Below, in pieces: positions 1 through 64,000 of a DNA stretch of 64,000 bases. The stretch spans positions 124,001-188,000 of the forward strand of contig JAENYV010000007.1 of assembly GCA_016841605.1 (NCBI GenBank), in the 5' to 3' direction. The stretch comes from Dethiobacter alkaliphilus. Its GTDB lineage: Bacteria > Bacillota > Dethiobacteria > DTU022 > UBA8154. The position numbers and the translations under genes were made by a program. Below the pieces are notes generated by a model. It had not been told where the DNA came from. It ran no database searches and was given only the letters and a program-made list of their open reading frames with translations. Every line of letters starts with the position of its first letter. Position 1 is the stretch's first letter.

Positions 1-240
1 GGTTGTCCCCGGAACAATGATCCTGGAGAGCGGGAGATAATAATTGATCTATTATTTAAGCCTGCGGCAACCGGCTCAGGAGTCAGGAACAGGTTACCAC
101 AGGAATAATGTGCAGCAGTTTACTTGAACGGCAACTTTTGAAAATGCAGGAAATTATTTATACCGTATAGAAATATATATGACAGTGAAACTAACCATTA
201 CGGGAACTTTAGACTGATTATTATTAAAGGAGGAATCCTG
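1..240. other. Leading segment without an identifiable gene
   Basis: No complete gene is seen. Frame 2 is open from the window edge to a stop at 38-40 and could be the last 12 codons of an upstream gene, but it is too short to identify. The end of the segment holds the strong ribosome binding site (AAAGGAGG) of the aldolase gene at 241. I see no convincing sigma-A promoter; a TTGAAA near 136 has only badly spaced -10 candidates. Confidence 0.4.
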
Positions 241-1293
241 ATGATTAATAAGATTACTGAATTACTGGGGAAAGAAGCCGATTACCTATTAAACCATTCC
301 TGCAAGACAGTTTCCAAGGATCTTCTCTGCGTACCCTCTCCGGATTATGTTGACCGTGTATTGGTCGTTTCCGATCGTCCTGCACCAGTCTTGCGCAATA
401 TGCAGCTTTTATTTTCAACCGGACGTCTGGCCAAAACGGGTTACCTTTCCATTTTACCGGTGGACCAGGGAGTAGAACACTCGGCCGGAGCATCTTTTGC
501 TCCCAATCCGATCTATTTTGATCCGGAAAATATTGTCAAACTGGCTATTGAAGGAGGTTGCAACGCAGTTGCTTCTACTCTGGGAGTTTTAGGAAGCATG
601 GCACGGAAATATGCACATAAGATCCCCTTTATTCTTAAAATTAATCATAATGAACTTCTGACCTATCCGAATAAGTTTGATCAAATTCTCTTTGCCGATG
701 TTGATCAGGCTTTTGAAATGGGAGCAGTTGCCGTGGGAGCCACAATTTATTATGGTTCGGAAGAAAGCAGCAGGCAAATACAGGAAATTTCCCAGGCTTT
801 TCATTATGCACATTCCCTGGGATTGGTTACTATTCTCTGGACATATTTACGTAATGATGCTTTCAAAAAAGATAATGTCGATTATCATGCCTCAGCTGAC
901 TTAACCGGCCAGGCCAATTACCTGGGAGCCACAATAGAAGCAGATATTATAAAACAGAAACAGGCTGAAAACAATGGCGGTTTCCTTGCCATAGACTTCG
1001 GCAAGACAAATAAGAAGGTTTATTCCGATCTTTCCACAGACCATCCCATTGACCTGACCCGTTACCAGGTTGTGAATTGTCTGACTGGGCGTGCGGGGTT
1101 GATAAATTCCGGGGGACCTTCAGGGGAAAATGATATCCAGCAGGCGGTAAAAACGGCTGTCATTAATAAGAGAGCCGGAGGTATGGGGCTTATCTCCGGA
1201 AGAAAAGCCTTCCAAAAACCCATGAAAGAAGGCGTGGAAATTCTGCAGGCTATCCAGGATGTTTACCTTTGTAAGGAAATCGATCTGGCCTGA
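241..1293 (+). CDS. fbaB: Fructose-bisphosphate aldolase class I (DhnA/FbaB type)
   Basis: Schiff-base aldolase of the archaeal/DhnA type, cleaving fructose-1,6-bisphosphate to dihydroxyacetone phosphate and glyceraldehyde-3-phosphate in the cytoplasm. The 350-residue length is normal for the FbaB branch. Visible signatures are VDQGVEH (about residues 74-80), the [11 protein letters not shown] strand (130-140) and ADIIKQK near 234-240, whose first lysine fits the Schiff-base position. The ATG is preceded by AAAGGAGG at good spacing. The 3' end overlaps the start of the prepilin gene by 35 bases. The family call is firm; I infer the substrate from family membership. Confidence 0.9.
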
Positions 1294-1777
1294 TTATTTA
1301 AAAGAAAGCGGCAGTAGGAGAAACCGGAAAGGTTTTACTTTTCTGGAGCTGGTTATTGTCCTGGCATTATTCGGTGTCATCCTGGCAATTGCCTTGCCCC
1401 GGCTCCCTTCACTTTCCCGCCGGCAGTTGGAGACAGCAGCCCGGAAAATGGCCGGAGATCTGCGTTTGACCAGAAGCGAAGCCATTTCATCCGGAGAAAT
1501 ATGCAAAGTTAAATTTTTTGTGTATGGAGACTGTTATCTGCTAATTTTAACGGAAAAAAATCAATCAGTTCACTTGCCGGAGGGAATTCACTTTTCGGGT
1601 CTGACAACTTTTTTGACAGAAAATGGTGTTCCTTTTGTTCATTTTAATGCCCTGGGCCGTCCCAGCGGAGGGGGAACGGCCATTCTCCAATCCCAAGATG
1701 GGGACGAGCGTTATATTATTGTTACTCCGGTAACAGGGAGGGTAAGAATAGCAAATGAACCGCCTCAACACTGGTAA
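1259..1777 (+). CDS. Orphan type IV prepilin-like (GspH/FimT-type) protein
   Basis: A 172-residue protein with a type III (prepilin) signal. After a basic leader of about 25 residues comes [20 protein letters not shown], that is the G/F cleavage site, the +5 glutamate and a hydrophobic helix. The rest is a small pseudopilin-like domain, as in GspH/FimT minor pilins. Processing would need a prepilin peptidase encoded elsewhere. ATG 1259 is the only usual start; it lies inside the aldolase gene and has a poor ribosome binding site, so translation may be coupled. No other pilus gene is in the window, so its machine (competence, secretion or pilus) is unknown. Confidence 0.75.
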
Positions 1778-1945
1778 AACTGTTTATTAACCGTTTATTC
1801 CCCATAATACGGTTGTATTGTGCAATTTTTAAAAAAACGGCGTTATTTTCCTTTGTAGCAGGATTTTTTCCCCAGAAGTTGAATTTAGATATTAATAGAG
1901 GAAATAGTAAAAAATAAGGCTGTACAGAGCAAGGGAGGTGAAAAC

Positions 1946-3028
1946 ATAGAAAATAAAAGCATACAAAAACGGATAACAAAACTTCGTTCGAAACTGGATG
2001 CCCGTAATATTAAGGCTTTTTTGATCACACATTTACCGAACATATTTTACCTGAGCGGTTTTTCGGGAAGTAGCGGTTTTTTATGTATAACAGAAAAGAC
2101 GGCACATCTCTACACGGATTTTCGCTATCTTCAACAAGCTTCTGAAGAAGCCCCCTTTTTTGAAATAATTAAAGTGGGCAACAGTGAAGATTTTTCCGAG
2201 ATGGTTACTTTTTTAGCAAAAAGTGGAATCAAAAATCTTTCTGTTGAGGAAGAATACCTGACGCTCCGAGTGTACAACCAGCTGCAAAAAGCTGCTCAGG
2301 GGATAGAGTTACATTCCCAACTCCATTTTGTTGAAGAGATTCGGGCTATTAAAGAAGAGAGTGAAGTTGAAAAAATTGCAACCGCGGCAAGAATTGCCGA
2401 TAAAGCATTTCTGCAAATTCTTCCACTTATTAAACCAGGTATGCGAGAAGAAGAAATTGCCCTGGAGCTGGAATATCGTTTGCGCAAAGAAGGCTCCCAG
2501 AAAAATCCCTTCGATATAATTGTAGCATCCGGTCCTCGCTCAGCATTACCCCACGGGTTGGCTTCACCCAGGATTATCGGTGAGGGAGAACTGATAACAA
2601 TAGATTTTGGTGCTGTTTTTGCAGGGTATTCTTCCGATATGACCCGTACATTTGTGCTGGGTGCACCTTCAAAAAAGCAACGGGATATTTACAAATTGGT
2701 CCTTGACGCTCAGGAATTAGCCATGCAAAACTTAACGGCAGGAAATCATTGTCAGGCGATTGATGCATTGACACGTGAGCATTTTCAAAAGAATGGTTAT
2801 GCTTCTTTCTTCGGTCATGGCTTGGGGCACGGCGTGGGTCTGGAAGTCCACGAACTTCCCACTCTTTCACCAAAAGGGAATCGGACTCTTGAGGAAGGGA
2901 TGGTTTTTACCGTTGAACCCGGGCTTTATTTCGAAGGTTGGGGAGGCGTACGGATTGAAGATCTTGTTGTTTTGCACAACAATGGTCCCAAAATCCTCAC
3001 TTCCAGCCCGAAGGGACTGTCAATCTAG
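1946..3028 (+). CDS. pepP: Xaa-Pro aminopeptidase/dipeptidase (M24), apparent AUA start
   Basis: Cytoplasmic two-metal M24 peptidase that cleaves X-Pro bonds. Metal ligands are visible: DFG...SSDMTR (two Asp), GHGLGHGVG (His), TVEPG (Glu) and VRIED (Glu). The first ordinary start codon is TTG 2021, but this would cut off the usual N-terminal helix. The same frame is open 25 codons further up to ATA 1946, which sits 5-7 bases after a near-ideal AAGGGAGGTG. The added residues (RITKLRSKLD...) match the usual beginning of the family, giving 360 residues. The start is therefore either a true AUA or an ATG mutated or misread as ATA. The gene precedes efp, as in many Firmicutes. Confidence 0.85.
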   Translation: MENKSIQKRITKLRSKLDARNIKAFLITHLPNIFYLSGFSGSSGFLCITEKTAHLYTDFRYLQQASEEAPFFEIIKVGNSEDFSEMVTFLAKSGIKNLSVEEEYLTLRVYNQLQKAAQGIELHSQLHFVEEIRAIKEESEVEKIATAARIADKAFLQILPLIKPGMREEEIALELEYRLRKEGSQKNPFDIIVASGPRSALPHGLASPRIIGEGELITIDFGAVFAGYSSDMTRTFVLGAPSKKQRDIYKLVLDAQELAMQNLTAGNHCQAIDALTREHFQKNGYASFFGHGLGHGVGLEVHELPTLSPKGNRTLEEGMVFTVEPGLYFEGWGGVRIEDLVVLHNNGPKILTSSPKGLSI

Positions 3029-3122
3029 AAATATAGATATAAACAAACAAACAAATAACTGTACAGACGAAAAATATGAACTTTTACAGTTTTTTATCTT
3101 ATACGGGGGAGTGATTTAATGA

Positions 3123-3680
3123 ATGATTTCCAGCAATGATTTTCATACAGGACTGACTATTGAACTTGACGGAGAGATCTATATTGTAATAGAATTCCAG
3201 CATGTTAAACCGGGAAAAGGTGCTGCTTTTGTCCGCTCCAAACTAAAAAATATGCGCAGTGGAGCGACAACAGAAAAAACCTTCCGGGCCGGTGAGAAAA
3301 TAGCCAGGGCGCTCATTGAGAAAAAAGAAATGGAGTATCTGTACAGTACAGGGGAAGAGTTTATCTTTATGGATATGGAAAGTTATGAACAAGTTTCTTT
3401 AAATTCAAACCAGCTCGGAGAGAGTTTAAAATTTTTAAAGGAAAATATGCGCTTGCTTGTTATGGTGTTTAAAGGGGAAGTTATCGGTATTGAAATGCCC
3501 AATTCCGTAGAGTTGACTGTTGTGGAAACAGACCCTGGGTTTAAAGGGGATACCGCCTCGGGAGGCAGTAAGCCCGCCAAACTGGAGACCGGATTCGTTG
3601 TCCAGGTACCTTTTTTTATTAATGAAGGGGATATCCTGAGAATAGATACCCGGACCGGTGCGTATATTGAACGTGTTTAG
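3123..3680 (+). CDS. efp: Elongation factor P
   Basis: EF-P, 185 residues, which rescues ribosomes stalled at polyproline stretches. It has the full three-domain length: KOW-like N-terminal domain, central OB domain and C-terminal OB domain ending [22 protein letters not shown]-like. The tip loop reads [10 protein letters not shown], so the lysine that may be modified is present. ATG 3123 follows a GGGGGAGTG at somewhat long spacing. It lies 94 bp after the Pro-peptidase gene, a common pairing that suits the shared theme of proline-containing proteins. Confidence 0.96.
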
Positions 3681-3755
3681 TCAAAAATAAATATAAATGA
3701 CTAAGCTGTTGTTCCGCTAATTAACGGGGGCTACAGTTAAAGGAGGCTGGCAAGG

Positions 3756-4253
3756 ATGGACGATCTGAATTCTAAACTGGGATATCTTAAAGGATTGGCT
3801 GATGGATTGGGGATTAACGATGAAACAAAAGAAGGAAAAGTTATTCAGCAGATGATTCTTTTATTGGATGAAATGGGTCGCTCTCTGGAAGAACTTAAAG
3901 ATGATTATGAGGAGCTTTTTTCGTATGTTGAAGCAATAGACCAGGATCTGACGGAACTGGAAGATGAATTATTGGAAGAAGACGACGATGATGACGACGA
4001 TGACGACGATTATGATGATTATGATGACGAAGATGATGATGTTTTTGACGAACATGATGTAAGCTTTACAGTTGAATGTCCGGAATGCCGTCAGGAAGTT
4101 GTTATTGATGAAGACATTCTGGAAGATGAAGAATCATTTGAAGTGCTCTGCCCAAATTGCGGAAGAGTAGTTTTTATTAATGATGAGGAAGAATGGGAAA
4201 ATGATCTTGATGAATTCGAAGATGAAAAGATAGAAGAAGATAAAAATAATTAG
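3756..4253 (+). CDS. CD1247 N-terminal-domain protein with acidic tract and zinc ribbon
   Basis: A 165-residue protein of unknown function. The N-terminal part, about 75 residues, is helical (KLGYLKGLADGLGI...) and matches what is annotated as the CD1247 N-terminal domain. It is followed by an unbroken acidic Asp/Glu/Tyr tract (about residues 73-98). Two CxxC pairs (CPECR near 109, CPNCG near 133) form a probable zinc ribbon, and the tail is acidic. A strong AAAGGAGG precedes ATG 3756. Such genes typically lie between efp and spoIIIAA in clostridia, as here. The zinc ribbon suggests contact with nucleic acid or protein, but no activity can be assigned. Confidence 0.75.
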   Translation: MDDLNSKLGYLKGLADGLGINDETKEGKVIQQMILLLDEMGRSLEELKDDYEELFSYVEAIDQDLTELEDELLEEDDDDDDDDDDYDDYDDEDDDVFDEHDVSFTVECPECRQEVVIDEDILEDEESFEVLCPNCGRVVFINDEEEWENDLDEFEDEKIEEDKNN

Positions 4254-4270
4254 ACGTTTTTAACTGCAGG

Positions 4271-4303
4271 AAATCCTCCGGTCTACCGGGGGATTTTTTT
4301 TTT
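4271..4303 (+). terminator. Intrinsic terminator after the CD1247-type gene
   Basis: Inverted repeat AATCCTCCGG / CCGGGGGATT (4272-4281 and 4286-4295, one G-U pair) with a TCTA loop, running into nine T. It separates the efp group from the spoIIIA operon. Confidence 0.85.
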
Positions 4304-4399
4304 GAGAAAAATTTCCGGAGGTATAAAAAGATCTTCATTGCCATATGTATTTTCAAGAGGAAAGATCCTCAAGAAAGATGAAAACGGGGTGAAAAACCG

Positions 4400-5398
4400 G
4401 TGCTTGACGCCTCCATAGATATAAAAAAACAGATCTGCCCTTTTCTGGCCCCAAAATTAAGGGCAATTATTGAACATCTACCTTATGAACTTTTAGCGAA
4501 AACAGAAGAAATTCGCTTGAGGTTTTCCAGGCCTTTACTTATTTGCTGGGCGGGGGGAGAATCCTATCTCGGAGAAGATGGTCCTGTTGCCGGTCCTGGT
4601 GAAGCGTACCTGTTATCCGGAGAGGACTTGAGGCAAACAATTGAGTTGATTAGCAGTTACTCGCTCTATGCTTGCGAAGATGAAATCAGACAGGGTTATC
4701 TAACCATTCCAGGAGGGCACCGGGTCGGGCTGGCCGGAAGAGTCGTTCTGGAAAAGGGAACGATTAAAGTGATCCGGGATATTAATTCGTGTAATATTCG
4801 CATTGCCAGACAGGTTACGGGAGCTGGAGAAAGAGTGTTTCCTTTTCTCATTGACCGGAGGTTGGGAAGGATATTTCATTCTCTTATCATTTCGCCTCCT
4901 CAGGGAGGAAAGACCACGCTTTTAAGGGATCTTGCTCGGATTATTAGCGATGGAATCGGGGTTTTAGGTCAAAGGGGACAAAAAGTGGGTATTGTTGATG
5001 AACGTTCTGAAATAGCCGGTTGTTACAGGGGAGTTCCTCAGCTTGATGTCGGTCTGCGAACAGATGTGCTGGATGCCTGCCCCAAGGCAGAAGGCATTAT
5101 GCTTATGTTACGTTCCTTATCACCACAAGTTATTATTACTGATGAAATCGGACGTGAAGAAGATGCCCGGGCTATTGAGGAAGCTGTCCATGCCGGTGTC
5201 ACGATTATTGCTTCAGCTCACGGGTCTTCTCTGGAGGATATTATGCACAGGCCAATCTTACGGGAACTACTGGAAAAAAATTATTTTGAGCGGCTGGTTT
5301 TTCTCAGCAATAAACGGGGCCCAGGTACTTTGGAAATGATTATTGAAGGAGAACGGGGGCTGCCTCTTTATTCCGCCAACACCGGGGGAGAACTATGA
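4400..5398 (+). CDS. spoIIIAA: Stage III sporulation protein AA (ATPase)
   Basis: A 332-residue secretion-type ATPase related to PilT/VirB11, first gene of the spoIIIA operon. It is thought to power the SpoIIIA-SpoIIQ channel between mother cell and forespore. Walker A reads SPPQGGKTTLLRD (about residues 165-177). A VDERSEIAG segment and IITDEIGR (Walker B region) follow. The GTG start at 4400 follows GGGGTGAAAA. It lies 90 bp downstream of a terminator, so the operon has its own promoter. Sigma-E control is expected from the family; I found only a weak ATA...CATATGTAT candidate near 4323-4350. Confidence 0.95.
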   Translation: MLDASIDIKKQICPFLAPKLRAIIEHLPYELLAKTEEIRLRFSRPLLICWAGGESYLGEDGPVAGPGEAYLLSGEDLRQTIELISSYSLYACEDEIRQGYLTIPGGHRVGLAGRVVLEKGTIKVIRDINSCNIRIARQVTGAGERVFPFLIDRRLGRIFHSLIISPPQGGKTTLLRDLARIISDGIGVLGQRGQKVGIVDERSEIAGCYRGVPQLDVGLRTDVLDACPKAEGIMLMLRSLSPQVIITDEIGREEDARAIEEAVHAGVTIIASAHGSSLEDIMHRPILRELLEKNYFERLVFLSNKRGPGTLEMIIEGERGLPLYSANTGGEL

Positions 5399-5410
5399 AA
5401 GGAGATGTCT

Positions 5411-5926
5411 ATGAAACTTGTCGGCGCTGCCTTGATAATTTTCACAGCCTACCTGATGGGATGCCAGGTTTGCGCCTTATATCAGCGAAGAGTCCGCTAC
5501 CTGGAAGAAATTATTATGGGTCTGGAGCTCTTTCGAGCAGAGGTTAATTATGGTCTGACTCCCTTGCCCCAGGCTTTCCAAAATATCGGTAAAAAATTTA
5601 AAAATCCTGTGGGCTCCCTTTTTGTTGATTTTTCTTTGTCCTTGCTCCAAGGGAAAGGACTAAGTGCATTAGAGTGCTGGAGAGCTGTTCTTGAGAAGAG
5701 AAGTTCCGAACTGGCTTTAAAAGATGAGCAGATGGAAATACTGGAGAGGCTTGGATCTACCTGGGGACAGGGGGATAAAGACGGACAGAGAAAGCAAATT
5801 TCCTTAATTCAGGAATTACTGAAACATGCTCTGGAAGGAGCACGTAATGAACGGCAAAAAAATGATAAGCTTTGGAAGTATCTGGGACTTCTGGGAGGAG
5901 TAACAGTAGTGCTTTTTCTTATTTAA
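5411..5926 (+). CDS. spoIIIAB: Stage III sporulation protein AB
   Basis: A 171-residue membrane-anchored subunit of the SpoIIIA complex, similar in fold class to type II secretion GspF-like proteins. There are hydrophobic segments at both ends (KLVGAALIIFTAYLMG at the start, LGLLGGVTVVLFLI at the end) with a helical cytoplasmic region between. I chose ATG 5411 because the upstream ATG 5405 lies inside the AAAGGAG ribosome binding site. It starts 12 bp after spoIIIAA. Confidence 0.94.
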   Translation: MKLVGAALIIFTAYLMGCQVCALYQRRVRYLEEIIMGLELFRAEVNYGLTPLPQAFQNIGKKFKNPVGSLFVDFSLSLLQGKGLSALECWRAVLEKRSSELALKDEQMEILERLGSTWGQGDKDGQRKQISLIQELLKHALEGARNERQKNDKLWKYLGLLGGVTVVLFLI

Positions 5927-5978
5927 AAAAAAGCCAAGCCTTCCGGAGCCGGACTATTTTTAAAAAAGGGGGTTCAAA

Positions 5979-6185
5979 ATGGATCTTTTACGCATAGACC
6001 TTCTTTTTCAAATTGCAGGTATCGGCATTTTTATCTCCGTCCTGAACATTGTCCTCAAGCAAGCGGGAAAAGAAGAGCAGGCCCAAATGTTGACATTGGT
6101 CGGAGTTGTCATCGTTCTTCTGTTGGTCTTACAATTACTGGGCGATTTATTTGAAAGTATTCGGGTCATCTTTAACCTGTTTTAA
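5979..6185 (+). CDS. spoIIIAC: Stage III sporulation protein AC
   Basis: A 68-residue integral membrane protein with two hydrophobic helices (about residues 8-28 and 38-58) joined by the loop KQAGKEEQAQ, typical of SpoIIIAC. It belongs to the SpoIIIA export apparatus of the mother-cell membrane. Start ATG 5979 follows AAAAAAGGGGG. It is related in sequence to the first part of SpoIIIAD, the next gene. Confidence 0.94.
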   Translation: MDLLRIDLLFQIAGIGIFISVLNIVLKQAGKEEQAQMLTLVGVVIVLLLVLQLLGDLFESIRVIFNLF

Positions 6186-6197
6186 GCGGGTGATTTT

Positions 6198-6584
6198 GTG
6201 GAAATTATCCAGGTTGTGAGTTTCGCCGTTATTGCAGCGATTTTTATTCTTTTTATCCGTCAGAGTCGCCCGGAAATAGCCCAGTTATTATCCATCGCCG
6301 TGGGTGTAATTGTCGTAATATATCTACTTGGGTATTTAAAGATGGTCATTGATGTGATCACGCAAATGGCTCTGGAGGCACAAGTTAATCCCCTTTTTTT
6401 ACGTACTCTTTTGAGAGTGATCGGTGTGGCTTACCTGGCCGAGTTCGGCGCACAGATATGCCGTGATGCCGGAGAAAGCAGCATAGCCGGCAAAATTGAA
6501 TTTGCAGGTAAAATTATTATTCTGGTTATGGCTATCCCTATTCTGGTCTCCGTTCTGGAAGGTATTATCAATTTTATTCCTTAA
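6198..6584 (+). CDS. spoIIIAD: Stage III sporulation protein AD
   Basis: A 128-residue membrane protein with about four hydrophobic segments, of normal length. The RQSRPEIAQLLSIAVG loop resembles that of SpoIIIAC, while the second half (TLLRVIGVAYLAEFGAQICRDAGE) is typical of SpoIIIAD. Start is GTG 6198, 12 bp after spoIIIAC, with a modest AAGCGGGTG site. Confidence 0.94.
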   Translation: MEIIQVVSFAVIAAIFILFIRQSRPEIAQLLSIAVGVIVVIYLLGYLKMVIDVITQMALEAQVNPLFLRTLLRVIGVAYLAEFGAQICRDAGESSIAGKIEFAGKIIILVMAIPILVSVLEGIINFIP

Positions 6585-6652
6585 CGAATCTTATTCCTTA
6601 ACAATTTAACAATGATGAAAAAGAAAAGCCCCCGGGATGGAGGAATACCGCC

Positions 6653-7915
6653 TTGACTATTCTGGAAAAGAAGAAAAAAATACCTGTTCCCTTAATTTTT
6701 GTCATCCTCATCTTTATCCTTGCGGGTCCCGGTATCAATCTGCTGTCTACCGGAGACGGAATAAAGCATTGTTCAGCCGCTACTCCGGTAACAGCGGGCA
6801 ACACACCGGCAGAAGGGACTGAACAGGACCGGATTAATCAAAACGGCAGCGGATTACCGGCAGAATGGAAACAGGTTGAAGAATATTGGAATGAAGTTGA
6901 AGAAGAAATGAAAGACTTTTTACCGTCCTGGAGTTTAAAGGATATCTGGGAAGGTGAAAGGGAAAGCATGCTGCCGGGTCTCGGTGAAGTTGCCCGGGGA
7001 CTTTCCCGGTATTTTTTTTCAGAAATTGTTATGAATCTCCACCTTTTGGGACAACTAATTTTACTGGCTGTGGCAGCCTCCCTGCTTAAAAATCTTCAGG
7101 GGGCCTTTGGGAGCAGGGAAGTCGCTTCCCTGACAGAGACGATTATCTTTTTTGTCTTGCTGGGTGTTGTCATGGGAAGCTTTACCCTGGCTGTAGAGAT
7201 AGGGAAAAACGCGGTGGAAAAAATGGTTGATTTTATGCTGGCACTGGTTCCGGTTTTACTGACATTAATGGCTTCCATGGGACATATAACTTCAGTAAGT
7301 TTGTTTCATCCCTTGATAATTTTTGCAGTCAATCTGATGGCTTCCTTAACCCGCAACGCGATTTTTCCACTTATTTACTTTGCTACGATCCTGTACCTGG
7401 TTAATCATTTTTCACCTCAGTTTAAAATTAGCCGGCTGGCTGATCTCTTTAAAGATATTTGCCTTTGGGGACTTGGCCTGATGTTTACGCTTTTTTTAGG
7501 TCTTACTGCTATTCAAGGAGTTGCGGGAGGTATCGGAGATGCCTTAACACTAAGAACAGCCAAATTTATGACAGGAGCTTTCATCCCGGTCGTAGGTAAA
7601 ATGCTGGCTGATTCCGTAGAAACAGTTTTGGGCTACTCACTACTTCTAAAAAACAGCGCAACCATTGCAGGATTAATCGTTCTTTTACTTATGATCGTCT
7701 TTCCCCTCATAAAGCTGCTGGCACTGGTAATGATTTATAAATTATCAGGGGCTTTGGTACAACCCCTGGGAGAAACAACTCTGGGAGATGCCCTGCAGAC
7801 GATGAGTAATTGCCTGATTTTGGTTTTTTCTGCGGTTGCCACCGTGGCACTGGCCTTTTTCATCGGCATTGCCATTGTTGTGGGAGCCAGTAACGCGACA
7901 GTGATGTTACGTTAA
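6653..7915 (+). CDS. spoIIIAE: Stage III sporulation protein AE
   Basis: The large polytopic subunit of the SpoIIIA complex, 420 residues. It has an N-terminal signal-like segment (about residues 10-30), a soluble region of about 80 residues, then some seven or eight hydrophobic helices from about residue 125 to the end. The TTG start at 6653 is chosen because GATGGAGG lies at correct spacing and no ATG follows before the signal segment. The soluble region after the signal is moderately longer than in B. subtilis. Confidence 0.93.
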   Translation: MTILEKKKKIPVPLIFVILIFILAGPGINLLSTGDGIKHCSAATPVTAGNTPAEGTEQDRINQNGSGLPAEWKQVEEYWNEVEEEMKDFLPSWSLKDIWEGERESMLPGLGEVARGLSRYFFSEIVMNLHLLGQLILLAVAASLLKNLQGAFGSREVASLTETIIFFVLLGVVMGSFTLAVEIGKNAVEKMVDFMLALVPVLLTLMASMGHITSVSLFHPLIIFAVNLMASLTRNAIFPLIYFATILYLVNHFSPQFKISRLADLFKDICLWGLGLMFTLFLGLTAIQGVAGGIGDALTLRTAKFMTGAFIPVVGKMLADSVETVLGYSLLLKNSATIAGLIVLLLMIVFPLIKLLALVMIYKLSGALVQPLGETTLGDALQTMSNCLILVFSAVATVALAFFIGIAIVVGASNATVMLR

Positions 7916-7932
7916 AGGGATTGGAGTCAGAC

Positions 7933-8622
7933 ATGATTGAAACAATCGGTAACCTCGTACGTTATATCGTAATTTTGCTTTTTCTAACCGTCCTTCTGGA
8001 AATGATCCTTCCTCAAGGAATATTTCGCAGTTATCTGCGGGTTCTAGTCGGAATTTTACTAATTTTTACCATTCTATCGCCGTTGCAAAAAATTATGCAT
8101 ATCACCCCCCTCCTGAATGAAGACAATGTATTTGCGGGGACAGAAATGGAGAGGGAAGATCTGGAGCAGATTCTTGCCGGAGGAGAAGCGCTGCAAAAAG
8201 AAAACGAAAGTCTGGCCCTGCAAGATTACCGCAGTAATATTTTTACACTGCTGGAAAACGAGCTTAACGAAAAATTCGGTAAAGATTTGCTCCAATTGGA
8301 AGTTTCTTTAGAGGAAGATTCCTCAAGCGAGGAATTCGGTTCACTACAGGAACTTTCTCTCATTATTCAAGATAGGGAAGAAAAGCAGATGGAAAAGAAG
8401 GGGGCGATTAAAGTGGAAAAAATTCACATTAAGGTCCACAATACCGCTGAAACCGCTGAAACTGCCGAAGCCTCTAAAAAGGAAAAGGTAACTTCAAGTG
8501 GGCCCTCCATAACGGAAGAAGACGTAGATGTTAAAGTTCAAGAAGAGAGGATCATAGAAAGACATCTGGCTTCATTCTTTCAGATTTCTCCGGAAAAAGT
8601 TAAGGTAAAAATTTTACCATGA
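7933..8622 (+). CDS. spoIIIAF: Stage III sporulation protein AF
   Basis: A 229-residue membrane-anchored protein with two N-terminal hydrophobic helices (residues about 8-28 and 34-54) followed by a soluble region containing charged coiled-coil-like stretches. It has a degenerate repeat of T/A-E (TAETAETAEAS near residue 173), larger than the minimal SpoIIIAF. The ATG at 7933 is preferred over TTG 7921 because the TTGGAG site sits six bases upstream of it. Confidence 0.92.
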   Translation: MIETIGNLVRYIVILLFLTVLLEMILPQGIFRSYLRVLVGILLIFTILSPLQKIMHITPLLNEDNVFAGTEMEREDLEQILAGGEALQKENESLALQDYRSNIFTLLENELNEKFGKDLLQLEVSLEEDSSSEEFGSLQELSLIIQDREEKQMEKKGAIKVEKIHIKVHNTAETAETAEASKKEKVTSSGPSITEEDVDVKVQEERIIERHLASFFQISPEKVKVKILP

Positions 8623-8638
8623 TATTGGAGGTAAAAAA

Positions 8639-9274
8639 ATGTCTGGGAAAAAAGAGACAAAAGGTAGTAATATTTTTGAACTTTTGAAAACATGGGAGGG
8701 ATGGCAGGGTAAAAAGAAAAATTCCTTTCTCTTAATTTTATTGCTCCTGGGGGTTTTGTTAATGTTTGCCGGTTCCTTCTTTAAATCGGCCTCCCCCAAA
8801 CCCACTCCTGAGTCTAGTCAAATTAAATATCAAGATAACTTCCCGGATAACAATATTCAGGAAAATTATGAAAAGGAGCTGACCGGGGAGTTGACCGATA
8901 TCCTTGAACAGATGGAGGGAGTAAGCAATGTCCGTGTATTGATTACGTATGAGAAAAGTAAAGAATCCGTTTATGCTCAGGTTACGGAAGAGAGTAGAAA
9001 AGAAACAACGGAAAAGGATACGGAAGGGGGGACGAGGGATATTATTGAAACTACCATGAAAGAAGAATATGTCTTACTCCAGGAGGGAGGTGGCGGAGAA
9101 AGGGCTCTACTCCTCATGGAAAATAAGCCCAAAGTAAAGGGAGTCCTGGTTGTGGCGAAAGGGGCGGAAAACGCCGAATTACGCTTAAAAATGCTGCGAG
9201 CAATTCAGAGCTTAATGGGCTTACCTGCTCACCGGATTGCAGTTCTCCCTTGGGGTGATCCGGATGAGAAGTAG
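8639..9274 (+). CDS. spoIIIAG: Stage III sporulation protein AG
   Basis: A 211-residue ring-forming subunit of the SpoIIIA-SpoIIQ channel. A cytoplasmic N-terminus of about 30 residues is followed by one transmembrane helix (SFLLILLLLGVLLMFAGS) and a periplasmic-side ring-building region with the family pattern LEQMEGVSNVRVLITYE and KGVLVVAKGA...LRLKMLRAIQSL. The start ATG follows TATTGGAGGT. Full length, no defects seen. Confidence 0.94.
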   Translation: MSGKKETKGSNIFELLKTWEGWQGKKKNSFLLILLLLGVLLMFAGSFFKSASPKPTPESSQIKYQDNFPDNNIQENYEKELTGELTDILEQMEGVSNVRVLITYEKSKESVYAQVTEESRKETTEKDTEGGTRDIIETTMKEEYVLLQEGGGGERALLLMENKPKVKGVLVVAKGAENAELRLKMLRAIQSLMGLPAHRIAVLPWGDPDEK

Positions 9275-9303
9275 AAGAAAGGAAAGGGGGTGGCCTTTCG
9301 TAT

Positions 9304-9834
9304 ATGGGCAGAAAAAAAATCTGGTTTTTGAGTATTATACTGGTGGGCTTAGTAACATATTTTTTCGTAACCGGTCTCGAAAAAGAGATGAGCCGCATAG
9401 AGATCGTCCCTGATGAAGATATGCTTAAGCCGATGCTGGCTGCGGATCTGACTGATGATCCGTCTCAATGGAAATTTGACGATGCTCACGCTTTCTTTGT
9501 TGAATACCGCCTGGAAAGGGATAGGATAAGAGCGCAGGAACTGGAAATGTTAAATGAAGTAATCAACAACCCGCAGGTTGGAGAAGAGCCCCGGAGGCAA
9601 GCTGAAAAGCAAATCCTTAACCTGGTGGACCTGATGGAAAAAGAACTGACCGTGGAGAATATCATCAAAGCCCAGGGCTACTCCGATGCCCTGCTGTTCA
9701 GCGGAAAAGGCATTACAACAGTCATGATCTATGCGGAAAGTCTTTCTGAGAGCGACTTTTTGCGCATTGCCGACACAGTATCGGCGATTACCGGTGTCTC
9801 CAGGGAAGATGTCCAGGTAATTCAGCATAAATGA
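9304..9834 (+). CDS. spoIIIAH: Stage III sporulation protein AH
   Basis: A 176-residue protein, last gene of the spoIIIA operon. It has an N-terminal transmembrane helix (IWFLSIILVGLVTYFFVTG) and then an extracytoplasmic YscJ/FliF-like ring domain that contacts SpoIIQ in the forespore membrane. The C-terminal segment SDFLRIADTVSAITGVSREDVQVI is typical of the ring fold. Start is ATG 9304. All eight spoIIIA genes are present, in standard order and without interruption. Confidence 0.94.
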   Translation: MGRKKIWFLSIILVGLVTYFFVTGLEKEMSRIEIVPDEDMLKPMLAADLTDDPSQWKFDDAHAFFVEYRLERDRIRAQELEMLNEVINNPQVGEEPRRQAEKQILNLVDLMEKELTVENIIKAQGYSDALLFSGKGITTVMIYAESLSESDFLRIADTVSAITGVSREDVQVIQHK

Positions 9835-9869
9835 AATGAGCAAAAATGAGCAAAATAAGCCGCAGTAAT

Positions 9870-9898
9870 TTGAAGATTTAAGTATTATATGTTATAAT
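9870..9898 (+). promoter_or_regulatory. Sigma-A promoter for the asp23-nusB-xseAB-ispA run
   Basis: TTGAAG (9870-9875), 17-base spacer, TATAAT (9893-9898). This is the clearest vegetative promoter between spoIIIAH and asp23, about 110 bases before the asp23 start codon. Confidence 0.75.
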
Positions 9899-10009
9899 GA
9901 TCCAAACTGATCCAAAGCGCCAATTTACCTTGATTTACCGCAGAAACGAACGTTATTAACAGAAAGGTTGTTTTAGGTTTTAATAATCCTTTTTTGGGAG
10001 GGATAATAG

Positions 10010-10399
10010 ATGGAAGAAGGACGTACTCTTTCTTCAGAACTGGGAGCAATTCGTATCGCAGATGAAGTGGTTTCTATTGTCGCAGGACTTGCAGCAACGG
10101 AAATAGATGGAGTTGCCAGTATGAGCGGGGGAATTGCCGGCGGAATTGCAGAAGCCCTTGGAAAAAAGAATTTTTCCAAAGGGGTAAAGGTAGATGTCGG
10201 TGATGAAGAGGCGGCTGTTGAGTTGTTTTTAATTGTCCGTTATGGAGCCCGCATTCCTGATGTGGCATGGGCGGTACAGGAAAATGTGAAAAAAGCGATT
10301 GAAAGCATGACCGGGTTGCAGGTTATACGGGTAAATGTACATGTACAGGGTGTTACCTTTCCACAACAGTCAAAAACGGAAGAGGATGGTCTTAAGTAA
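10010..10399 (+). CDS. Asp23/Gls24 family envelope stress protein
   Basis: A 129-residue Asp23 (alkaline shock protein 23) family protein. Seen features are the starting GAIRIADEVVSIVAGLAATEIDGVASM block, a Gly-rich linker (GGIAGGIAEALG) and the second half VAWAVQENVKKAIESMTGLQVIRVNVHVQGV. Family members form membrane-associated assemblies tethered by AmaP and respond to cell-wall or alkaline stress. The amaP homologue is two features downstream, which supports the role. Start ATG 10010 follows TTGGGAGGG. Confidence 0.92.
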   Translation: MEEGRTLSSELGAIRIADEVVSIVAGLAATEIDGVASMSGGIAGGIAEALGKKNFSKGVKVDVGDEEAAVELFLIVRYGARIPDVAWAVQENVKKAIESMTGLQVIRVNVHVQGVTFPQQSKTEEDGLK

Positions 10400-10407
10400 A
10401 TGTTTGA

Positions 10408-10443
10408 AACCTAGCCTCCCGTTGTTTGACGGGAGGCTAGGTT
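10408..10443. repeat. 15-bp perfect inverted repeat between asp23 and amaP
   Basis: Arms AACCTAGCCTCCCGT (10408-10422) and ACGGGAGGCTAGGTT (10429-10443) with a six-base loop, all 15 pairs Watson-Crick. The following bases are not a T run, so it is not a standard terminator. It may be a transcript-processing or stabilising stem that sets the asp23/amaP ratio, or a partial terminator. Confidence 0.85.
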
Positions 10444-10471
10444 CGCTTCCTGGAAAGGAGACCTAAACTGG

Positions 10472-11017
10472 ATGGGGTTGGCAAAAAAGATCCTTTTTAC
10501 TTTTCTTGGTGCCTGTATCCTGCTTGGGGGACTGTGCTTGATTTTTTTATCCCTGGGGCTCTTTCCCAAAATCGGGTTGGATAATTACAGATTTTTTTGG
10601 CTGGAGGGAAACTTTAATTACACAGCCCTTGGCTTTTTAATTTTAATTGTGGGGGTGTTGTTAATCGCTTTCTTTTCTCCGGGTGGTAAAAGGAAGGAAA
10701 CGGGAAGTATAGTAAGTTTTAACGAATTGGGAGAAGTTCGCGTTTCTTTTCGGGCTATTGAGAATATGGTTTTGACTGCTTCACGTAAAGTTAAGGGAAT
10801 TCGTGAAGTCAGCACTCGCATTGACTCAACGGAACAGGGTCTGGTGATCTATTTACGAATTAAACCGATTCCCGACCTTCCTCTTCCTGCTCTGATTCGC
10901 GAACTCCAGGAAACAGTCAGGAATTATGTTCAGGAAATTAGCGGCAGCGGCGTTGCCGAGGTAAAGGTCCTGGTAGAAAATATCTCCCAGGAAAAAAACC
11001 AGAAAAATCTCCATTAA
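10472..11017 (+). CDS. amaP: Alkaline shock response membrane anchor AmaP
   Basis: A 181-residue protein with two N-terminal transmembrane helices (about residues 8-30 and 48-68) and a cytoplasmic Asp23-like domain (SFRAIENMVLTASRKVKGIREVSTRID...). It anchors Asp23 proteins to the membrane. It sits immediately between the asp23 and DUF2273 genes, the standard arrangement. Start ATG 10472 with GGAAAGGAGA upstream. Confidence 0.9.
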   Translation: MGLAKKILFTFLGACILLGGLCLIFLSLGLFPKIGLDNYRFFWLEGNFNYTALGFLILIVGVLLIAFFSPGGKRKETGSIVSFNELGEVRVSFRAIENMVLTASRKVKGIREVSTRIDSTEQGLVIYLRIKPIPDLPLPALIRELQETVRNYVQEISGSGVAEVKVLVENISQEKNQKNLH

Positions 11018-11024
11018 GGTGGGA

Positions 11025-11255
11025 ATGGAGTTGAACGACAATTTTATTATCTTTGTCCAAGAAAACTGGAGAAAATTACTGGGAGGTCTGCTGGGGTTAC
11101 TGGTTGCCGTTATTTTTGTCCTTTTTGGATTTTGGAAAGGGCTCTTTATTATTTTTTGTATTCTGGCAGGCATCTTTGCAGGAAGTATGATCGAAAAAAG
11201 CGAGGGTCTGCGAAATTTTTTCAACCGGCTTTGGTACGGTCAAAACCGGTTTTAG
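11025..11255 (+). CDS. DUF2273 family small membrane protein
   Basis: A 76-residue protein with two hydrophobic helices (KLLGGLLGLLVAVIFVLFGF and FIIFCILAGIFAGSM), typical of the DUF2273 proteins that accompany AmaP/Asp23. The exact role is unknown; it is probably a membrane partner of that complex. ATG 11025 is favoured over GTG 11019 because AAGGTGG is the ribosome binding site. It begins 7 bases after amaP. Confidence 0.85.
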   Translation: MELNDNFIIFVQENWRKLLGGLLGLLVAVIFVLFGFWKGLFIIFCILAGIFAGSMIEKSEGLRNFFNRLWYGQNRF

Positions 11256-11256
11256 T

Positions 11257-11288
11257 AACCACCTGCCTGCAAGGTGGTTTTACTTTTT
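11257..11288 (+). terminator. Intrinsic terminator between DUF2273 gene and nusB
   Basis: AACCACCT (11257-11264) / AGGTGGTT (11272-11279), seven-base loop, followed by TTACTTTTT. It is probably a leaky or conditional stop, because the gene run continues on the same strand with only 58 bp between genes. Confidence 0.7.
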
Positions 11289-11312
11289 ATAGAAGAAAGG
11301 AAGTCAAAAAGC

Positions 11313-11738
11313 TTGAAAAGAAAGCAGGTCAGGGAACAGGCCTTTAAAACACTATTTATGATTGACATGGGGAAAAATAATCCCGAAAAAGCTCTTTTTT
11401 ATACTTTGGACAACTCTATCTTTTCTGCCGGGGAAAGACTGTTTCTTAAAGAATTGGTTCTGGGCACCCTGGAAAAATTATCCGAGCTGGATGATCTGTT
11501 ATCCCGGTATTTAATTAACTGGGAAGTAGAGCGCTTGGCCGCTCCGGTGAGAACCATTCTCCGTATGGCCCTATTCGAGCTGTTGTTTTCGGAGGAGATA
11601 CCCGCGGCAGTAACAATTAATGAAGCAATAGAACTGACCAAAAGTTATCAGGATGAAGAAGCAGCACGATTTGTAAACGGAGTTCTGGACAGAATTCGTT
11701 TGTCAAATTTAAATTCAGAAGGGGTTTCCGACTCCTGA
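11313..11738 (+). CDS. nusB: Transcription antitermination factor NusB
   Basis: An all-helical 141-residue NusB, which with NusE (S10) binds boxA RNA in rRNA antitermination. The start RKQVREQAFKTLFMIDM and the LINWEVERLAAPVRTILRMALFE and AVTINEAIELTKSY blocks are diagnostic. The TTG at 11313 is the start: it follows GAAAGGAAG and gives the normal family N-terminus, while upstream codons only add residues from the terminator region. Confidence 0.95.
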   Translation: MKRKQVREQAFKTLFMIDMGKNNPEKALFYTLDNSIFSAGERLFLKELVLGTLEKLSELDDLLSRYLINWEVERLAAPVRTILRMALFELLFSEEIPAAVTINEAIELTKSYQDEEAARFVNGVLDRIRLSNLNSEGVSDS

Positions 11739-11820
11739 AAAGCAGGTTATTTCTTCCACAAATTTTTCTATTCAGCAGGATAATGGACCGATCAAAGAGA
11801 ATTAACAGAATTAAACTTAG

Positions 11821-11907
11821 AGGGGTAAAGGAGGTTTTGTCGTATCGGTGTCAATTACTAAAGCTCTGTTGCTTGATAATTTAATTGAGGCCGCAAAAAA
11901 TTCATGA
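11821..11907 (+). pseudogene. folD: Relic of folD (C-terminal tail only)
   Basis: This frame is open for 28 codons ending at the TGA that overlaps the xseA start codon. It reads ...KGGFVVSVSITKALLLDNLIEAAKNS (shown in part), which resembles the last residues of FolD proteins (PGGVGPMT.AMLL.NT.EAA). Stops lie immediately upstream (TAG 11818, TAA 11812). The order nusB-folD-xseA is common in Firmicutes, so position and sequence agree. The GTG at 11848 could still start a 19-codon peptide coupled to xseA. The relic interpretation rests on a short match and is an inference. Confidence 0.5.
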
Positions 11908-13151
11908 ATAACAGGGGCGTTTTATCGGTTTCACAGTTAAACCGCTATTTAAAATCTCTTTTGCTAAGCGATCCTATCCTGCAAGGTATTTGTATAATCG
12001 GGGAAATTTCCAATTATAAGTTGCACAAACCATCGGGGCACATGTATTTTACTCTTAAAGAAAATGAGAGTATACTTCGTTGTGTTTTTTTTCGCAGTAA
12101 GAATGCGGATCTAAAATTTTTACCCGGGGAAGGGATGAAAGTCCTCGCCCGGGGAAGTATCTCTTTATACGAACGCAGTGGCTATTATCAGCTTTATATT
12201 GATAGATTGGAACCTGAGGGGCTGGGAACGCTTTTCCTGGCTTTTGAACAGCTTAAAGAAAAATTGCGTCTTCAAGGGCTTTTTGCTCCGGAACACAAGA
12301 AACCATTACCATTTATTCCAAGAAGAATAGGGCTGATCACATCACCATCAGGAGCTGCTGTCCAAGATTTTTTGAACACACTTTTCAGAAGATTCCCATG
12401 CATAAATATTGTTTTCTCTCCGGTCGCGGTACAGGGAAATGAAGCAGCTTTCCAGATCATAACAGCCTTGAACCGGATGCAGGATCTTCCGGACCTTGAT
12501 GTTATTGTCATTACCAGGGGCGGGGGATCCATTGAGGAGCTTTGGCCGTTTAATAATGAGAAACTTGCTCTGGCAATTTTTCAATCAAAAATTCCGGTAA
12601 TAAGCGCGATAGGACATGAAACCGATTTTACTATCGCTGATTTTGTGGCTGATCTTCGGTCCGCCACACCAACAGCTGCAGCCGAACAGGTTGCCCCGGA
12701 ATTGCGAGAACTTCTTCAGGAATTGCAGAATAAAAAGAAACAACTCATGAAGCTCTGGATTCAGTACTGCCGACGGCACCGCTTGAACCTGGAAAGATTT
12801 TCCGGGAATGTTTTAAGAAAGGTCCCCCGTGATAAAATTAATCAGGGCTATCAGCGAATTGACGACATGGAAAGGCTTTTTAACCGGCTCTTTAATATGC
12901 AGTTAAAATTAAAAAATAGCCGCCTGGAACATTTAAAAGAAAAACTTGAAGCGCTAAATCCTTTAAAAGTGATGGAACGGGGTTTTGTTTTCGTTTTAGA
13001 TAAGGACAAGAAACTAATAAGCGGAGTTGACCGGCTAGAAGTGGATAAAGAAATAGATATAATTTTTAAAAATGGAGAAGCCGGGTGCATGATAAAAAAT
13101 CTTCGGGACAAGCATATCTTACTCCCCGAAAAGAAGGATGAAAATGCATAA
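11904..13151 (+). CDS. xseA: Exodeoxyribonuclease VII large subunit
   Basis: A 415-residue XseA. The N-terminal OB domain (LLSDPILQGICIIGEISNYKLH...HMYFTLKE) is followed by the catalytic domain (RRIGLITSPSGAAVQDF, ITRGGGSIEELWPFN, SAIGHETDFTIADFVADLRSATPTAAAE) and a long coiled-coil C-terminal region. With XseB it degrades single-stranded DNA processively. The ATG overlaps the stop of the folD relic (ATGA); a normal ribosome binding site is weak, so coupling is possible. Confidence 0.96.
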   Translation: MNNRGVLSVSQLNRYLKSLLLSDPILQGICIIGEISNYKLHKPSGHMYFTLKENESILRCVFFRSKNADLKFLPGEGMKVLARGSISLYERSGYYQLYIDRLEPEGLGTLFLAFEQLKEKLRLQGLFAPEHKKPLPFIPRRIGLITSPSGAAVQDFLNTLFRRFPCINIVFSPVAVQGNEAAFQIITALNRMQDLPDLDVIVITRGGGSIEELWPFNNEKLALAIFQSKIPVISAIGHETDFTIADFVADLRSATPTAAAEQVAPELRELLQELQNKKKQLMKLWIQYCRRHRLNLERFSGNVLRKVPRDKINQGYQRIDDMERLFNRLFNMQLKLKNSRLEHLKEKLEALNPLKVMERGFVFVLDKDKKLISGVDRLEVDKEIDIIFKNGEAGCMIKNLRDKHILLPEKKDENA

Positions 13152-13392
13152 AAGGACAGATAAAATAGAAAAGCTAACTTTTGAAGAAGCTTTAGAAAAG
13201 CTGGAGAGTATTATCAATAAAATGGAAAGGGAAGAGTTGCCCCTGGAAAAATCTTTAGAAAATTTCCAGGAAGGTATGGAATTGCATTTGCACTGTCGCA
13301 AACTGCTGACAGAAGCGGAATTTCGGATTGAAAAGCTCTTACAAAACGGTGAACTGGAAGAATACACCGACCTCCGGAGGGAGGAAAGATGA
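13144..13392 (+). CDS. xseB: Exodeoxyribonuclease VII small subunit
   Basis: An 82-residue helical subunit that winds around XseA. The block LTFEEALEKLESIINKMEREELPLEKSLENFQEGMEL (positions about 10-46) is diagnostic. It overlaps xseA by 8 bases and ispA by 4. ATG 13144 is chosen because AAGAAGG precedes it by six bases; ATG 13138 is too close to that site. Confidence 0.95.
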   Translation: MHKRTDKIEKLTFEEALEKLESIINKMEREELPLEKSLENFQEGMELHLHCRKLLTEAEFRIEKLLQNGELEEYTDLRREER

Positions 13393-14309
13393 TTCTGGAT
13401 ATCTTGCATGAAAAAATCCATTTAATAAATCAAGCCCTTGATTATTATCTTCCGGGAGAGGAAGAATATCCTCAGAGCATTAACCGGGCAATGCGTTACA
13501 GCATCTTCGCCGGTGGAAAACGTATACGTCCGCTCCTAATCCTTTTAGTCGGCGATCTTTTTAGCTCACCACAAGAAAAGGGTATTCTCCCTGCCTGTGC
13601 CATGGAAATGATTCATACCTATTCCCTGATCCACGATGACCTTCCGGCTATGGACGATGATGATTACAGGCGAGGCCGTCTTACTTCCCATAAGGTCTTT
13701 GGAGAAGCAATCGCTATTCTGGCAGGAGACGCCCTTTTAACCCTGGCCCTGGAAATTCTCTCACGTGAAGATAATAACAATGATGACTGCCATTATCTTT
13801 CTGTATATACAAAAACAGTGAGTGCCGAAGTCAGGTTAAAAATCATTGCAGAGCTTTCCAAAGCTGCAGGTGTGCGGGGGATGATCGGCGGACAGGTCGT
13901 AGATCTTGAATCTGAAGGAAAGAGTATCTCGTCTCAAACGATAGACTATATTAATTCACACAAGACAGGAGCACTTCTGGTTTCCTGCTTTCGAACGGGA
14001 GTATTCTTAGGAGGCGGAGATAAGGATGATTTAGAACGTCTTACCGCCTGTGCTTCCGTTATCGGCAGCGCATTTCAAATTGTCGATGACCTGCTGGATT
14101 TGGAAGGAAATAAAGTAAAAATGGGAAAGGACCTGGGAGCGGATATAAAATTAAATAAAGCAACCTATCTGTCCCGCTTTGGCTTGCAAGAGGCGAAGGA
14201 GCTTCGCGATCAAAAATTTCAGCAAGCGATCAAACTCCTGGATTACTACGGGGAGCAAGCGATGCTTCTACAGAAGCTCGTTCAGTTCATGCTTTACAGG
14301 GATTATTAA
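13389..14309 (+). CDS. ispA: Farnesyl/geranylgeranyl diphosphate synthase
   Basis: A trans-polyprenyl diphosphate synthase of 306 residues that condenses isopentenyl diphosphate with allylic primers. Both Asp-rich motifs are present: HDDLPAMDDDDYRRG (first, about residues 78-92) and IVDDLLD (second, about 232-238). The early GGKRIRPLL block is also seen. It overlaps xseB by 4 bases (ATGA). The product length cannot be fixed from sequence alone, but the IspA family usually makes C15. It feeds the same pathway as dxs downstream. Confidence 0.95.
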   Translation: MILDILHEKIHLINQALDYYLPGEEEYPQSINRAMRYSIFAGGKRIRPLLILLVGDLFSSPQEKGILPACAMEMIHTYSLIHDDLPAMDDDDYRRGRLTSHKVFGEAIAILAGDALLTLALEILSREDNNNDDCHYLSVYTKTVSAEVRLKIIAELSKAAGVRGMIGGQVVDLESEGKSISSQTIDYINSHKTGALLVSCFRTGVFLGGGDKDDLERLTACASVIGSAFQIVDDLLDLEGNKVKMGKDLGADIKLNKATYLSRFGLQEAKELRDQKFQQAIKLLDYYGEQAMLLQKLVQFMLYRDY

Positions 14310-14322
14310 AAATCCTGCAATC

Positions 14323-14351
14323 TTGAGTTCGAAGAATTGATATGTTATAAT
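14323..14351 (+). promoter_or_regulatory. Sigma-A promoter for OLE RNA
   Basis: TTGAGT (14323-14328), exactly 17 bases, then TATAAT (14346-14351). It begins 13 bp after the ispA stop and predicts a transcript start near 14358, three bases before the first strand of the OLE closing helix. Confidence 0.8.
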
Positions 14352-14357
14352 CAAGTA

Positions 14358-14928
14358 AAGACACAGGTGGTGCAGTATCCTAGTTGGCACATCGCTCTGG
14401 AGGGCGGGGCTAAAAATCCGCTTAAGGGCACATCGATGAAGTTCCTTGTGCCGGCTGCCGAAGCCCAGTCGGGGGTTGGTGCTGGGAGTTAAGAAGGATG
14501 GGGCGATCTACAAAGGCATGTAGGCGTTGACCCTGCCTTCGTGGAGACCTAAGTACGTGGCGTATTACCGTACGGTAAAAGGTTACGGCTTAGAGATAGA
14601 ACCTGTGTGCGGCAGACGCTGTGCACAGTGTAGCCTGCCTTGAGTGGTTTTCGGGGGAGAAAGGCAAAGTCCTTGGGAAACCAAAACTGCAAAAGAGGCT
14701 AAAGAGCGAAAAAGTGCTATGGAGGAAATCTCCTAGGCTGTTCCCACCGGAGGGAGACTCTGCGGGGATTAAAGTGTGGACTTAGTGGTAATCCAGCCCT
14801 GTTGATGGCAACACTGCAGAGATGGCCTTAAAAGGAAACTGCCGGGTTGGTGACGACCAGGCGGTCATTTGGGAAAACCTGCTGGACCTGAAGCCGCAAA
14901 GTTTACCCATAGAGTTGCCACCTGTGTT
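14358..14928 (+). ncRNA. ole: OLE RNA (ornate, large, extremophilic)
   Basis: A non-coding stretch of about 570 bases, relatively G-rich and full of local inverted repeats, between ispA and a small four-helix membrane protein followed by dxs. That is the known OLE locus order in alkaliphilic and anaerobic Firmicutes (isoprenoid operon with xseA/xseB/ispA upstream). Its ends pair perfectly: ACACAGGTGG (14361-14370) with CCACCTGTGT (14918-14927). Internal stems include GGCAC/GTGCC near 14428-14452 and GGCAG/CTGCC near 14611-14640. No long open frame covers it. OLE RNAs form membrane-associated complexes with OapA and have been linked in published work to tolerance of alcohols, cold and Mg2+ stress. 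The identification rests on size, synteny, partner gene and closing helix; a covariance-model search would settle it. Confidence 0.9.
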
Positions 14929-14956
14929 CTTGATACGTATATGAGGTGGCTTTTTT
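14917..14956 (+). promoter_or_regulatory. Terminator-like hairpin holding the oapA ribosome binding site
   Basis: GCCACCT (14917-14923) can pair with AGGTGGC (14944-14950), which is followed by six T (14951-14956). The 3' arm contains GAGGTGG, the ribosome binding site for the TTG start at 14955. The 5' arm is the same strand that closes OLE RNA, so OLE helix and hairpin exclude each other. Confidence 0.65.
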
Positions 14957-15560
14957 GCCCAAAGAAAAACCAACAAGGCAAAAAAAAAGAACGGCTTGGT
15001 TTTTTTTCGTCGGTTGTTGGACTTTTTTTTTAGCTATTTTTTTTACCCTGGTAACACGTTTTTTATTGCAAAGTTTCCGGTCGATTATTCTTTCCTTTTT
15101 TCTTCTTTTACTTATTATTGCTATTGGAATTGTCTTTGATATTATCGGTACAGCGGTAACCGCTGCCAGCGAAAAACCCTTTCATGCAAAGGCTGCCAAA
15201 AAAATTTTTGGTGCTAAAATGGGCATTTATCTGGTTCGAAATGCGGATCGTGTCGCGAGTTTTTGTAACGATGTCGTGGGTGACATTTCCGGTATCGTAA
15301 GTGGTATCGTGGCTGCAGTGATTATTATTAACATTACACTTGCCAAGCCCTACTTAAACGAAATAGCAATGAGTATTTTGCTGGCCGGCCTGGTTTCTGC
15401 TCTGACAGTTGGGGGAAAAGCCGTTGGGAAAACCCTGGCTATTAATAAACCGACCGATATTGTCTTTCTTTTTGCGAGATTGCTGACAACCTTTGAAAAT
15501 ATTATTTATCGCAAGAAAAAGGGTAAACCCAAAATTAGATCTTCTCAAGAAAAGCGGTGA
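14955..15560 (+). CDS. oapA: OLE-associated membrane protein OapA
   Basis: A 201-residue integral membrane protein directly downstream of OLE RNA. A very basic N-terminus (PKEKPTRQKKR) is followed by about four hydrophobic segments: two near residues 14-65, and two around 110-160. The pattern CNDVVGDIS (D at about 106 and 110) contains the DX3D motif known for OapA. OapA binds OLE RNA and places it at the membrane. TTG 14955 is the chosen start because GAGGTGG sits 5-6 bases upstream; GTG 14946 lies inside that site. The protein ends 4 bases before the dxs start, so the two are translationally close. Confidence 0.88.
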   Translation: MPKEKPTRQKKRTAWFFFVGCWTFFLAIFFTLVTRFLLQSFRSIILSFFLLLLIIAIGIVFDIIGTAVTAASEKPFHAKAAKKIFGAKMGIYLVRNADRVASFCNDVVGDISGIVSGIVAAVIIINITLAKPYLNEIAMSILLAGLVSALTVGGKAVGKTLAINKPTDIVFLFARLLTTFENIIYRKKKGKPKIRSSQEKR

Positions 15561-15564
15561 TCCT

Positions 15565-17460
15565 TTGGGGACGATTCTGGAAAGGATCAACGATCCCGGC
15601 ATTTTAAAAAAATTACCCCTTCATGAGCTGGTACAACTGGCAAAAGAGATCAGGGAACTCATGGTTAATGTCATTTCAGGCAGGGGGGGGCATCTGGCAT
15701 CCAATTTGGGTGTTGTCGAATTAACCATTGCTCTGCATCGGGCTTTCGAAACCCCTAATGACAAAATTGTTTGGGATGTTGGTCATCAATGTTATACACA
15801 TAAAATATTAACAGGAAGAAAAGAAAGTTTCCCCAGTATTCGGAGTTTTGGTGGTCTTAGCGGATTTCCCAAGAGAGAAGAAAGCCCGTTTGATGTTTGT
15901 AGTGTTGGGCACAGCAGCACTTCGCTTTCTGCAGCTCTGGGGATAGCTCTTGCCAGGGATTTACAAAAGAAAAATTTTAAAGTTGCTGCGGTAATTGGCG
16001 ACGGAGCCTTGACAGGCGGTATGGCTCTGGAAGCCTTGAACTATGCAGGCCATATCAATACGGATATTATTGTTGTTTTAAATGATAACGAGATGTCCAT
16101 CAGTCGAAATGTCGGCGGGATGACCTCATACCTGGCCAGATTAAGAACAGATCCTAAATATTTTCGTTTAAAGGAAGACCTTGAACTGGTATTGGGACGC
16201 ATTCCAGCCATAGGGAAAACCGTAGTCCGTTCAGCTGAGCGTATTAAAGACCGTCTGAAATATCTCCTCGTCCCGGGAGTACTTTTTGAAGAGTTGGGCT
16301 TTACTTATCTTGGTCCCATAGATGGACATAATATTGCCGGTTTAGGAGAGATGCTCAACCAGGCAAAAGGGTTGAAAGGACCTGTGTTGCTGCATGTAGT
16401 TACGCAAAAAGGGAAAGGGGTTTCATATGCTGAAAAAGAACCCCACCGGTTCCATGGCATCGGACCTTTTGATAAAGAAACCGGCAAAACCGGCAATAAA
16501 ACAGGACTTACTACACCAGACAGGACATATAGTGAAATCTTTGGTTCCACATTGATGGAGCAGGCTGCTTTGAACAACTCTATTGTGGCCATAACTGCCG
16601 CCATGGTAGCAGGAACAGGGCTGGAAAAGTTTTTTGAACAATTTCCCAGCAGATCATTTGACGTGGGTATTGCCGAGCAGCATGCCGTAACTATGGCAGC
16701 AGGATTGGCTCTTGAAGGTTTTAAACCTGTCGTGGCAATTTATAGCACTTTTTTGCAAAGGGCTTACGATCAAATTCTGGAAGATGTGTGTATGCAAAAA
16801 CTTCCGGTAGTTTTTGCTCTTGACAGGGCCGGGCTGGTCGGCGATGATGGAGAAACACATAACGGCATTTTTGACTTTGCTTATCTCAGACCAATGCCCG
16901 AAATTATGATCATGGCACCCTCCAACGGTCCGGAACTGGCATCCATGTTAAAAACTGCCTTATCACTGAACTGTCCGGTAGCTCTTCGTTATCCCCGGGA
17001 CAAAACAACACCTCCCGGAGCTAACTTACCCCATATTTACCCCGGACAGGGAGAACTATTAAAAGAAGGGAAAGATATCTTAATTCTTGCCGTTGGTTCT
17101 ATGGTTGCACCCGCTTTGGAGGCTCACCGGCTTCTTTCTGCCAAAGGAATTTCAAGTTGCGTTATTAATGCACGCTTTGTGAAGCCTTTGGACCGGGAGC
17201 TAATCAGCAGTTGGGCAAAAATTTGCAAACGGGTTTTAACCGTAGAAGAACATCTTATCTCAGGAGGATTCGGCAGCGCGGTTTTGGAAATGCTGGAAGA
17301 AGAGCAGTTAAATAATATCTATTTTAAAAGGATGGGATTAACAGATCCCTTTACCGGACACGGGAACAGAGATATTCTTCTTTCACTTTATCAACTCACC
17401 GGGGAAGAGATCGCCCTTCAAGCGGAAAAAATGTGCGCAACTGCTCAGGAGCCGGAATGA
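15565..17460 (+). CDS. dxs: 1-deoxy-D-xylulose-5-phosphate synthase
   Basis: A thiamine-diphosphate enzyme, the first step of the MEP isoprenoid pathway (pyruvate plus glyceraldehyde-3-phosphate). About 631 residues. Visible: GRGGHLASNLGVVELTIALH and DVGHQCYTHK near the start, the TPP motif GDGALTGGMALEALNYAG, and the transketolase signatures FDVGIAEQHAVTMAAG and YSTFLQRAYDQ. TTG 15565 is chosen because AAGCGGTGATCC, close to the full anti-16S sequence, lies just before it and it gives the usual N-terminus GTILERINDP. It follows oapA by four bases, tying OLE to isoprenoid synthesis. Confidence 0.95.
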   Translation: MGTILERINDPGILKKLPLHELVQLAKEIRELMVNVISGRGGHLASNLGVVELTIALHRAFETPNDKIVWDVGHQCYTHKILTGRKESFPSIRSFGGLSGFPKREESPFDVCSVGHSSTSLSAALGIALARDLQKKNFKVAAVIGDGALTGGMALEALNYAGHINTDIIVVLNDNEMSISRNVGGMTSYLARLRTDPKYFRLKEDLELVLGRIPAIGKTVVRSAERIKDRLKYLLVPGVLFEELGFTYLGPIDGHNIAGLGEMLNQAKGLKGPVLLHVVTQKGKGVSYAEKEPHRFHGIGPFDKETGKTGNKTGLTTPDRTYSEIFGSTLMEQAALNNSIVAITAAMVAGTGLEKFFEQFPSRSFDVGIAEQHAVTMAAGLALEGFKPVVAIYSTFLQRAYDQILEDVCMQKLPVVFALDRAGLVGDDGETHNGIFDFAYLRPMPEIMIMAPSNGPELASMLKTALSLNCPVALRYPRDKTTPPGANLPHIYPGQGELLKEGKDILILAVGSMVAPALEAHRLLSAKGISSCVINARFVKPLDRELISSWAKICKRVLTVEEHLISGGFGSAVLEMLEEEQLNNIYFKRMGLTDPFTGHGNRDILLSLYQLTGEEIALQAEKMCATAQEPE

Positions 17461-17499
17461 TGAAGCATTTACAATGCAGGGAAAAGGTCTGGTAAGTAA

Positions 17500-18333
17500 A
17501 TGGAGCAAAAAATAGAAAAGAAAAAACGTCTTGATCTCCTGATGGTAGATAAAGGACTGGTTAAGACCAGAAGCAGGGCCAGGGGGGAAATCATGGCAGG
17601 TCACGTTTTGGTCGACGGCAAAAAGCAAGATAAAGCCGGCTTATTATTATCCTCCGAGGCTCTGATAGAACTCCAGGATTCTCATAACCCCTATGTTAGC
17701 CGGGGAGGGGTTAAACTGGAAAAAGCCCTGCAGGAGTTTAAGATAAAGCTGCAGGAAAAAATTGTTCTTGATATTGGTGCTTCGACAGGAGGGTTCACCC
17801 ATTGCTGCCTTGAGCATGGAGCAAAAAAAGTTTATGCCCTTGATGTAGGGTACGGACAATTGGATTGGACCTTGAGAAATAATGAACGGGTTATCAATAT
17901 GGAAAGAACAAATGTTCGCTTTATAGAAAAAGACACTTTCCCCGAAATTCCTGATCTTGTTACGATAGATGTTTCTTTTATATCTTTAACACTTGTTTTA
18001 CCGGTAGTTGCCGCGTTTCCTGTTCAAGAGATTATTTGTCTGATAAAACCTCAATTTGAAGCTACTCCCAAGCAGGTCCAAAAAAAAGGAGTTGTCAAAG
18101 ATCCTTCTATTCATAAGGAAATTTTGAATAAAATTATGAATTTAGCCTTGCAGCATTCCTATCAAATTATGGGACTTACCCATTCTCCCCTCAAAGGGCC
18201 AAAGGGTAATATCGAATATCTTCTTTATTTAAAAAGTTGTGTCCATTGCCGGCCAATAAACAACGATGAGATAGATGCAAGGGCATCAAATTCTGTTTCT
18301 TTGGCTTTTGAAGACCTGAGACCGGAAATATAA
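17500..18333 (+). CDS. tlyA: TlyA family rRNA 2'-O-methyltransferase
   Basis: A 277-residue protein with an N-terminal S4 RNA-binding domain (LDLLMVDKGLVKTRSRARGEIMAGHVLVDG in part) and a FtsJ/RrmJ-like methyltransferase domain with the SAM motif VLDIGASTGGFTHC (about residues 88-101). Related TlyA proteins methylate cytidines in 16S and/or 23S rRNA. The position between dxs and nadK is conserved in Firmicutes. Start ATG 17500. Confidence 0.93.
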   Translation: MEQKIEKKKRLDLLMVDKGLVKTRSRARGEIMAGHVLVDGKKQDKAGLLLSSEALIELQDSHNPYVSRGGVKLEKALQEFKIKLQEKIVLDIGASTGGFTHCCLEHGAKKVYALDVGYGQLDWTLRNNERVINMERTNVRFIEKDTFPEIPDLVTIDVSFISLTLVLPVVAAFPVQEIICLIKPQFEATPKQVQKKGVVKDPSIHKEILNKIMNLALQHSYQIMGLTHSPLKGPKGNIEYLLYLKSCVHCRPINNDEIDARASNSVSLAFEDLRPEI

Positions 18334-18355
18334 AGAAGGAGAAAAAAAACAACAA

Positions 18356-19210
18356 ATGTTAAAAGGTGTCGGAGTAGTTCCAAACTGGCAAAAAACAAAG
18401 ATGCAAGAAGTTATTCAATTTATAAAGAATTTTTTTGAAACACATAGCATTCCAGTTTATATTTTACCCGATAAACTTCCTTTACTGAAACTACCTTCTC
18501 CCGTTGAAGAATTTCAGTCCTGGCCTGAAAAAGTTGAACTCGTAATTATAGTCGGAGGAGACGGAACTTTCCTGCGGGTTGCGAGAGAAATGGCTTTTAC
18601 GAACTTACCTCTTTTAGGAATTAATTTGGGCCATAAGGGTTTTCTCTCGGAAATTGAAGTAGGTGAACTAACTATTTTTTTAAAGAAAGTCATTGAAAGA
18701 AATTATACTTTTGGTGAAAGAATCATGCTGCAAACCGAAGTTTTTCGCAGTGAAGAAATTGTCTTTTCCTCCGTATCTTTGAATGATGCTATTATTTCCC
18801 GTGGACCATTTTCGCGTATTATTAAGCTTGACACCTTTATTAATAACGACTTTCTGGAAAGTTACCCGGGAGATGGAGTTATTATTTCAACTCCAACAGG
18901 GTCCACCGGTTACTCTCTCTCCGCGGGAGGCCCCGTTGTGAACCCGGCACTGAATATTCTGCTTGTCACACCAATCTGTCCTCATCTTCTTTACCAACGT
19001 TCAGTTATTGTCAATAGTGATGATATTATTACAGCAATTGTGGCAACATCCTCAGCCGACATCTTTCTTACGATGGATGGTCAGGAGGGTTTTCCCCTCC
19101 ATTACAATGATAAAGTTATCGTCAGAAAGGCAAGTTGTGTTACCAGAGTCATAACTTTTCAAAAAAATAATTTTTACAAGCTATTACACGATAAACTTTT
19201 GGATGCATAA
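18356..19210 (+). CDS. nadK: NAD kinase
   Basis: ATP- or polyphosphate-dependent NAD+ kinase of 284 residues. The motifs VGGDGTFLRVAREM (about residues 64-77) and STPTGSTGYSLSAGGPVV (about 180-197) mark the active site and NAD-binding region. Start ATG 18356 after a GAAGGAG site. The next gene is recN; the argR gene often found between them is missing here. Confidence 0.95.
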   Translation: MLKGVGVVPNWQKTKMQEVIQFIKNFFETHSIPVYILPDKLPLLKLPSPVEEFQSWPEKVELVIIVGGDGTFLRVAREMAFTNLPLLGINLGHKGFLSEIEVGELTIFLKKVIERNYTFGERIMLQTEVFRSEEIVFSSVSLNDAIISRGPFSRIIKLDTFINNDFLESYPGDGVIISTPTGSTGYSLSAGGPVVNPALNILLVTPICPHLLYQRSVIVNSDDIITAIVATSSADIFLTMDGQEGFPLHYNDKVIVRKASCVTRVITFQKNNFYKLLHDKLLDA

Positions 19211-19240
19211 TTGTTTAACAATCCAGGAGGCGTGTTTACA

Positions 19241-20929
19241 GTGCTGTCATATTTACACCTGAAAAATTTTGCTCTTATCGATAATCTCTCTCTGGACTTT
19301 TTCCCCGGTCTAAATGTTTTAACTGGAGAAACAGGGGCAGGAAAATCAATTTTACTCGGAGCGCTGGGTCTAATCCTGGGAGAAAGAGCTTCTGCCGAGC
19401 ATGTACGCACGGGATCTGAACAGGCTTTTCTAGAGGCTGTTTTTTCTTCACCTTGTGATTATCCTGACTTTGAAAAATTATTGGAAGAAAATGGGCTTTC
19501 CTTTCAGGAAGAAATTGTTATTTCCAGAGAGATCTCCCTTAGCGGGCGGAATCTTTGCCGGATTAACGGACGAGTCGTTCCCCTGGTTACCTTAAAGGAA
19601 ATCGGAAGTTTTCTGGTGGAAATGCACGGTCAGCATAATCATCAATCCCTTTTAAAAACAGATCAACATCTTTTTCTTCTGGACGAATTCGGCGGCACTG
19701 AACTTTTCCGCACCAAAGCCCAATATGAACAACTTTTTTCCCAATGGCAAAATATAAATAAAAAATTGCACTCTCTCGGCAAAAATGCCGATGAGAGGAA
19801 AAAGCAACTGGAATTGCTTTCCCACCAAAGCCGGGAAATTCTGGAGGCCTCACTTAGTAACGAAGAAGAAGAAAAGCTGAACCAAAGGCTTACCCTTTTA
19901 GATAATATGGAAAAGATGCTTTTGATTGTTCACAAGGGCTATACGGAAATCTATTCCGGGACTGAAAATTCCGTTTCCATTACTGATAAATTAAATTCTC
20001 TCAAAGAGGACTTTACATCGCTGCAAAAAATTGATCCCATCTTCCTGAATTTCGTCAACTTTCTAGAAGAAGCTTCGGCCAATCTAGCAGAACTTGGTCA
20101 CGAACTTTACAATTATCAAGATACTCTGCAATACTACCCCGAAGAAAGAACGGAAATCGAAAATCGCCTGGAAATTTACCGGCGTTTTAAAAGAAAATAT
20201 CAGGCCACAGTTGATGAGATCCTCTCCTTTGAGGAAAACTGCAGGGAGCAAATTCAGCAATTAAAAGCAAACGAGGAGGAAGCCCTTTTTCTTGAAAACG
20301 AGTGCGGTAAACTTCTAGTCAAAGTTCAAGAAGCTGCCGGGCACCTTTTTGCATGCAGAAAAACGACGGGTGAACGACTTAAAAGGCAGGTAGAAACCGT
20401 TCTCAAAGATTTAGGAATAGAAAGAGCAAATTTTTCACTGTCTTTTAAAAATAAAAAAGTTTTTATGCCGAACGGGACTGAAGAAGTTGAATTCTTATTT
20501 TCCGCAAACTCAGGTGAAGATCCCAAACCTCTGGCCAAAATTATTTCAGCAGGTGAAATGGCCCGGGTAATGCTGGCTTTAAAAAGTATACTGGCTGAAC
20601 AAGACCGCATCTCCACGCTTGTCTTTGACGAAATCGACAGTGGTATCGGAGGGAAAACAATACGGCAAGTTGCCGGTAAAATGGCAGAACTAAGCAAGAA
20701 ACATCAGATTATCTGTGTAACCCACAGCCCTCATATTGCCGGCGTCGCTGATCACCAGTATTATCTTTTTAAAGAAGTAATTGAAGGTCGTTCCTCTACC
20801 TTGGTTAAGTATCTTCAAGGGGAAGGACGGGTTCTGGAAATTGCTCGCATGCTGGACGGAAGTAACACGGAAATCACCAGAAAGCATGCAGAGGAATTAT
20901 TAAATAGAAGCATAGATCAGGGGTCGTAA
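19241..20929 (+). CDS. recN: DNA repair protein RecN
   Basis: An SMC-like ATPase of about 562 residues acting early in double-strand-break repair. It has Walker A GETGAGKSILLGALGLILGE (about 30-49), a signature/Walker B region at the C-terminal end (LVFDEIDSGIGG), and two coiled-coil arms in between. GTG 19241 is taken as the start because CCAGGAGG lies at correct distance and the protein then begins VLSYLHLKNFALID, as in the family; TTG 19211 only adds ten residues. Confidence 0.95.
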   Translation: MLSYLHLKNFALIDNLSLDFFPGLNVLTGETGAGKSILLGALGLILGERASAEHVRTGSEQAFLEAVFSSPCDYPDFEKLLEENGLSFQEEIVISREISLSGRNLCRINGRVVPLVTLKEIGSFLVEMHGQHNHQSLLKTDQHLFLLDEFGGTELFRTKAQYEQLFSQWQNINKKLHSLGKNADERKKQLELLSHQSREILEASLSNEEEEKLNQRLTLLDNMEKMLLIVHKGYTEIYSGTENSVSITDKLNSLKEDFTSLQKIDPIFLNFVNFLEEASANLAELGHELYNYQDTLQYYPEERTEIENRLEIYRRFKRKYQATVDEILSFEENCREQIQQLKANEEEALFLENECGKLLVKVQEAAGHLFACRKTTGERLKRQVETVLKDLGIERANFSLSFKNKKVFMPNGTEEVEFLFSANSGEDPKPLAKIISAGEMARVMLALKSILAEQDRISTLVFDEIDSGIGGKTIRQVAGKMAELSKKHQIICVTHSPHIAGVADHQYYLFKEVIEGRSSTLVKYLQGEGRVLEIARMLDGSNTEITRKHAEELLNRSIDQGS

Positions 20930-20994
20930 CGAGAAAACAGTTAGTTCTCCTTTTGTTTTCTTAATTTTTAGAACATAATAATTATTTTTAATTT

Positions 20995-21026
20995 AACCCT
21001 CTCTTTAAAGAGGGTTTTTCTTTTAT
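20995..21026 (+). terminator. Intrinsic terminator after recN
   Basis: AACCCTCT (20995-21002) / AGAGGGTT (21009-21016), six-base loop, then TTTCTTTTA. It closes the long asp23-to-recN run. Confidence 0.8.
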
Positions 21027-21071
21027 TTGTGACAGATAAAACCTTCGATTTATGTAAACTTAGTTGGCATA

Positions 21072-21134
21072 AAAAAACCTTCTGGAGGCCAATTTAAAAT
21101 TACTTTAAAAATCGGTTTCCTAAGGAGGTTTTTT
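21072..21134 (+). promoter_or_regulatory. Hairpin sequestering the spoIVB ribosome binding site
   Basis: AAAAAACCTTCT (21072-21083) pairs with AGGAGGTTTTTT (21123-21134), one G-U pair, with a 39-base loop. The 3' arm contains the spoIVB site AAGGAGG and the T run. It resembles the hairpins before oapA and before the gene at 45597. The stem is mainly A-T, so stability is uncertain. Confidence 0.45.
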
Positions 21135-21141
21135 CCCAACA

Positions 21142-22461
21142 ATGGAAAATAATAAACAGACCAAAATTCGTAATTTACTAGTAATTGCCTGCCTTTTTTT
21201 GTTCTTATTTGCTGCTTTCCTGCCTTTTGAAGTAAAAATTAATTTAGATGATAATATTCGTCTTTTTGAAGGTCAAGAGCATTCTTTTCAATTGCATTTC
21301 CCCATGGATCTATATATTAAAGCGGATAAAGAAGGAATTCTGGATATCAACGGAAATCCCATCACTTTAGGTAATTTTAACCGTCTATCGTACCATAACA
21401 ATATTTCCCTCAAAGGTCTAACTACCGGCGATGTTACACTCGAATTAAGTCTATTTCAGGGATTAATCCCTTTAAAACAATTAAAGGTCAATGTTTTACC
21501 CGGCATGGAAGTAATACCTGGCGGACATTCCATTGGTATTAAACTCCATGAAGAAGGAATCATAGTTGCCGGTTATTATTATTTGGATAAGGAGGAAGTC
21601 TCTTTTTCACCTGCAGAAGATGGCGGAATTCAAATCGGTGATGTTTTGTTGCAAGTTAACGGCATTAATTTGCGGGATGTAGATCGGGCTGCAGATATTA
21701 TTAAAAGGGAATCAAGTAAAGGTCCCTTAAATTTTTTGCTGAACAGAAAAGGAGACATTTTACAAACACCGATTACTCCGTATCTTTGTCCTCAAGACCA
21801 GGAATACCGAATCGGTGCCTATATCCGTGATACGGCAGCCGGCGTAGGAACACTAACTTTTTATGAACCCCAAAGTAATTTTTATGCAGCCCTTGGACAC
21901 GTGATTACAGATCTTGATACAAATTCCGCCCTGGAGATTAATGAAGGCCTTATTGTGAGAGCCGATGTAATAAATATTAAAGCAGCCCAAAAAGGACAGC
22001 CTGGAGAAAAAGCCGGCATTTTTCGTGAAGGGAAAGATATTGTCGGAAGCATTGAAAAAAATACTTCCTTCGGCATTTATGGCAGATTACGCAATATAAG
22101 CGAACATATCACACCTTATCCCAATCCCATTCCACTCGCACTTTCATTTCAAGTGGAAACAGGTCCTGCTGAATTACTTACTGTTATAGAAGGAAATAAA
22201 ATACAGAGTTTCAATATTTTTATCGAAAGAACAACCAATCAGAATAAGCCTGGCGATAAAGGAATGATAATCAGAGTAGTTGATGAGAATTTATTGAAGA
22301 TAACTGGCGGCATTGTTCAGGGCATGAGCGGAAGTCCCATCATCCAAAACGGTCGCCTGGTTGGAGCTGTAACACATGTTTTTGTCAATGATCCTACAAG
22401 AGGTTACGCTATCTTTGCAGAATGGATGGCCAGAGAATGCGAAATACTACCTGTTTCATAA
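21142..22461 (+). CDS. spoIVB: SpoIVB serine peptidase
   Basis: A 439-residue forespore-secreted protease (family S55) that triggers pro-sigma-K processing. It has an N-terminal transmembrane/signal helix (about residues 11-27), a PDZ domain around 140-205 (IQIGDVLLQVNGINL) and a serine protease domain with AALGHVITD (His) and GMSGSPIIQNG (catalytic Ser). It lies immediately before spo0A, the usual arrangement. Start ATG 21142 with AAGGAGG 13 bases upstream. Confidence 0.95.
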   Translation: MENNKQTKIRNLLVIACLFLFLFAAFLPFEVKINLDDNIRLFEGQEHSFQLHFPMDLYIKADKEGILDINGNPITLGNFNRLSYHNNISLKGLTTGDVTLELSLFQGLIPLKQLKVNVLPGMEVIPGGHSIGIKLHEEGIIVAGYYYLDKEEVSFSPAEDGGIQIGDVLLQVNGINLRDVDRAADIIKRESSKGPLNFLLNRKGDILQTPITPYLCPQDQEYRIGAYIRDTAAGVGTLTFYEPQSNFYAALGHVITDLDTNSALEINEGLIVRADVINIKAAQKGQPGEKAGIFREGKDIVGSIEKNTSFGIYGRLRNISEHITPYPNPIPLALSFQVETGPAELLTVIEGNKIQSFNIFIERTTNQNKPGDKGMIIRVVDENLLKITGGIVQGMSGSPIIQNGRLVGAVTHVFVNDPTRGYAIFAEWMARECEILPVS

Positions 22462-22528
22462 AAAAATACATCCTATTTTTTTTATTCAAGAATTTTATTA
22501 AAAAAAATTAAATATTTTTTCAAAAAAA

Positions 22529-22557
22529 GAAGGAAAGAACTTCCCTTTGTCGAATAA
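22529..22557 (+). promoter_or_regulatory. Sigma-H promoter of spo0A with overlapping 0A box
   Basis: GAAGGAAAG (22529-22537), 11 bases, GTCGAATAA (22549-22557), which matches the sigma-H pattern RNAGGAWWW-N11-12-RNNGAATWW fully except the last -35 base. TGTCGAA (22548-22554), the core 0A box, overlaps the -10 element, so active Spo0A bound here could block or retune the promoter. Confidence 0.7.
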
Positions 22558-22592
22558 TTTTATAGGTAAAATTTAGTAAGGGAGGATTATTT

Positions 22593-23402
22593 ATGTTAAA
22601 TATTTTAATTGCCGACGACAATAAGGAATTCAATGATCTATTGTCTGAGTTTCTAGAAAAAGAGGAAGATATGGGAGTAATAGGTAACGCTTTTAACGGT
22701 AAAGAGGTCCTGGAAATTGTAAAAGAAAAAAGAACCGATATTATCCTCTTAGATATTATAATGCCTCATTTGGACGGAATCGGTGTTTTAGAGGAATTAA
22801 GCAAACTGGAACTTTACCCCCAACCGAAAGTAATTATGTTAACAGCTTTTGGGCATGAAAATATCACACGGAGGGCAGTGGAGCTTGGAGCATCCTATTA
22901 TATCTTAAAACCCTTTAATTTGGAAATTTTGGCGGAAAGAATTCGTCAACTGGGCAAAGAAAATACCTCTCCTTCGAAAACAACAACATCTGTGCCGTTG
23001 AAAAACGTTTCTGCAAAAAATGAAAAAGAGATATTTATTGAAGAAATAACTGATATTATTCATGAAATCGGTATACCCGCCCACATTAAAGGCTATCTTT
23101 ATCTGCGGGACGCCATAGCTATGGTCGCAGAGGAAATTGAGCTTCTAGGTTCCATCACCAAAGTTTTATACCCCAGAATTGCCCAAAAATACGAAACAAC
23201 ACCCAGCAGAGTGGAACGAGCTATTCGGCATGCTATCGAAGTCGCCTGGTCTCGGAATAATATTGAAACAATTAAGAAATTTTTCGGATATACAATTAAT
23301 ACTGAAAAAGGAAAACCGACAAATTCGGAATTTATTGCTCTTGTTGCCGACAAGATACGCTTGAAAAACCGGAAGTATGAGTATAAAGCCCTGACTAATT
23401 AA
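22593..23402 (+). CDS. spo0A: Sporulation master regulator Spo0A
   Basis: A 269-residue response regulator. The receiver domain (residues 1-120) has the acidic pocket D8/D9, phosphoacceptor D54 ([12 protein letters not shown]), T84 and K106 (YILKPF). The C-terminal DNA-binding domain contains the recognition region [20 protein letters not shown]. It receives phosphate through the phosphorelay or directly from kinases and controls entry into sporulation. ATG 22593 follows AAGGGAGG. An upstream sigma-H-type promoter and 0A box suggest autoregulation. It is followed by a strong terminator. Confidence 0.98.
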
Positions 23403-23426
23403 TTTTCGGTACTAAAAAAACTCATT

Positions 23427-23460
23427 AAAAAAGCGCTTTAAAATAATAAAGCGCTTTTTT
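23427..23460 (+). terminator. Strong terminator after spo0A
   Basis: AAAAAAGCGCTTTA (23427-23440) / TAAAGCGCTTTTTT (23447-23460), 14 perfect pairs, loop AAATAA. It is usable in both directions. Confidence 0.92.
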
Positions 23461-23513
23461 ACTTCTAAATTGTTCTACTTATAAACAAGTTAGATATTAT
23501 CCATACTAATTAT

Positions 23514-24638
23514 ATGAAAAGAGTACCGTTTATCAAAGGAATTGTTAAAAAAGATTTGAAGACAAAAACGTTGTGCAAAAGACTGCATCCGGGTGATATT
23601 GCTCTTATTGACCATCCGGATCTGGATGAAGTTGCCGCACAAGAACTCGCCGAACGAGGTGTAAAAGCGGTAATTAATGCCTGCAATATTTTTAGCGGAG
23701 ATTATCCTGCTCAAGGTACAAAAATTTTACTCGAAGAGGATATCTTTATCATAGATAATGTTGGAAAAGAAATCTTTTCCCAATTAGTTGAAGGAGAAAT
23801 TATTACAATCGCGGGAAATGTAATTTATGCCAAACGTAAAAAATTGGCCCAGGGAAGAATAATGAAAAAAGAAATACTTTCCGACCACATGTTGCGGGCA
23901 GAAGAAAACCTGAATCACAAGTTGGATTTTTTTGTCCAAAACACCCTTAATTTTGCCCGTAAGGAAAAAGAACTTATTTTAGGCAAACTAAATATCCCGG
24001 AACTAGAAACTAAAATTGAGGGAAAACATGTTTTAATTGTTGTTAGAGGAAAAAATTACAAAAAAGATTTGCGGGCCATATCTTCCTATATTAAAGAGGT
24101 TAAACCGATTCTTATCGGTGTGGACGGTGGAGGAGACGCTTTAAGAGAGCTTGGATTTCATTGCCAGATTATTATCGGGGATATGGATAGTGTGGAAGAC
24201 GCAACTCTCTTTAAAGCGGAGGAGATAATAGTTCACGCCTATCCAAACGGTGAAGCCCCGGGTATGTCACGGATATCCCGTCTGGGTTTACCCGCAAAAG
24301 TTATTCCTGCCCCCGGAACAAGTGAAGATCTGGCTTTTTTACTTGCTTATGAAGAAAAAGCGGCACTCATTGTGGCCGTTGGTTCTCATTCCCATATGCT
24401 GGACTTTCTAGAAAAAGGAAGGAAAGGTATGGCCTCTACTTTTCTCGTCCGCTTGAAAATCGGGGCAAAACTGGTTGATGCCAAAGGCCTCGCTCACCTA
24501 TACAGAGGAAATTTTCGGTGGAAGTCTTTTTCCTTTCTTCTGGCCTCCGCTCTCTTTCCCATTGTTGTTCTTGCAACGCTTTCTCCTCTTGTAAGACATT
24601 TATTATATCTCTTCTTCTGGAAAATGAGATTTCATTAA
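23514..24638 (+). CDS. steA: SteA-like cytokinetic ring protein (TPPK-like fold)
   Basis: A 374-residue protein. Family features are KTKTLCKRLHPGDIALIDHPDLDEVAAQEL at the start, the thiamine-pyrophosphokinase-like core (LIGVDGGGDALRELG, IIGDMDSVED, about residues 200-225), and a hydrophobic C-terminal end of about 45 residues (two helices). SteA/SteB homologues act at the division septum in actinobacteria, where peptidoglycan hydrolysis is controlled. Here it is followed by a steB-like gene, supporting the call. No Shine-Dalgarno sequence is visible before ATG 23514. The thiamine-related catalytic role is doubtful. Confidence 0.8.
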   Translation: MKRVPFIKGIVKKDLKTKTLCKRLHPGDIALIDHPDLDEVAAQELAERGVKAVINACNIFSGDYPAQGTKILLEEDIFIIDNVGKEIFSQLVEGEIITIAGNVIYAKRKKLAQGRIMKKEILSDHMLRAEENLNHKLDFFVQNTLNFARKEKELILGKLNIPELETKIEGKHVLIVVRGKNYKKDLRAISSYIKEVKPILIGVDGGGDALRELGFHCQIIIGDMDSVEDATLFKAEEIIVHAYPNGEAPGMSRISRLGLPAKVIPAPGTSEDLAFLLAYEEKAALIVAVGSHSHMLDFLEKGRKGMASTFLVRLKIGAKLVDAKGLAHLYRGNFRWKSFSFLLASALFPIVVLATLSPLVRHLLYLFFWKMRFH

Positions 24639-24662
24639 AGAAAATAAAAAGGGGATAATTTA

Positions 24663-25484
24663 TTGGATCGGCAAAATCATTTGATATCTCTAGTCGCAGT
24701 TTTTTTATCTTTAGGGATTGGTATTTTAGTCGGCGCCTCAATGGGAGATAATGCTCTGGTTTTAAATCAGATCTCTGTTATTGAAGAGTTGCAAAACGAA
24801 ATCCGGACTTTTAAACAAGAGACAAAGCTATATAATGACCAGGTCAATCAGTTAAATCAAAAGATAAATGATTGGGAAAAATTAGAAGAAGATTATTTAA
24901 ATCCTTATTTTATCCAAAATAAGCTTGAAGGGCAGACAGTTAAAGTAATCTGCCAGGGTAATTTCCCGGGGGAAGTTAAAGAATTCCTGGATCTGACAGG
25001 TTGTCGTTATCAAGTCTTTTTATTTTCGCCGGAAATAAACTGGAATGAACTTATTTCATCACGAGACAAAAATAACGATCTTTTACCGGATGAAGATTTA
25101 GTTTCTTTAATTTCCGACCTACTTTCGGAAAGAATAAAGGCAAACAGTAGAGTAACCGATTTGCCCTTCTTTTTGGAAGAGAAAAAAATATTAGCAGTAT
25201 ATGAAAATGACTCTTCTTTATTGCAAAACGAGCCGAATGATCTTTATGAAAAAAACCTCTTATTTGTTTCAGGAACATTAGATCCGTTTCTTGCAAAAAT
25301 TGTGGAAGATTTATCGTGGGAACAAAATTTAATTTTTTTTCTTTCTTCAAGTGAAGAGAAGCTTTATCAAGAAGTTTCCGAAAACCCTTATGAGGACGGA
25401 CAACTACGAATAGACAACTTATCCGGAAGGCTAAAACTTCTGGAATTAATTAAGGCCTCGAAATCAGAAAACTGCACAAGCTGA
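24663..25484 (+). CDS. steB: SteB/MctB-like membrane protein (copper transporter family name)
   Basis: A 273-residue protein with one N-terminal transmembrane helix (LISLVAVFLSLGIGILVGASMG, in part), a coiled-coil segment (about 38-80) and an extracytoplasmic domain. The family is often named copper transporter MctB, but next to steA the septal SteB role is more likely. TTG 24663 start follows AAAAAGGGG. Its 5' neighbour ends 24 bp upstream. Confidence 0.75.
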   Translation: MDRQNHLISLVAVFLSLGIGILVGASMGDNALVLNQISVIEELQNEIRTFKQETKLYNDQVNQLNQKINDWEKLEEDYLNPYFIQNKLEGQTVKVICQGNFPGEVKEFLDLTGCRYQVFLFSPEINWNELISSRDKNNDLLPDEDLVSLISDLLSERIKANSRVTDLPFFLEEKKILAVYENDSSLLQNEPNDLYEKNLLFVSGTLDPFLAKIVEDLSWEQNLIFFLSSSEEKLYQEVSENPYEDGQLRIDNLSGRLKLLELIKASKSENCTS

Positions 25485-25550
25485 ATTTGGAATACTAAAA
25501 GTGCATGGATACCCTGAAATTGGCAAAAATGATTTAAAGGGGATATTATA

Positions 25551-26216
25551 ATGCCGGTCTCCGCCATAGTCCCTGCTTACAATGAAGAAGGATGGGTAGG
25601 AAAAACTGTTGAAGCACTTCTTAAGATTCCGGAAATGGAGGAGGTGATCGTTAGCGATGACGGTTCTACCGATAACACTTCCCATGAAGCACAGGAAGCG
25701 GGGGCTATCGTCTGCCGCAGCAACCTTAATAGAGGAAAATGCCAGGCACTTCGGGAAGGTATAAACATCTCCAAAGGAGAAATTCTCGCTTTTGTCGATG
25801 CAGACCTGAAAGAAACCGCTGTGCAGATTGAAAGATTGATTCATTCCGTTTTGGCTGATGAAACAGATATGGCTATCGCCTCATTCAGTGCAAATAAACC
25901 TGCAGGTTTGGGTATGACAAAATCCCTTGCTTATTGGGGAATTCGTTGTTTTACCGGAAGAAAAATGCTGTCTCCCCTCTCGGGACAGCGAGTTTTCAGG
26001 CGTGAATTGTGGAATCTGTTAAATTTTCGGGCCGAAGGATTTGCGGCGGAAGTTGAGCTTACTATTGAAAGCATCCAAAACGGGTTCCGTGTCAAAGAAA
26101 TACCGGTTTGTATGTCCCACAGGTGTGGAGGAAATGATTTTCATTCTTTTCTTCACCGGGGAAAACAATTTTGGGAAATCTTAAACCTGCTTTATCAAAG
26201 AGTAAATCGCCTTTAA
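25551..26216 (+). CDS. Glycosyltransferase family 2
   Basis: A 221-residue GT-A glycosyltransferase. It shows the opening VSAIVPAYNEEGWVGKTVEALL, the nucleotide-binding DDGSTDNT and the DXD-like FVDADLK (about residues 82-88), followed by SGQRVFRRELW. There is no transmembrane tail, so it is cytoplasmic or peripheral. It lies between steB-like and MraY-like genes, which points to a cell-surface polysaccharide step; donor and acceptor are unknown. Start ATG 25551 with AAAGGGGAT upstream. Confidence 0.85.
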   Translation: MPVSAIVPAYNEEGWVGKTVEALLKIPEMEEVIVSDDGSTDNTSHEAQEAGAIVCRSNLNRGKCQALREGINISKGEILAFVDADLKETAVQIERLIHSVLADETDMAIASFSANKPAGLGMTKSLAYWGIRCFTGRKMLSPLSGQRVFRRELWNLLNFRAEGFAAEVELTIESIQNGFRVKEIPVCMSHRCGGNDFHSFLHRGKQFWEILNLLYQRVNRL

Positions 26217-26234
26217 TAAAGGAGACATAAATAA

Positions 26235-27050
26235 GTGAATATTTTAATGACAATACTATTTCCATTGCTGTTTATGCAGCTCAGTATTCCTCTTTTTATT
26301 AATTGGCAGGCACAAAAAAAAATAATGATGAAAAATTATGAAGGAAAAGCAATTGCCACGGCGGGAGGAGCCATTCTTTTTCTTGCTTATTTGCTTTCTT
26401 ATCCTTTTTTTCTTAGAAGCTCCTTGCCTGCAACTTTTCCCTGGGGTTTGCTTTTTATTTATCTTTTGGGCATTACGCTTTTAGGGATTATTGATGATTT
26501 TTGGGGTGAGAAGGAATGCAAAGGATTAAGAGGGCATTTTTACAAATTTTGGAGAAAAGAAGGAATCTCCACAGGGATGTACAAAGCTGTCGGCGGCCTT
26601 TTGCTGGGAACTTTTATATCTTCAAGAATAAGTGAAGGACACTGGGGGGATTGGATCATGAAAGGCTTGCTTCTGGCGTTGCTTTCAAATTTTTTTAATC
26701 TGTTGGATACCAGACCTGCCAGAGCAAGCAAAATATTTTTTTTCGTTTCTTTTCTTTTTATTCTTTTCTTCCGCTCTTTCATCTGGGTCTTAATGCCAAT
26801 TTGGGGAACTCTTCTTCTTTATCTTCATTGGGAACAAAGTAAAAAGATTATGTTAGGAGATACGGGAGCATACATGCTTGGAGGAGTTTTGGGCTTTTTA
26901 TCTCTTTTTACCTTATCCGGTAGATCGATAATCTTTTTAAATATTATTTTGCTATCATTACATCTTTTTTGTGAAAGGTTTTCTCTTAACAAGATCATTG
27001 AAGAAAAGTTATCTTTTAACTCTCTAGAACGAACAGGCAGGAAAAATTAG
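26235..27050 (+). CDS. MraY/WecA-like glycosyl-1-phosphate transferase (divergent)
   Basis: A 271-residue polytopic protein with about eight hydrophobic helices. It keeps family landmarks in order: NYEGKAIATAGGAILFL near the start, LLGIIDDFWG (the DD pair, about 78-85), NFFNLLDTRPARA (N and D) and MLGDTGAYMLGGVLGF (D). These proteins move a sugar phosphate from UDP-sugar to a polyprenyl phosphate. It is shorter than MraY and its substrate is unknown. GTG 26235 follows AAAGGAGAC. Its stop overlaps the next start by one base. Confidence 0.75.
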   Translation: MNILMTILFPLLFMQLSIPLFINWQAQKKIMMKNYEGKAIATAGGAILFLAYLLSYPFFLRSSLPATFPWGLLFIYLLGITLLGIIDDFWGEKECKGLRGHFYKFWRKEGISTGMYKAVGGLLLGTFISSRISEGHWGDWIMKGLLLALLSNFFNLLDTRPARASKIFFFVSFLFILFFRSFIWVLMPIWGTLLLYLHWEQSKKIMLGDTGAYMLGGVLGFLSLFTLSGRSIIFLNIILLSLHLFCERFSLNKIIEEKLSFNSLERTGRKN

Positions 27051-28162
27051 TGATTAGCATTGAAACAGGAATTATTGAAAAAATTTGTTGGGAGAGAAAA
27101 GGCCTGCAATGCGTCGAAGTCCGTCTGGCGGGGGAAAAAGAAAAAGCCTTGAACTATCCGGCGTTAACAGGGAAAGTAATACCCGGACAACAGGTTTATT
27201 TAAATACAACAGCCGTAAAACTTGGTTTGGGCAGCGGCGGCTATCATTTCATCCTGTTAAACCCCATTCGCGAAAATATCCCTCTTTCATCGCAAGGTCA
27301 TATTATTAAACTTCGTTATACGCCAATACAGCTTAAAGTCCGGACTTATGAAGAAAAAGTGCGGACAAAGAATCCGGATGTTTCTCTGCAAAAATATCCC
27401 GGTCTGAACAATATACCTGTTGTTATCGGCGAGCTTCATAGTATGGTTGCACCGTTTGTTACTCTTTTTAAAAGGAAACATCCCGAGAAACGTATCGTCT
27501 ACATCATGACTGATAGTGCTTCTTTGCCCCTTTACCTCAGCGATACGGTAGCAAAATTAAGAGCAACAAATATGCTGAACGGAACTGTGACCTGCGGTCA
27601 TGCTTTCGGGGGAGATATAGAGACGGTTAATGTTTATTCCGCATTGATTGCCGCCAAAGAAGAATTGGCGGCAGATGTCATTCTTCTTGCACCCGGCCCC
27701 GGAGTAGTAGGCACAGGAACCAGGTACGGGTTTAGCGGAATTGAGCAGGGCGAACACATCGACAGAGTACACAAGTTTAAGGGAATACCGGTCTTTATAC
27801 CCAGGATAAGTTTCGCAGATCAACGATCCAGGCATTACGGCCTAAGTCATCACTCCCTTACATCTCTGGGAGAAATCGCCTCCTCAGGAGCTTACCTTCC
27901 TCTTCCTGTTCTTAATAAAAAGAAGCAGCGCTTTCTTTTTCAGCAACTTAGAGGGGCCGGATTACCGGGGAAACACACTCTGGTACTGATTAAAATTCCC
28001 TCGCTGAAGATAATTTTGCAAAATAATTTTCCGGATGTGAAAACAATGGGGAGAGGGGTCGTGGAAGATCCTGATTTTTTTATAGCGGTATCTGCGGCTG
28101 CAATTTTTACGGGAAAGTTAATTAACAACTTTAAAATCTCTCTGCGGAATTCTAAAGCTTGA
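27050..28162 (+). CDS. DUF3866 family protein
   Basis: A 370-residue protein with no recognised catalytic domain, matching the DUF3866 family of sporulating Firmicutes and some actinobacteria. Visible landmarks are VNVYSALIAAKEELAADVILLAPGPGVVGTGT (Gly/Pro-rich loop, about 203-232) and ISFADQRSRHYGLSHHSLTSLG. There is no signal peptide or transmembrane helix. GTG 27050 overlaps the previous stop by one base, so it is translated together with the MraY-like gene. Confidence 0.75.
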   Translation: MISIETGIIEKICWERKGLQCVEVRLAGEKEKALNYPALTGKVIPGQQVYLNTTAVKLGLGSGGYHFILLNPIRENIPLSSQGHIIKLRYTPIQLKVRTYEEKVRTKNPDVSLQKYPGLNNIPVVIGELHSMVAPFVTLFKRKHPEKRIVYIMTDSASLPLYLSDTVAKLRATNMLNGTVTCGHAFGGDIETVNVYSALIAAKEELAADVILLAPGPGVVGTGTRYGFSGIEQGEHIDRVHKFKGIPVFIPRISFADQRSRHYGLSHHSLTSLGEIASSGAYLPLPVLNKKKQRFLFQQLRGAGLPGKHTLVLIKIPSLKIILQNNFPDVKTMGRGVVEDPDFFIAVSAAAIFTGKLINNFKISLRNSKA

Positions 28163-28225
28163 CTTACAGTAATACAATTTTTGTAGATCAATTTTTCTGC
28201 AGGAAACCGTAAAGAGGCGATTCTT

Positions 28226-28864
28226 TTGAAATCTGTCCGCAGAGCATTGCTGGAATATTTGAGAGAAAATATGGGAATATATATTTTCGTAACTTCTTTT
28301 TTTTTGGGAGGTATTGCAGCCGGTGCCCTCATAGTCAAGTTTCTGGAAGCCGGTTACCTGGAGAAATTGCAAATATCTTTCTTTTCTTTTTTACAAAGCA
28401 GGCAGATTAATTCTCAAGGCAATCCGGAGTTTTTTCAACTATTAGAAGTTTCTTACCAAAAAAATTTTTTATTTTTAACAATTATGTGGTTTTTTGGCCT
28501 TTTTTGGCCCGGATTTCCTTTTGTCCTCTTAACCTTATTTTTAAAAGGATTGGCTCTTGGGTTTACGGTCGGCTTTATGGTTTCCAACTTTGCCTTAAAG
28601 GGTATTCTCTTCTCTCTGGCCGCACTTTTGCCCCATAATATTGTCTTAATTCCGGCGTTTCTTTTTGCTGCCACGATGGCGACAAGCTTCTCATATATGC
28701 ATTTTAAACAGCGGTTTTCTCCCAAGAAAACGTTAGCGGGATCGCATCTTCGTGAATATTGTTATTTTATCTTGATTTCCATTCTCTTTATCCTCATCGG
28801 AGGTCTTGTGGAGGCTTATCTATCTCCGGTTTTTATAAGTCTGGTTGTTTCTTATATCTTTTAA
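28226..28864 (+). CDS. spoIIM: Stage II sporulation protein M
   Basis: A 212-residue polytopic protein with five or six hydrophobic segments and the SpoIIM-type sequence IMWFFGLFWPGFPFVLLTLFLKGLALGFTVGFM (about 90-122). In the mother cell it works with SpoIID and SpoIIP to remodel peptidoglycan during engulfment; spoIIP lies at 50487. TTG 28226 with AAAGAGG. The gene order spoIIM-xerD is common in Clostridia. Confidence 0.92.
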   Translation: MKSVRRALLEYLRENMGIYIFVTSFFLGGIAAGALIVKFLEAGYLEKLQISFFSFLQSRQINSQGNPEFFQLLEVSYQKNFLFLTIMWFFGLFWPGFPFVLLTLFLKGLALGFTVGFMVSNFALKGILFSLAALLPHNIVLIPAFLFAATMATSFSYMHFKQRFSPKKTLAGSHLREYCYFILISILFILIGGLVEAYLSPVFISLVVSYIF

Positions 28865-28966
28865 ATTAATTTCCTATAAAAGACATACTTATAAAGAGGA
28901 TTTTACATTGTTATGTGGAATAAGTTATATGAATTGCTTCAATTATGTTAAAGGGGATAACCTTGG

Positions 28967-29854
28967 ATGGAGAGGTTATTAAAGGAATTTATTTATTTTC
29001 TTTCCGTGGAAAAAGGGCTTTCCAGCAATACACTGGAATCATATCAACGGGACTTACGCAAGTTTTTTCTTTTTTTACGGGGAAAAAATATCAATGAAAT
29101 TGTAAAAATTTCCAGAATAATTATTACGGATTTCCTAATGGAGCAGAGAGAAAAAGGTCTTGCTCCATCAACTTTAACTAGAAATTTGGCTTCAATTCGC
29201 TCTTTTTATCAGTTTCTTTTAAAGGAACAAATAATTACTGAAAATCCAGCCGTGGAATTGGAGACACCTAGGGCCGAAAAAAAATTGCCCAAAGTTCTCT
29301 CCTTTAACGAAATAGAACTTTTACTGGAACAGCCGGAGACAAAAAATGCTATCGGTTTAAGGGATAAGGCTATGCTGGAATTACTTTATGCAACCGGTAT
29401 CAGGGTCTCGGAGTTGGTGTCATTAAATGTAAATGAAGTTAATTTGAAAATGGGCTTTCTCAAATGTGATGGGAAAGGGAATAAAGAAAGAATGATCCCT
29501 TTGGGATCGGTAGCAATCCGAAGTATTCAGGAATATCTGCAAAACAGCAGGCCGAAAATACTTAAACAGAAGGAAGAAAAAGCTCTGTTTGTCAATCAGC
29601 AGGGAACAAGGTTGACCAGACAGGGCTTCTGGAAAATATTAAAAAAATATGCACTTAAAGCCGGGATAGAGACGGATATAACTCCTCACACCCTGCGCCA
29701 TTCTTTTGCCACTCATTTACTGGAAAACGGTGCTGATCTGCGATCAGTACAGGAAATGCTCGGTCATGCAGATATAGCAACTACACAAATTTATACGCAT
29801 GTGGCGCGGCGTAAAATTAAGGAAATTTATAATCAAACACATCCCCGGGCATAA
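28967..29854 (+). CDS. xerD: Tyrosine recombinase XerD-like
   Basis: A 295-residue chromosomal tyrosine recombinase. It has an N-terminal SAM-like core-binding domain (residues 1-85) and a catalytic domain carrying ATGIRVSELVSL (Arg), TPHTLRHSFATHLL (His-x-x-Arg), MLGHADIATTQIYTH (His and the Tyr nucleophile). It resolves chromosome dimers at dif. Its location inside a housekeeping run and the conserved spoIIM-xerD order argue against a mobile integrase. Start ATG 28967 with AAAGGGG upstream. Confidence 0.93.
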   Translation: MERLLKEFIYFLSVEKGLSSNTLESYQRDLRKFFLFLRGKNINEIVKISRIIITDFLMEQREKGLAPSTLTRNLASIRSFYQFLLKEQIITENPAVELETPRAEKKLPKVLSFNEIELLLEQPETKNAIGLRDKAMLELLYATGIRVSELVSLNVNEVNLKMGFLKCDGKGNKERMIPLGSVAIRSIQEYLQNSRPKILKQKEEKALFVNQQGTRLTRQGFWKILKKYALKAGIETDITPHTLRHSFATHLLENGADLRSVQEMLGHADIATTQIYTHVARRKIKEIYNQTHPRA

Positions 29855-29924
29855 ATAAGGAGGCCGTATTTATTTTAGTCCGGTAAAAGTTTTGCAGAAA
29901 AACTTTTGAGGAGAGAGTATCGCC

Positions 29925-31241
29925 ATGAGATTTCTGGATTTAATTCTCAAAAAAAGGGATGGGGAGAGCCTTTCACCGGAAGAAATAAGTTTTATAATTC
30001 AGGAATATAATCAGGGAAGTATACCGGATTATCAGATGTCCTCCCTCCTAATGGCTATTTTTTTCCAGGGTCTAAACAACAGGGAAACGAGCGCTTTTAC
30101 CGCAGCCCTGGCTGAGTCGGGTGAAGTGCTTGACTTTGCTTCATTGGGAAAAATTGTTGCCGACAAGCACAGCAGCGGAGGTGTTGGGGATAAGGTTACG
30201 ATAATCCTGGCACCGCTGGTTGCGGCGGCAGGAGTTCCGGTAGCAAAAATTTCGGGAAGGGGTTTGGGCTTTACCGGCGGAACCATTGACAAACTGGAAA
30301 GTATCCCGGGTTTTAGCGCCAATTTAACCGTTCGGGAATTCTCTCAACTGGTTCGGGATAATGACCTTGCTATCATGGCGCAAACGGATAGTATTACCCC
30401 CGCTGAAGGAAAACTTTACGCCTTAAGAGATGTAACAGGTACTGTTGAAAATATCTCCCTTATTGCCGCTTCAATTATGAGCAAAAAAATCGCCGCGGGA
30501 GCCGGCGCTATTTTACTGGACGTTAAAACCGGACGGGGAGCTTTTATGCATAGTAAGGAAGAAGCTTTTCATCTCTCCGAGACCATGGTACGGATTGGGA
30601 AAGAAATGGGTAGGAAAGTTGTTTCGGTTGTGACGGATATGAGCCAGCCACTGGGTTTTGCTGTGGGGAATGCCCTGGAGATTAAGGAAGCCATGGCAGT
30701 CTTAAAGGGTGAAGGTCCGCAAGATGTGGAACAACTTTGCCTCTTTCTGGGTGGAATAATGCTGGCACTGGCCGGTAAAGTACGTAACCCGGAAGATGGC
30801 CAAAAGGAATTGGCCAGGCTTCTTAAAAATGGAGTTGCTCTGGAAAAATTTAAACAAATGATTGCCTCTCAGGGAGGAAATTTAGAGTACCTGGATAACA
30901 CAGAGCTTCTCCCCAAGGCTTCTTGTATTGAGCTTGTTAAAGCTCCGAAAAGCGGCTATTTAAAAGAGAGTGACGCCCTCCGTGTCGGACGAGTCGCTGT
31001 TTCTTTAGGAGCCGGCAGATCAGTGAAAGGAGAGGCCATTGACCCCGGCGTTGGAGTTCTTTTAACCCACAAAGTGGGTGATCATGTTGATGAAGGTGAA
31101 ATACTCGCATCTCTTCAAGGAAATAATGAAGAGATACTTTCCGCTTCGGTAAAAGAACTATCCAATGCTTTTTTAATCGTAGATGAGAAAATCGAACCTC
31201 TTCCCATGATTCACGGCGTTGTTCCTCCTTTCCCCAGTTAA
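29925..31241 (+). CDS. pdp: Pyrimidine-nucleoside (thymidine) phosphorylase
   Basis: A 438-residue glycosyltransferase of the thymidine/pyrimidine phosphorylase family that splits pyrimidine nucleosides with phosphate. The phosphate-binding VADKHSSGGVGDKVTIILAP (about 80-99) is complete, and SGRGLGFTGGTIDKLESIPG follows. The small C-terminal domain includes GVGVLLTHKVGDHVDEGE. The length is normal. It sits after xerD and before dacF, as in Bacillus. Start ATG 29925 with TTGAGGAGAG. Confidence 0.95.
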   Translation: MRFLDLILKKRDGESLSPEEISFIIQEYNQGSIPDYQMSSLLMAIFFQGLNNRETSAFTAALAESGEVLDFASLGKIVADKHSSGGVGDKVTIILAPLVAAAGVPVAKISGRGLGFTGGTIDKLESIPGFSANLTVREFSQLVRDNDLAIMAQTDSITPAEGKLYALRDVTGTVENISLIAASIMSKKIAAGAGAILLDVKTGRGAFMHSKEEAFHLSETMVRIGKEMGRKVVSVVTDMSQPLGFAVGNALEIKEAMAVLKGEGPQDVEQLCLFLGGIMLALAGKVRNPEDGQKELARLLKNGVALEKFKQMIASQGGNLEYLDNTELLPKASCIELVKAPKSGYLKESDALRVGRVAVSLGAGRSVKGEAIDPGVGVLLTHKVGDHVDEGEILASLQGNNEEILSASVKELSNAFLIVDEKIEPLPMIHGVVPPFPS

Positions 31242-31287
31242 TAAATAACATAATACGGGGGATAATATTTTCAGGAGGGATTTCGCG

Positions 31288-32478
31288 ATGAAAAAAAAAT
31301 TAACACAAATTTTTTGCGTGAAAATTGCTTTTCTCTTAACATTTGTCTTTGTTGCTGCTCTTTTTCCCTTAAATCGAACCGTGAGTGCCCAGGAATTTGA
31401 TTTGCAGTCAAAGGCAGCCCTGTTAATGGAAAATTCAACAGGGGAAATTATTTTTTCCTTTAACGAGCAAGAAAGAATTTTCCCCGCCAGTGTCACTAAA
31501 ATTATGACACTTCTGCTTGCCCTTGAGGCTCTGGAGCGGGGGGAGTTTACACTTCAAGACGAAGTTCCGATTACGGAAACAGCAGCAAAAATGGGTGGGT
31601 CGCAGCTTTTTTTAAGTCCGGGAGATGTCGTGGATGTGCAATCACTTTTAATCGGAATCGCTGTGGGATCAGGAAATGATGCCGCTACAGCCCTGGCTGA
31701 ATATATGGCCGGAAGTGTGGAAGGCTTTGTGGAACAGATGAACTGTCGGGCCGGGGAACTGGGCATGAAAAACACCCACTTTGTTAATCCAACGGGGTTA
31801 CATGACGAAAATCATTATACCACTGCTTATGACACCGCGATCATGGCCAGGAAACTTCTTACATACCCTCTTTTTTTTCAGTGGAGTACAATCTGGATGG
31901 ATGAAAATTTCCTTGAAGGAAAAATTAAAAGCGGAAAAGTTTATCTTAGCAATACCAATAGACTAATTCGTTATTACCAGGGTTGCGATGGAGTAAAAAC
32001 AGGATATACAGACCAAGCTCTGCATAGTATTGTCGCAACTGCAAAGCGAAATGAAACTCGTTTTTTAGCCGTTGTTTTTAATGCCCCCACCAGTGATATT
32101 CGTTACCTGGAAGCTCGAAAACTTTTAGATTATGGTTTTGCCAATTTTAAAAGTGTTCAGTTGGCCGGAGAAAATGAAAAGGTTAAAACGCTCCCTGTAG
32201 AAAAAGGGGATTTGCTGCAAGTGGATGTTGTAACCTCGAAAAATGTCAGCCTCTTATTGGATAAAGGGGCAGAATCCGGTTATTCGACTGAAGTAATTCT
32301 CCCCAACAAATTAAATGCTCCTCTCAAAAAAGGAGATAAAGTGGGGAGCATGCGGATCGTGGAAGGGGATAAATTATTAAAGGAAGTTGATCTCATCATC
32401 ACTGAAAATGTGGAAAAAGCCTCATTTATGATGCTTTTTAAGAGATATTTAGCCATGTGGACACACTTTGGCCGCTAA
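31288..32478 (+). CDS. dacF: D-alanyl-D-alanine carboxypeptidase DacF-like
   Basis: A 396-residue S11 DD-carboxypeptidase. It has a signal peptide (residues 1-35), the SxxK motif SVTK, the SGN motif (VGSGNDAATAL) and the KTG motif (VKTGYTD), then a C-terminal beta-rich domain and a terminal amphipathic anchor. It trims pentapeptides in peptidoglycan, in DacF's case in the spore cortex. It precedes spoIIAA, the usual dacF-spoIIA order. ATG 31288 follows CAGGAGG. Confidence 0.93.
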   Translation: MKKKLTQIFCVKIAFLLTFVFVAALFPLNRTVSAQEFDLQSKAALLMENSTGEIIFSFNEQERIFPASVTKIMTLLLALEALERGEFTLQDEVPITETAAKMGGSQLFLSPGDVVDVQSLLIGIAVGSGNDAATALAEYMAGSVEGFVEQMNCRAGELGMKNTHFVNPTGLHDENHYTTAYDTAIMARKLLTYPLFFQWSTIWMDENFLEGKIKSGKVYLSNTNRLIRYYQGCDGVKTGYTDQALHSIVATAKRNETRFLAVVFNAPTSDIRYLEARKLLDYGFANFKSVQLAGENEKVKTLPVEKGDLLQVDVVTSKNVSLLLDKGAESGYSTEVILPNKLNAPLKKGDKVGSMRIVEGDKLLKEVDLIITENVEKASFMMLFKRYLAMWTHFGR

Positions 32479-32492
32479 AAAAAACACTTCTT

Positions 32493-32517
32493 GCCCTTTA
32501 AGGGCTTTTCTTTTTTT
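32493..32517 (+). terminator. Probable terminator between dacF and spoIIAA
   Basis: Short stem GCCCT/AGGGC (from 32493) with a TTA loop and a T-rich end. It directly abuts the sigma-H promoter that follows. Confidence 0.5.
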
Positions 32518-32547
32518 GCAGGAAAATTACTCTAAAATGCAGAATTA
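32518..32547 (+). promoter_or_regulatory. Sigma-H promoter of spoIIA operon
   Basis: GCAGGAAAA (32518-32526), 12 bases, GCAGAATTA (32539-32547): a full match to RNAGGAWWW-N12-RNNGAATWW. It sits 34 bases before the spoIIAA start codon; sigma-H control of spoIIA is known in B. subtilis. Confidence 0.75.
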
Positions 32548-32580
32548 TTTTCCAGTAGTCTAGCAGGGAGGGGACGCTTT

Positions 32581-32916
32581 ATGCAGGTACAGTTAATCCG
32601 GAGAAAAAAACAACTGATCGTCAGGCTTAAAGGAGAGCTGGACCATCATACCGCTCAGCTTCTTCGGGATAGCGTAGAGAAGGAATTGGAAAAAGAAAAT
32701 GTCCAGGATCTTATCCTGAATGTGGAAAACTTAACTTTTATGGATAGTTCGGGAATCGGCGTTATTCTTGGCAGGTATAAACAGGTAAAAGCAAAAGGAG
32801 GAAAGACGGTCATCTGCGGTGCGGGATTGCATATTCAAAAAATACTTCAGATGGGAGGCGTTTTAAAAATAATTCCCCTTGCTGAGAACGAAAAGACAGC
32901 CCTGGCAAATTCATAG
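32581..32916 (+). CDS. spoIIAA: Anti-sigma F factor antagonist SpoIIAA
   Basis: A 111-residue STAS-domain protein. The phosphorylation site is in LTFMDSSGIGVILGRYK (Ser in DSSG, about residues 56-62). In its dephosphorylated form it binds SpoIIAB and releases sigma-F in the forespore. The ribosome binding site GGGAGGGG is strong. A gap of 110 bp separates it from spoIIAB, unlike the overlapping arrangement in B. subtilis. Confidence 0.96.
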   Translation: MQVQLIRRKKQLIVRLKGELDHHTAQLLRDSVEKELEKENVQDLILNVENLTFMDSSGIGVILGRYKQVKAKGGKTVICGAGLHIQKILQMGGVLKIIPLAENEKTALANS

Positions 32917-32979
32917 GCAGTGACCGGGGACGGATCCGCATTTTTTTATAAATACATTCCTTTATAAGAAACATAACTG

Positions 32980-33026
32980 AAGGAGGTGCCAAACTGGCTT
33001 GTGAAAAAGAGGCCAGTTTATGACAA
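32980..33026 (+). promoter_or_regulatory. Shine-Dalgarno plus bridging hairpin for spoIIAB
   Basis: A perfect AAGGAGGTG (32980-32988) lies 38 bases before ATG 33027, too far for normal use. Between them is a hairpin, AAACTGGCTT (32991-33000) with AGGCCAGTTT-type arm 33010-33019, eight Watson-Crick pairs plus G-U and U-A pairs, loop of nine. If folded, the effective spacing is nine bases (2 before plus 7 after the stem), which is ideal. Confidence 0.6.
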
Positions 33027-33461
33027 ATGGATTTTATGCATCTGGAAATACCGGCCAGATCAGAAAATGAGAGTTTTGTCCGGGTTGTGATTGCTGCTTT
33101 TGCTGCTCGCCTCGATCCGACTCTGGAAGAACTGAATGAGTTAAAAACTGCTGTCTCCGAAGCGGTAACGAACTGCATTTTACACGCATATGTGGACGCA
33201 GAAAGTGTAATCAGTATTAAAGCAGCTGCAGAGGATAATATCCTGATCGTCGAAATCGCGGACCGGGGAAAAGGTATTGAAGATATCGCCAAGGCCAGAG
33301 AGCCTCTTTATACGGATAAACCGGAACTTGAACGCTCAGGAATGGGCTTTACCATTATGGAAAATTTTATGGACGGATTAACGGTAAAATCAAAGAAAGG
33401 TGAAGGAACCGTTATAACCATGCGAAAAAATTTTGGCAAAACAGCCGGGCATAACCATTAA
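33027..33461 (+). CDS. spoIIAB: Anti-sigma F factor SpoIIAB
   Basis: A 144-residue GHKL-fold serine kinase and anti-sigma factor. It binds sigma-F and phosphorylates SpoIIAA. Motifs include the N-box SEAVTNCILHAYVD (about 48-61), the G1 box EIADRGKGIED and the G2 region ERSGMGFTIMENFMD. The start follows the B. subtilis pattern (M-HLEIPARSENESF). Its translation initiation appears unusual because of the hairpin between ribosome binding site and ATG. Confidence 0.96.
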   Translation: MDFMHLEIPARSENESFVRVVIAAFAARLDPTLEELNELKTAVSEAVTNCILHAYVDAESVISIKAAAEDNILIVEIADRGKGIEDIAKAREPLYTDKPELERSGMGFTIMENFMDGLTVKSKKGEGTVITMRKNFGKTAGHNH

Positions 33462-33475
33462 AAGGGGATAAAAAT

Positions 33476-34204
33476 ATGCCGCATTTTAAGAGCCAACAAA
33501 GCAAAGACGAACTGTTTCGAAAAAATAAAAAGGGTGATTTAAAAGCCAGGGATGAGCTTTTTTCCTTAAACCTGCCGCTTGTTATGGCCATGGTCAAACG
33601 AGTATCCCGGGGAAGAGAAGATTTTGACGATCTTTTTCAGGAGGGATGTCTTGGACTATTGAAAGCTCTCCAAAGATTTGATCCGGAAAGAGAGACACGT
33701 TTTTCTACATATGCAGTTCCTTTTATCATGGGGGAAATGCGCTCTTATTTAAGAAAAAACGGACATTTAACCAAAGTATCCCGCTCTTATTATGAACATT
33801 ATATTCAACTGCAAAAAAATCAGACTAAAATGGAACAGGAATTAGGCAGGCCCCCTCACCTGGATGAATTGGCGGAAAAAATGGAACTAGAAAGGGAGGA
33901 AATAGTCTGGTTATTGGAAATGCAGTACCTGCCTGCTTCTTTGCATGAGGAATCTGTCCGTTTACGTCATCCCGAATTGCAAGAAGATAAAATTATTACT
34001 GCAAAAGATATGGATAATACTCTCTTTCTCAAAGAACAACTAACCAAGCTTTCCTCTCAGGAAAGACAGGTTATTGTCTTTCGTTATATTTTAGGGAAAA
34101 GCCAGACAGAAGTTGCGCAAATTTTGAACCTCTCTCAGTCATACATATCACGTCTGGAACGGAAGGTTCTTCTGAAGTTAAAGAGCCAGTCAGAGCTGGA
34201 GTAA
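33476..34204 (+). CDS. sigF: RNA polymerase sporulation sigma factor SigF
   Basis: A 242-residue sigma-70 family factor for the early forespore. Region 2 has the block DDLFQEGCLGLLKALQRFDP and FSTYAVPFIMGEMRSYLR, region 3 HLTKVSRS, and region 4 SSQERQVIVFRYILGKSQTEVAQILNLSQSYISRLER in part. It follows spoIIAB by 14 bp with AAAAGGGGAT before the ATG. It completes the spoIIA operon; a terminator follows. Confidence 0.96.
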   Translation: MPHFKSQQSKDELFRKNKKGDLKARDELFSLNLPLVMAMVKRVSRGREDFDDLFQEGCLGLLKALQRFDPERETRFSTYAVPFIMGEMRSYLRKNGHLTKVSRSYYEHYIQLQKNQTKMEQELGRPPHLDELAEKMELEREEIVWLLEMQYLPASLHEESVRLRHPELQEDKIITAKDMDNTLFLKEQLTKLSSQERQVIVFRYILGKSQTEVAQILNLSQSYISRLERKVLLKLKSQSELE

Positions 34205-34230
34205 AACTTTATAAAGATGTTAGCAGGTCA

Positions 34231-34259
34231 AAACCCTTTAAAGAAGGGTTTTTTTTTAA
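34231..34259 (+). terminator. Intrinsic terminator after sigF
   Basis: AACCCTT (34232-34238) / AAGGGTT (34244-34250), five-base loop, nine T after the stem. Confidence 0.85.
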
Positions 34260-34333
34260 GCTCTGCAAAAAATGTCAAATAAAAAAATAAGGAGGGGGGA
34301 AACTAAAAAAAAATAAGGTTTGAGGGAGAAACA

Positions 34334-34546
34334 GTGCAAACAAAAAGTCGTTTTTATCTTTTTTTCTTGATTCTCACACTCCTTTTGCTCGCTATATTTA
34401 CTTTTTTACTCAGTTACTCCTGGTCTCCCGGAGAGGATGAAGTTCCGAGACGTTCCAGGCCTGTTCTGCAGTTTTGCTCCGTAATACCGGCAGATAGGAT
34501 ATTAACTTTTGTAACCGGTGCCGGTGTAACCGGAATAGAACTTTGA
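34334..34546 (+). CDS. Small membrane-anchored hypothetical protein
   Basis: A 70-residue protein: basic start, one strongly hydrophobic helix (FYLFFLILTLLLLAIFTFLL), then a short extracytoplasmic tail rich in Pro and Arg. No family is recognised. GTG 34334 has a GAGGGAG site nine bases upstream. It lies between the sigF terminator and a dodecin gene, so it is possibly expressed in sporulation, but nothing in the sequence proves this. Confidence 0.55.
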   Translation: MQTKSRFYLFFLILTLLLLAIFTFLLSYSWSPGEDEVPRRSRPVLQFCSVIPADRILTFVTGAGVTGIEL

Positions 34547-34604
34547 GAAAGAGGAAAACTAAAAACGTTGCAAATTTACTTTAGAAAGGTAGGCAGGATT
34601 AAAG

Positions 34605-34814
34605 ATGGAAATTGCCAAAGTAATTGAGTTGATCGGAGAGTCGAATACAGGGTGGGAAGATGCCATTAAAAATGCCGTTAAAAATGCTTCTCAAACAGTG
34701 GATCACATCTCGGGAGTTGAAGTATTAAATTTAACAGCCAACGTGCAAAATGGTGAAGTAGTAGAATATAAAGCAAATGTTAAAATGGCATTCGGTGTAG
34801 ACAACAACAGGTAA
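34605..34814 (+). CDS. Dodecin family protein
   Basis: A 69-residue dodecin: VAKVIELIGES-type first strand, the helix GWEDAIKNAVKNASQTVDHI and two strands ending YKANVKMAFGVD. Dodecins form hollow dodecamers that bind and store flavins or other aromatic ligands. Placement in a sporulation neighbourhood suggests a spore or late-phase role, which is inference. Start ATG 34605 follows GAAAGGTAGG. Confidence 0.9.
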   Translation: MEIAKVIELIGESNTGWEDAIKNAVKNASQTVDHISGVEVLNLTANVQNGEVVEYKANVKMAFGVDNNR

Positions 34815-34855
34815 CTTTGTAAGCCGGGCAGCTTTTCTCAGTTAAACAATGAGAG

Positions 34856-34899
34856 ATTCAGTGGGGGAAACGAGGAAAACATTTGCGCCCCCACTGAAT
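34856..34899. repeat. 12-bp inverted repeat between dodecin and spoVAF genes
   Basis: ATTCAGTGGGGG (34856-34867) / CCCCCACTGAAT (34888-34899), perfect, 20-base loop and no T run afterwards. A smaller stem TCTCA/TGAGA lies just upstream. Probably an mRNA structure or operator; not a typical terminator. Confidence 0.75.
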
Positions 34900-34931
34900 T
34901 CCAAAAGCGAGACCAAGGGGTAAAAAATAAT

Positions 34932-36419
34932 ATGCAGGATCAAAATAAAGAAAAACAAAAAACAGCTATTTTTCCGAAACTGGACCAAAATATAGAATAC
35001 TTGCGGAAAGAGCTGGGTATTGATCTCAGTTTTGATGTTCTTTTACGGGAGTTTAAAATCGGCAGGAAAAGGGCCCTTTTTCTTTTCCTGGACGGTTTTG
35101 CTAATGGGGATAATATTATCATGATCATGAGGTCTCTTCTTGCCGCAAAACAAGAAGAAATTGTTCCCCATACGATGGAAAAAATTTCTTCCAAACTTCT
35201 TCCTTACGGGGAAGTTTCCTCTGTGGATAATCTGGAAGAAGCTGTGCAGGAAGTTTTATCCGGACCGCTTATTTTTTTTATGGACGGGGAAAAAGAAGCA
35301 CTGGTCCTGGACATCAGGCAGTATCCGGCCAGAGGACCGGAGGAGCCGGACATAGAAAAAATAACCAGGGGTTCCCGGGACGGTTTTGTGGAAACTCTGC
35401 TCTTTAATGTCACATTAATTCGCAGAAGAGTAAGGGATCCCAAGCTGCGTACAGAAATTTTTAAAATTGGAAAACGTTCATTGTCGGAAGTCTCGCTTAT
35501 TTATATTGAAGATATCGTTAATCAGGATATATTAAAAAAAATTAAGAAACAATTTGCTAAAATTGATATAGACGGATTGCCGATGGCTGAAAAATCCGTG
35601 GAAGAATTTTTAACAAAACAATACTGGAATCCGTTCCCCGGGGTTCGTTACACGGAAAGACCGGATGTGGCCGCGGCACATCTGTTTGAAGGTCACGTTT
35701 GCATCGTTGTGGATACTTCTCCGTCGGTTATTATTGCACCGGTGACTTTGTTTCATCACGTTCAACATGCCGAAGAATTTCGCCATAATCCCCTTGTAGG
35801 AATTTATATCCGCTTAGTCCGTCTTCTGGGTGTTTTTCTATCTGTTTTTCTCGTTCCCATCTGGTTGCTTTTTGCAAATCATCCTGCTATTTTACCCGAT
35901 TATCTCGCTTTTATCGGACCAAAGGAAACGCCTGCTTTCCCGCTCTTTATTCAATTTATCATCGCCAATTTAGGGTTGGACCTGATCCGTCTGGCCAGCG
36001 TGCATACACCTTCCCCGCTTGCAACGGCCCTGGGTCTTGTCGGTGCGCTTTTAATTGGGGATATCGCCATAAAAGTGGGGATTTTCGTCCCGGAAGTTCT
36101 GCTCTATATCAGCGTAGTAGCCATCGGAGTTTTTTCCACACCCAGTTGGGAATTGGGACTGGCCAACAGACTGACAAGTCTCTTTCTCCTGTTACTAACA
36201 GGTTTATTTGGACTTTACGGTTTTTTGGCAGGTCTGCTCGTTCTTTTTATTTTTCTCGCCCGAACCCGTTTTTTTGGAGTCCCGTATCTCTATCCGCTCA
36301 TTCCTTTTAACTGGTCTTCTCTTCTAGATGTTTTTCTTCGCAGACCGCTGCCCATAAAAAAATTTCGCCCACGTTTTTTAAAAACAGCTGATTCGGATAT
36401 TAAAGATGGGAATGAATAA
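34932..36419 (+). CDS. spoVAF: Spore germination protein SpoVAF (GerAA family)
   Basis: A 495-residue GerA-type A subunit. It has a large N-terminal soluble region (about 1-290), with the family block VEEFLTKQYWNPFPGVRYTERPDVAAAHLFEGHV in part, and five or six transmembrane helices after about residue 290. This version matches SpoVAF, a component linked to spore dipicolinic-acid channels and germination. In Bacillus it is part of the spoVA operon after sigF; here spoVAA-AE are not in the window, so SpoVAF stands alone. ATG 34932 follows AAGGGG. Confidence 0.88.
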   Translation: MQDQNKEKQKTAIFPKLDQNIEYLRKELGIDLSFDVLLREFKIGRKRALFLFLDGFANGDNIIMIMRSLLAAKQEEIVPHTMEKISSKLLPYGEVSSVDNLEEAVQEVLSGPLIFFMDGEKEALVLDIRQYPARGPEEPDIEKITRGSRDGFVETLLFNVTLIRRRVRDPKLRTEIFKIGKRSLSEVSLIYIEDIVNQDILKKIKKQFAKIDIDGLPMAEKSVEEFLTKQYWNPFPGVRYTERPDVAAAHLFEGHVCIVVDTSPSVIIAPVTLFHHVQHAEEFRHNPLVGIYIRLVRLLGVFLSVFLVPIWLLFANHPAILPDYLAFIGPKETPAFPLFIQFIIANLGLDLIRLASVHTPSPLATALGLVGALLIGDIAIKVGIFVPEVLLYISVVAIGVFSTPSWELGLANRLTSLFLLLLTGLFGLYGFLAGLLVLFIFLARTRFFGVPYLYPLIPFNWSSLLDVFLRRPLPIKKFRPRFLKTADSDIKDGNE

Positions 36420-36424
36420 AATGA

Positions 36425-36453
36425 TTTCATTTTTTGTAATTATATGGTATAAT
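36425..36453 (+). promoter_or_regulatory. Extended -10 promoter before the CCA-type gene
   Basis: TGGTATAAT (36445-36453), an extended -10 element, with a poor -35 (TTTCAT, 36425-36430) at 17 bases. It is 37 bases before the start codon. Confidence 0.5.
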
Positions 36454-36489
36454 ATTAAGTAAAATAATGATGAAAAGGTCCTTTATTTC

Positions 36490-37524
36490 ATGACAAACCT
36501 TCTTCCCCTGATAAACAGTAAGCTTACCCCGGAAATGCAGGGGATTCTCTATTTTGTTTCATCTCAGGCCTCTCAAACTTCCGAACAAATTTACTGTGCC
36601 GGGGGGTTTGTCCGTGATTTGCTTTTACATAAGGAAAGCAGAAAAGTAAATTTGATCGTCGCCGGTTCGGCCGTAGATTTTGCCCGGCAATTAACAACTG
36701 TTTTTCCCTGCAAATTGACTGTATGCGAAAGATTTGGAACGGCAACCCTTATCTTGTCAAAGGGTTTTGTTTTTGATATGGTAACTGCAAGAAAAGAATT
36801 TAATCCCTTTGCCGGAGTAAAAAAAAGCTCCAGCGAGCAAGATTTATTAAAAAATGACCTTTTCCAAAGAGACTTTACCGTCGACACTCTGGCCTGCTCC
36901 CTTAACCGTGATACTTTTGGCGAAGTTTATGATTATTTTGGAGGATTAGCGGATTTAAAAAACGAAACTTTAAGAGTGTTGTACAGGCTAAGTTTTGCGG
37001 AGAATCCGCTGCGGATTCTCCGCCTGATCCGCTTTGAACAAATATTAAATTTTTCCATAGAAGACGAGACAAACCGTCTTCTGCACCAGGCAATCGCCAA
37101 TAATATTCTAAGTAAAGCAAGTAAAGAAAGCCTTTCTCAGGAAATTCGCCTGTTTTTTCAGGATTTTTCTTCAGTAAAGATACTGTTACGTCTGGTTGAA
37201 CTAAACCTGTTCAAACAGCTTTTTCCCAGAATTAATCTTAATGGGGAACTCTTAAACCGCCTTAACTGCCTGGAAGAAATTTTAGAACGGATGGAGAAAG
37301 GAAAAACCTTCCGACAAAAAGACTGTTTTCTACTTTTTCTCTGTCTGCTGTTTTCCGATCTATCCGAGCATGATTTTCATTTTCTTTGCCATTTCATGCG
37401 TTTAAAAAGAAATGAGAGGTTTATAATATCTACCATCCTAAAAAAGAAATTTGATTTCCAAAAAGAGGATGGATGCCTTACTCTCGTCAATACTTTTTTT
37501 CAGGAAAAAATATCTCCATATTAA
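36490..37524 (+). CDS. Degenerate CCA tRNA nucleotidyltransferase/poly(A) polymerase family protein
   Basis: A 344-residue class II CCA-enzyme-like protein. It keeps the scaffold YCAGGFVRDLLL (about 35-46), FDMVTARKEF and an alpha-helical second half (GGLADLKNETLRVLYRLSFAENPLRILRLIRFE in part). The catalytic Asp-x-Asp is replaced by Lys-Val-Asn (52-54). RRDFTIN is changed to QRDFTVD (126-132) and the usual EDPLR is ENPLR (171-175). It is probably inactive as a polymerase, perhaps a tRNA-binding or regulatory paralogue. The organism must have an active CCA enzyme elsewhere. The neighbouring order with M50 protease and trpS is familiar in clostridia. Confidence 0.75.
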   Translation: MTNLLPLINSKLTPEMQGILYFVSSQASQTSEQIYCAGGFVRDLLLHKESRKVNLIVAGSAVDFARQLTTVFPCKLTVCERFGTATLILSKGFVFDMVTARKEFNPFAGVKKSSSEQDLLKNDLFQRDFTVDTLACSLNRDTFGEVYDYFGGLADLKNETLRVLYRLSFAENPLRILRLIRFEQILNFSIEDETNRLLHQAIANNILSKASKESLSQEIRLFFQDFSSVKILLRLVELNLFKQLFPRINLNGELLNRLNCLEEILERMEKGKTFRQKDCFLLFLCLLFSDLSEHDFHFLCHFMRLKRNERFIISTILKKKFDFQKEDGCLTLVNTFFQEKISPY

Positions 37525-37542
37525 AGAAAAAGGAGAAAATAA

Positions 37543-38154
37543 ATGGATTTTTTTTCAGGTGATTTACTGTTTCGTATTCCTGCCCTGCTAATTGCTCTTA
37601 CTTTTCATGAATACGCCCATGCCAGAATGGCTTATGCCTGGGGCGATCCCACCGCCAAGCTGGCCGGCCGCTTAACATTAAACCCTCTTTCCCATTTAGA
37701 TCCCATCGGCTTGCTGATGCTCTGGATCGCCCGTTTTGGATGGGCCAAGCCGGTACCCATCAACCCGCGTAACTTCAAGGATTACCGCAAAGGTCTTTTT
37801 TGGGTCTCCCTGGCAGGGCCGGGAATGAATTTGCTCCTCGGACTGGCGGCTACTTTTCTTTTACTTATATTTGGATATCCCGGTTCTTACTATACGGCTA
37901 TTATGCAAAATATTTTACTCTATAATGTTTATTTGGCTGTTTTTAATATCATTCCCCTGCCTCCCCTGGACGGTTCAAAAATACTCTCTGCACTTTTACC
38001 GGCTTCGGCTCTTTCATTTTATTACAAGATTGAACCATACGGGCCTTTCATTTTGATCTTACTGCTTTTTCTCGGTTTATTATCATTTATTCTTGTCCCT
38101 CTTGCTAATGTAATTATTAATTTATTTATTTATCTTGCCTCATTTTTTATCTAA
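37543..38154 (+). CDS. Site-2 protease family (M50) membrane metalloprotease
   Basis: A 203-residue membrane protein with zinc motif LTFHEYAHARMAYAWGDPTAKLAGRLTLNPLSHLDP in part (HExxH, about 19-23) and the second motif PPLDGSKIL (D, about 138-146). There are about five hydrophobic segments. It belongs to the short M50 group without PDZ domain; substrate unknown. ATG 37543 after AAAAAGGAG. Confidence 0.88.
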   Translation: MDFFSGDLLFRIPALLIALTFHEYAHARMAYAWGDPTAKLAGRLTLNPLSHLDPIGLLMLWIARFGWAKPVPINPRNFKDYRKGLFWVSLAGPGMNLLLGLAATFLLLIFGYPGSYYTAIMQNILLYNVYLAVFNIIPLPPLDGSKILSALLPASALSFYYKIEPYGPFILILLLFLGLLSFILVPLANVIINLFIYLASFFI

Positions 38155-38180
38155 AAATTTTTTGAAAGGAAGGAACTTCT

Positions 38181-39173
38181 TTGTCAGCAAAAAAAGGAAT
38201 CATACTTAGCGGCATGAGGCCAACCGGGAAACTTCACCTGGGCAACCTTTTTGGAGCACTGGAAAACTGGGTTAAAATGCAGGAGGTATATGATTGTTTT
38301 TACTGTGTTGTGGACTGGCATGCTCTGACAACAGACTATGAAAATCCTCAAACAATCAGTGAAAACGTTCGTGAGATGGTTATGGACTGGATTAGTTGCG
38401 GCATTGATCCGCAAAAAGCAGTGGTTTTCAAACAATCCGATGTTAAGGAACATGCGGAACTCCACCTTTTGCTTTCCATGCTCACTCCTCTTTCCTGGTT
38501 GGAAAGGGTTCCCACATATAAAGAACAACTGCACCAAATTCAAGGAAAAAATCTTTTTACGTACGGCTTTCTGGGATACCCCCTGCTGCAAGCTGCCGAT
38601 ATTCTTATTTATAAGGCCAATGCAGTCCCAGTGGGAGAGGACCAGGCTCCGCATATTGAATTGACGAGGGAAATTGCCCGGCGTTTTAATCATCTCTATC
38701 AAAAGAAAATTTTTCCGGAACCTGAAACACTACTCAACATTTACAAGGTAGTTCCGGGCCTTGATAACAGAAAAATGAGTAAAAGCTATAACAACTTCAT
38801 CGAAATATCTACACCCCTGGAAGAAATCCCGGCCAAAATAAGAATGATGATTACAGATCCGGGCAGAATTAAAAAAAGTGACCCCGGGAACCCGGATATT
38901 TGCAGTGTTTTTGCTTTTCATCGTATCTTTAATCAGGACCGTCTCGGGGAAGTGGAGGAAAGCTGTAAAAAGGGCGAGATTGGCTGTGTCCAGTGTAAAG
39001 GGACGGTCTCCACTTGCATGCAAAATTTTCTGGAACCCGTTTATCAAAAACGCCGGGAACTGGAAAAGGATCCTCAATTAATTACGGATATTTTACATGA
39101 AGGAGGAAAAAAAGCCAGGGCTGTAGCTCAACAAACCCTGGAAGAAGTTCGCCAAACAATGGGATTGGGGTAA
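38181..39173 (+). CDS. trpS: Tryptophanyl-tRNA synthetase
   Basis: Class I aminoacyl-tRNA synthetase of 330 residues. The HIGH-type motif is KLHLGNLFGAL (about 17-27), KMSKSYNN (about 198-205) is the second signature, and GQ.D-like pocket residues PVGEDQAPHIELTREIA are seen. TTG 38181 has GAAAGGAAGG before it. No T-box leader is visible in the 26-bp gap. Confidence 0.96.
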   Translation: MSAKKGIILSGMRPTGKLHLGNLFGALENWVKMQEVYDCFYCVVDWHALTTDYENPQTISENVREMVMDWISCGIDPQKAVVFKQSDVKEHAELHLLLSMLTPLSWLERVPTYKEQLHQIQGKNLFTYGFLGYPLLQAADILIYKANAVPVGEDQAPHIELTREIARRFNHLYQKKIFPEPETLLNIYKVVPGLDNRKMSKSYNNFIEISTPLEEIPAKIRMMITDPGRIKKSDPGNPDICSVFAFHRIFNQDRLGEVEESCKKGEIGCVQCKGTVSTCMQNFLEPVYQKRRELEKDPQLITDILHEGGKKARAVAQQTLEEVRQTMGLG

Positions 39174-39206
39174 GCAGTTAAAGGATGGGAAAGGGAGGGA
39201 GGACAG

Positions 39207-40043
39207 ATGACCACCGATAAAAAAACAGACGGGTCTGAAACCATGTTAAAACAAAAAACAGGTAATGAAGATGCTTATTTTGTCAAACTGCCTGTTTTTG
39301 AAGGTCCTTTTGAACTCCTTTTCTATTTAGTTAAAAAAGAAGAAATAAACATCTGGGATATTTCCCTGGCTAGAATTACGGAAGAGTACCTTAATTACAT
39401 GCGGGCCATGCAGAAACTGAAAATAGATTTGGCCGGAGATTTCCTGGTTATGGCAGCTACCCTGCTCAGTCTGAAATCAAAAATGTTGCTGCCCAAACCT
39501 CCGCCGGAAATAACACAAAAGGAGGAAGAAGCCTTTTTTTTCGGCTCCAAAGAAGAACTGGTCAACCGCTTGTTGGAATACAATTACTTTAAAACAGTAT
39601 CTTTAAAACTTAAAGAAAGAGAAAACGAACATAAAAAAATTTTTTTACGTTCACAGGGTGCGCCCAAAGTACTTACTTTCCACAAGCAGTCTTCCCTCTA
39701 TCCGCACTCTTTTGCCCTCTTAAAGAAGACATATTTAAATCTCCGGAAAAAAGAAAGGATAAAAAAAGAAGAGAAAGAAACTTTTACTTCTTTTGAAGAA
39801 ATTACGATATTAAAAAAAATAGATGTAATTTTAGAAACCATCAAAAAAACGGCGGGGAAAAGTTTTTTTATGGAAAAACTCCTTAGCCTGGGAGAAAAAA
39901 AGGATATTGTTGCCACTTTTATTGCACTCCTGGAACTTACCAGACGGGGAAAAATCTATTTAAGCCAGAAAACACTCTTTGCTAAAATAAAAATTTTGGG
40001 AACTGCCCGGGAGTCAGGAATCGGAAGCCAGGGGCTGAAATGA
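39207..40043 (+). CDS. scpA: Segregation and condensation protein A
   Basis: The 278-residue kleisin of the bacterial SMC complex. The N-terminal FVKLPVFEGPFELLFYLVKKEEINIWDISLARITEEYL (about 25-62, shown in part) binds SMC; the C-terminal winged helix includes IVATFIALLELTRRGKI. It condenses and separates chromosomes with SMC and ScpB. scpB follows. Start ATG 39207 after GGAGGGAGG; its N-terminus is about 20 residues longer than typical. Confidence 0.94.
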   Translation: MTTDKKTDGSETMLKQKTGNEDAYFVKLPVFEGPFELLFYLVKKEEINIWDISLARITEEYLNYMRAMQKLKIDLAGDFLVMAATLLSLKSKMLLPKPPPEITQKEEEAFFFGSKEELVNRLLEYNYFKTVSLKLKERENEHKKIFLRSQGAPKVLTFHKQSSLYPHSFALLKKTYLNLRKKERIKKEEKETFTSFEEITILKKIDVILETIKKTAGKSFFMEKLLSLGEKKDIVATFIALLELTRRGKIYLSQKTLFAKIKILGTARESGIGSQGLK

Positions 40044-40078
40044 AATAAAATAAATCAGGTAGGAAGGGCTACCCTTTT

Positions 40079-40603
40079 ATGGAAGGGAAAAAAATTCTTT
40101 CAACTGTAGCTTTGCTTGAAGCTGCTCTCTTTCTGGCATATGCCCCCCTTTCCATGGAGCAGTTAAGGCAGGTCTGCCGGGTTTCCGGCCTGGAACTTAA
40201 AAAAGCTCTGGAAGAACTTAAACTTGCGCTGGAACAAGAGGATAGAGGATTGGTCCTGTTGGAAAGAAGCGAGGGGTACCAGTTCGGGACAAAACCGGAA
40301 GTTGCCGGGTACCTGGAAAATTTTTTTTCTGAAGAAGATTATGCCAATGCACCTCTTTCCCAGGCAGCATTGGAAACTTTATCAATCATCGCTTTTAAAC
40401 AACCCGTCACAAAAGTTGAAATTGAAACTATTCGCGGAGTAAACGTTGATGGGATTCTGGAAAATCTTCTTAAAAGAGAACTAATTAAAGTATCCGGACG
40501 AAAAGCAGGCGTGGGAAGACCGCTTCTTTACAATACTACTTCGGAATTTCTTCACTATTTTGGGTTGAAAGATCCGGCAGAATTAGAAAACAAAGATGAA
40601 TAA
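40079..40603 (+). CDS. scpB: Segregation and condensation protein B
   Basis: A 174-residue ScpB with tandem winged-helix domains: LEAALFLAYAPLSMEQLRQVC (about 13-33) and SQAALETLSIIAFKQPVTKVEIETIRGV (about 96-123) are diagnostic, as is GVGRPLLYNTTSEFLHYFGL at the end. It stabilises ScpA on SMC. ATG 40079; GTAGGAAGG upstream. Confidence 0.95.
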   Translation: MEGKKILSTVALLEAALFLAYAPLSMEQLRQVCRVSGLELKKALEELKLALEQEDRGLVLLERSEGYQFGTKPEVAGYLENFFSEEDYANAPLSQAALETLSIIAFKQPVTKVEIETIRGVNVDGILENLLKRELIKVSGRKAGVGRPLLYNTTSEFLHYFGLKDPAELENKDE

Positions 40604-40680
40604 TGTGTTGTAAATTTTTCCGTAAATGGAGAAACTAAAGAGAAAACGCGAACAAAGCGACTTAAAGCAGGTGTCCGAAG

Positions 40681-41352
40681 ATGGAGCCGGCAACTCTTTA
40701 TTATTTTTTATTTCTCTTAGTTCTTTTGCTCTTTATTATTCTCCTGTTACCGGTGACGATATGTATAAAAGTTGATAACTGGCGGAAAAATAATTTTATC
40801 TCTTTAGAGATGAAGTTATTTTTCCTTTCATTTTATAAAACATATAATTTTAATAGATATTCTTCAAGCGTTAAAAAGCTGGCAGCGAAAATTTTATCTT
40901 TTGGGGAAATTTTTAAGCGGCAAACCTTAAACAAAGAGTACGATCTTTTCTTATCCGGCCTGGCTTTTTTTAACCGCCGGTTAAAAGCTTTCAACTGGCG
41001 GTTTATGGACCTGAAATTAAAAGCCGGCACGGGAGACCCTGCCGGAACGGCCCTTCTTACCGGAAGCCTGCTTGGAGCATCCAGCTTTTTAAGTATGTAT
41101 CTGGAGAAACATTATTCATTTTCAAGGCGGCCTTGTTTTCATATTTATCCGTCTTTTACCGACATGTGCTTTTATTTTGAGTTGTTGTTCGAGTTCAAAA
41201 CCAGTGTTGGGCGATTATTGTATATGGGGCTATATCTGCTGGCCTATTTATCAGCGGGAAGGTGGTATATTAATGCCGGAACATCCGGAACATCCAATTC
41301 AGGGCTTAATGAAAACAGCCATGGAAAACTTAAAAGAAATGGTGGATGTTAA
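40681..41352 (+). CDS. DUF2953 family membrane-associated protein
   Basis: A 223-residue protein with an N-terminal transmembrane helix (about 5-26), a middle region with the family block FMDLKLKAGTGDPAGTALLTGSLLGA (about 109-134) and a hydrophobic segment near 185-200. DUF2953 proteins are found in sporulating Firmicutes beside ytfJ; function unknown. Its end overlaps the start of ytfJ by 80 bases. Confidence 0.8.
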   Translation: MEPATLYYFLFLLVLLLFIILLLPVTICIKVDNWRKNNFISLEMKLFFLSFYKTYNFNRYSSSVKKLAAKILSFGEIFKRQTLNKEYDLFLSGLAFFNRRLKAFNWRFMDLKLKAGTGDPAGTALLTGSLLGASSFLSMYLEKHYSFSRRPCFHIYPSFTDMCFYFELLFEFKTSVGRLLYMGLYLLAYLSAGRWYINAGTSGTSNSGLNENSHGKLKRNGGC

Positions 41353-41695
41353 TAAAGTTGTCGGAGATGCCGTTGAAACTCCTGATGGGCATATTGTTAT
41401 CCCCGTTTCCAAGGTAACTTTTGGTTTTGTGGCCGGAGGGACCGAATTTGATACAGAAGTCGAAAATGAAAAAGCCCCGGGAGGAACTCCGGAAGGATCT
41501 TTTCCCTTTGGTGGAGGGAGCGGAGGAGGGGTCTCTATCCAGCCTGTTGCTTTTCTCGTCACAGGACCGGAAGAAATTCGCCTTTTACCCGTAGATCGAA
41601 ATGCAATCTTTGAAAGGATCGTGGACCTTGCCCCGCAATTCGTTCAGCAAATCCAGGATTTTATTCGGAAAGGACCGGAAAACAGGAGGTACTGA
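41273..41695 (+). CDS. ytfJ: Sporulation protein YtfJ (GerW family)
   Basis: A 140-residue GerW/YtfJ protein. The block GLMKTAMENLKEMVDVNKVVGDAVETPDG (in part) and a Gly-rich loop (about 85-96) followed by QPVAFLVTG are typical. Members are needed for normal spore germination. I chose ATG 41273 because it gives the family N-terminus and follows GGAAGGTGG; it lies inside the end of the DUF2953 gene, a likely translational coupling. Confidence 0.92.
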   Translation: MPEHPEHPIQGLMKTAMENLKEMVDVNKVVGDAVETPDGHIVIPVSKVTFGFVAGGTEFDTEVENEKAPGGTPEGSFPFGGGSGGGVSIQPVAFLVTGPEEIRLLPVDRNAIFERIVDLAPQFVQQIQDFIRKGPENRRY

Positions 41696-41734
41696 TTTTT
41701 TTTACAAGCTATTTTTCGCTGTAGTGCTGAACAG

Positions 41735-41778
41735 TTAAGCGGTTTAAATCCTCACGATTTAAACCGCTTAATTTTGTT
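41735..41778 (+). terminator. Terminator after ytfJ
   Basis: 16-bp perfect stem, TTAAGCGGTTTAAATC (41735-41750) / GATTTAAACCGCTTAA (41756-41771), CTCAC loop, then TTTTGTT. Confidence 0.9.
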
Positions 41779-41854
41779 CATAAATAGGCATCCGTTAGAA
41801 TAAATTATTTTAACAGGATGTTTTCGTTATTAGAGTTGAAAGAGGGAAAGTGTT

Positions 41855-42991
41855 TTGAAGAAACTTTTACCTTGTCTTTTTTTGCTGTTTATAGTGTTTA
41901 TGCTGTTTTTAAATACGACGGGGGCTGAGGAAACGGCAGAATCTGCATTCGCTCCGATTTCAGCGGAGGCGGCAGTTCTGCTTGACTGGAACACCGGAAG
42001 AGTCCTCTTTGCAAAAAACCCTCATCTGCAAAAACCGATGGCCAGCACAACAAAAATAATGACCGCAATTGTAGCACTGGAAAAAGGAAAATTGTCTGAT
42101 GAAATAATAACAAGTGCAAACGCTGCGGCAGTCGGCGGTTCATCCATCTGGCTTGAAGCCGGTGAAAAGAAAACTCTCGAGGAATTACTTTACGGACTTA
42201 TGCTGCGCTCGGGAAATGATGCTGCAACAGCCATTGCTGAACATATCGGCTGTGACGTAAAATCCTTTGCCGCTTTGATGACGCAAAGGGCAAAGGAGAT
42301 CGGAGCCGGCAACACATCATTTCGCAATCCTCACGGACTCGACCATCCGGAACACTATACAACTGCTTATGATCTGGCCATCATTGCCGCTCATGCCATG
42401 GGAATAAAAGAATTTCAAAAAATTATTTCCACGCCGGATATTACCATCTCCTGGCCCGACCATCCATGGGACCGCCATCTGTATAACCAAAACAAACTAT
42501 TGGAGATTTATCCCGGGGCGGAAGGGATTAAAACAGGATGGACAACACCGGCAGGCAGATGTTTTGTCGGGTCGGCAAAGCGGGAAGGCCGCAGAATTAT
42601 AACCGTAGTTCTTAACGCTCCCCAAATGTGGGAGGATACTACAGCACTCCTCGATCACGGTTTTAATGATTTTACGCCATATCCCCTGATTAAAACCGAT
42701 CAGTTTTTAAAATCTATTGCTGTTATAGATGGGAGAGACGATAAGGTTGAAGCAATAGCCGGTTCTTCCTTTTATTACCCTCTCAAGGACGAAGAAGAGA
42801 AGAAAAAAGTAACATACCATTTTCTTGTTCAAGAACCTCTCCAAGCCCCACTAAAAAAACAGGAAAGAATTGGTGAACTGGAAATACATTTTGATGGCAG
42901 TATTGTTGGGGTTATCGATCTTCTGGCAGGAAGTGAGATTAATAAATTAAGCTTTTGGGAGAGAATCAAAAAAAGTTTAGGGAGAGAATAA
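41855..42991 (+). CDS. D-alanyl-D-alanine carboxypeptidase (DacB-like)
   Basis: A 378-residue S11 enzyme with signal peptide (1-24), SxxK as STTK (about 62-65), SGN as RSGNDAATA and KTG as IKTGWTTPAG. It is the second DD-carboxypeptidase of the window, here directly before spmA and spmB, the position of B. subtilis dacB (PBP5*), which trims cortex peptidoglycan. TTG 41855 follows AGAGGGAAAG. Four bases separate it from spmA. Confidence 0.9.
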   Translation: MKKLLPCLFLLFIVFMLFLNTTGAEETAESAFAPISAEAAVLLDWNTGRVLFAKNPHLQKPMASTTKIMTAIVALEKGKLSDEIITSANAAAVGGSSIWLEAGEKKTLEELLYGLMLRSGNDAATAIAEHIGCDVKSFAALMTQRAKEIGAGNTSFRNPHGLDHPEHYTTAYDLAIIAAHAMGIKEFQKIISTPDITISWPDHPWDRHLYNQNKLLEIYPGAEGIKTGWTTPAGRCFVGSAKREGRRIITVVLNAPQMWEDTTALLDHGFNDFTPYPLIKTDQFLKSIAVIDGRDDKVEAIAGSSFYYPLKDEEEKKKVTYHFLVQEPLQAPLKKQERIGELEIHFDGSIVGVIDLLAGSEINKLSFWERIKKSLGRE

Positions 42992-42994
42992 GCA

Positions 42995-43585
42995 GTGGTA
43001 AATTTACTCTGGGCAGGAATGATCCTCATCGCCATTTTTGTTGCCGGAATAAACGGTCGGATTGATATTATTACACAGAGTATTTTTTCTTCTGCCGAAC
43101 AAGCTGTCGGTATTGCCTTGAGCCTGATCAGCATTATGGCTTTTTGGCTCGGAATTATGAAAATGATTGAAAAATCCGGTTTTATTCACGTTGTAATCTT
43201 TTTTTTAAAACCGCTCGCACATTGGCTTTTCCCGGGAATTCCTCGTAACCACAAAGCAATGAATGCTGTACTAATGAATATGAGCGCCAATCTTCTCGGT
43301 ATGGGAAATGCAGCGACCCCCTTCGGTATTAAAGCCATGGAGGAACTGCAAAAAATGAATCACCAACCTGACACGGCAACCGATGATATGTGCACTTTCC
43401 TGGCGATAAACACGGCCAGCCTGACCTTAATACCCACAACTGTCATTGCCCTTCGTGCGGCAACGGGCTCACAAAATCCCACAGATATTATCGGTACTAC
43501 GATTATCGCCACTTTGTGTTCCACCGCCGCTGCAGTGTTCTTAGACCGCTTCTTCCGCTACTATAACCGTTTAAAAAAATATTAA
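42995..43585 (+). CDS. spmA: Spore maturation protein A
   Basis: A 196-residue polytopic nucleoside-recognition (Gate) domain protein. The loop MNAVLMNMSANLLGMGNAATPFGIKAMEELQ in part (about 88-118) is the family signature. SpmA and SpmB are required for normal spore core dehydration and heat resistance. GTG 42995 comes four bases after dacB. Confidence 0.94.
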   Translation: MVNLLWAGMILIAIFVAGINGRIDIITQSIFSSAEQAVGIALSLISIMAFWLGIMKMIEKSGFIHVVIFFLKPLAHWLFPGIPRNHKAMNAVLMNMSANLLGMGNAATPFGIKAMEELQKMNHQPDTATDDMCTFLAINTASLTLIPTTVIALRAATGSQNPTDIIGTTIIATLCSTAAAVFLDRFFRYYNRLKKY

Positions 43586-43602
43586 GGTTAGGGAGTATCC
43601 TT

Positions 43603-44142
43603 TTGAATCCTTATCTTATTTTAAGCAACATTTCCACATGGGTCGTCCCCTGCCTGATTTTCATGGCAATTTTTTATGCTTATCTGCGAGGAATCAAAGT
43701 CTTTGAAACATTTGTCGAAGGAGCCAAAGAAGGATTTGGTATGTCCATAAGGCTCATCCCTTTCCTGGTGGGGATGATGGTTGCCATCGGTTTGTTCAGA
43801 GATAGCGGAGCAATGGAATTACTGGGAAATATGTTAACACCCCTGCTCAAAATTCTAGGAATTCCGGTAGAAGTTCTCCCCCTTGCGATTATGCGTCCGG
43901 TTTCCGGAAGCAGTGCCCTGGCTATTACAACAGAGATTATGAAGGCTAACGGTCCTGATTCTTTGCTGGGTCGTATGGCAGCCACCATGCAGGGTAGTAC
44001 GGATACCACTCTTTTTATTTTAGCAGTTTACTTCGGAGCCGTCGGAATCAAGAAAACACGCCACGCATTAACAGTGGGACTTTTTGCCGACGCAGTCGGT
44101 ATCCTTGCCGCCATATTTATCTGTAGACTGGTTTTTCTTTAA
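43603..44142 (+). CDS. spmB: Spore maturation protein B
   Basis: A 179-residue partner of SpmA with the matching Gate domain: PLAIMRPVSGSSALAITTEIMKANGPDSLLGRMAATMQGSTDTT in part (about 102-145). About four hydrophobic segments. TTG 43603 follows AGGGAG. Complete and adjacent to spmA. Confidence 0.94.
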   Translation: MNPYLILSNISTWVVPCLIFMAIFYAYLRGIKVFETFVEGAKEGFGMSIRLIPFLVGMMVAIGLFRDSGAMELLGNMLTPLLKILGIPVEVLPLAIMRPVSGSSALAITTEIMKANGPDSLLGRMAATMQGSTDTTLFILAVYFGAVGIKKTRHALTVGLFADAVGILAAIFICRLVFL

Positions 44143-44163
44143 AAAAATGAGTATAATAAAGTC

Positions 44164-44910
44164 ATGACTGAAACAGAAACTTACGTACGTTTACAAAAAT
44201 TTCTTTCTTCCGTTGGTATTGCCTCCCGCAGGGCCGCTGAAAAAATGATTAGTGAAGGACGGGTCCGGGTAAACGGTAAGGTAATCCTGGAAATGGGTAA
44301 AAAAATCCATCCGGTAACGGACAGAGTCGAGGTGGACAATTTACCTGTCTCCATTCCGTTAAGTAAACATTATTTTTTGCTGTACAAGCCCCGGGGTTAT
44401 CTTTCCACAGTCAAAGACCCTTTTGGAAGACCAACAGTAATGGATTTATTTCCTTCGCAGCTAAAAAAAGGGTTATTTCCGGTCGGCAGGCTGGATCTTG
44501 ATACGGAAGGGTTACTTATTATGACAAGTGATGGGGAACTGGCCTATTATCTGACTCATCCCCGTTATAAGATCCCTAAAACATACCATGCCTGGGTTCA
44601 GGGAATTCCTGCGGAGAATGAGCTGCACCAATTACGGCAAGGTTTTAGTGCCGGAAACGAAACTTTTTTACCTGCCCGTGTAAAAATTTTAGCTACCGGA
44701 ACGAATCCTGTCAAAGCAAAACTGGAACTTGTAATCACTGAAGGAAAAAAAAGACAGATAAAACACATGTGTAAAGCTGTAAACCATCCGGTCCTATTTT
44801 TAAAGAGGATATCGCTTGCATTTTTAAATCTTGCAGGGCTTAAACCGGGAAAATATCGCTCTTTAAAAAACGACGAGATTAAAAAACTTTATAGCATCGT
44901 AAAAAAATAA
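44164..44910 (+). CDS. rluB: Pseudouridine synthase RluB/RsuA family
   Basis: A 248-residue pseudouridine synthase: N-terminal S4 domain (VRLQKFLSSVGIASRRAAEKMI in part) and catalytic domain with FPVGRLDLDTEGLLIMTSDG (Asp nucleophile in RLDLDTEG, about 114). It probably modifies 23S rRNA near U2605, as B. subtilis RluB does. No Shine-Dalgarno is seen; a TATAAT at 44152-44157 would place a transcript start at or near the ATG. Confidence 0.93.
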   Translation: MTETETYVRLQKFLSSVGIASRRAAEKMISEGRVRVNGKVILEMGKKIHPVTDRVEVDNLPVSIPLSKHYFLLYKPRGYLSTVKDPFGRPTVMDLFPSQLKKGLFPVGRLDLDTEGLLIMTSDGELAYYLTHPRYKIPKTYHAWVQGIPAENELHQLRQGFSAGNETFLPARVKILATGTNPVKAKLELVITEGKKRQIKHMCKAVNHPVLFLKRISLAFLNLAGLKPGKYRSLKNDEIKKLYSIVKK

Positions 44911-45028
44911 TGGAAATTCTTTTTTACCTTCCTTTTAAGTGCAGGAAAACGGTTTCTCCTCTCGAATTAAATACCTGAAAAAGGATATAATAAGTTATTC
45001 AAATCTTAAAGTCCAAGGTGAAAATAAT

Positions 45029-45532
45029 ATGTTAAAATCAGAAATAAATTCTTGGGAAAAAGATGAAAAAAAAGAAAATCATCCGGAAAAGCCTTCTCAG
45101 GAAACAAACAACAAGTTAAAATTTAAAATTCGTTTTGATTATAAAGGAAAACCCCGGCCCGCGCGGTTCTTTTTCGGAGGGAAGAAAACGGAAGATGTCG
45201 CCATTGAGATACGAGAACAGCAGGTTTCTTTATGGCGCAATATTCCCTTGCAGGGATTATTCGTGGAAGATATTGAGCTGGGTGAAATTTACAACGTATA
45301 CGATGAAGAACTGGACGAAGAAGTTGCTTTTGCCCCCCTGGAAATGATGGTTTATGCCGACTCTCTGGAAGATATGCTTCGTTTTATTTTGCGGGAAGAA
45401 TTCAGGCGCATTGAGATACTGGAACCTCGCAATATCTACCTTAACAATAAAGAAACAGAGAAGCTTCTTTTTAAAATGAATGAAATATTACAAAGAAGAC
45501 TTTATCTAAAACAAAAAGAGAATAGTCGTTAA
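45029..45532 (+). CDS. Unknown soluble protein
   Basis: A 167-residue acidic protein with no recognised family. The first 35 residues are charged and probably disordered; then comes a compact region (KIRFDYKGKPRPARFFFGGK, VEDIELGEIYNVYDEELDEEVAFAPLEMMVYADS in part) and a helical C-terminus. No signal peptide or transmembrane segment. ATG 45029 has AAGGTG eight bases upstream; the longer GTG start at 44939 adds residues unlike the rest. It sits between rluB and an equally unknown membrane gene. Confidence 0.6.
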   Translation: MLKSEINSWEKDEKKENHPEKPSQETNNKLKFKIRFDYKGKPRPARFFFGGKKTEDVAIEIREQQVSLWRNIPLQGLFVEDIELGEIYNVYDEELDEEVAFAPLEMMVYADSLEDMLRFILREEFRRIEILEPRNIYLNNKETEKLLFKMNEILQRRLYLKQKENSR

Positions 45533-45549
45533 CTTATTTTTTTGGTATG

Positions 45550-45594
45550 AAAGCCTCCGATTTAGCATATTATTATTCAAGAGGAGGCTTTTTT
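45550..45594 (+). promoter_or_regulatory. Terminator-like hairpin holding the ribosome binding site of the next gene
   Basis: AAAGCCTCC (45550-45558) / GGAGGCTTT (45583-45591), nine pairs, 24-base loop, T6 (45589-45594). The 3' arm includes GAGGAGG, the only ribosome binding site for ATG 45597. The structure can stop transcription from upstream or hide the site. Confidence 0.65.
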
Positions 45595-45596
45595 GT

Positions 45597-46100
45597 ATGG
45601 ATTTTGATCGCTGGTTGCAGCGATTCGTGAGTAAGATAGAAAAAATTCTTTTTAGAGGGGCACTGGTTTTTATTGTTTTTCTTTTTATTGTCCAGGCTCT
45701 GATGACAGAAGAGAATATTCGCCGTTATCTCAGTCCGACAGACCGGCTTGAAGGTAAACCCCTGGAGGAGAATGTCCAAGATGTCTTCAGTAGCAACGTT
45801 GAAAAAGGGTTTTACGCGGAAGAAGAATATTCTCTGGTTGTCGAAGCAGTCTGTCCTCCGGGACATGATCAGGAGCTTTTTATTTTACGTAATGGTAAAG
45901 TAGCCGGGGAATTGGCAGACGAACCTCTTTCTCTCGACGTCGCCCCCGGGGATATGCTGGAGGTAGTAGGAACCGTGACGGGAGGGACTCCGGCCGTTGT
46001 CCGCATTAAAGAAGTTCATGGCGAACTCTCCGAGCCGTTGCCGGGATATGAAATGACAACCTTCGGAGAGAGGGAACTCCTGGGCTGGATTCTTCCCTGA
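45597..46100 (+). CDS. Unknown single-pass membrane protein
   Basis: A 167-residue protein: short basic cytoplasmic N-terminus, one transmembrane helix (GALVFIVFLFIVQALM, about 21-36), and a soluble outside domain of about 125 residues with beta-strand-like patterns (YSLVVEAVCPPG, LFILRNGKVAGELAD, MLEVVGTVTGGTPAVVRIKEVHG). No family recognised. ATG 45597 with GAGGAGG nine bases upstream inside a hairpin. Confidence 0.6.
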   Translation: MDFDRWLQRFVSKIEKILFRGALVFIVFLFIVQALMTEENIRRYLSPTDRLEGKPLEENVQDVFSSNVEKGFYAEEEYSLVVEAVCPPGHDQELFILRNGKVAGELADEPLSLDVAPGDMLEVVGTVTGGTPAVVRIKEVHGELSEPLPGYEMTTFGERELLGWILP

Positions 46101-46114
46101 CCATGGATTGGGGC

Positions 46115-46143
46115 TTGTCAAAAAGAGAGTAATAATATATTAT
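46115..46143 (+). promoter_or_regulatory. Sigma-A promoter for cmk-plsC-ispH/rpsA
   Basis: TTGTCA (46115-46120), 17 bases, TATTAT (46138-46143). It lies about 110 bases before the cmk start and fits a long-leader housekeeping operon. Confidence 0.6.
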
Positions 46144-46254
46144 TATGACTGGGTACCGATGGTATTCCGGTCAATTTGTTTTTTTTATAAATTTACAAAA
46201 CGATCTTTAATTGCTAAGAATGTTTGAGAAGAATATGAGGTGACGTTACTCAGG

Positions 46255-46968
46255 ATGCAAATCGCCATAGACGGCCCTGCAGGCGCGGGGAAAAGCAGCG
46301 TTGCCAAAGAGGTGGCGCGTCGGCTGGGATTGAAGTATCTGGATACGGGAGCAATGTACCGCTCAATTACTCTTCTGGCGCTTCGGAAAGGGATTAATCC
46401 CCATAACGGAGCACATCTGGCTGAGGCAGCCCATCGCTGCAATTTGGAAATCAGTTACGATGATACAACCGGAAACCGTATTTACCTCGACGGTGAAGAT
46501 ATTACCGCAGAAATTCGCTCTCCGGAAATTAACAAGCATGTTTCCGTCGTTTCCAAATCACCGGAACTGCGCAAAGAACTGGTTTTTTTACAAAAAAAAG
46601 TTGCCGAGAAAAGCGGCGGTATTGTCATGGAAGGGCGCGATATAGGCACAAAAGTTCTGGAAGATGCAGATTATAAATTTTTTATTTTTGCAAGCCTGGA
46701 TGAACGTTCCCGTAGACGTTGGTTAGAAATGAAAGAAAAACGCATAGAACTTTCTTTTGATGAAGTTAAGGCAGAAATAGCCATGAGAGACCGCATTGAT
46801 CAGGAGCGCGAGGCTTCCCCCCTAACTGTGGCTCCAGGAGCAAAGGTTATCGATACAACTCCATATTCCCTCGACGAAGTAGTTGAAAAACTGATAAATT
46901 ATATTAAAGAAAATAAGAACAAGACACAGGGTTCCCTGATAAAAAAAGTGTCTGACGAGGTCCGCTAA
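46255..46968 (+). CDS. cmk: Cytidylate kinase
   Basis: CMP/dCMP kinase of 237 residues. P-loop AIDGPAGAGKSSVAKEVARRLG (start of protein, in part), KYLDTGAMYRSITL and the CMP-binding VMEGRDIGTKVL are clear. ATG 46255 is chosen because it begins exactly at the family start QIAIDGPAG; a GTG at 46240 is an alternative, and GAGGTG at 46238 serves ATG only at long spacing. cmk-plsC-ispH-rpsA is a conserved clostridial cluster. Confidence 0.95.
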   Translation: MQIAIDGPAGAGKSSVAKEVARRLGLKYLDTGAMYRSITLLALRKGINPHNGAHLAEAAHRCNLEISYDDTTGNRIYLDGEDITAEIRSPEINKHVSVVSKSPELRKELVFLQKKVAEKSGGIVMEGRDIGTKVLEDADYKFFIFASLDERSRRRWLEMKEKRIELSFDEVKAEIAMRDRIDQEREASPLTVAPGAKVIDTTPYSLDEVVEKLINYIKENKNKTQGSLIKKVSDEVR

Positions 46969-46970
46969 AA

Positions 46971-47552
46971 ATGTTTTATACCTTTGTTCGATCTCTTTTT
47001 GGTCTTTTTTTCATGGTTTTTTACAGATGGAGATTTGATCACTTTGAAAATATTCCATCCAATGGGTCATTCATTGTTTGTTCAAACCATACCAGTAACT
47101 TTGATCCCCCACTTGTAGGGAATATAATGCCCCGTAAAAAAATTTACTTTATGGCCAAAGAAGAACTTTTTCATATTTTTCTCCTGGGGAGATCGCTCCG
47201 GGCCATGGGAGCTTTTCCTGTCAGGAGAGGTAGTGTAGACAAGCGTTCTCTTTCCCATGCTCTAAAGTTACTGAAAAACGATTATATCATTGGGCTTTTT
47301 CCGGAAGGAACAAGGATTAAAACAGGAAAAATCGGAGAAATTTTTCATGGACCCGCTTTTCTTGCTTTAAAAAGTAATAAACCTATCCTTCCTGTTGCCA
47401 TTAAATGGCCGCAAAAAATCTTTCAGCCGGTCAAGGTAAATGTCGGTCCACTGATATATTTTCCCGAAGAGGGTAAAATAAATAGAAAAGTTTTAGAAAA
47501 AGTCAGTTCAAAAATTTCAGAGGAAATGACCAGGTTATGGTCCGGTTTGTAA
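46971..47552 (+). CDS. plsC: 1-acyl-sn-glycerol-3-phosphate acyltransferase
   Basis: A 193-residue PlsC family enzyme making phosphatidic acid at the membrane. Acyltransferase motifs are CSNHTSNFDPP (HX4D, about 38-48) and GLFPEGTRIKTGK (about 104-116). One N-terminal hydrophobic segment anchors it. It starts two bases after cmk. plsY (56053) and gpsA (56669), also in the window, supply earlier steps of phospholipid synthesis. Confidence 0.94.
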   Translation: MFYTFVRSLFGLFFMVFYRWRFDHFENIPSNGSFIVCSNHTSNFDPPLVGNIMPRKKIYFMAKEELFHIFLLGRSLRAMGAFPVRRGSVDKRSLSHALKLLKNDYIIGLFPEGTRIKTGKIGEIFHGPAFLALKSNKPILPVAIKWPQKIFQPVKVNVGPLIYFPEEGKINRKVLEKVSSKISEEMTRLWSGL

Positions 47553-47562
47553 GGAGGTTTTT

Positions 47563-49578
47563 ATGCAAGTTTTCCTGGCAGAACATGCAGGTTTTTGCAG
47601 GGGAGTAAAAAATGCCCTGAAGCTTACCATGGATGAAGTTGCCAGGGGAAAGGAGGTTAATACTTTCGGGCCCCTGGTACATAATAAAGAGGTGGCCGAT
47701 TTTTTAGCAGCCAGAAAGGTCAAGGTCATCCAACGGCTGGAGGAGTTGGAGGGGGGGACCATCGTTATACGTGCTCACGGGATAGGCCCTGCAACTTTGG
47801 AGTACCTGCAAAATAACGATCAAGTTGAAGTTATTGATGCAACCTGCCCTTATGTAAAAAAAGTCCAGCACGTTGCTCATCTTTATGCACAAGAAGGATA
47901 CGATATTTTAATTTTTGGTGATTTTGCTCATCCTGAAGTACAAGCACTTCTTGGCTGGTCTGGGAATAAAGCCCTAATTATTGAACCCGCAGATATTAAA
48001 CGGGTCGGGGAGATCCTGCAAAACCACTCTTTTTCTAAAAATATTGTTTTACTCTCTCAGACCACTCAACGGGAAACAGAATTTTCCGACCTGGCCCGGA
48101 AAATTCAAGAATTATATCCTCAACTGAAAGTCATCAACACAATTTGCAGTGCAACAAAGCTCAGGCAGGAAAAAGCTCTGGAGCTCTCCTCAAAAGTAGA
48201 CCTGATGCTGGTAATCGGAGATCCAAGAAGTTCAAATACTGCTAAATTAACCAAGGCTTGTGCTGAAAAAACAAAAACTTACCAGATATCCGGTGCCCGC
48301 GATATGATGAAAGAGTGGTTTGAAGGAGTTCAAAATGTTGGGGTTACTGCAGGCGCTTCAACCCCTGAGTGGACGATAAAGGAGGTTTTGGTGAAGATGG
48401 AAAATGGGAATTTAGAAGCAAAGACTGAGGAGCTTACTCCTGAAAAGGCAGAAATGAGGGACTATCGGATTGGAGATGTCGTCATTGGAAAAGTGGTCCT
48501 GGTTGAAGATGATCAGGTGCTTGTCGACATCGGCTCTAAGGCGGAAGCTTTACTTCCTAAGGGGGAGGTATTTCTGGAAGAAGGGACAACTTTACAAGAT
48601 AAGTTCTCCCTGGGGGACAGTATCGATTTGTTAATTCTAAAAATAAATGAGCAGGACGATAAAATTATTGTCTCTGTGAAGCGCCTGGAAAGGGAAAGGC
48701 GCTGGAAAGAGTTGGAAGATGCCCTGGAAAATGGAAAGAACATGCAAGGAACCGTTAAAGAAGTGGTTCCGGCAGGGATTATTATTAATCTGGGCAACGG
48801 AATAGAAGGATTTATGCCCGGTTCTCTGGTGGATGTGCGCTATATCCCTGACTTCCATCAGTTTTTAGGCAAGGAATTTTCTTTTAAACTTATTGAACTT
48901 AACTGGGAAAGAGATAAAGTAATTCTCTCCAGAAAACATGCCATTGAAGAAGAAATAGAAAAAATAAAAAAGGAAACGATTCAAAATCTCCGGGAAAACA
49001 CCATTATAACCGGAACGGTCAAACGTCTGACGGATTTTGGTGCTTTTGTTGATGTGGGAGGCATTGACGGTCTTGTCCACATCTCCGAGGTCTCCTGGCA
49101 AAGAGTAGGCCACCCAAGAGATGTTTTAAAAGTTGGAGAAGAGGTTCAGGTAAAAATTCTGGAAGTAATCCCGGAAAAGGAAAAAATCAGTCTGAGTATC
49201 AGACAGGCTCAACCCAGCCCATGGTCTCTTGTTGAAAAGAATTTTGCCGTAAATGAAATAGTTAAGGGTAAGGTTACTCGTATCGTTACTTTTGGTGCAT
49301 TCGTCGAATTGATTCCCGGAGTGGAAGGCCTCGTTCACATCTCCCAAATGGCTGATTTTCACGTTAAACATCCCTCTGAAATTCTTCAGGAGGGTGAAGA
49401 AATTGAAGCAAAAATTTTAGATATCAATCTGGAAAGCAAAAGAATCAGTTTGAGCATCAAGGAGGCTCGTCCCGCTCCGAGAGATTTCTCCATTCATTCA
49501 CCTCAAAAAGAAAATGCTACTGATGGTAATGTTACCCTTGGCGATGTTTTCGGAGATCTTTTTAACAAAGATAAATAA
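47563..49578 (+). CDS. ispH: Fused IspH (HMBPP reductase) and ribosomal protein S1
   Basis: A 671-residue fusion. Residues about 1-280 are IspH, the [4Fe-4S] enzyme of the last MEP pathway step, with three cysteines in HAGFCRGVKNAL, DATCPYVKK and NTICSATKLRQEKA. Residues about 300-640 contain four S1 RNA-binding domains (e.g. IITGTVKRLTDFGAFVDVGG and GLVHISEVS, and a last copy near 565-635) as in clostridial S1-like proteins. The gene is in one frame with no sign of error. It follows cmk and plsC, with AAGGAGG before the ATG. The same fusion occurs across Clostridia. Confidence 0.96.
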   Translation: MQVFLAEHAGFCRGVKNALKLTMDEVARGKEVNTFGPLVHNKEVADFLAARKVKVIQRLEELEGGTIVIRAHGIGPATLEYLQNNDQVEVIDATCPYVKKVQHVAHLYAQEGYDILIFGDFAHPEVQALLGWSGNKALIIEPADIKRVGEILQNHSFSKNIVLLSQTTQRETEFSDLARKIQELYPQLKVINTICSATKLRQEKALELSSKVDLMLVIGDPRSSNTAKLTKACAEKTKTYQISGARDMMKEWFEGVQNVGVTAGASTPEWTIKEVLVKMENGNLEAKTEELTPEKAEMRDYRIGDVVIGKVVLVEDDQVLVDIGSKAEALLPKGEVFLEEGTTLQDKFSLGDSIDLLILKINEQDDKIIVSVKRLERERRWKELEDALENGKNMQGTVKEVVPAGIIINLGNGIEGFMPGSLVDVRYIPDFHQFLGKEFSFKLIELNWERDKVILSRKHAIEEEIEKIKKETIQNLRENTIITGTVKRLTDFGAFVDVGGIDGLVHISEVSWQRVGHPRDVLKVGEEVQVKILEVIPEKEKISLSIRQAQPSPWSLVEKNFAVNEIVKGKVTRIVTFGAFVELIPGVEGLVHISQMADFHVKHPSEILQEGEEIEAKILDINLESKRISLSIKEARPAPRDFSIHSPQKENATDGNVTLGDVFGDLFNKDK

Positions 49579-49672
49579 GAAGATAAATACTCTGAAAAAA
49601 CACGTTCTTGTATTTTCATCCATCTGATGGTGAAGCGAAGCTCTACAAGGTATTTAACACGGAAGGCTGCAC

Positions 49673-49708
49673 AAGCTGCCGGATAAATAAATCCGGCAGC
49701 TTATTTTA
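49673..49708 (+). terminator. Terminator after ispH-rpsA
   Basis: 12-bp perfect stem AAGCTGCCGGAT (49673-49684) / ATCCGGCAGCTT (49691-49702), AAATAA loop, T-rich end. Confidence 0.93.
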
Positions 49709-49778
49709 TTTCGCATAATTTTTTAGGACAGGGTTATTCTAAAACGGGATGATCCAACCTGGAAGGTGGTATAAATTA

Positions 49779-50447
49779 ATGAATATTGGAACTGTACTTC
49801 TCCTGGCTGTAGCTATTCTTGTGTACCTGGGTTTCGCCCAGAGAGCTCTGGATCGCTTGCATCTCAGTGACAGGGCCGCCTTGCTTTTTTTATTGGCGAT
49901 AATTATTGGCGGCTTTTTACCGGACATTCCGCTGGGAGGCAATCTTAGCATTAACCTGGGTGGTGGAATTGTTCCCCTGATTCTGGTGGGCTATCTGTGG
50001 AGCAAGGCTGAAAGGAAAGAAATAAACAGGTCTTTTCTCGCTGTCCTAATCACAACCGCGATTGTTTACGCCGTCTTAAAAATAATGCCCCTGGAACCTA
50101 CGTATAACTTCTTTTTAGATCCCCTTTATTTGCTTGCTCTTATCGCCGGCCTTGTGGGCTATCTTTCCGGAAGAAGCCGAAGGGGTGCCTTTATTGCAGG
50201 AACAATGTCGGTCATTCTTAATGACGGAATCGCTCAGATAGAAAATATTATGGACGGGGTAAACCCATCAGGAGTTATCGGCGGAGCGGGAGTTTTTGAC
50301 GCCATTATTATTGCCGGCTTTATTGCTCTCGGCCTGGCGGAGGTGTTCGGTGAAACAGCGGAACAACTGATGCTGAAATTGTCAAGGAGAAACCGTCACG
50401 AACAACGGGAAGAAAACAACCAGGGCCGGCCCGAAAACAATGAGTGA
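49779..50447 (+). CDS. DUF1614 family membrane protein
   Basis: A 222-residue polytopic protein with about six hydrophobic segments and a basic, hydrophilic C-terminal tail (SRRNRHEQREENNQGRPENNE, in part). The pattern RAALLFLLAIIIGGFLPDIPLGG...SINLGGGIVPLILVGYL matches DUF1614. Function unknown. ATG 49779 is taken because GGAAGGTGGT lies at good spacing; an upstream ATG adds ten polar residues. It lies just before spoIIP, a usual place in this group. Confidence 0.8.
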   Translation: MNIGTVLLLAVAILVYLGFAQRALDRLHLSDRAALLFLLAIIIGGFLPDIPLGGNLSINLGGGIVPLILVGYLWSKAERKEINRSFLAVLITTAIVYAVLKIMPLEPTYNFFLDPLYLLALIAGLVGYLSGRSRRGAFIAGTMSVILNDGIAQIENIMDGVNPSGVIGGAGVFDAIIIAGFIALGLAEVFGETAEQLMLKLSRRNRHEQREENNQGRPENNE

Positions 50448-50486
50448 GAATAGAATTTTTACGTATTTAAAAAAGGAGGTATGGTG

Positions 50487-51683
50487 ATGAAAATACAAAA
50501 AAAAGGTTTTGTTTTTCTTGCCTTCTTGTTATTCGTAACAATACTTATGCTTTTCCCCATTCTAGGCTATAATGTCCTGCAAGCCCAGGTTTATGAGGAT
50601 AAGCCGGATGAGCTTGCTTCTGATTTCTTTATCATGAAAGATGCGGAGACCCGCGAGACGATTATGCAAACCGCCAGAATAATTAACCCGGGAGATAAAT
50701 ACATCAACGCAGAAAATGATCTTTACCGGGTCGAAAATATTGAAGGAAATATTGCCTGGGCAACTCACGTGGAAAGGATAACCCTTCGGGAAGTCCCCCC
50801 CGATGAATGGCTCCAGGGAGCTCTTGCCTGGAAAGGGACCATTGAAGAAAGTCAACAGAAAAAAGTTACCCCCCCCACTATCGGCGTATACCACTCCCAC
50901 GGCGCCGAATCCTACGTCCCCTCTGACGGAACGGAGAGTATCCCTGAAGGAGGCGGAATTTTGGATGTGGGCGATTCTTTCACCGCCTCACTGAGAGATG
51001 ACGGCTTAAATGTTATCCACGTTGATGAAACGCATGTCCCCCATGATGCCGGAGCTTACTACAGGTCTAGAAGAACATGTGAAGAGCTCCTGGGGAAAGG
51101 AGTAGATGTTCTTTTTGATATTCACAGGGATGCAGTTCCCGCGGAGGAATACCTCGCCAATGTGGATGGGGAGGGAGAAGAGGTCCAGCTGCAATTTGTT
51201 GTGGGACAGCAAAACCAGAATATGGATGTTAACCAATCTTTTGCCGAAAGCTTAAAGAGCGTGACCGATAGCATCTATCCCAATCTGGTCAAGGGAATCT
51301 TTCTGGCCAGAGGAAATTATAACCAGGATATTATCCCTCTCTCCCTGCTTATCGAAGTGGGCAGCCATGAGAATAAAAAAGAAAGGGCCGAGGAATCGAT
51401 GACATTGTTTGCCGATGCGGTATCCACGTATTTTGTGGGTCCCCAGGGCAGGCAGGTCTCGGAACGCACCGAAGGAACAGCTCTGCGCAGCGTACTCTGG
51501 GTAGTTTTAATCGCAGGTCTTGTTTTGGGTCTTTATCTTCTGATCAGTACCGAAAATCTTGAAGAACTGCGCGCTAAAGTAAATCATTTCTTCAAGAAAG
51601 AATTTGCCGAACTGGGAAGACAGAGGGGAGGAGGCGGAGAAGAAGACAAAGAAGACGGTGGCGGAGGCGGAGAAAATAGATAA
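50487..51683 (+). CDS. spoIIP: Stage II sporulation protein P
   Basis: A 398-residue amidase/endopeptidase of the engulfment complex. It has an N-terminal membrane anchor (residues about 5-27) and a zinc-dependent amidase domain with GVYHSHGAESYVPSDG (His, Glu), DIHRDAVP and LLIEVGSHEN (Glu). A second hydrophobic segment lies at about 330-350, followed by a Gly/Glu-rich tail (GGGGEEDKEDGGGGG). ATG 50487 is the start because AAGGAGGT abuts the earlier ATG 50481. Confidence 0.94.
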   Translation: MKIQKKGFVFLAFLLFVTILMLFPILGYNVLQAQVYEDKPDELASDFFIMKDAETRETIMQTARIINPGDKYINAENDLYRVENIEGNIAWATHVERITLREVPPDEWLQGALAWKGTIEESQQKKVTPPTIGVYHSHGAESYVPSDGTESIPEGGGILDVGDSFTASLRDDGLNVIHVDETHVPHDAGAYYRSRRTCEELLGKGVDVLFDIHRDAVPAEEYLANVDGEGEEVQLQFVVGQQNQNMDVNQSFAESLKSVTDSIYPNLVKGIFLARGNYNQDIIPLSLLIEVGSHENKKERAEESMTLFADAVSTYFVGPQGRQVSERTEGTALRSVLWVVLIAGLVLGLYLLISTENLEELRAKVNHFFKKEFAELGRQRGGGGEEDKEDGGGGGENR

Positions 51684-51707
51684 AACAAGAAAAAAGGATG
51701 ATTATAT

Positions 51708-52598
51708 GTGTCTACCTTCTTGCAGACTATGCTAATCGGAGTTTTAAGCGGTTCCCTCCTTCGCTACGTTATGTTGAAACGGGATTACAGGCTTTATCCC
51801 AGCTATCCGCACGGTGTCGTTATCCATCTCGCCCTGGGTGTCATTGCTGCGGTCATCGGAGCAGTTGCCATACCTGCTCTGGCGGAAAAAGAATTTACGG
51901 CTGTTACATTTCTGGCCCTGGCGGCAACCCAGTTTCGCGAGGTGCGGAGTATGGAAAGAGAAATGCTGCAAAACTTAGATCAAACAAACCTTGTCACCAG
52001 AGGACCGGATTATATTGAAGGAATTGCCAGGGTATTTGAAGCCAGAAACTATCTGGTTATGTTTACGGCTCTCCTGGTGGGAGGAGTCACTTTTTGGAGC
52101 AATTTTTTTTATGGAATTCTGACAGGCCTCGCGGCGCTGATAATTAGCAGAAAACTGATGAAGGGAAAAGTTGTGGGAGAGATTGCCCATGTAAGAGCAG
52201 GTAAGGTCCGCTTTGAGGGAGCAAATCTTTTTGTCGATGATATTCACTTTATGAACCTGGGAAGAGAACAAGTAAGAAAAATTTATTTAGAGAGGGCATT
52301 AGGCGTAATTATCGAACCTTATGATGATAACGGCAGGGCAACACTGGCCAACAACGGACAACGGAGAGCTATTGCCCACGATGCCGCAGCCCTCCTGGGA
52401 ATTTATAAAGATGTGGACACCGCTGAATTTACCCCTATTGTGCGGCGAAGTCTTGATACCGGCAGAGTGGGATTGGTAATTGTCCCCTTGGAAAAAGATA
52501 TTACAATTTTAATTGAAGCTGTCAAAAAAGTGCCGGTTCTGGAAAGCGCTTTCTCTACACCCCTGAAAACCACCCTGGGTCGCAAAGCAGCTGATTAA
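51708..52598 (+). CDS. YIEGIA family membrane protein
   Basis: A 296-residue protein of the family named after its motif, here in PDYIEGIARVFEARNYLVM (about 102-120). Three or four transmembrane segments in the first 150 residues, then a soluble domain of about 140 residues. The family is found in sporulating Clostridia near spoIIP and der; function not established. GTG 51708 start; the next gene encodes its usual small partner. Confidence 0.85.
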   Translation: MSTFLQTMLIGVLSGSLLRYVMLKRDYRLYPSYPHGVVIHLALGVIAAVIGAVAIPALAEKEFTAVTFLALAATQFREVRSMEREMLQNLDQTNLVTRGPDYIEGIARVFEARNYLVMFTALLVGGVTFWSNFFYGILTGLAALIISRKLMKGKVVGEIAHVRAGKVRFEGANLFVDDIHFMNLGREQVRKIYLERALGVIIEPYDDNGRATLANNGQRRAIAHDAAALLGIYKDVDTAEFTPIVRRSLDTGRVGLVIVPLEKDITILIEAVKKVPVLESAFSTPLKTTLGRKAAD

Positions 52599-52622
52599 AC
52601 GGAAGGGGAAATACAAGGTTAT

Positions 52623-52811
52623 ATGGAACTTAATAAATTTATCCTGGCCATTATAACCTCTGAGCCTGATAAAGTTTCGGGTGGAGGAACTCCTGTTTTT
52701 ATTTCCCGGAACATAGAAGAACAGGATAATATCGCCACAATACTGGCCCGCGTCACAGAAGGAGTTATTCATGACCTGGGAAACGGGGTCTACATTCTCA
52801 TAAAGCATTAG
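52623..52811 (+). CDS. Small partner (capping complex subunit) of YIEGIA protein
   Basis: A 62-residue protein, LNKFILAIITSEPDKVSGGGTPVFIS and VIHDLGNGVYILIKH in part, of the type annotated as capping complex subunit for YIEGIA. No transmembrane segment. Placed between the YIEGIA gene and DUF3189, it is likely co-translated. Function unproven. Confidence 0.8.
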   Translation: MELNKFILAIITSEPDKVSGGGTPVFISRNIEEQDNIATILARVTEGVIHDLGNGVYILIKH

Positions 52812-52821
52812 GGGGCCGCTG

Positions 52822-53292
52822 ATGAAAGTAATATACCATTGTTATGGTGGAACTCATTCTTCGGTTCTCGCAGCAGCTATTCACCTCGGTCTCATAGAAG
52901 GGGAAAAAACACTTTCTGCCCAAAAACTTTTTACCTGTCCTTTTTTCGATCGCCTGGAAACCTCACGAATCGGGACAATTAACAGGATGGGAAAAGACAG
53001 TAACGGAGATGAAATTTTTGTCATGGGATGCAAAAATGCCGGGCCCCTGGTAGAAATAATTCTGCAGGAATTCTGTCGGATGCTTAACGTAGACATTAAT
53101 AATAATGTTGTGCTGGTCAGTACTATTCCCTGTTTGAATATATCTTTACGTATTGGAGGTTACTTATCCCGACGAGCCAAACTTGTAACCTTAGGACGTT
53201 TTTTTTTGCTCCTGGGAGCCCGTTGGTCTATGAATAAGATTAAGTCAACCGTTTGCGAAGTTAAACAAAAACTTTCGAAAAAAAGGAAATGA
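52822..53292 (+). CDS. DUF3189 family protein
   Basis: A 156-residue protein with the typical start KVIYHCYGGTHSSVLAAAIHLG (in part) and a second block DEIFVMGCKNAGPLVEIILQEF. The Gly/Ser/His segment near residues 8-14 could bind phosphate or metal. Soluble. Function unknown; conserved next to the YIEGIA pair. ATG 52822, 10 bp after its neighbour. Confidence 0.85.
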   Translation: MKVIYHCYGGTHSSVLAAAIHLGLIEGEKTLSAQKLFTCPFFDRLETSRIGTINRMGKDSNGDEIFVMGCKNAGPLVEIILQEFCRMLNVDINNNVVLVSTIPCLNISLRIGGYLSRRAKLVTLGRFFLLLGARWSMNKIKSTVCEVKQKLSKKRK

Positions 53293-53385
53293 AACATATA
53301 ACGCCTAAGGTGAAACTTGACAGAGAGTGAAAGAATATAGGATAATGAGGTTCAATAATTTATTTCCAGATAAGGATTAACATAC

Positions 53386-54708
53386 ATGAACAGAGGCTTC
53401 CTCATTTCCGGAATTAAAGCGGGTTCTCCCGCTGAAAAAGCCGGTCTTAAAGCCGGTGACCGACTTATGAAAATAAACGGTTCATATTTTTACGACCTCC
53501 TAGACTTTCAGTATCTTTGCACGGAAAAGAGGGTATCCCTGCAGGTCGAAAAAAACGACAATACCGATAATACGGTACAAAATTTTACAATATACAAAGA
53601 GTATGACGAAGATACGGGAATCGATTTTTTTTCACCGGTGATCGGACCTTTAAGACATTGCCGCAATCATTGCCTGTTTTGTTTCATTGACCAGCAACCT
53701 CCCGGCATGCGTCCTTCACTGTATGAAAAAGACGACGATTACCGCCTTTCTTTTTTCAACGGCAATTATATCTCTTTAACCAACATGGGAAGACCGGATA
53801 TTCAAAGAATCATTAACCGGAGACTGTCGCCGCTATATATATCCATTCATGCCACGGATCCGGCCGTTCGCCGGAAAATAATGGGTAATAGGGATGCGGG
53901 AAAAATACTGGAACTGCTGAAGATTCTGGCCGGGGCAGGAGTAGAGATGCACGGTCAGGTAGTAATTTGCCCCGGTTATAATGACGGGGTTGTTCTAGAA
54001 AAGACAGTCAACGATCTGGCCGGACTATTTCCCAAACTGAAAACTGTTGCCCTCGTTCCGGTCGGTTTAACCAGGTATAGGGAGAGACTGTCTCCTTTGC
54101 GGAGTATTACCCCTGAAGAAGCCCGGGAAATTGTCGAAAAATATTCAACCTGGCAAGAACAGTTTCGCCGGAGACAGGGGGAACCCTTTATCTATCTAGC
54201 AGACGAGTTTTATCTTCTTTCCGGTTATCCCTTTCCCCCCCATCAACATTATGGAAATTACCTGCAACGGGAAAACGGAGTAGGGCTGGCACGCCTCTTT
54301 TTAAATCAGTTAGACAAATGGAAAAAAAAGGGGATACCCAGTTTAAAAAAAAAGATGGAAATCTCCCTGGTTACCGCCCAAGCTGCTGAGTCACTGCTGA
54401 AGCAGCTGCTTGAAGAGCTACAGAAAATTTCCTCTTTAAAAACCCATCTGCATGTCATTCCACATTTTTTTTGGGGTGGAAATATAACGGTCACCGGTTT
54501 GTTAACAGGAAGCGATCTTCTCCGGGGATTGTCCGGCAAGAAAAACCTGGGGGAAATTCTCTTTATCCCCCGTTCAATGCTTAAAAATGAAAGTAAAATT
54601 TTTTTAGATAATTTAACTGTTGAATCTGTCTCATCCAAATTGAAAGTCAGGATAATTCCCGTGGATGGTCCGTTAGAATTGCGCCGGTTACTAACAACTA
54701 TAAAGTGA
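53386..54708 (+). CDS. DUF512 radical SAM protein with PDZ domain
   Basis: A 440-residue protein. The N-terminal PDZ-like domain (residues about 5-45, GSPAEKAGLKAGDRLMKING) is followed by a radical SAM core with CRNHCLFCF, that is a CX3CX2C cluster motif (about 86-94), and the C-terminal DUF512 region (YLADEFYLLSGYPFPPHQHYGNYLQRENG in part, about 267-295). Conserved before der in Clostridia; substrate unknown. ATG 53386; its stop precedes the der start by 11 bases. Confidence 0.88.
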   Translation: MNRGFLISGIKAGSPAEKAGLKAGDRLMKINGSYFYDLLDFQYLCTEKRVSLQVEKNDNTDNTVQNFTIYKEYDEDTGIDFFSPVIGPLRHCRNHCLFCFIDQQPPGMRPSLYEKDDDYRLSFFNGNYISLTNMGRPDIQRIINRRLSPLYISIHATDPAVRRKIMGNRDAGKILELLKILAGAGVEMHGQVVICPGYNDGVVLEKTVNDLAGLFPKLKTVALVPVGLTRYRERLSPLRSITPEEAREIVEKYSTWQEQFRRRQGEPFIYLADEFYLLSGYPFPPHQHYGNYLQRENGVGLARLFLNQLDKWKKKGIPSLKKKMEISLVTAQAAESLLKQLLEELQKISSLKTHLHVIPHFFWGGNITVTGLLTGSDLLRGLSGKKNLGEILFIPRSMLKNESKIFLDNLTVESVSSKLKVRIIPVDGPLELRRLLTTIK

Positions 54709-54719
54709 GGGGACACATT

Positions 54720-56051
54720 TTGAGCACTCCGTTGGTGGCTATTGTCGGCCGCCCCAATGTAGGTAAATCTACACTTTTTAATCGGCTGGTCGGGGAAAGA
54801 AAAGCAATTGAACAAAAAATTCCCGGAGTAACCAGGGATCGCGTCTATGGACGTGCAACCTGGTTGAATACGGAATTTTTGGTTGTGGATACGGGAGGAA
54901 TTACTTTTTCCGAGACCATGGAACTGGAGCAGCAGGTTCAAAAGCAGGCGCAGCTGGCCATGGAGGAAGCTACAGTAATCGTCTTTCTAGTGGATGGAAG
55001 AGAAGGGATAACCGCTCTGGATGAAGAAATCGCTGCGTTGCTTCATCGCCAGGGCAAACCTGTTGTCCTTGCCGCCAATAAAGTTGAAGGTAAAAATCTA
55101 AGCTTAGAAGATTTTTACCGGTTTGGTTTTGGGGAACCTCTTCCCCTTTCAGCAACACACGGCCTGAACATCGGTGATTTTCTTGATAAAGTCGCCTCTT
55201 TCTTTCCGGCTCAGATTGACAAGCAAGCGGAAGATACGGAAACGATCCGTATAGCTATCGTCGGCCGTCCAAACGTGGGAAAATCTTCCTTCATAAATGT
55301 GCTGATAGGAGAAGAAAGAACCATTGTCAGCGGAATTCCCGGGACAACCAGAGATGCCATTGATACGACGCTGGAACAAAACGGAAAAAAATTTATCTTT
55401 GTAGATACGGCCGGCATACGAAAAAAAAGCAAAGTCAAAGAAGATGTGGAATATTATAGTGTTCTTCGCTCTTTAAAAGCTATTGACAAAGCGGATATTG
55501 CCTTACTTTTGTTGGAAGCTTCCCAAGGAGTTACGGAACAGGATCAAAAAATAGCCGGATATATTCAGGAAAGTGGGAAGGCAGTAATTATCGCCTTAAA
55601 TAAATGGGATCTTCTCAGGGATGGGGACAGGGAAAGAGCATCAATAACCCAGGTAGAGGAAGTCCGCAAATATTTAAAATTTCTTTCTTACGCTCCCGTG
55701 GTTTTTACTTCCATACATGAACCACGCCGGTTGAAAAAACTGTTTACCCTTCTGGAAGAAGTGTATGAGGAATATACCAAGCGCATCTCCACTCCACTGT
55801 TAAACCACCTTCTTGATGATGCCTGCAAAATAAACCCTTTACCCACTTCGGGCAAAAGAAAGGGGCGTATTTATTATTGGACGCAACCCTCCGTAAAACC
55901 GCCGACTTTCATACTCTTTGTCAACGACCCTTCAGCTATCCATTTTTCATATTTAAGATACCTGGAGAATCGCCTGCGTGAGGCTTTTGGATTTAACGGG
56001 TCGCCTCTTCGTCTGAGGATGCGAACCCGAAGCAGGAAAGGAGGAAAATAA
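54720..56051 (+). CDS. der: GTPase Der (EngA)
   Basis: A 443-residue ribosome-assembly GTPase with two tandem G domains: GRPNVGKSTLFNRLVG (G1 of domain 1, about 9-24) and GRPNVGKSSFINVLIG (domain 2, about 181-196), each with DTGG/DTAG switch motifs and NKxE/NKWD boxes, plus a KH-like C-terminal domain. It matures the 50S subunit. TTG 54720 is chosen because GAGGGGA lies at correct distance and GTG 54705 lies within the previous stop region. Confidence 0.96.
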   Translation: MSTPLVAIVGRPNVGKSTLFNRLVGERKAIEQKIPGVTRDRVYGRATWLNTEFLVVDTGGITFSETMELEQQVQKQAQLAMEEATVIVFLVDGREGITALDEEIAALLHRQGKPVVLAANKVEGKNLSLEDFYRFGFGEPLPLSATHGLNIGDFLDKVASFFPAQIDKQAEDTETIRIAIVGRPNVGKSSFINVLIGEERTIVSGIPGTTRDAIDTTLEQNGKKFIFVDTAGIRKKSKVKEDVEYYSVLRSLKAIDKADIALLLLEASQGVTEQDQKIAGYIQESGKAVIIALNKWDLLRDGDRERASITQVEEVRKYLKFLSYAPVVFTSIHEPRRLKKLFTLLEEVYEEYTKRISTPLLNHLLDDACKINPLPTSGKRKGRIYYWTQPSVKPPTFILFVNDPSAIHFSYLRYLENRLREAFGFNGSPLRLRMRTRSRKGGK

Positions 56052-56052
56052 C

Positions 56053-56658
56053 ATGAGTATTATTTTAATTGTTTTTTCGTATCTGCTGGGTTCCATATCT
56101 TTTGGTTATCTTATCGCCAAAAATATAAAAAAAGTCGATATACGCAAAGTTGGAAGCGGTAATACCGGAGCAACCAATATTTCCAGGGTTCTCGGCTTTA
56201 AATTTGCTCTGGTCGTTTTTCTTCTTGATGTGGGGAAGGGATTCCTTGCCGTCATTTTGGCCCGTTGGCTGGACTCAGGTTCCTGGACCATTCTTCTCTG
56301 TGCCTTTGCCGTTATCCTGGGGCATAACTGGCCCGTCTTTTTTTCTTTTCAAGGAGGACGGGGAGCAGCCACAACTCTTGGCGTTTTTTTTGGTATTATA
56401 CCTCTGGCAGCATTAATTACTTTTGGAATTTTTATTGTTGTTATACTTGTCACTCGTTACGTCTCTTTGGGTTCTTTAATTGGAGCTATTCTCATTCCTG
56501 TTTTTTTGCTTTATTACCGATACCCGCCGGAATATCTTGTCTTTGGTCTCGCTGTAACAACATTGATCATTTGGCGCCATATTCCGAATATTAAAAGATT
56601 GCTCCAGGGAAAAGAATCAAAAATCGGGGAGAAGGTTAACTTAGCTCCCAAAAGGTAG
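56053..56658 (+). CDS. plsY: Glycerol-3-phosphate acyltransferase PlsY
   Basis: A 201-residue integral membrane enzyme transferring acyl from acyl-phosphate to glycerol-3-phosphate. Five hydrophobic helices. Conserved loops GSGNTGATNISRVLG (about 35-49), GHNWPVFFSFQGGRGAAT (about 95-112) and WRHIPNIKRLLQGKE are present. It starts one base after der; gpsA follows. Confidence 0.95.
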   Translation: MSIILIVFSYLLGSISFGYLIAKNIKKVDIRKVGSGNTGATNISRVLGFKFALVVFLLDVGKGFLAVILARWLDSGSWTILLCAFAVILGHNWPVFFSFQGGRGAATTLGVFFGIIPLAALITFGIFIVVILVTRYVSLGSLIGAILIPVFLLYYRYPPEYLVFGLAVTTLIIWRHIPNIKRLLQGKESKIGEKVNLAPKR

Positions 56659-56668
56659 GGATATACAT

Positions 56669-57679
56669 ATGAATATAAGTATTATCGGAGCCGGCAGCTG
56701 GGGAACAGCGCTCTCTTTATTGCTGGGACAAAAAGGGTTCCCTGTAACCCTGTGGGTCCGCAGAAACGATCTTTTACAGAAAATTTTGCAAAAGAGAGAA
56801 AACGAAGATTATCTCCCCGGAGTTTTTCTCCCTCAAAACGTTTCCGTCACCTGCAATCTGGCCGATGCCGCGAAAAGAAAGGATCTGCTGATCCTGGCGG
56901 TACCTTCCCATGCTACTGAAGAAATATGTAAGAATATTAATCCTTTTATAAACGATAATACAATTCTGGTAAACGTTGCTAAAGGCCTGGAGGAAAAAAC
57001 GCTCAAACGGATATCTCAAATCATTCGCGATAATATCTCGGCCGGCTGTAAAATTGCCGTGCTGTCGGGGCCAAACCATGCAGAAGAAGTAGGTCGGTTT
57101 ATTCCGACGGCATCAGTCGTCGCTTCTCTGGAGGAAGATACGGCCAAAAAAGTACAGGATACATTTATGTCACCTTATTTCAGGGTATATACAAATCCGG
57201 ATATCATTGGCGTAGAACTGGGAGGCGCGCTGAAAAATGTTATCGCGATCGGGGCAGGCTTATGCGAAGGGCTGGGATACGGCGACAACACCAAAGCTGC
57301 TCTTCTTACCAGGGGATTGGCGGAGATTACCCGCCTGGGGATAGCCATGGGAGCAAGGAGCAGAACATTTAGCGGCTTGACCGGAGTAGGCGATCTCTTT
57401 GTAACATGTACAAGTTCCCACAGCAGAAACCGCTTTGTGGGGCTCATGCTGGGAAAAGGGAAAAACCTTGAAGAGATTCTATCATCTATGAAGATGGTGG
57501 CCGAAGGGATTAAATCTACCCGGGCAGCTTATCAACTTTCTCTCGAATACGGAGTAAATATGCCGGTCTCCACAGAGGTCTATAATATCTTATTCCGGGG
57601 AGTTAATCCCCGGGAGGCAACGAGAAATCTCATGAGAAGGGAAAAAACAATTGAAATAGAAGATATCGCTTTTGATTAA
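56669..57679 (+). CDS. gpsA: Glycerol-3-phosphate dehydrogenase [NAD(P)+]
   Basis: A 336-residue enzyme making glycerol-3-phosphate from dihydroxyacetone phosphate, supplying PlsY. It has the Rossmann motif ISIIGAGSWGTALSLLLG (about 3-20), the catalytic LGGALKNVIAIGAGLCEGLGYGDNTKAA (Lys, about 187-214) and C-terminal GSL-like TGVGDLFVTCTSSHSRN. ATG 56669 ten bp after plsY. Confidence 0.95.
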   Translation: MNISIIGAGSWGTALSLLLGQKGFPVTLWVRRNDLLQKILQKRENEDYLPGVFLPQNVSVTCNLADAAKRKDLLILAVPSHATEEICKNINPFINDNTILVNVAKGLEEKTLKRISQIIRDNISAGCKIAVLSGPNHAEEVGRFIPTASVVASLEEDTAKKVQDTFMSPYFRVYTNPDIIGVELGGALKNVIAIGAGLCEGLGYGDNTKAALLTRGLAEITRLGIAMGARSRTFSGLTGVGDLFVTCTSSHSRNRFVGLMLGKGKNLEEILSSMKMVAEGIKSTRAAYQLSLEYGVNMPVSTEVYNILFRGVNPREATRNLMRREKTIEIEDIAFD

Positions 57680-57706
57680 CACAACTTTGCTTTTTTATCT
57701 TCAAGT

Positions 57707-57742
57707 AACTGTATGGTATAAGAATCCATACAGTTTTTTCTT
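57707..57742 (+). terminator. Terminator after gpsA
   Basis: AACTGTATGG (57707-57716) / CCATACAGTT (57726-57735), nine-base loop, TTTTTTCTTT after. Confidence 0.9.
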
Positions 57743-57751
57743 TATTAAGAG

Positions 57752-57780
57752 TAATATTGTCCCATTATCTTCATATAAAT
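57752..57780 (+). promoter_or_regulatory. Probable sigma-E promoter of spoIVA
   Basis: TAATATT (57752-57758), 13 bases, CATATAAAT (57772-57780), close to the mother-cell sigma-E pattern (ATATT plus CATACAAT-type). It lies 54 bases before the spoIVA ATG; sigma-E control of spoIVA is known in Bacillus. Confidence 0.5.
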
Positions 57781-57833
57781 ATATCGTTGAAACATTTTTT
57801 GTTGCGCTGGAATTGATAGGGAGGGGAGAAGTC

Positions 57834-59309
57834 ATGAAATTCGACCTTTTTCAAGATATTGTGGAAAGAACTGGAGGGGATATCTATTTAGGTGTGGTTG
57901 GTCCGGTTAGAACGGGTAAATCAACTTTTATTAAAAAATTTATGGAGATACTCGTTCTCCCCAATATAGATAACCCTCATGTCCTGGAAAGGACAAAAGA
58001 CGAGCTTCCTCAAGGAAGCGCAGGCAAGACCATCATGACCACTGAACCAAAATTTATTCCCGACGAAGCTATTGAAATAACTCTGGCCGAAAATATAACA
58101 ATGAGGGTGAGGCTGGTAGATTGTGTGGGTTATACTGTTCCCGGAGCAATCGGTTATAATGATGAAGGATCCCAGCGAATGGTTTCCACTCCTTGGTTCG
58201 AACATCCCATTCCTTTTGAGGAAGCCGCTGAAATCGGAACTCAAAAAGTAATTAAGGAACATTCGACCATTGGTTTCGTAGTTACAACTGACGGGTCAAT
58301 AACAGATCTTAATAGGGAAAATTACATTAAAGCAGAACAGCGCGTCATCAAAGAGCTTAAAGAAATCGGCAAACCTTTTGTGATAATTCTTAATTCAGCC
58401 AGACCTTTATCACACAGCACCATTGAGCTAAAAAATGAACTCACACAGGAATATGGGGTACCGGTCGTTGCTCTGAATTGTCTCGAATTGAATGAAAACG
58501 ATATCAACATTATCTTTAAAGAGCTCCTTTACGAATTCCCTGTCCAGGAAATCAGTATTAACCTGCCTTCCTGGGTAGAAGTACTGGAGCCCACCCACTG
58601 GGTTGTGGAGGAGTTTACAAATATTATCCGGGAGCATGTTCTCAGTGCAGAGAGAATCAGGGATATTGAGACATCCATCAATGCGCTCAAAAACAATGAC
58701 CTGGTAGAAAATGTAATCGTTAGGAATATTGAACTGGGTAGCGGCTCTGCCTTTATTGAAGTATTTGCTCCTGAAGAACTGTATGAAAAAGTTCTCTCCC
58801 AAATTTGTGGTATTGAGATTGAAGATCAGGCGGATCTTTTAAGAATAGTAAAAGAATTTTCCTATGCCAAAAAGGAATATGACAAAATTGCTCAGGCTCT
58901 GGAACAAGTTAAAGAAGAAGGTTACGGTATAGTGCCTCCGCTTCTGGAAGAAATAAGTCTGGAAGAACCGGAAATTATCCGCCAGGGAGGCCGCTTTGGA
59001 GTTCGACTTCAAGCCAGTGCGCCTTCACTACACCTTGTCAGAGTAAATATTAAATCGGAATTTACACCCATCGTAGGAACAGAAAAACAAAGTGAAGAAC
59101 TCGTCAACTATCTAATGGAAGAATACGCTGAAAACCCCCAGAAAATCTGGGAATCCAATCTATTGGGAAAATCGTTGTATGAACTCGTCAAAGACGGTAT
59201 TTCCGGAAAATTAGGAAATATGCCGCAAAATGCCCAGAAGAAACTCCAGGAAACTCTGGAAAAAATTATAAATGAGGGAAGCGGGGGGATAATAGTCATA
59301 ATTCTTTAG
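57834..59309 (+). CDS. spoIVA: Stage IV sporulation protein A
   Basis: A 491-residue spore-coat morphogenetic ATPase, essentially the standard family length. The P-loop is GVVGPVRTGKSTFIKKFME (about 23-41) and it continues DCVGYTVPGA and NSARPLSH. It polymerises on the forespore surface and bases the coat. ATG 57834 with GGGAGGGGAGAAG upstream is chosen; the in-frame upstream codons (back to 57672) come from the gpsA terminator and leader region. Confidence 0.96.
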   Translation: MKFDLFQDIVERTGGDIYLGVVGPVRTGKSTFIKKFMEILVLPNIDNPHVLERTKDELPQGSAGKTIMTTEPKFIPDEAIEITLAENITMRVRLVDCVGYTVPGAIGYNDEGSQRMVSTPWFEHPIPFEEAAEIGTQKVIKEHSTIGFVVTTDGSITDLNRENYIKAEQRVIKELKEIGKPFVIILNSARPLSHSTIELKNELTQEYGVPVVALNCLELNENDINIIFKELLYEFPVQEISINLPSWVEVLEPTHWVVEEFTNIIREHVLSAERIRDIETSINALKNNDLVENVIVRNIELGSGSAFIEVFAPEELYEKVLSQICGIEIEDQADLLRIVKEFSYAKKEYDKIAQALEQVKEEGYGIVPPLLEEISLEEPEIIRQGGRFGVRLQASAPSLHLVRVNIKSEFTPIVGTEKQSEELVNYLMEEYAENPQKIWESNLLGKSLYELVKDGISGKLGNMPQNAQKKLQETLEKIINEGSGGIIVIIL

Positions 59310-59364
59310 CACGGAAAAAAACCTTACTTCTTCCAGTTAAGTTAAAAAAGATTTTAATTTACTT

Positions 59365-59392
59365 AGGTGCTATTCAAGCACCTTTTTATTTC
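59365..59392 (+). terminator. Terminator after spoIVA
   Basis: AGGTGCT (59365-59371) / AGCACCT (59377-59383), five-base loop, TTTTATTT after. Confidence 0.85.
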
Positions 59393-59403
59393 TTTAAAAA
59401 ATT

Positions 59404-59438
59404 AAAAAATCGGTATCCTTGACGGATGCCGATTTTTT
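59404..59438 (-). terminator. Native terminator of the displaced tRNA-Pro gene
   Basis: AAAAAATCGGTATCC (59404-59418) / GGATGCCGATTTTTT (59424-59438), one G-U pair, TTGAC loop. It sits just past the CCA end of the minus-strand tRNA remnant and ends in T on that strand. Confidence 0.8.
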
Positions 59439-59441
59439 TCC

Positions 59442-59491
59442 TGGTCGGAGCGACAGGATTTGAACCTGCGACCTCTTGACCCCCAGTCTGT
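59442..59491 (-). tRNA. 3' half of tRNA-Pro(GGG); attachment-site remnant
   Basis: Read on the minus strand, the segment supplies anticodon loop CTGGGGG (anticodon GGG), the 3' anticodon strand TCAAG, variable loop, a perfect T arm GCAGG-TTCAAAT-CCTGT, acceptor strand CGCTCCG, A and encoded CCA. Upstream, only GA of the 5' anticodon strand fits; the D arm and 5' acceptor strand are absent and the DNA turns into unrelated sequence. This is what is left when an element integrates into the anticodon region of a tRNA gene. The intact copy is expected at the other end of the element. Confidence 0.85.
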
Positions 59492-59542
59492 AAAAATGGT
59501 TTTTTAGTGAGTTTTGAAGAGTATTTTTAAGCGCCTTAGAGC

Positions 59543-59572
59543 TTGACAGAATCGTCATCTATGCGATATAGT
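59543..59572 (+). promoter_or_regulatory. Strong sigma-A promoter at the left end of the element
   Basis: TTGACA (59543-59548), 18 bases, TATAGT (59567-59572), about 70 bases before the first element gene. Confidence 0.7.
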
Positions 59573-59643
59573 AAATTAAAGGAAATTAATTGAATTTTAA
59601 CAGTTCTGGCTGAGTTCGCACACAAAAAAAAGGCGGCGATATA

Positions 59644-60411
59644 TTGCGAATTGGAATCGGTGAATATGACCCTGGGAATATAGGGAAATGGAAAGCGCAG
59701 CGTCTTTTTTTGGAGGCCATAAGAAAAGAGGCTCCGCAAGTTCTCAAAGCATTAAAAGAAGACGTATTGCCGAAATGTCCTTCTACAAAAACTGTTAAAA
59801 ACCTTAGATGGTTTACAATAAAGCGCGACCGGCAATACAACCGGCAATACAGCGAATTAAGGGATGCGCTACTATTCTGGGCCGACAGGTTTAACCTGCG
59901 AGAAGAATGGATACTTGAAATAGCTCTGAAAACGGTAATGTTATGGCGGTCAGCTAAAAGTCAAGCAGAAATTGAACCGCTCCACTGGTTTATCCCTGGT
60001 GTCGGTTATTGGGGAGTTGTCAGCGATGAGGACGCTGCAATTAAATTTAGCCGTTCTGGATGGGACCCTATTGCAGAAACCAGAACTACATTTAAAAAAC
60101 GTATGATGGCCGATTTTGAAAGTTTCCTTGAAAACTATCTGGATAAGCTGGATGCCATAGTCCAAGAGCGTGGACTGAAAAAAACCCCCAAAAAAAACGA
60201 AAATGAACATTTTACCTGGTTGGCGAAGTGGTATGTAGGAAATTATAATTCTTTCGGGGAAATAGCCAGGGCGGTGAATGTTGAAAGGCAGAGTGCGACA
60301 TTAGGAATCCAGAAGGCTGCAGCTATGTGCGGGCTGCCAGTACCGAAGGGGAAGCGGGGACGTCCAGGTGTAGCAGGTATACCGGCCTGCAGAAAAAGGG
60401 GGAGCTACTGA
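59644..60411 (+). CDS. Element-encoded hypothetical protein
   Basis: A 255-residue protein with no recognised family. Basic, rich in Trp and Lys, soluble; the middle (FWADRFNLREEWILEIALKTVMLW) is helical. The C-terminal third (LAKWYVGNYNSFGEIARAVNVERQSATLGIQKAA in part) looks like a helix-turn-helix, which suggests DNA binding, and the last 25 residues are Gly/Arg/Lys rich. TTG 59644 has an AAGGCGGCG site. It is the gene closest to the attachment site and carries its own promoter, a position often held by control or accessory genes. Confidence 0.55.
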   Translation: MRIGIGEYDPGNIGKWKAQRLFLEAIRKEAPQVLKALKEDVLPKCPSTKTVKNLRWFTIKRDRQYNRQYSELRDALLFWADRFNLREEWILEIALKTVMLWRSAKSQAEIEPLHWFIPGVGYWGVVSDEDAAIKFSRSGWDPIAETRTTFKKRMMADFESFLENYLDKLDAIVQERGLKKTPKKNENEHFTWLAKWYVGNYNSFGEIARAVNVERQSATLGIQKAAAMCGLPVPKGKRGRPGVAGIPACRKRGSY

Positions 60412-60453
60412 CAGAATAATAACAGGGGAAATACAAACGATAACGGATTAATA

Positions 60454-60488
60454 ACGGAGCCTTAGAGGGTTCCGTTTTTTATTTTGTG
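60454..60488 (+). terminator. Terminator after the first element gene
   Basis: ACGGAGCC (60454-60461) / GGTTCCGT (60468-60475), one G-U pair, six-base loop, T6 and ATTTT after. Confidence 0.85.
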
Positions 60489-60620
60489 AGAACGAATGCA
60501 TTTTTTGCTAAAAAGCAGTTTTTGATAAAAAAGTTTATACTGCGACTTACGCTTTTTTTACTGAGGTTTTAAGATTAAAACAGAATTAAAAAGACAAAAA
60601 CGGAATGGAGGTAAAGAGAA

Positions 60621-60821
60621 GTGATGTTAAAACTTATTAGTGCAGAACGAACTGCCGAGATGTTGGACGAGAAAATTGATGCAGTATACCGATTCGCGAG
60701 AGAAGGTATTCTACCCTGCGTTAGGATTGGTCGCAAAGTAAAATTTTCTGAAAAAGTCCTTGAAGAGTTCATAAAAACCGGCGGCAAGGCTTTGCCAGGT
60801 GGCTGGCGGCGAGAGGCGTAA
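60621..60821 (+). CDS. Excisionase-family helix-turn-helix protein
   Basis: A 66-residue protein with the winged-helix/HTH_17 pattern ISAERTAEMLDEKIDAVYRFAREGILPCVRIGRKVKFSEKVLEEFI (about 5-50). Such proteins bind att DNA as excisionases or act as small regulators. GTG 60621 has GGAGGT eight bases upstream; ATG 60624 is an alternative. It lies 76 bp before the primase gene. Confidence 0.75.
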   Translation: MMLKLISAERTAEMLDEKIDAVYRFAREGILPCVRIGRKVKFSEKVLEEFIKTGGKALPGGWRREA

Positions 60822-60897
60822 AAAGATAGAAATGGCTGGCGAAATAAACAAAAAAAAACGAGGACCTTTGAAAGCAAAGTATTAACGAGGGAGATCC

Positions 60898-63375
60898 ATG
60901 GCAACAAGAGCGCAAAAAACGGCAGCAGCACTAAAATACGAAAAAATGGGACTGAGCGTAATTCCTTTGCACGGAGTTAATCCCGATGGGAGTTGCACCT
61001 GCGATGCGGGGCAAAATTGCAGCAGTCCCGGCAAGCATCCTCGAATAAATTGGAGTAAATACCAGTCGGAACGTGCTACTCCCAAAAAAATTCGTGGGTG
61101 GCTAAAATACTGGCCGAATTCAAACATTGGGATTATAACCGGTGCTCTTTCCGGAATTATCGTATTAGATGTTGACGGACCCGAAGGGGAAAAAACACTT
61201 CGTGACGGCAATTTGCGAGTACCTTGCACAGTCACAGTCAAGACAGGTGGTGGCGGTTGGCATTACTGGTTTAAACATCCCGGCTTCGAGTGCAGAAATT
61301 TTGCTGGAAAAATCGGCAAAACAATTCTTCACAAAGTAGATTTCCGAGGAGACGGCGGACAAACCGCAACAGTGCCAAGTTCGCACAGAAGCGGCAATTT
61401 TTACGAATTTATCCTTTCCCCGGAGGAGACAGAAATAGCACCCGCCCCTGAATGGCTTTTGGAGCTCATTAAACAACAGTCTGCTACTGCTGGCAGTAAC
61501 GGAGTCAGTAACAAAGCGAGTATTAACCCTGAAGAGTGGGAAGTGGCCATTCCTCAAGGGCAGCGAAATGATCAGCTTACCCGGCGCGCTGGCAGTTTGC
61601 TTGCGAAAAAGATACCTCCATCCGAGGTTTTCACGATAATTCAAGCAATTAACGAAAAGCATTGCTCCCCACCGCTCCCGGGGAAAGAAGTGGAAGTATT
61701 GGTCAGCAGTATTGCTAAAGCGGATGAACGAAAAAATCAAAGCAAAAAAAGCTCTTCTAATGCTGAAAAAACTGGCGACGAAGAAAAAGAAAAAACAAGT
61801 CAAGCTGATATTTTAATAAAAATAGCAGCAGTAAATGCTTATCTTTTCCACGATGAAACAATGGATGCTTTTGCTAATATTACTATTAAAGGTCACAGAG
61901 AGACATGGCCAACGAAGAGTAAATTTTTCAAACATTGGCTGGTCCGCCAATATTATGAGCAAACAAAGAAAAGTCCCACGGGGGAAGCTGTCAGGCAAGC
62001 TCTCAACGTTATTGAAGCAAAAGCGATCTTCGATGGTGCGGAGCATAAATTAAGCCTGAGAGTTGCTGAACATGGCGGATCTATTTATTACGACCTGGCC
62101 AACGACGCCTGGCAGGCCGTAAGAATAACGTCTGCGGGCTGGGAAGTAGCGGATAAACCCCCTATTATTTTTCGGCGCTTCAAGAACACGGCGGCGCAGG
62201 TTATGCCTGAGCGAGGAGGAAGCCTAGAATTATTTAAAAAATATATTAACTTCAAAAATGAATGTGACTGGATGCTTATGTATGCTGTCTCTGCTTCTTT
62301 CTTTATCCCTGGAATTCCACATCCAATCCCAATTTTTTACGGCGACAAAGGAAGTGCGAAGACAACAGCGCAAAGAGTAATTCGAAAAATTGTGGACCCG
62401 GCACACCGGGACACCATGACATTACCAACAGACAAAAACGAACTGGCGCTACTACTTATGACGAATTATGCACCATGCTTCGATAATCTGGACGGTCTGC
62501 AGCAGTGGCAGAGTGATATGCTTTGCCAGGCAGCAACGGGCGGCGGCATAAGCAAGCGAGAACTTTATAGCGACATGGACGAGGTTATACTCTCTTTTCT
62601 ACGCTGTCCCATGTTGAACGGCATTAACTTAGTGGCTTCAAGAGACGACCTGCTTGATAGGAGTATTCTCTTTCGATTAGAACGCATAAAAGAAGAAAAA
62701 CGCATGGAAGAATCCATTTTCTGGAAGGAATTCGAAAAGGACAGGCCCTTTATTCTGGGGGCACTGCTTGACGCAATAGCAATAGCTAAGCGAATCTATC
62801 CCCACGTCAAAATGAAACGTCTTCCGCGGATGGCTGATTTTGCTCGCTGGGGGTATGCAGTAAACGAAGCGATAAGCGGCAACGGTAAAAAATTTATTGA
62901 ATCTTACTACCAAAATATTGCAGGAGCAGTAGAAGAGGCCATTCTCGCCGACCAGGTAAGCGCCGCTATAATCGCTTTTATGAACGAAAAAACTGAATGG
63001 GAAGGCACTGCAACAAATTTACTTGAAAAGCTAAACGAGATCCCCGGCGTTGACATTAAAGCGAAAACCTGGCCAAAGCGGGCGCATACATTGACTAAGC
63101 GCTTAAATAAGATGAAATCAGCGTTGTCTGACTACGGGGTGTCGTTTGAAACGTGGAGAAACGGGACAACCAGGGGTGTTACTTTAAAAAAACATGGACA
63201 CGATGACGCTCATGATGACGCTTGCGGTTTTGAAGCGTCACTAAGCGAACCTCGATGGAATCGGCATCGTGACGATAGTGACGCTGATGACGCTTCTGCG
63301 CCTACTCTTAGCAATGGCAAAAAAGTACTATGCGATCTTGATGACCCTGACAGTTTGCTGGAGGTGGAAATTTAA
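60898..63375 (+). CDS. Primase-polymerase/helicase replication protein
   Basis: An 825-residue protein. The N-terminal primase-polymerase domain (about 1-200) shows a Cys cluster with GKHPR (about 33-49), the catalytic DVDG (about 91-94) and KTGGGGWHYWF (about 115-125). A linker and a small alpha-helical primase-C-terminal-like region follow. Then comes an ATPase domain with Walker A GDKGSAKTT (482-490) and Walker B-like CFDNLDGL, typical of superfamily 3-like replicative helicases of phages and integrated plasmids. The last 60 residues form an acidic Asp/Ala tail encoded by the TGACGCT repeats. It probably starts replication at the nearby repeats. Confidence 0.85.
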   Translation: MATRAQKTAAALKYEKMGLSVIPLHGVNPDGSCTCDAGQNCSSPGKHPRINWSKYQSERATPKKIRGWLKYWPNSNIGIITGALSGIIVLDVDGPEGEKTLRDGNLRVPCTVTVKTGGGGWHYWFKHPGFECRNFAGKIGKTILHKVDFRGDGGQTATVPSSHRSGNFYEFILSPEETEIAPAPEWLLELIKQQSATAGSNGVSNKASINPEEWEVAIPQGQRNDQLTRRAGSLLAKKIPPSEVFTIIQAINEKHCSPPLPGKEVEVLVSSIAKADERKNQSKKSSSNAEKTGDEEKEKTSQADILIKIAAVNAYLFHDETMDAFANITIKGHRETWPTKSKFFKHWLVRQYYEQTKKSPTGEAVRQALNVIEAKAIFDGAEHKLSLRVAEHGGSIYYDLANDAWQAVRITSAGWEVADKPPIIFRRFKNTAAQVMPERGGSLELFKKYINFKNECDWMLMYAVSASFFIPGIPHPIPIFYGDKGSAKTTAQRVIRKIVDPAHRDTMTLPTDKNELALLLMTNYAPCFDNLDGLQQWQSDMLCQAATGGGISKRELYSDMDEVILSFLRCPMLNGINLVASRDDLLDRSILFRLERIKEEKRMEESIFWKEFEKDRPFILGALLDAIAIAKRIYPHVKMKRLPRMADFARWGYAVNEAISGNGKKFIESYYQNIAGAVEEAILADQVSAAIIAFMNEKTEWEGTATNLLEKLNEIPGVDIKAKTWPKRAHTLTKRLNKMKSALSDYGVSFETWRNGTTRGVTLKKHGHDDAHDDACGFEASLSEPRWNRHRDDSDADDASAPTLSNGKKVLCDLDDPDSLLEVEI
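63204..63294. repeat. Heptamer repeat cluster A (TGACGCT) inside the primase gene
   Basis: Five exact copies: TGACGCT at 63204, 63216, 63279 and 63288, and the reverse form AGCGTCA at 63234, with a near copy at 63270. They lie in the 3' end of the primase gene, in the frame coding for the Asp/Ala-rich tail. One half of a 27-bp inverted repeat (63216-63242) is within it. Confidence 0.85.
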
Positions 63376-63680
63376 TGCTCCTAATAGACCAATTGAAAGA
63401 AGCCGGTTACGACGTGGCATTAAGCAGTAACGGTAATTTGAAGTTGACATGGACAGGCGACGGGGAACCTAAACCTGCCCGGGTAAAACCCCTCTTAGAG
63501 CAGCTATCCAAAAACAAAGCCCGGGCACTGGCCTGGTTGATGAAAGACACCTGGCGTCCGCCAAAAAGGTGTCAATGCTGCAAGGATAACCGTTTTTGGT
63601 TCTCTGTTTACGGGGCTACTGTCTGCGAAGTATGTCACCCACCAGCGGTAGAGCGGCTGGTTTTATCTCGCAGTCCATAG
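63375..63680 (+). CDS. TubC-like docking-domain protein with zinc ribbon
   Basis: A 101-residue protein. The N-terminal about 55 residues (LIDQLKEAGYDVALSSNGNLKLTWTG and ARALAWLMKDTWRPP in part) resemble the TubC N-terminal docking domain, which in phages and integrated plasmids often follows the primase gene. The C-terminal part has two Cys pairs (CQCC about 67 and CEVCHPP about 83), a probable zinc ribbon. The ATG overlaps the primase stop codon by one base, so it is co-translated. It is probably an accessory replication factor. Confidence 0.75.
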   Translation: MLLIDQLKEAGYDVALSSNGNLKLTWTGDGEPKPARVKPLLEQLSKNKARALAWLMKDTWRPPKRCQCCKDNRFWFSVYGATVCEVCHPPAVERLVLSRSP

Positions 63681-63722
63681 GAACCATGCTTATTATATTG
63701 ACCCCCGCTAAAGTAGGAAAGT

Positions 63723-63823
63723 AGCGTCATAAGCGTCATAGCGTCACAAACCCGCAAAAAGTCAGCATTTAAGCAGTGACGCTTCAAAACCGCAAGCGTC
63801 ACTAAGCGTCACTGTAAGCGTCA
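63723..63823. repeat. Heptamer repeat cluster B (AGCGTCA), probable origin/iteron region
   Basis: Direct copies of AGCGTCA at 63723, 63732, 63740, 63795, 63805 and 63817 with one inverted copy at 63777. This is the same heptamer as in cluster A (TGACGCT) and lies in the intergenic region after the TubC-like gene. The repeat density and the nearby primase gene suggest iterons. Confidence 0.85.
63775..63803. repeat. 27-bp inverted-repeat copy forming a palindrome
   Basis: AGTGACGCTT (63775-63784) and AAGCGTCACT (63794-63803), perfect with a nine-base loop. Positions 63775-63801 are the exact reverse complement of 63216-63242, 27 of 27 bases, 560 bp apart. This is too long to be due to chance. 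Confidence 0.9.
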
Positions 63824-63864
63824 CTAAACGGCACCCGGCCTGCAGAAAGGAGACAAGCAAAACA

Positions 63865-64000
63865 ATGAATCACCGGCGTTACATCCCAATTAAATCATGG
63901 CCGCTGGGATACAGTGGTGAAGCTGCCGTCATATACAGCGAATCTGACGATGACAGAGCGACTTCTTTAAACAAAAAGCTAACTATTATAAACGAGTCTG
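63865..64000 (+). CDS. Start of an element gene, cut by the window end
   Basis: Open frame of 45 codons from ATG 63865, with an AAGGAG site upstream, running out at the edge. Start reads NHRRYIPIKSWPLGYSGEAA. The fragment is too short to assign a family. It follows the heptamer repeats and could be the next replication or control gene. Confidence 0.6.
   Translation, partial: MNHRRYIPIKSWPLGYSGEAAVIYSESDDDRATSLNKKLTIINES

Follow-up and report, generated by a model that had tools for sequence, protein, structure and literature searches.

Few conserved RNAs of bacteria with an unsettled biochemical role are as large as OLE (ornate large extremophilic) RNA. In Halalkalibacterium halodurans, the RNA is anchored at the membrane by OapA, OapB attaches to P12.2/P13 and OapC to a kink-turn near P5, and the resulting particle helps cells to grow under stress from cold, alcohol, magnesium or carbon source (PMC9723947, PMC10898510, PMC12265935). 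OLE RNAs have been assigned to classes by bit score, those of 390 bits or more being counted as full-length, and two reduced forms of the same family have been described (PMC11332333). Variant 1, from the TANB77 clade, has a shortened P9, its P7 and P8 are also short and the OapB site in P13 is often missing, while variant 2, from the RF39 clade, is without P7 and P8.

Recent cryo-EM work presents the kissing loop of P9 as one of the contacts that weld the OLE dimer together, and some nucleotides of the P9 arch were noted as conserved. In the dimer resolved by cryo-EM, the two RNAs meet in a kissing loop, bridge B3, formed by the palindrome of L9.3, whose sequence changes from one palindrome to another (PMC12286853). 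Helices P7 and P8 lie outside dimerisation, by which Lyon and Breaker explain the existence of OLE RNAs that lack them (PMC12265935).

Here we describe an OLE locus in a stretch of 64,000 nucleotides (the window) from Dethiobacter alkaliphilus. We are highly confident that the region holds one complete OLE RNA gene, present in single copy, served by a promoter of its own and followed by oapA, and that its RNA would belong to a membrane stress-response ribonucleoprotein and would dimerise through bridges B1 and B2 without B3. As such it is a correct call of an already known system, and this copy alone changes little; the value of the window OLE is comparative.

Identification of the OLE RNA gene

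The initial annotation had placed an OLE RNA at 14358-14928 and had named the Rfam OLE covariance model as a means to check it. We ran this search, and model RF01071 (gathering cut-off 50 bits) matched positions 14351-14937 of the plus strand over its complete length (model 1-616, untruncated), with a score of 461.8 bits and an E value of 2.2e-132. This highly significant, full-length match bears the annotation out. It was the sole match when the 64-kb window was scanned with Rfam models, the RF01071 search found one copy of OLE in the host genome, a 4.07-Mb assembly in 36 contigs, and the same model gave no match in 14 control genomes. The 587-nt Rfam envelope is intergenic, between ispA and oapA. 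No open reading frame of at least 60 aa was found on the plus strand of the OLE region, and the single one of that size, of 64 aa, lies on the minus strand at 14782-14976. The RNA, its ends and its neighbours are laid out as follows.

13389..14309, plus strand: ispA-type prenyl diphosphate synthase gene, the upstream neighbour (Polyprenyl_synt, Pfam, E 9e-52)
14323..14351, plus strand: sigma-A-type promoter of the OLE gene, TTGAGT-17-TGTTATAAT, a -35 box and an extended -10 set 17 nt apart (10/12 matches, TG extension)
14358..14934, plus strand: OLE RNA, about 570-580 nt (Rfam envelope 14351-14937; exact ends as we infer them)
14361..14370, plus strand: 5' strand of P1, ACACAGGTGG (fully complementary to 14918-14927, with compensatory changes among relatives)
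14918..14927, plus strand: 3' strand of P1, CCACCTGTGT (pairs with 14361-14370)
14955..15560, plus strand: oapA, encoding OLE-associated protein A of 201 aa with about four membrane segments and a DX3D motif at D106-D110; the TTG start is preceded by AGGTGG
15493..17460, plus strand: dxs, 1-deoxy-D-xylulose-5-phosphate synthase (Pfam; mechanical start, domain match from about 15577)

The isoprenoid-operon layout that had been recognised from the letters, with ispA upstream and oapA and then dxs downstream, was confirmed with Pfam for ispA and dxs. The host had been read as a clostridial bacterium outside Bacillus, and this was essentially right: among named loci, the nearest are from uncultured Bacillota MAGs, of which two carry the label Syntrophomonadaceae.

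Helix P1 and the ends of the transcript

The 10-bp closing helix proposed earlier, 14361-14370 with 14918-14927, proved exact, and it shows compensatory changes among 179 relatives. The two strands, ACACAGGTGG and CCACCTGTGT, form 10 Watson-Crick pairs and one additional G-U. When 179 distinct OLE RNAs were compared, a sequence's own ends formed 9.5 P1 pairs on average versus 5.9 for ends taken from different sequences, and 8 pairs are reached by 77% of own ends versus 22% of cross-paired ends. At P1 positions 5-9, GC, AU, CG and UA pairs all occur across relatives, which demonstrates genuine compensatory change.

From the spacing of the promoter, the OLE transcript would start at about 14357-14358, and this coincides with the start given in the initial annotation. 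An extended -10 element lies within 45 nt upstream of 61% of the 179 OLE genes versus 0.7% of shuffled upstream sequences. We conclude from this difference that possession of an own promoter is a conserved feature of OLE genes.

A terminator scan at the 3' end of OLE found none. A T run after the 3' strand of P1 is present in 52% of OLE genes with a short P9, in 14% of those with a long P9 (the two classes are defined below) and in 10% of shuffles; L003, L004, L008 and L064 are examples of loci that have it. Such a run may mark 3' end formation in the clade that carries it. As an OLE-specific terminator, the uracil run is a weak candidate given its share of 52% in one class versus 14% in the other, an unevenness that most likely reflects shared ancestry.

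OapA and the other partner proteins

The four-helix membrane protein with a DX3D motif that had been taken for OapA could be verified as such. It has about four membrane segments, and when the window protein was aligned with homologues from 84 loci, D106, G109 and D110 of its motif CNDVVGD were invariant. It resembles the CNNM membrane domain below the cut-off (E 4e-5), which fits the published resemblance between OapA and the magnesium transporter MpfA (PMC11332333). NCBIfam gave no match for OapA or OapB, and a sequence search of solved structures gave none for OapA. The TTG at 14955 appears more likely to be the oapA start than the mechanical GTG at 14946, because the latter falls inside the ribosome-binding site AGGTGG. 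The TTG start is also kept in L062 and L063.

OapB, OapC, bS21 and an MpfA-like protein were sought by targeted searches of the window's own genome alone. OapB escaped a search with the Pfam KOW model, the only two matches of which are presumably L24 and NusG. The OapB ORF was located by gene position, in the interval between map and infA, and was then confirmed against PDB 7k9b, 'OLE-associated protein B', with a match that is significant and distant (E 3.6e-8). Its position agrees with that in H. halodurans, where the OapB gene sits in a translation operon (PMC9723947). An OapC/YbxF ORF lies between rpoC and rpsL and matches YbxF structures (1e-12), and bS21 is encoded in the genome as well. 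Judged from these sequence matches, the established OLE partners OapA, OapB, OapC and bS21 are all encoded in the host genome.

The same genome encodes a full-length MpfA-like CNNM-CBS-CorC protein of 427 aa (C8:171758-173041; L150:759-2042, minus strand), which we regard as a putative MpfA only. According to a published survey, genomes with MpfA tend not to have OLE and vice versa (PMC11332333); the presence of the MpfA-like protein alongside OLE runs against that report and counts against the explanation of the locus that we favour.

Predicted dimer contacts

The elements inside the RNA are given below, with bridge assignments transferred from the structure of another species, the Clostridium acetobutylicum dimer.

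14408..14419, plus strand: P4 loop with the conserved A-run GGCUAAAAAUCC, dimer bridge B1 (A-run retained in almost every RNA of both P9 classes; bridge per PMC12286853)
14424..14441, plus strand: J4a/5, conserved segment of the OapC kink-turn region (kink-turn per PMC9723947, PMC12286853)
14461..14468, plus strand: L5 loop AAGCCCAG, half of bridge B2 (GCC in 56/56 short and 123/123 long RNAs)
14511..14520, plus strand: L6 loop CAAAGGCAUG, the other half of bridge B2 (GGC in 55/56 short and 123/123 long RNAs)
14546..14630, plus strand: P7 and P8, of normal length (P7-P8 segment 83 nt, within the usual long-P9 range)
14646..14686, plus strand: short P9, 41 nt, with a plain hairpin end and without the palindromic L9.3 kissing loop (dimer bridge B3)
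14847..14858, plus strand: P13 tip UUGGUGACGACC, part of the OapB-binding region (OapB site P12.2/P13 per PMC9723947)

In bridge B2, the GGC of L6 is complementary to the GCC in L5 of the partner RNA. Judged by sequence, the elements of both B1 and B2 are retained in the window OLE and in the short-P9 class, to the same degree as in the long class, and the P7-P8 segment of the short class is of normal length too. The window OLE would still dimerise, through its P4 A-loops (B1) and through L5/L6 (B2). With B3 unavailable for want of a P9 kissing loop, its dimer should be one without the P9 arch. This is the opposite case to that of the OLE RNAs lacking P7 and P8, in that a dimer contact is absent and P7 and P8 are kept. 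By analogy with H. halodurans, OapA would tether the RNA to the cytoplasmic membrane, and the RNA would work with OapB and OapC as an RNA-protein particle in the response to cold, alcohols, high magnesium and poor carbon sources.

The shortened P9 hairpin

The short P9 is the one feature in which the window OLE departs from the textbook form, and it was absent from the initial annotation. In the Rfam alignment, 2 nt replace 38 model positions inside this hairpin. When P9 was cut out between two conserved anchors in all fetched OLE loci, its length fell into two size classes, one of 24-57 nt with 64 distinct RNAs (63 at 49 nt or less, mostly 32-49 nt) and one of 66-87 nt with 173 RNAs (mostly 71-82 nt); the fetched loci are the higher-scoring ones, a sampling that favours good matches, and the share of the short form is not a census.

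Palindromes were scored in the predicted loops of isolated P9 segments. A self-complementary apical loop was present in 153 of the 173 long P9 segments versus 4 of the 64 short ones. Shuffled loops gave an expectation of 39% in the long class and of 8% in the short class, where the observed 4/64 is about that or fewer. The palindromes of the long class are mostly GGCC, with GAGCTC, GCGC, GGATCC, GGTACC and CTCGAG also found; the predicted loop of the window P9 contains no palindrome of at least 4 nt. From these predicted loops, we take it that the long-class P9 loop corresponds to L9.3 and that the short class, the window OLE included, cannot form B3 as described in PMC12286853.

On a tree of 179 OLE RNAs that was built without P9, the P9 state changed at least 7 times, 4 of the changes being forced by well-supported branches, versus about 48 times with shuffled labels; loss and gain of the long P9 are not distinguished by this tree. 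The pattern identifies P9 length as a stable trait that has changed more than once. Most of the window's order has a short P9, and so do Caldanaerobacter subterraneus (L138) and several uncultured lineages. One locus of the window's order (L002, genome G023) has a long P9 with a GGCC loop, which would be either an ancestral remnant or the product of a misbinned contig. The open-access OLE literature examined holds no description of a short P9 combined with normal P7/P8, a form that may show in published alignments.

Relation to described OLE forms

With the full-length OLE RNAs of RF01071 (H. halodurans, C. acetobutylicum, C. botulinum) the window OLE shares a complete secondary structure, the conserved loops, P1 and a length of about 577 nt, as well as an adjacent oapA, the isoprenoid/xse/tlyA/recN neighbourhood and OapB, OapC and bS21 in the genome. 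It differs from them in its P9, of 41 nt versus 71-82 nt and without a palindromic L9.3; B3 is a feature of the C. acetobutylicum dimer and not a condition of OLE membership. Its score of 461.8 bits falls in the full-length range of PMC11332333, the model of which is not identical to Rfam's, and RNAs scoring like it were probably counted as full-length in that study. The shortened P9 is common to the window OLE and variant 1, but P7 and P8 are normal in the window OLE and the tip of P13 is kept. We rejected assignment to variant 1 on the P7-P8 segment of 83 nt, P9 alone being short, and assignment to variant 2 on the presence of both P7 and P8. The short-P9 class as a whole, with its P7-P8 segment of normal length, likewise belongs to neither variant. 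The OLE RNA of C. subterraneus resembles the window OLE in having a P9 of 40 nt without a palindromic loop, an oapA gene and the same gene order; it belongs to a separate lineage and to a named organism (DSM 13054), which makes it a practical test case.

Could the region be a different large structured RNA that is OLE-like in appearance only? We found no point that supports this, and the chance of it is negligible: the complete covariance-model match at E 2.2e-132 refutes it, the controls gave no match, and the right neighbour gene and partners are in place. It is also very improbable that OLE is mainly a cis-acting leader controlling oapA-dxs, in which CCACCU of the P1 3' strand would pair either with AGGUGG at the 5' end of OLE or with the identical ribosome-binding site AGGUGG of oapA, so that OLE folding would free oapA translation. 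Both AGGUGG copies are indeed present (14365-14370 and 14944-14949, with CCACCT at 14918-14923), and oapA directly follows OLE in most loci. However, the alternative helix would have just 6 bp closing a loop of about 20 nt, and a sequence like AGGUGG is to be expected at the ribosome-binding site of any gene. Moreover, OLE is encoded apart from oapA in several genomes, and published work has shown trans functions and membrane localisation.

Hardly more credible is the proposal that the short P9 is a sign of decay, in an OLE RNA that is being lost, and not a stable functional form. It draws on the reduced variants 1 and 2, which occur in genome-reduced gut lineages largely without OapB/OapC (PMC11332333). 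Against this, the remainder of the window RNA is intact at 461.8 bits, all partners are encoded in the host genome, whole clades have stably inherited the short form (a minimum of 7 changes versus about 48 with shuffled labels), and other short-P9 RNAs reach 541.7 bits, as in C. subterraneus. We incline to the view that loss or gain of the P9 arch and B3 has occurred repeatedly among OLE RNAs that are full-length in other respects and retain the remaining dimer bridges. If this is true, there would be two natural architectures of the OLE dimer, and OLE could do its work without B3. A large natural set of OLE RNAs without B3, C. subterraneus among them, would allow the contact to be probed without engineering and would narrow the location of the essential chemistry.

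Occurrence of OLE among Bacillota

The initial annotation had further seen the locus as widening the comparison set. This was overstated: OLE is already on record for 2,822 Bacillota assemblies (PMC11332333). RF01071 detected it here in 217 of the 299 genomes that we sampled across the phylum, and in 50 of 60 near relatives. The order xseA-xseB-ispA-OLE-oapA-dxs-tlyA-nadK-recN is kept in most of the 49 loci examined.

An apparent class of genomes with OapA and without OLE (L075, L088, L106, L129) was considered and dismissed, as 4 of 6 such genomes have a full-length OLE elsewhere; of the remaining two, one has partial OLE matches only and one, a MAG, has none. At L075, L088, L081 and L078 the oapA locus is without OLE at the gathering threshold and a full-length OLE lies at another place in the genome, meaning that ole is separated from oapA. 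L106, from a MAG of Candidatus Butyricicoccus stercorigallinarum, encodes an OapA-like protein in a dxs-tlyA-nadK-recN operon, in an assembly that has no OLE match and may be incomplete. Two separate partial OLE matches were seen on different contigs of one genome (L290 and L291, G355), one of them 280 nt long yet spanning model 1-616. Genome size also varies around the window's genome (G000, 4.07 Mb), two genomes of the same genus measuring 2.1 and 2.4 Mb.
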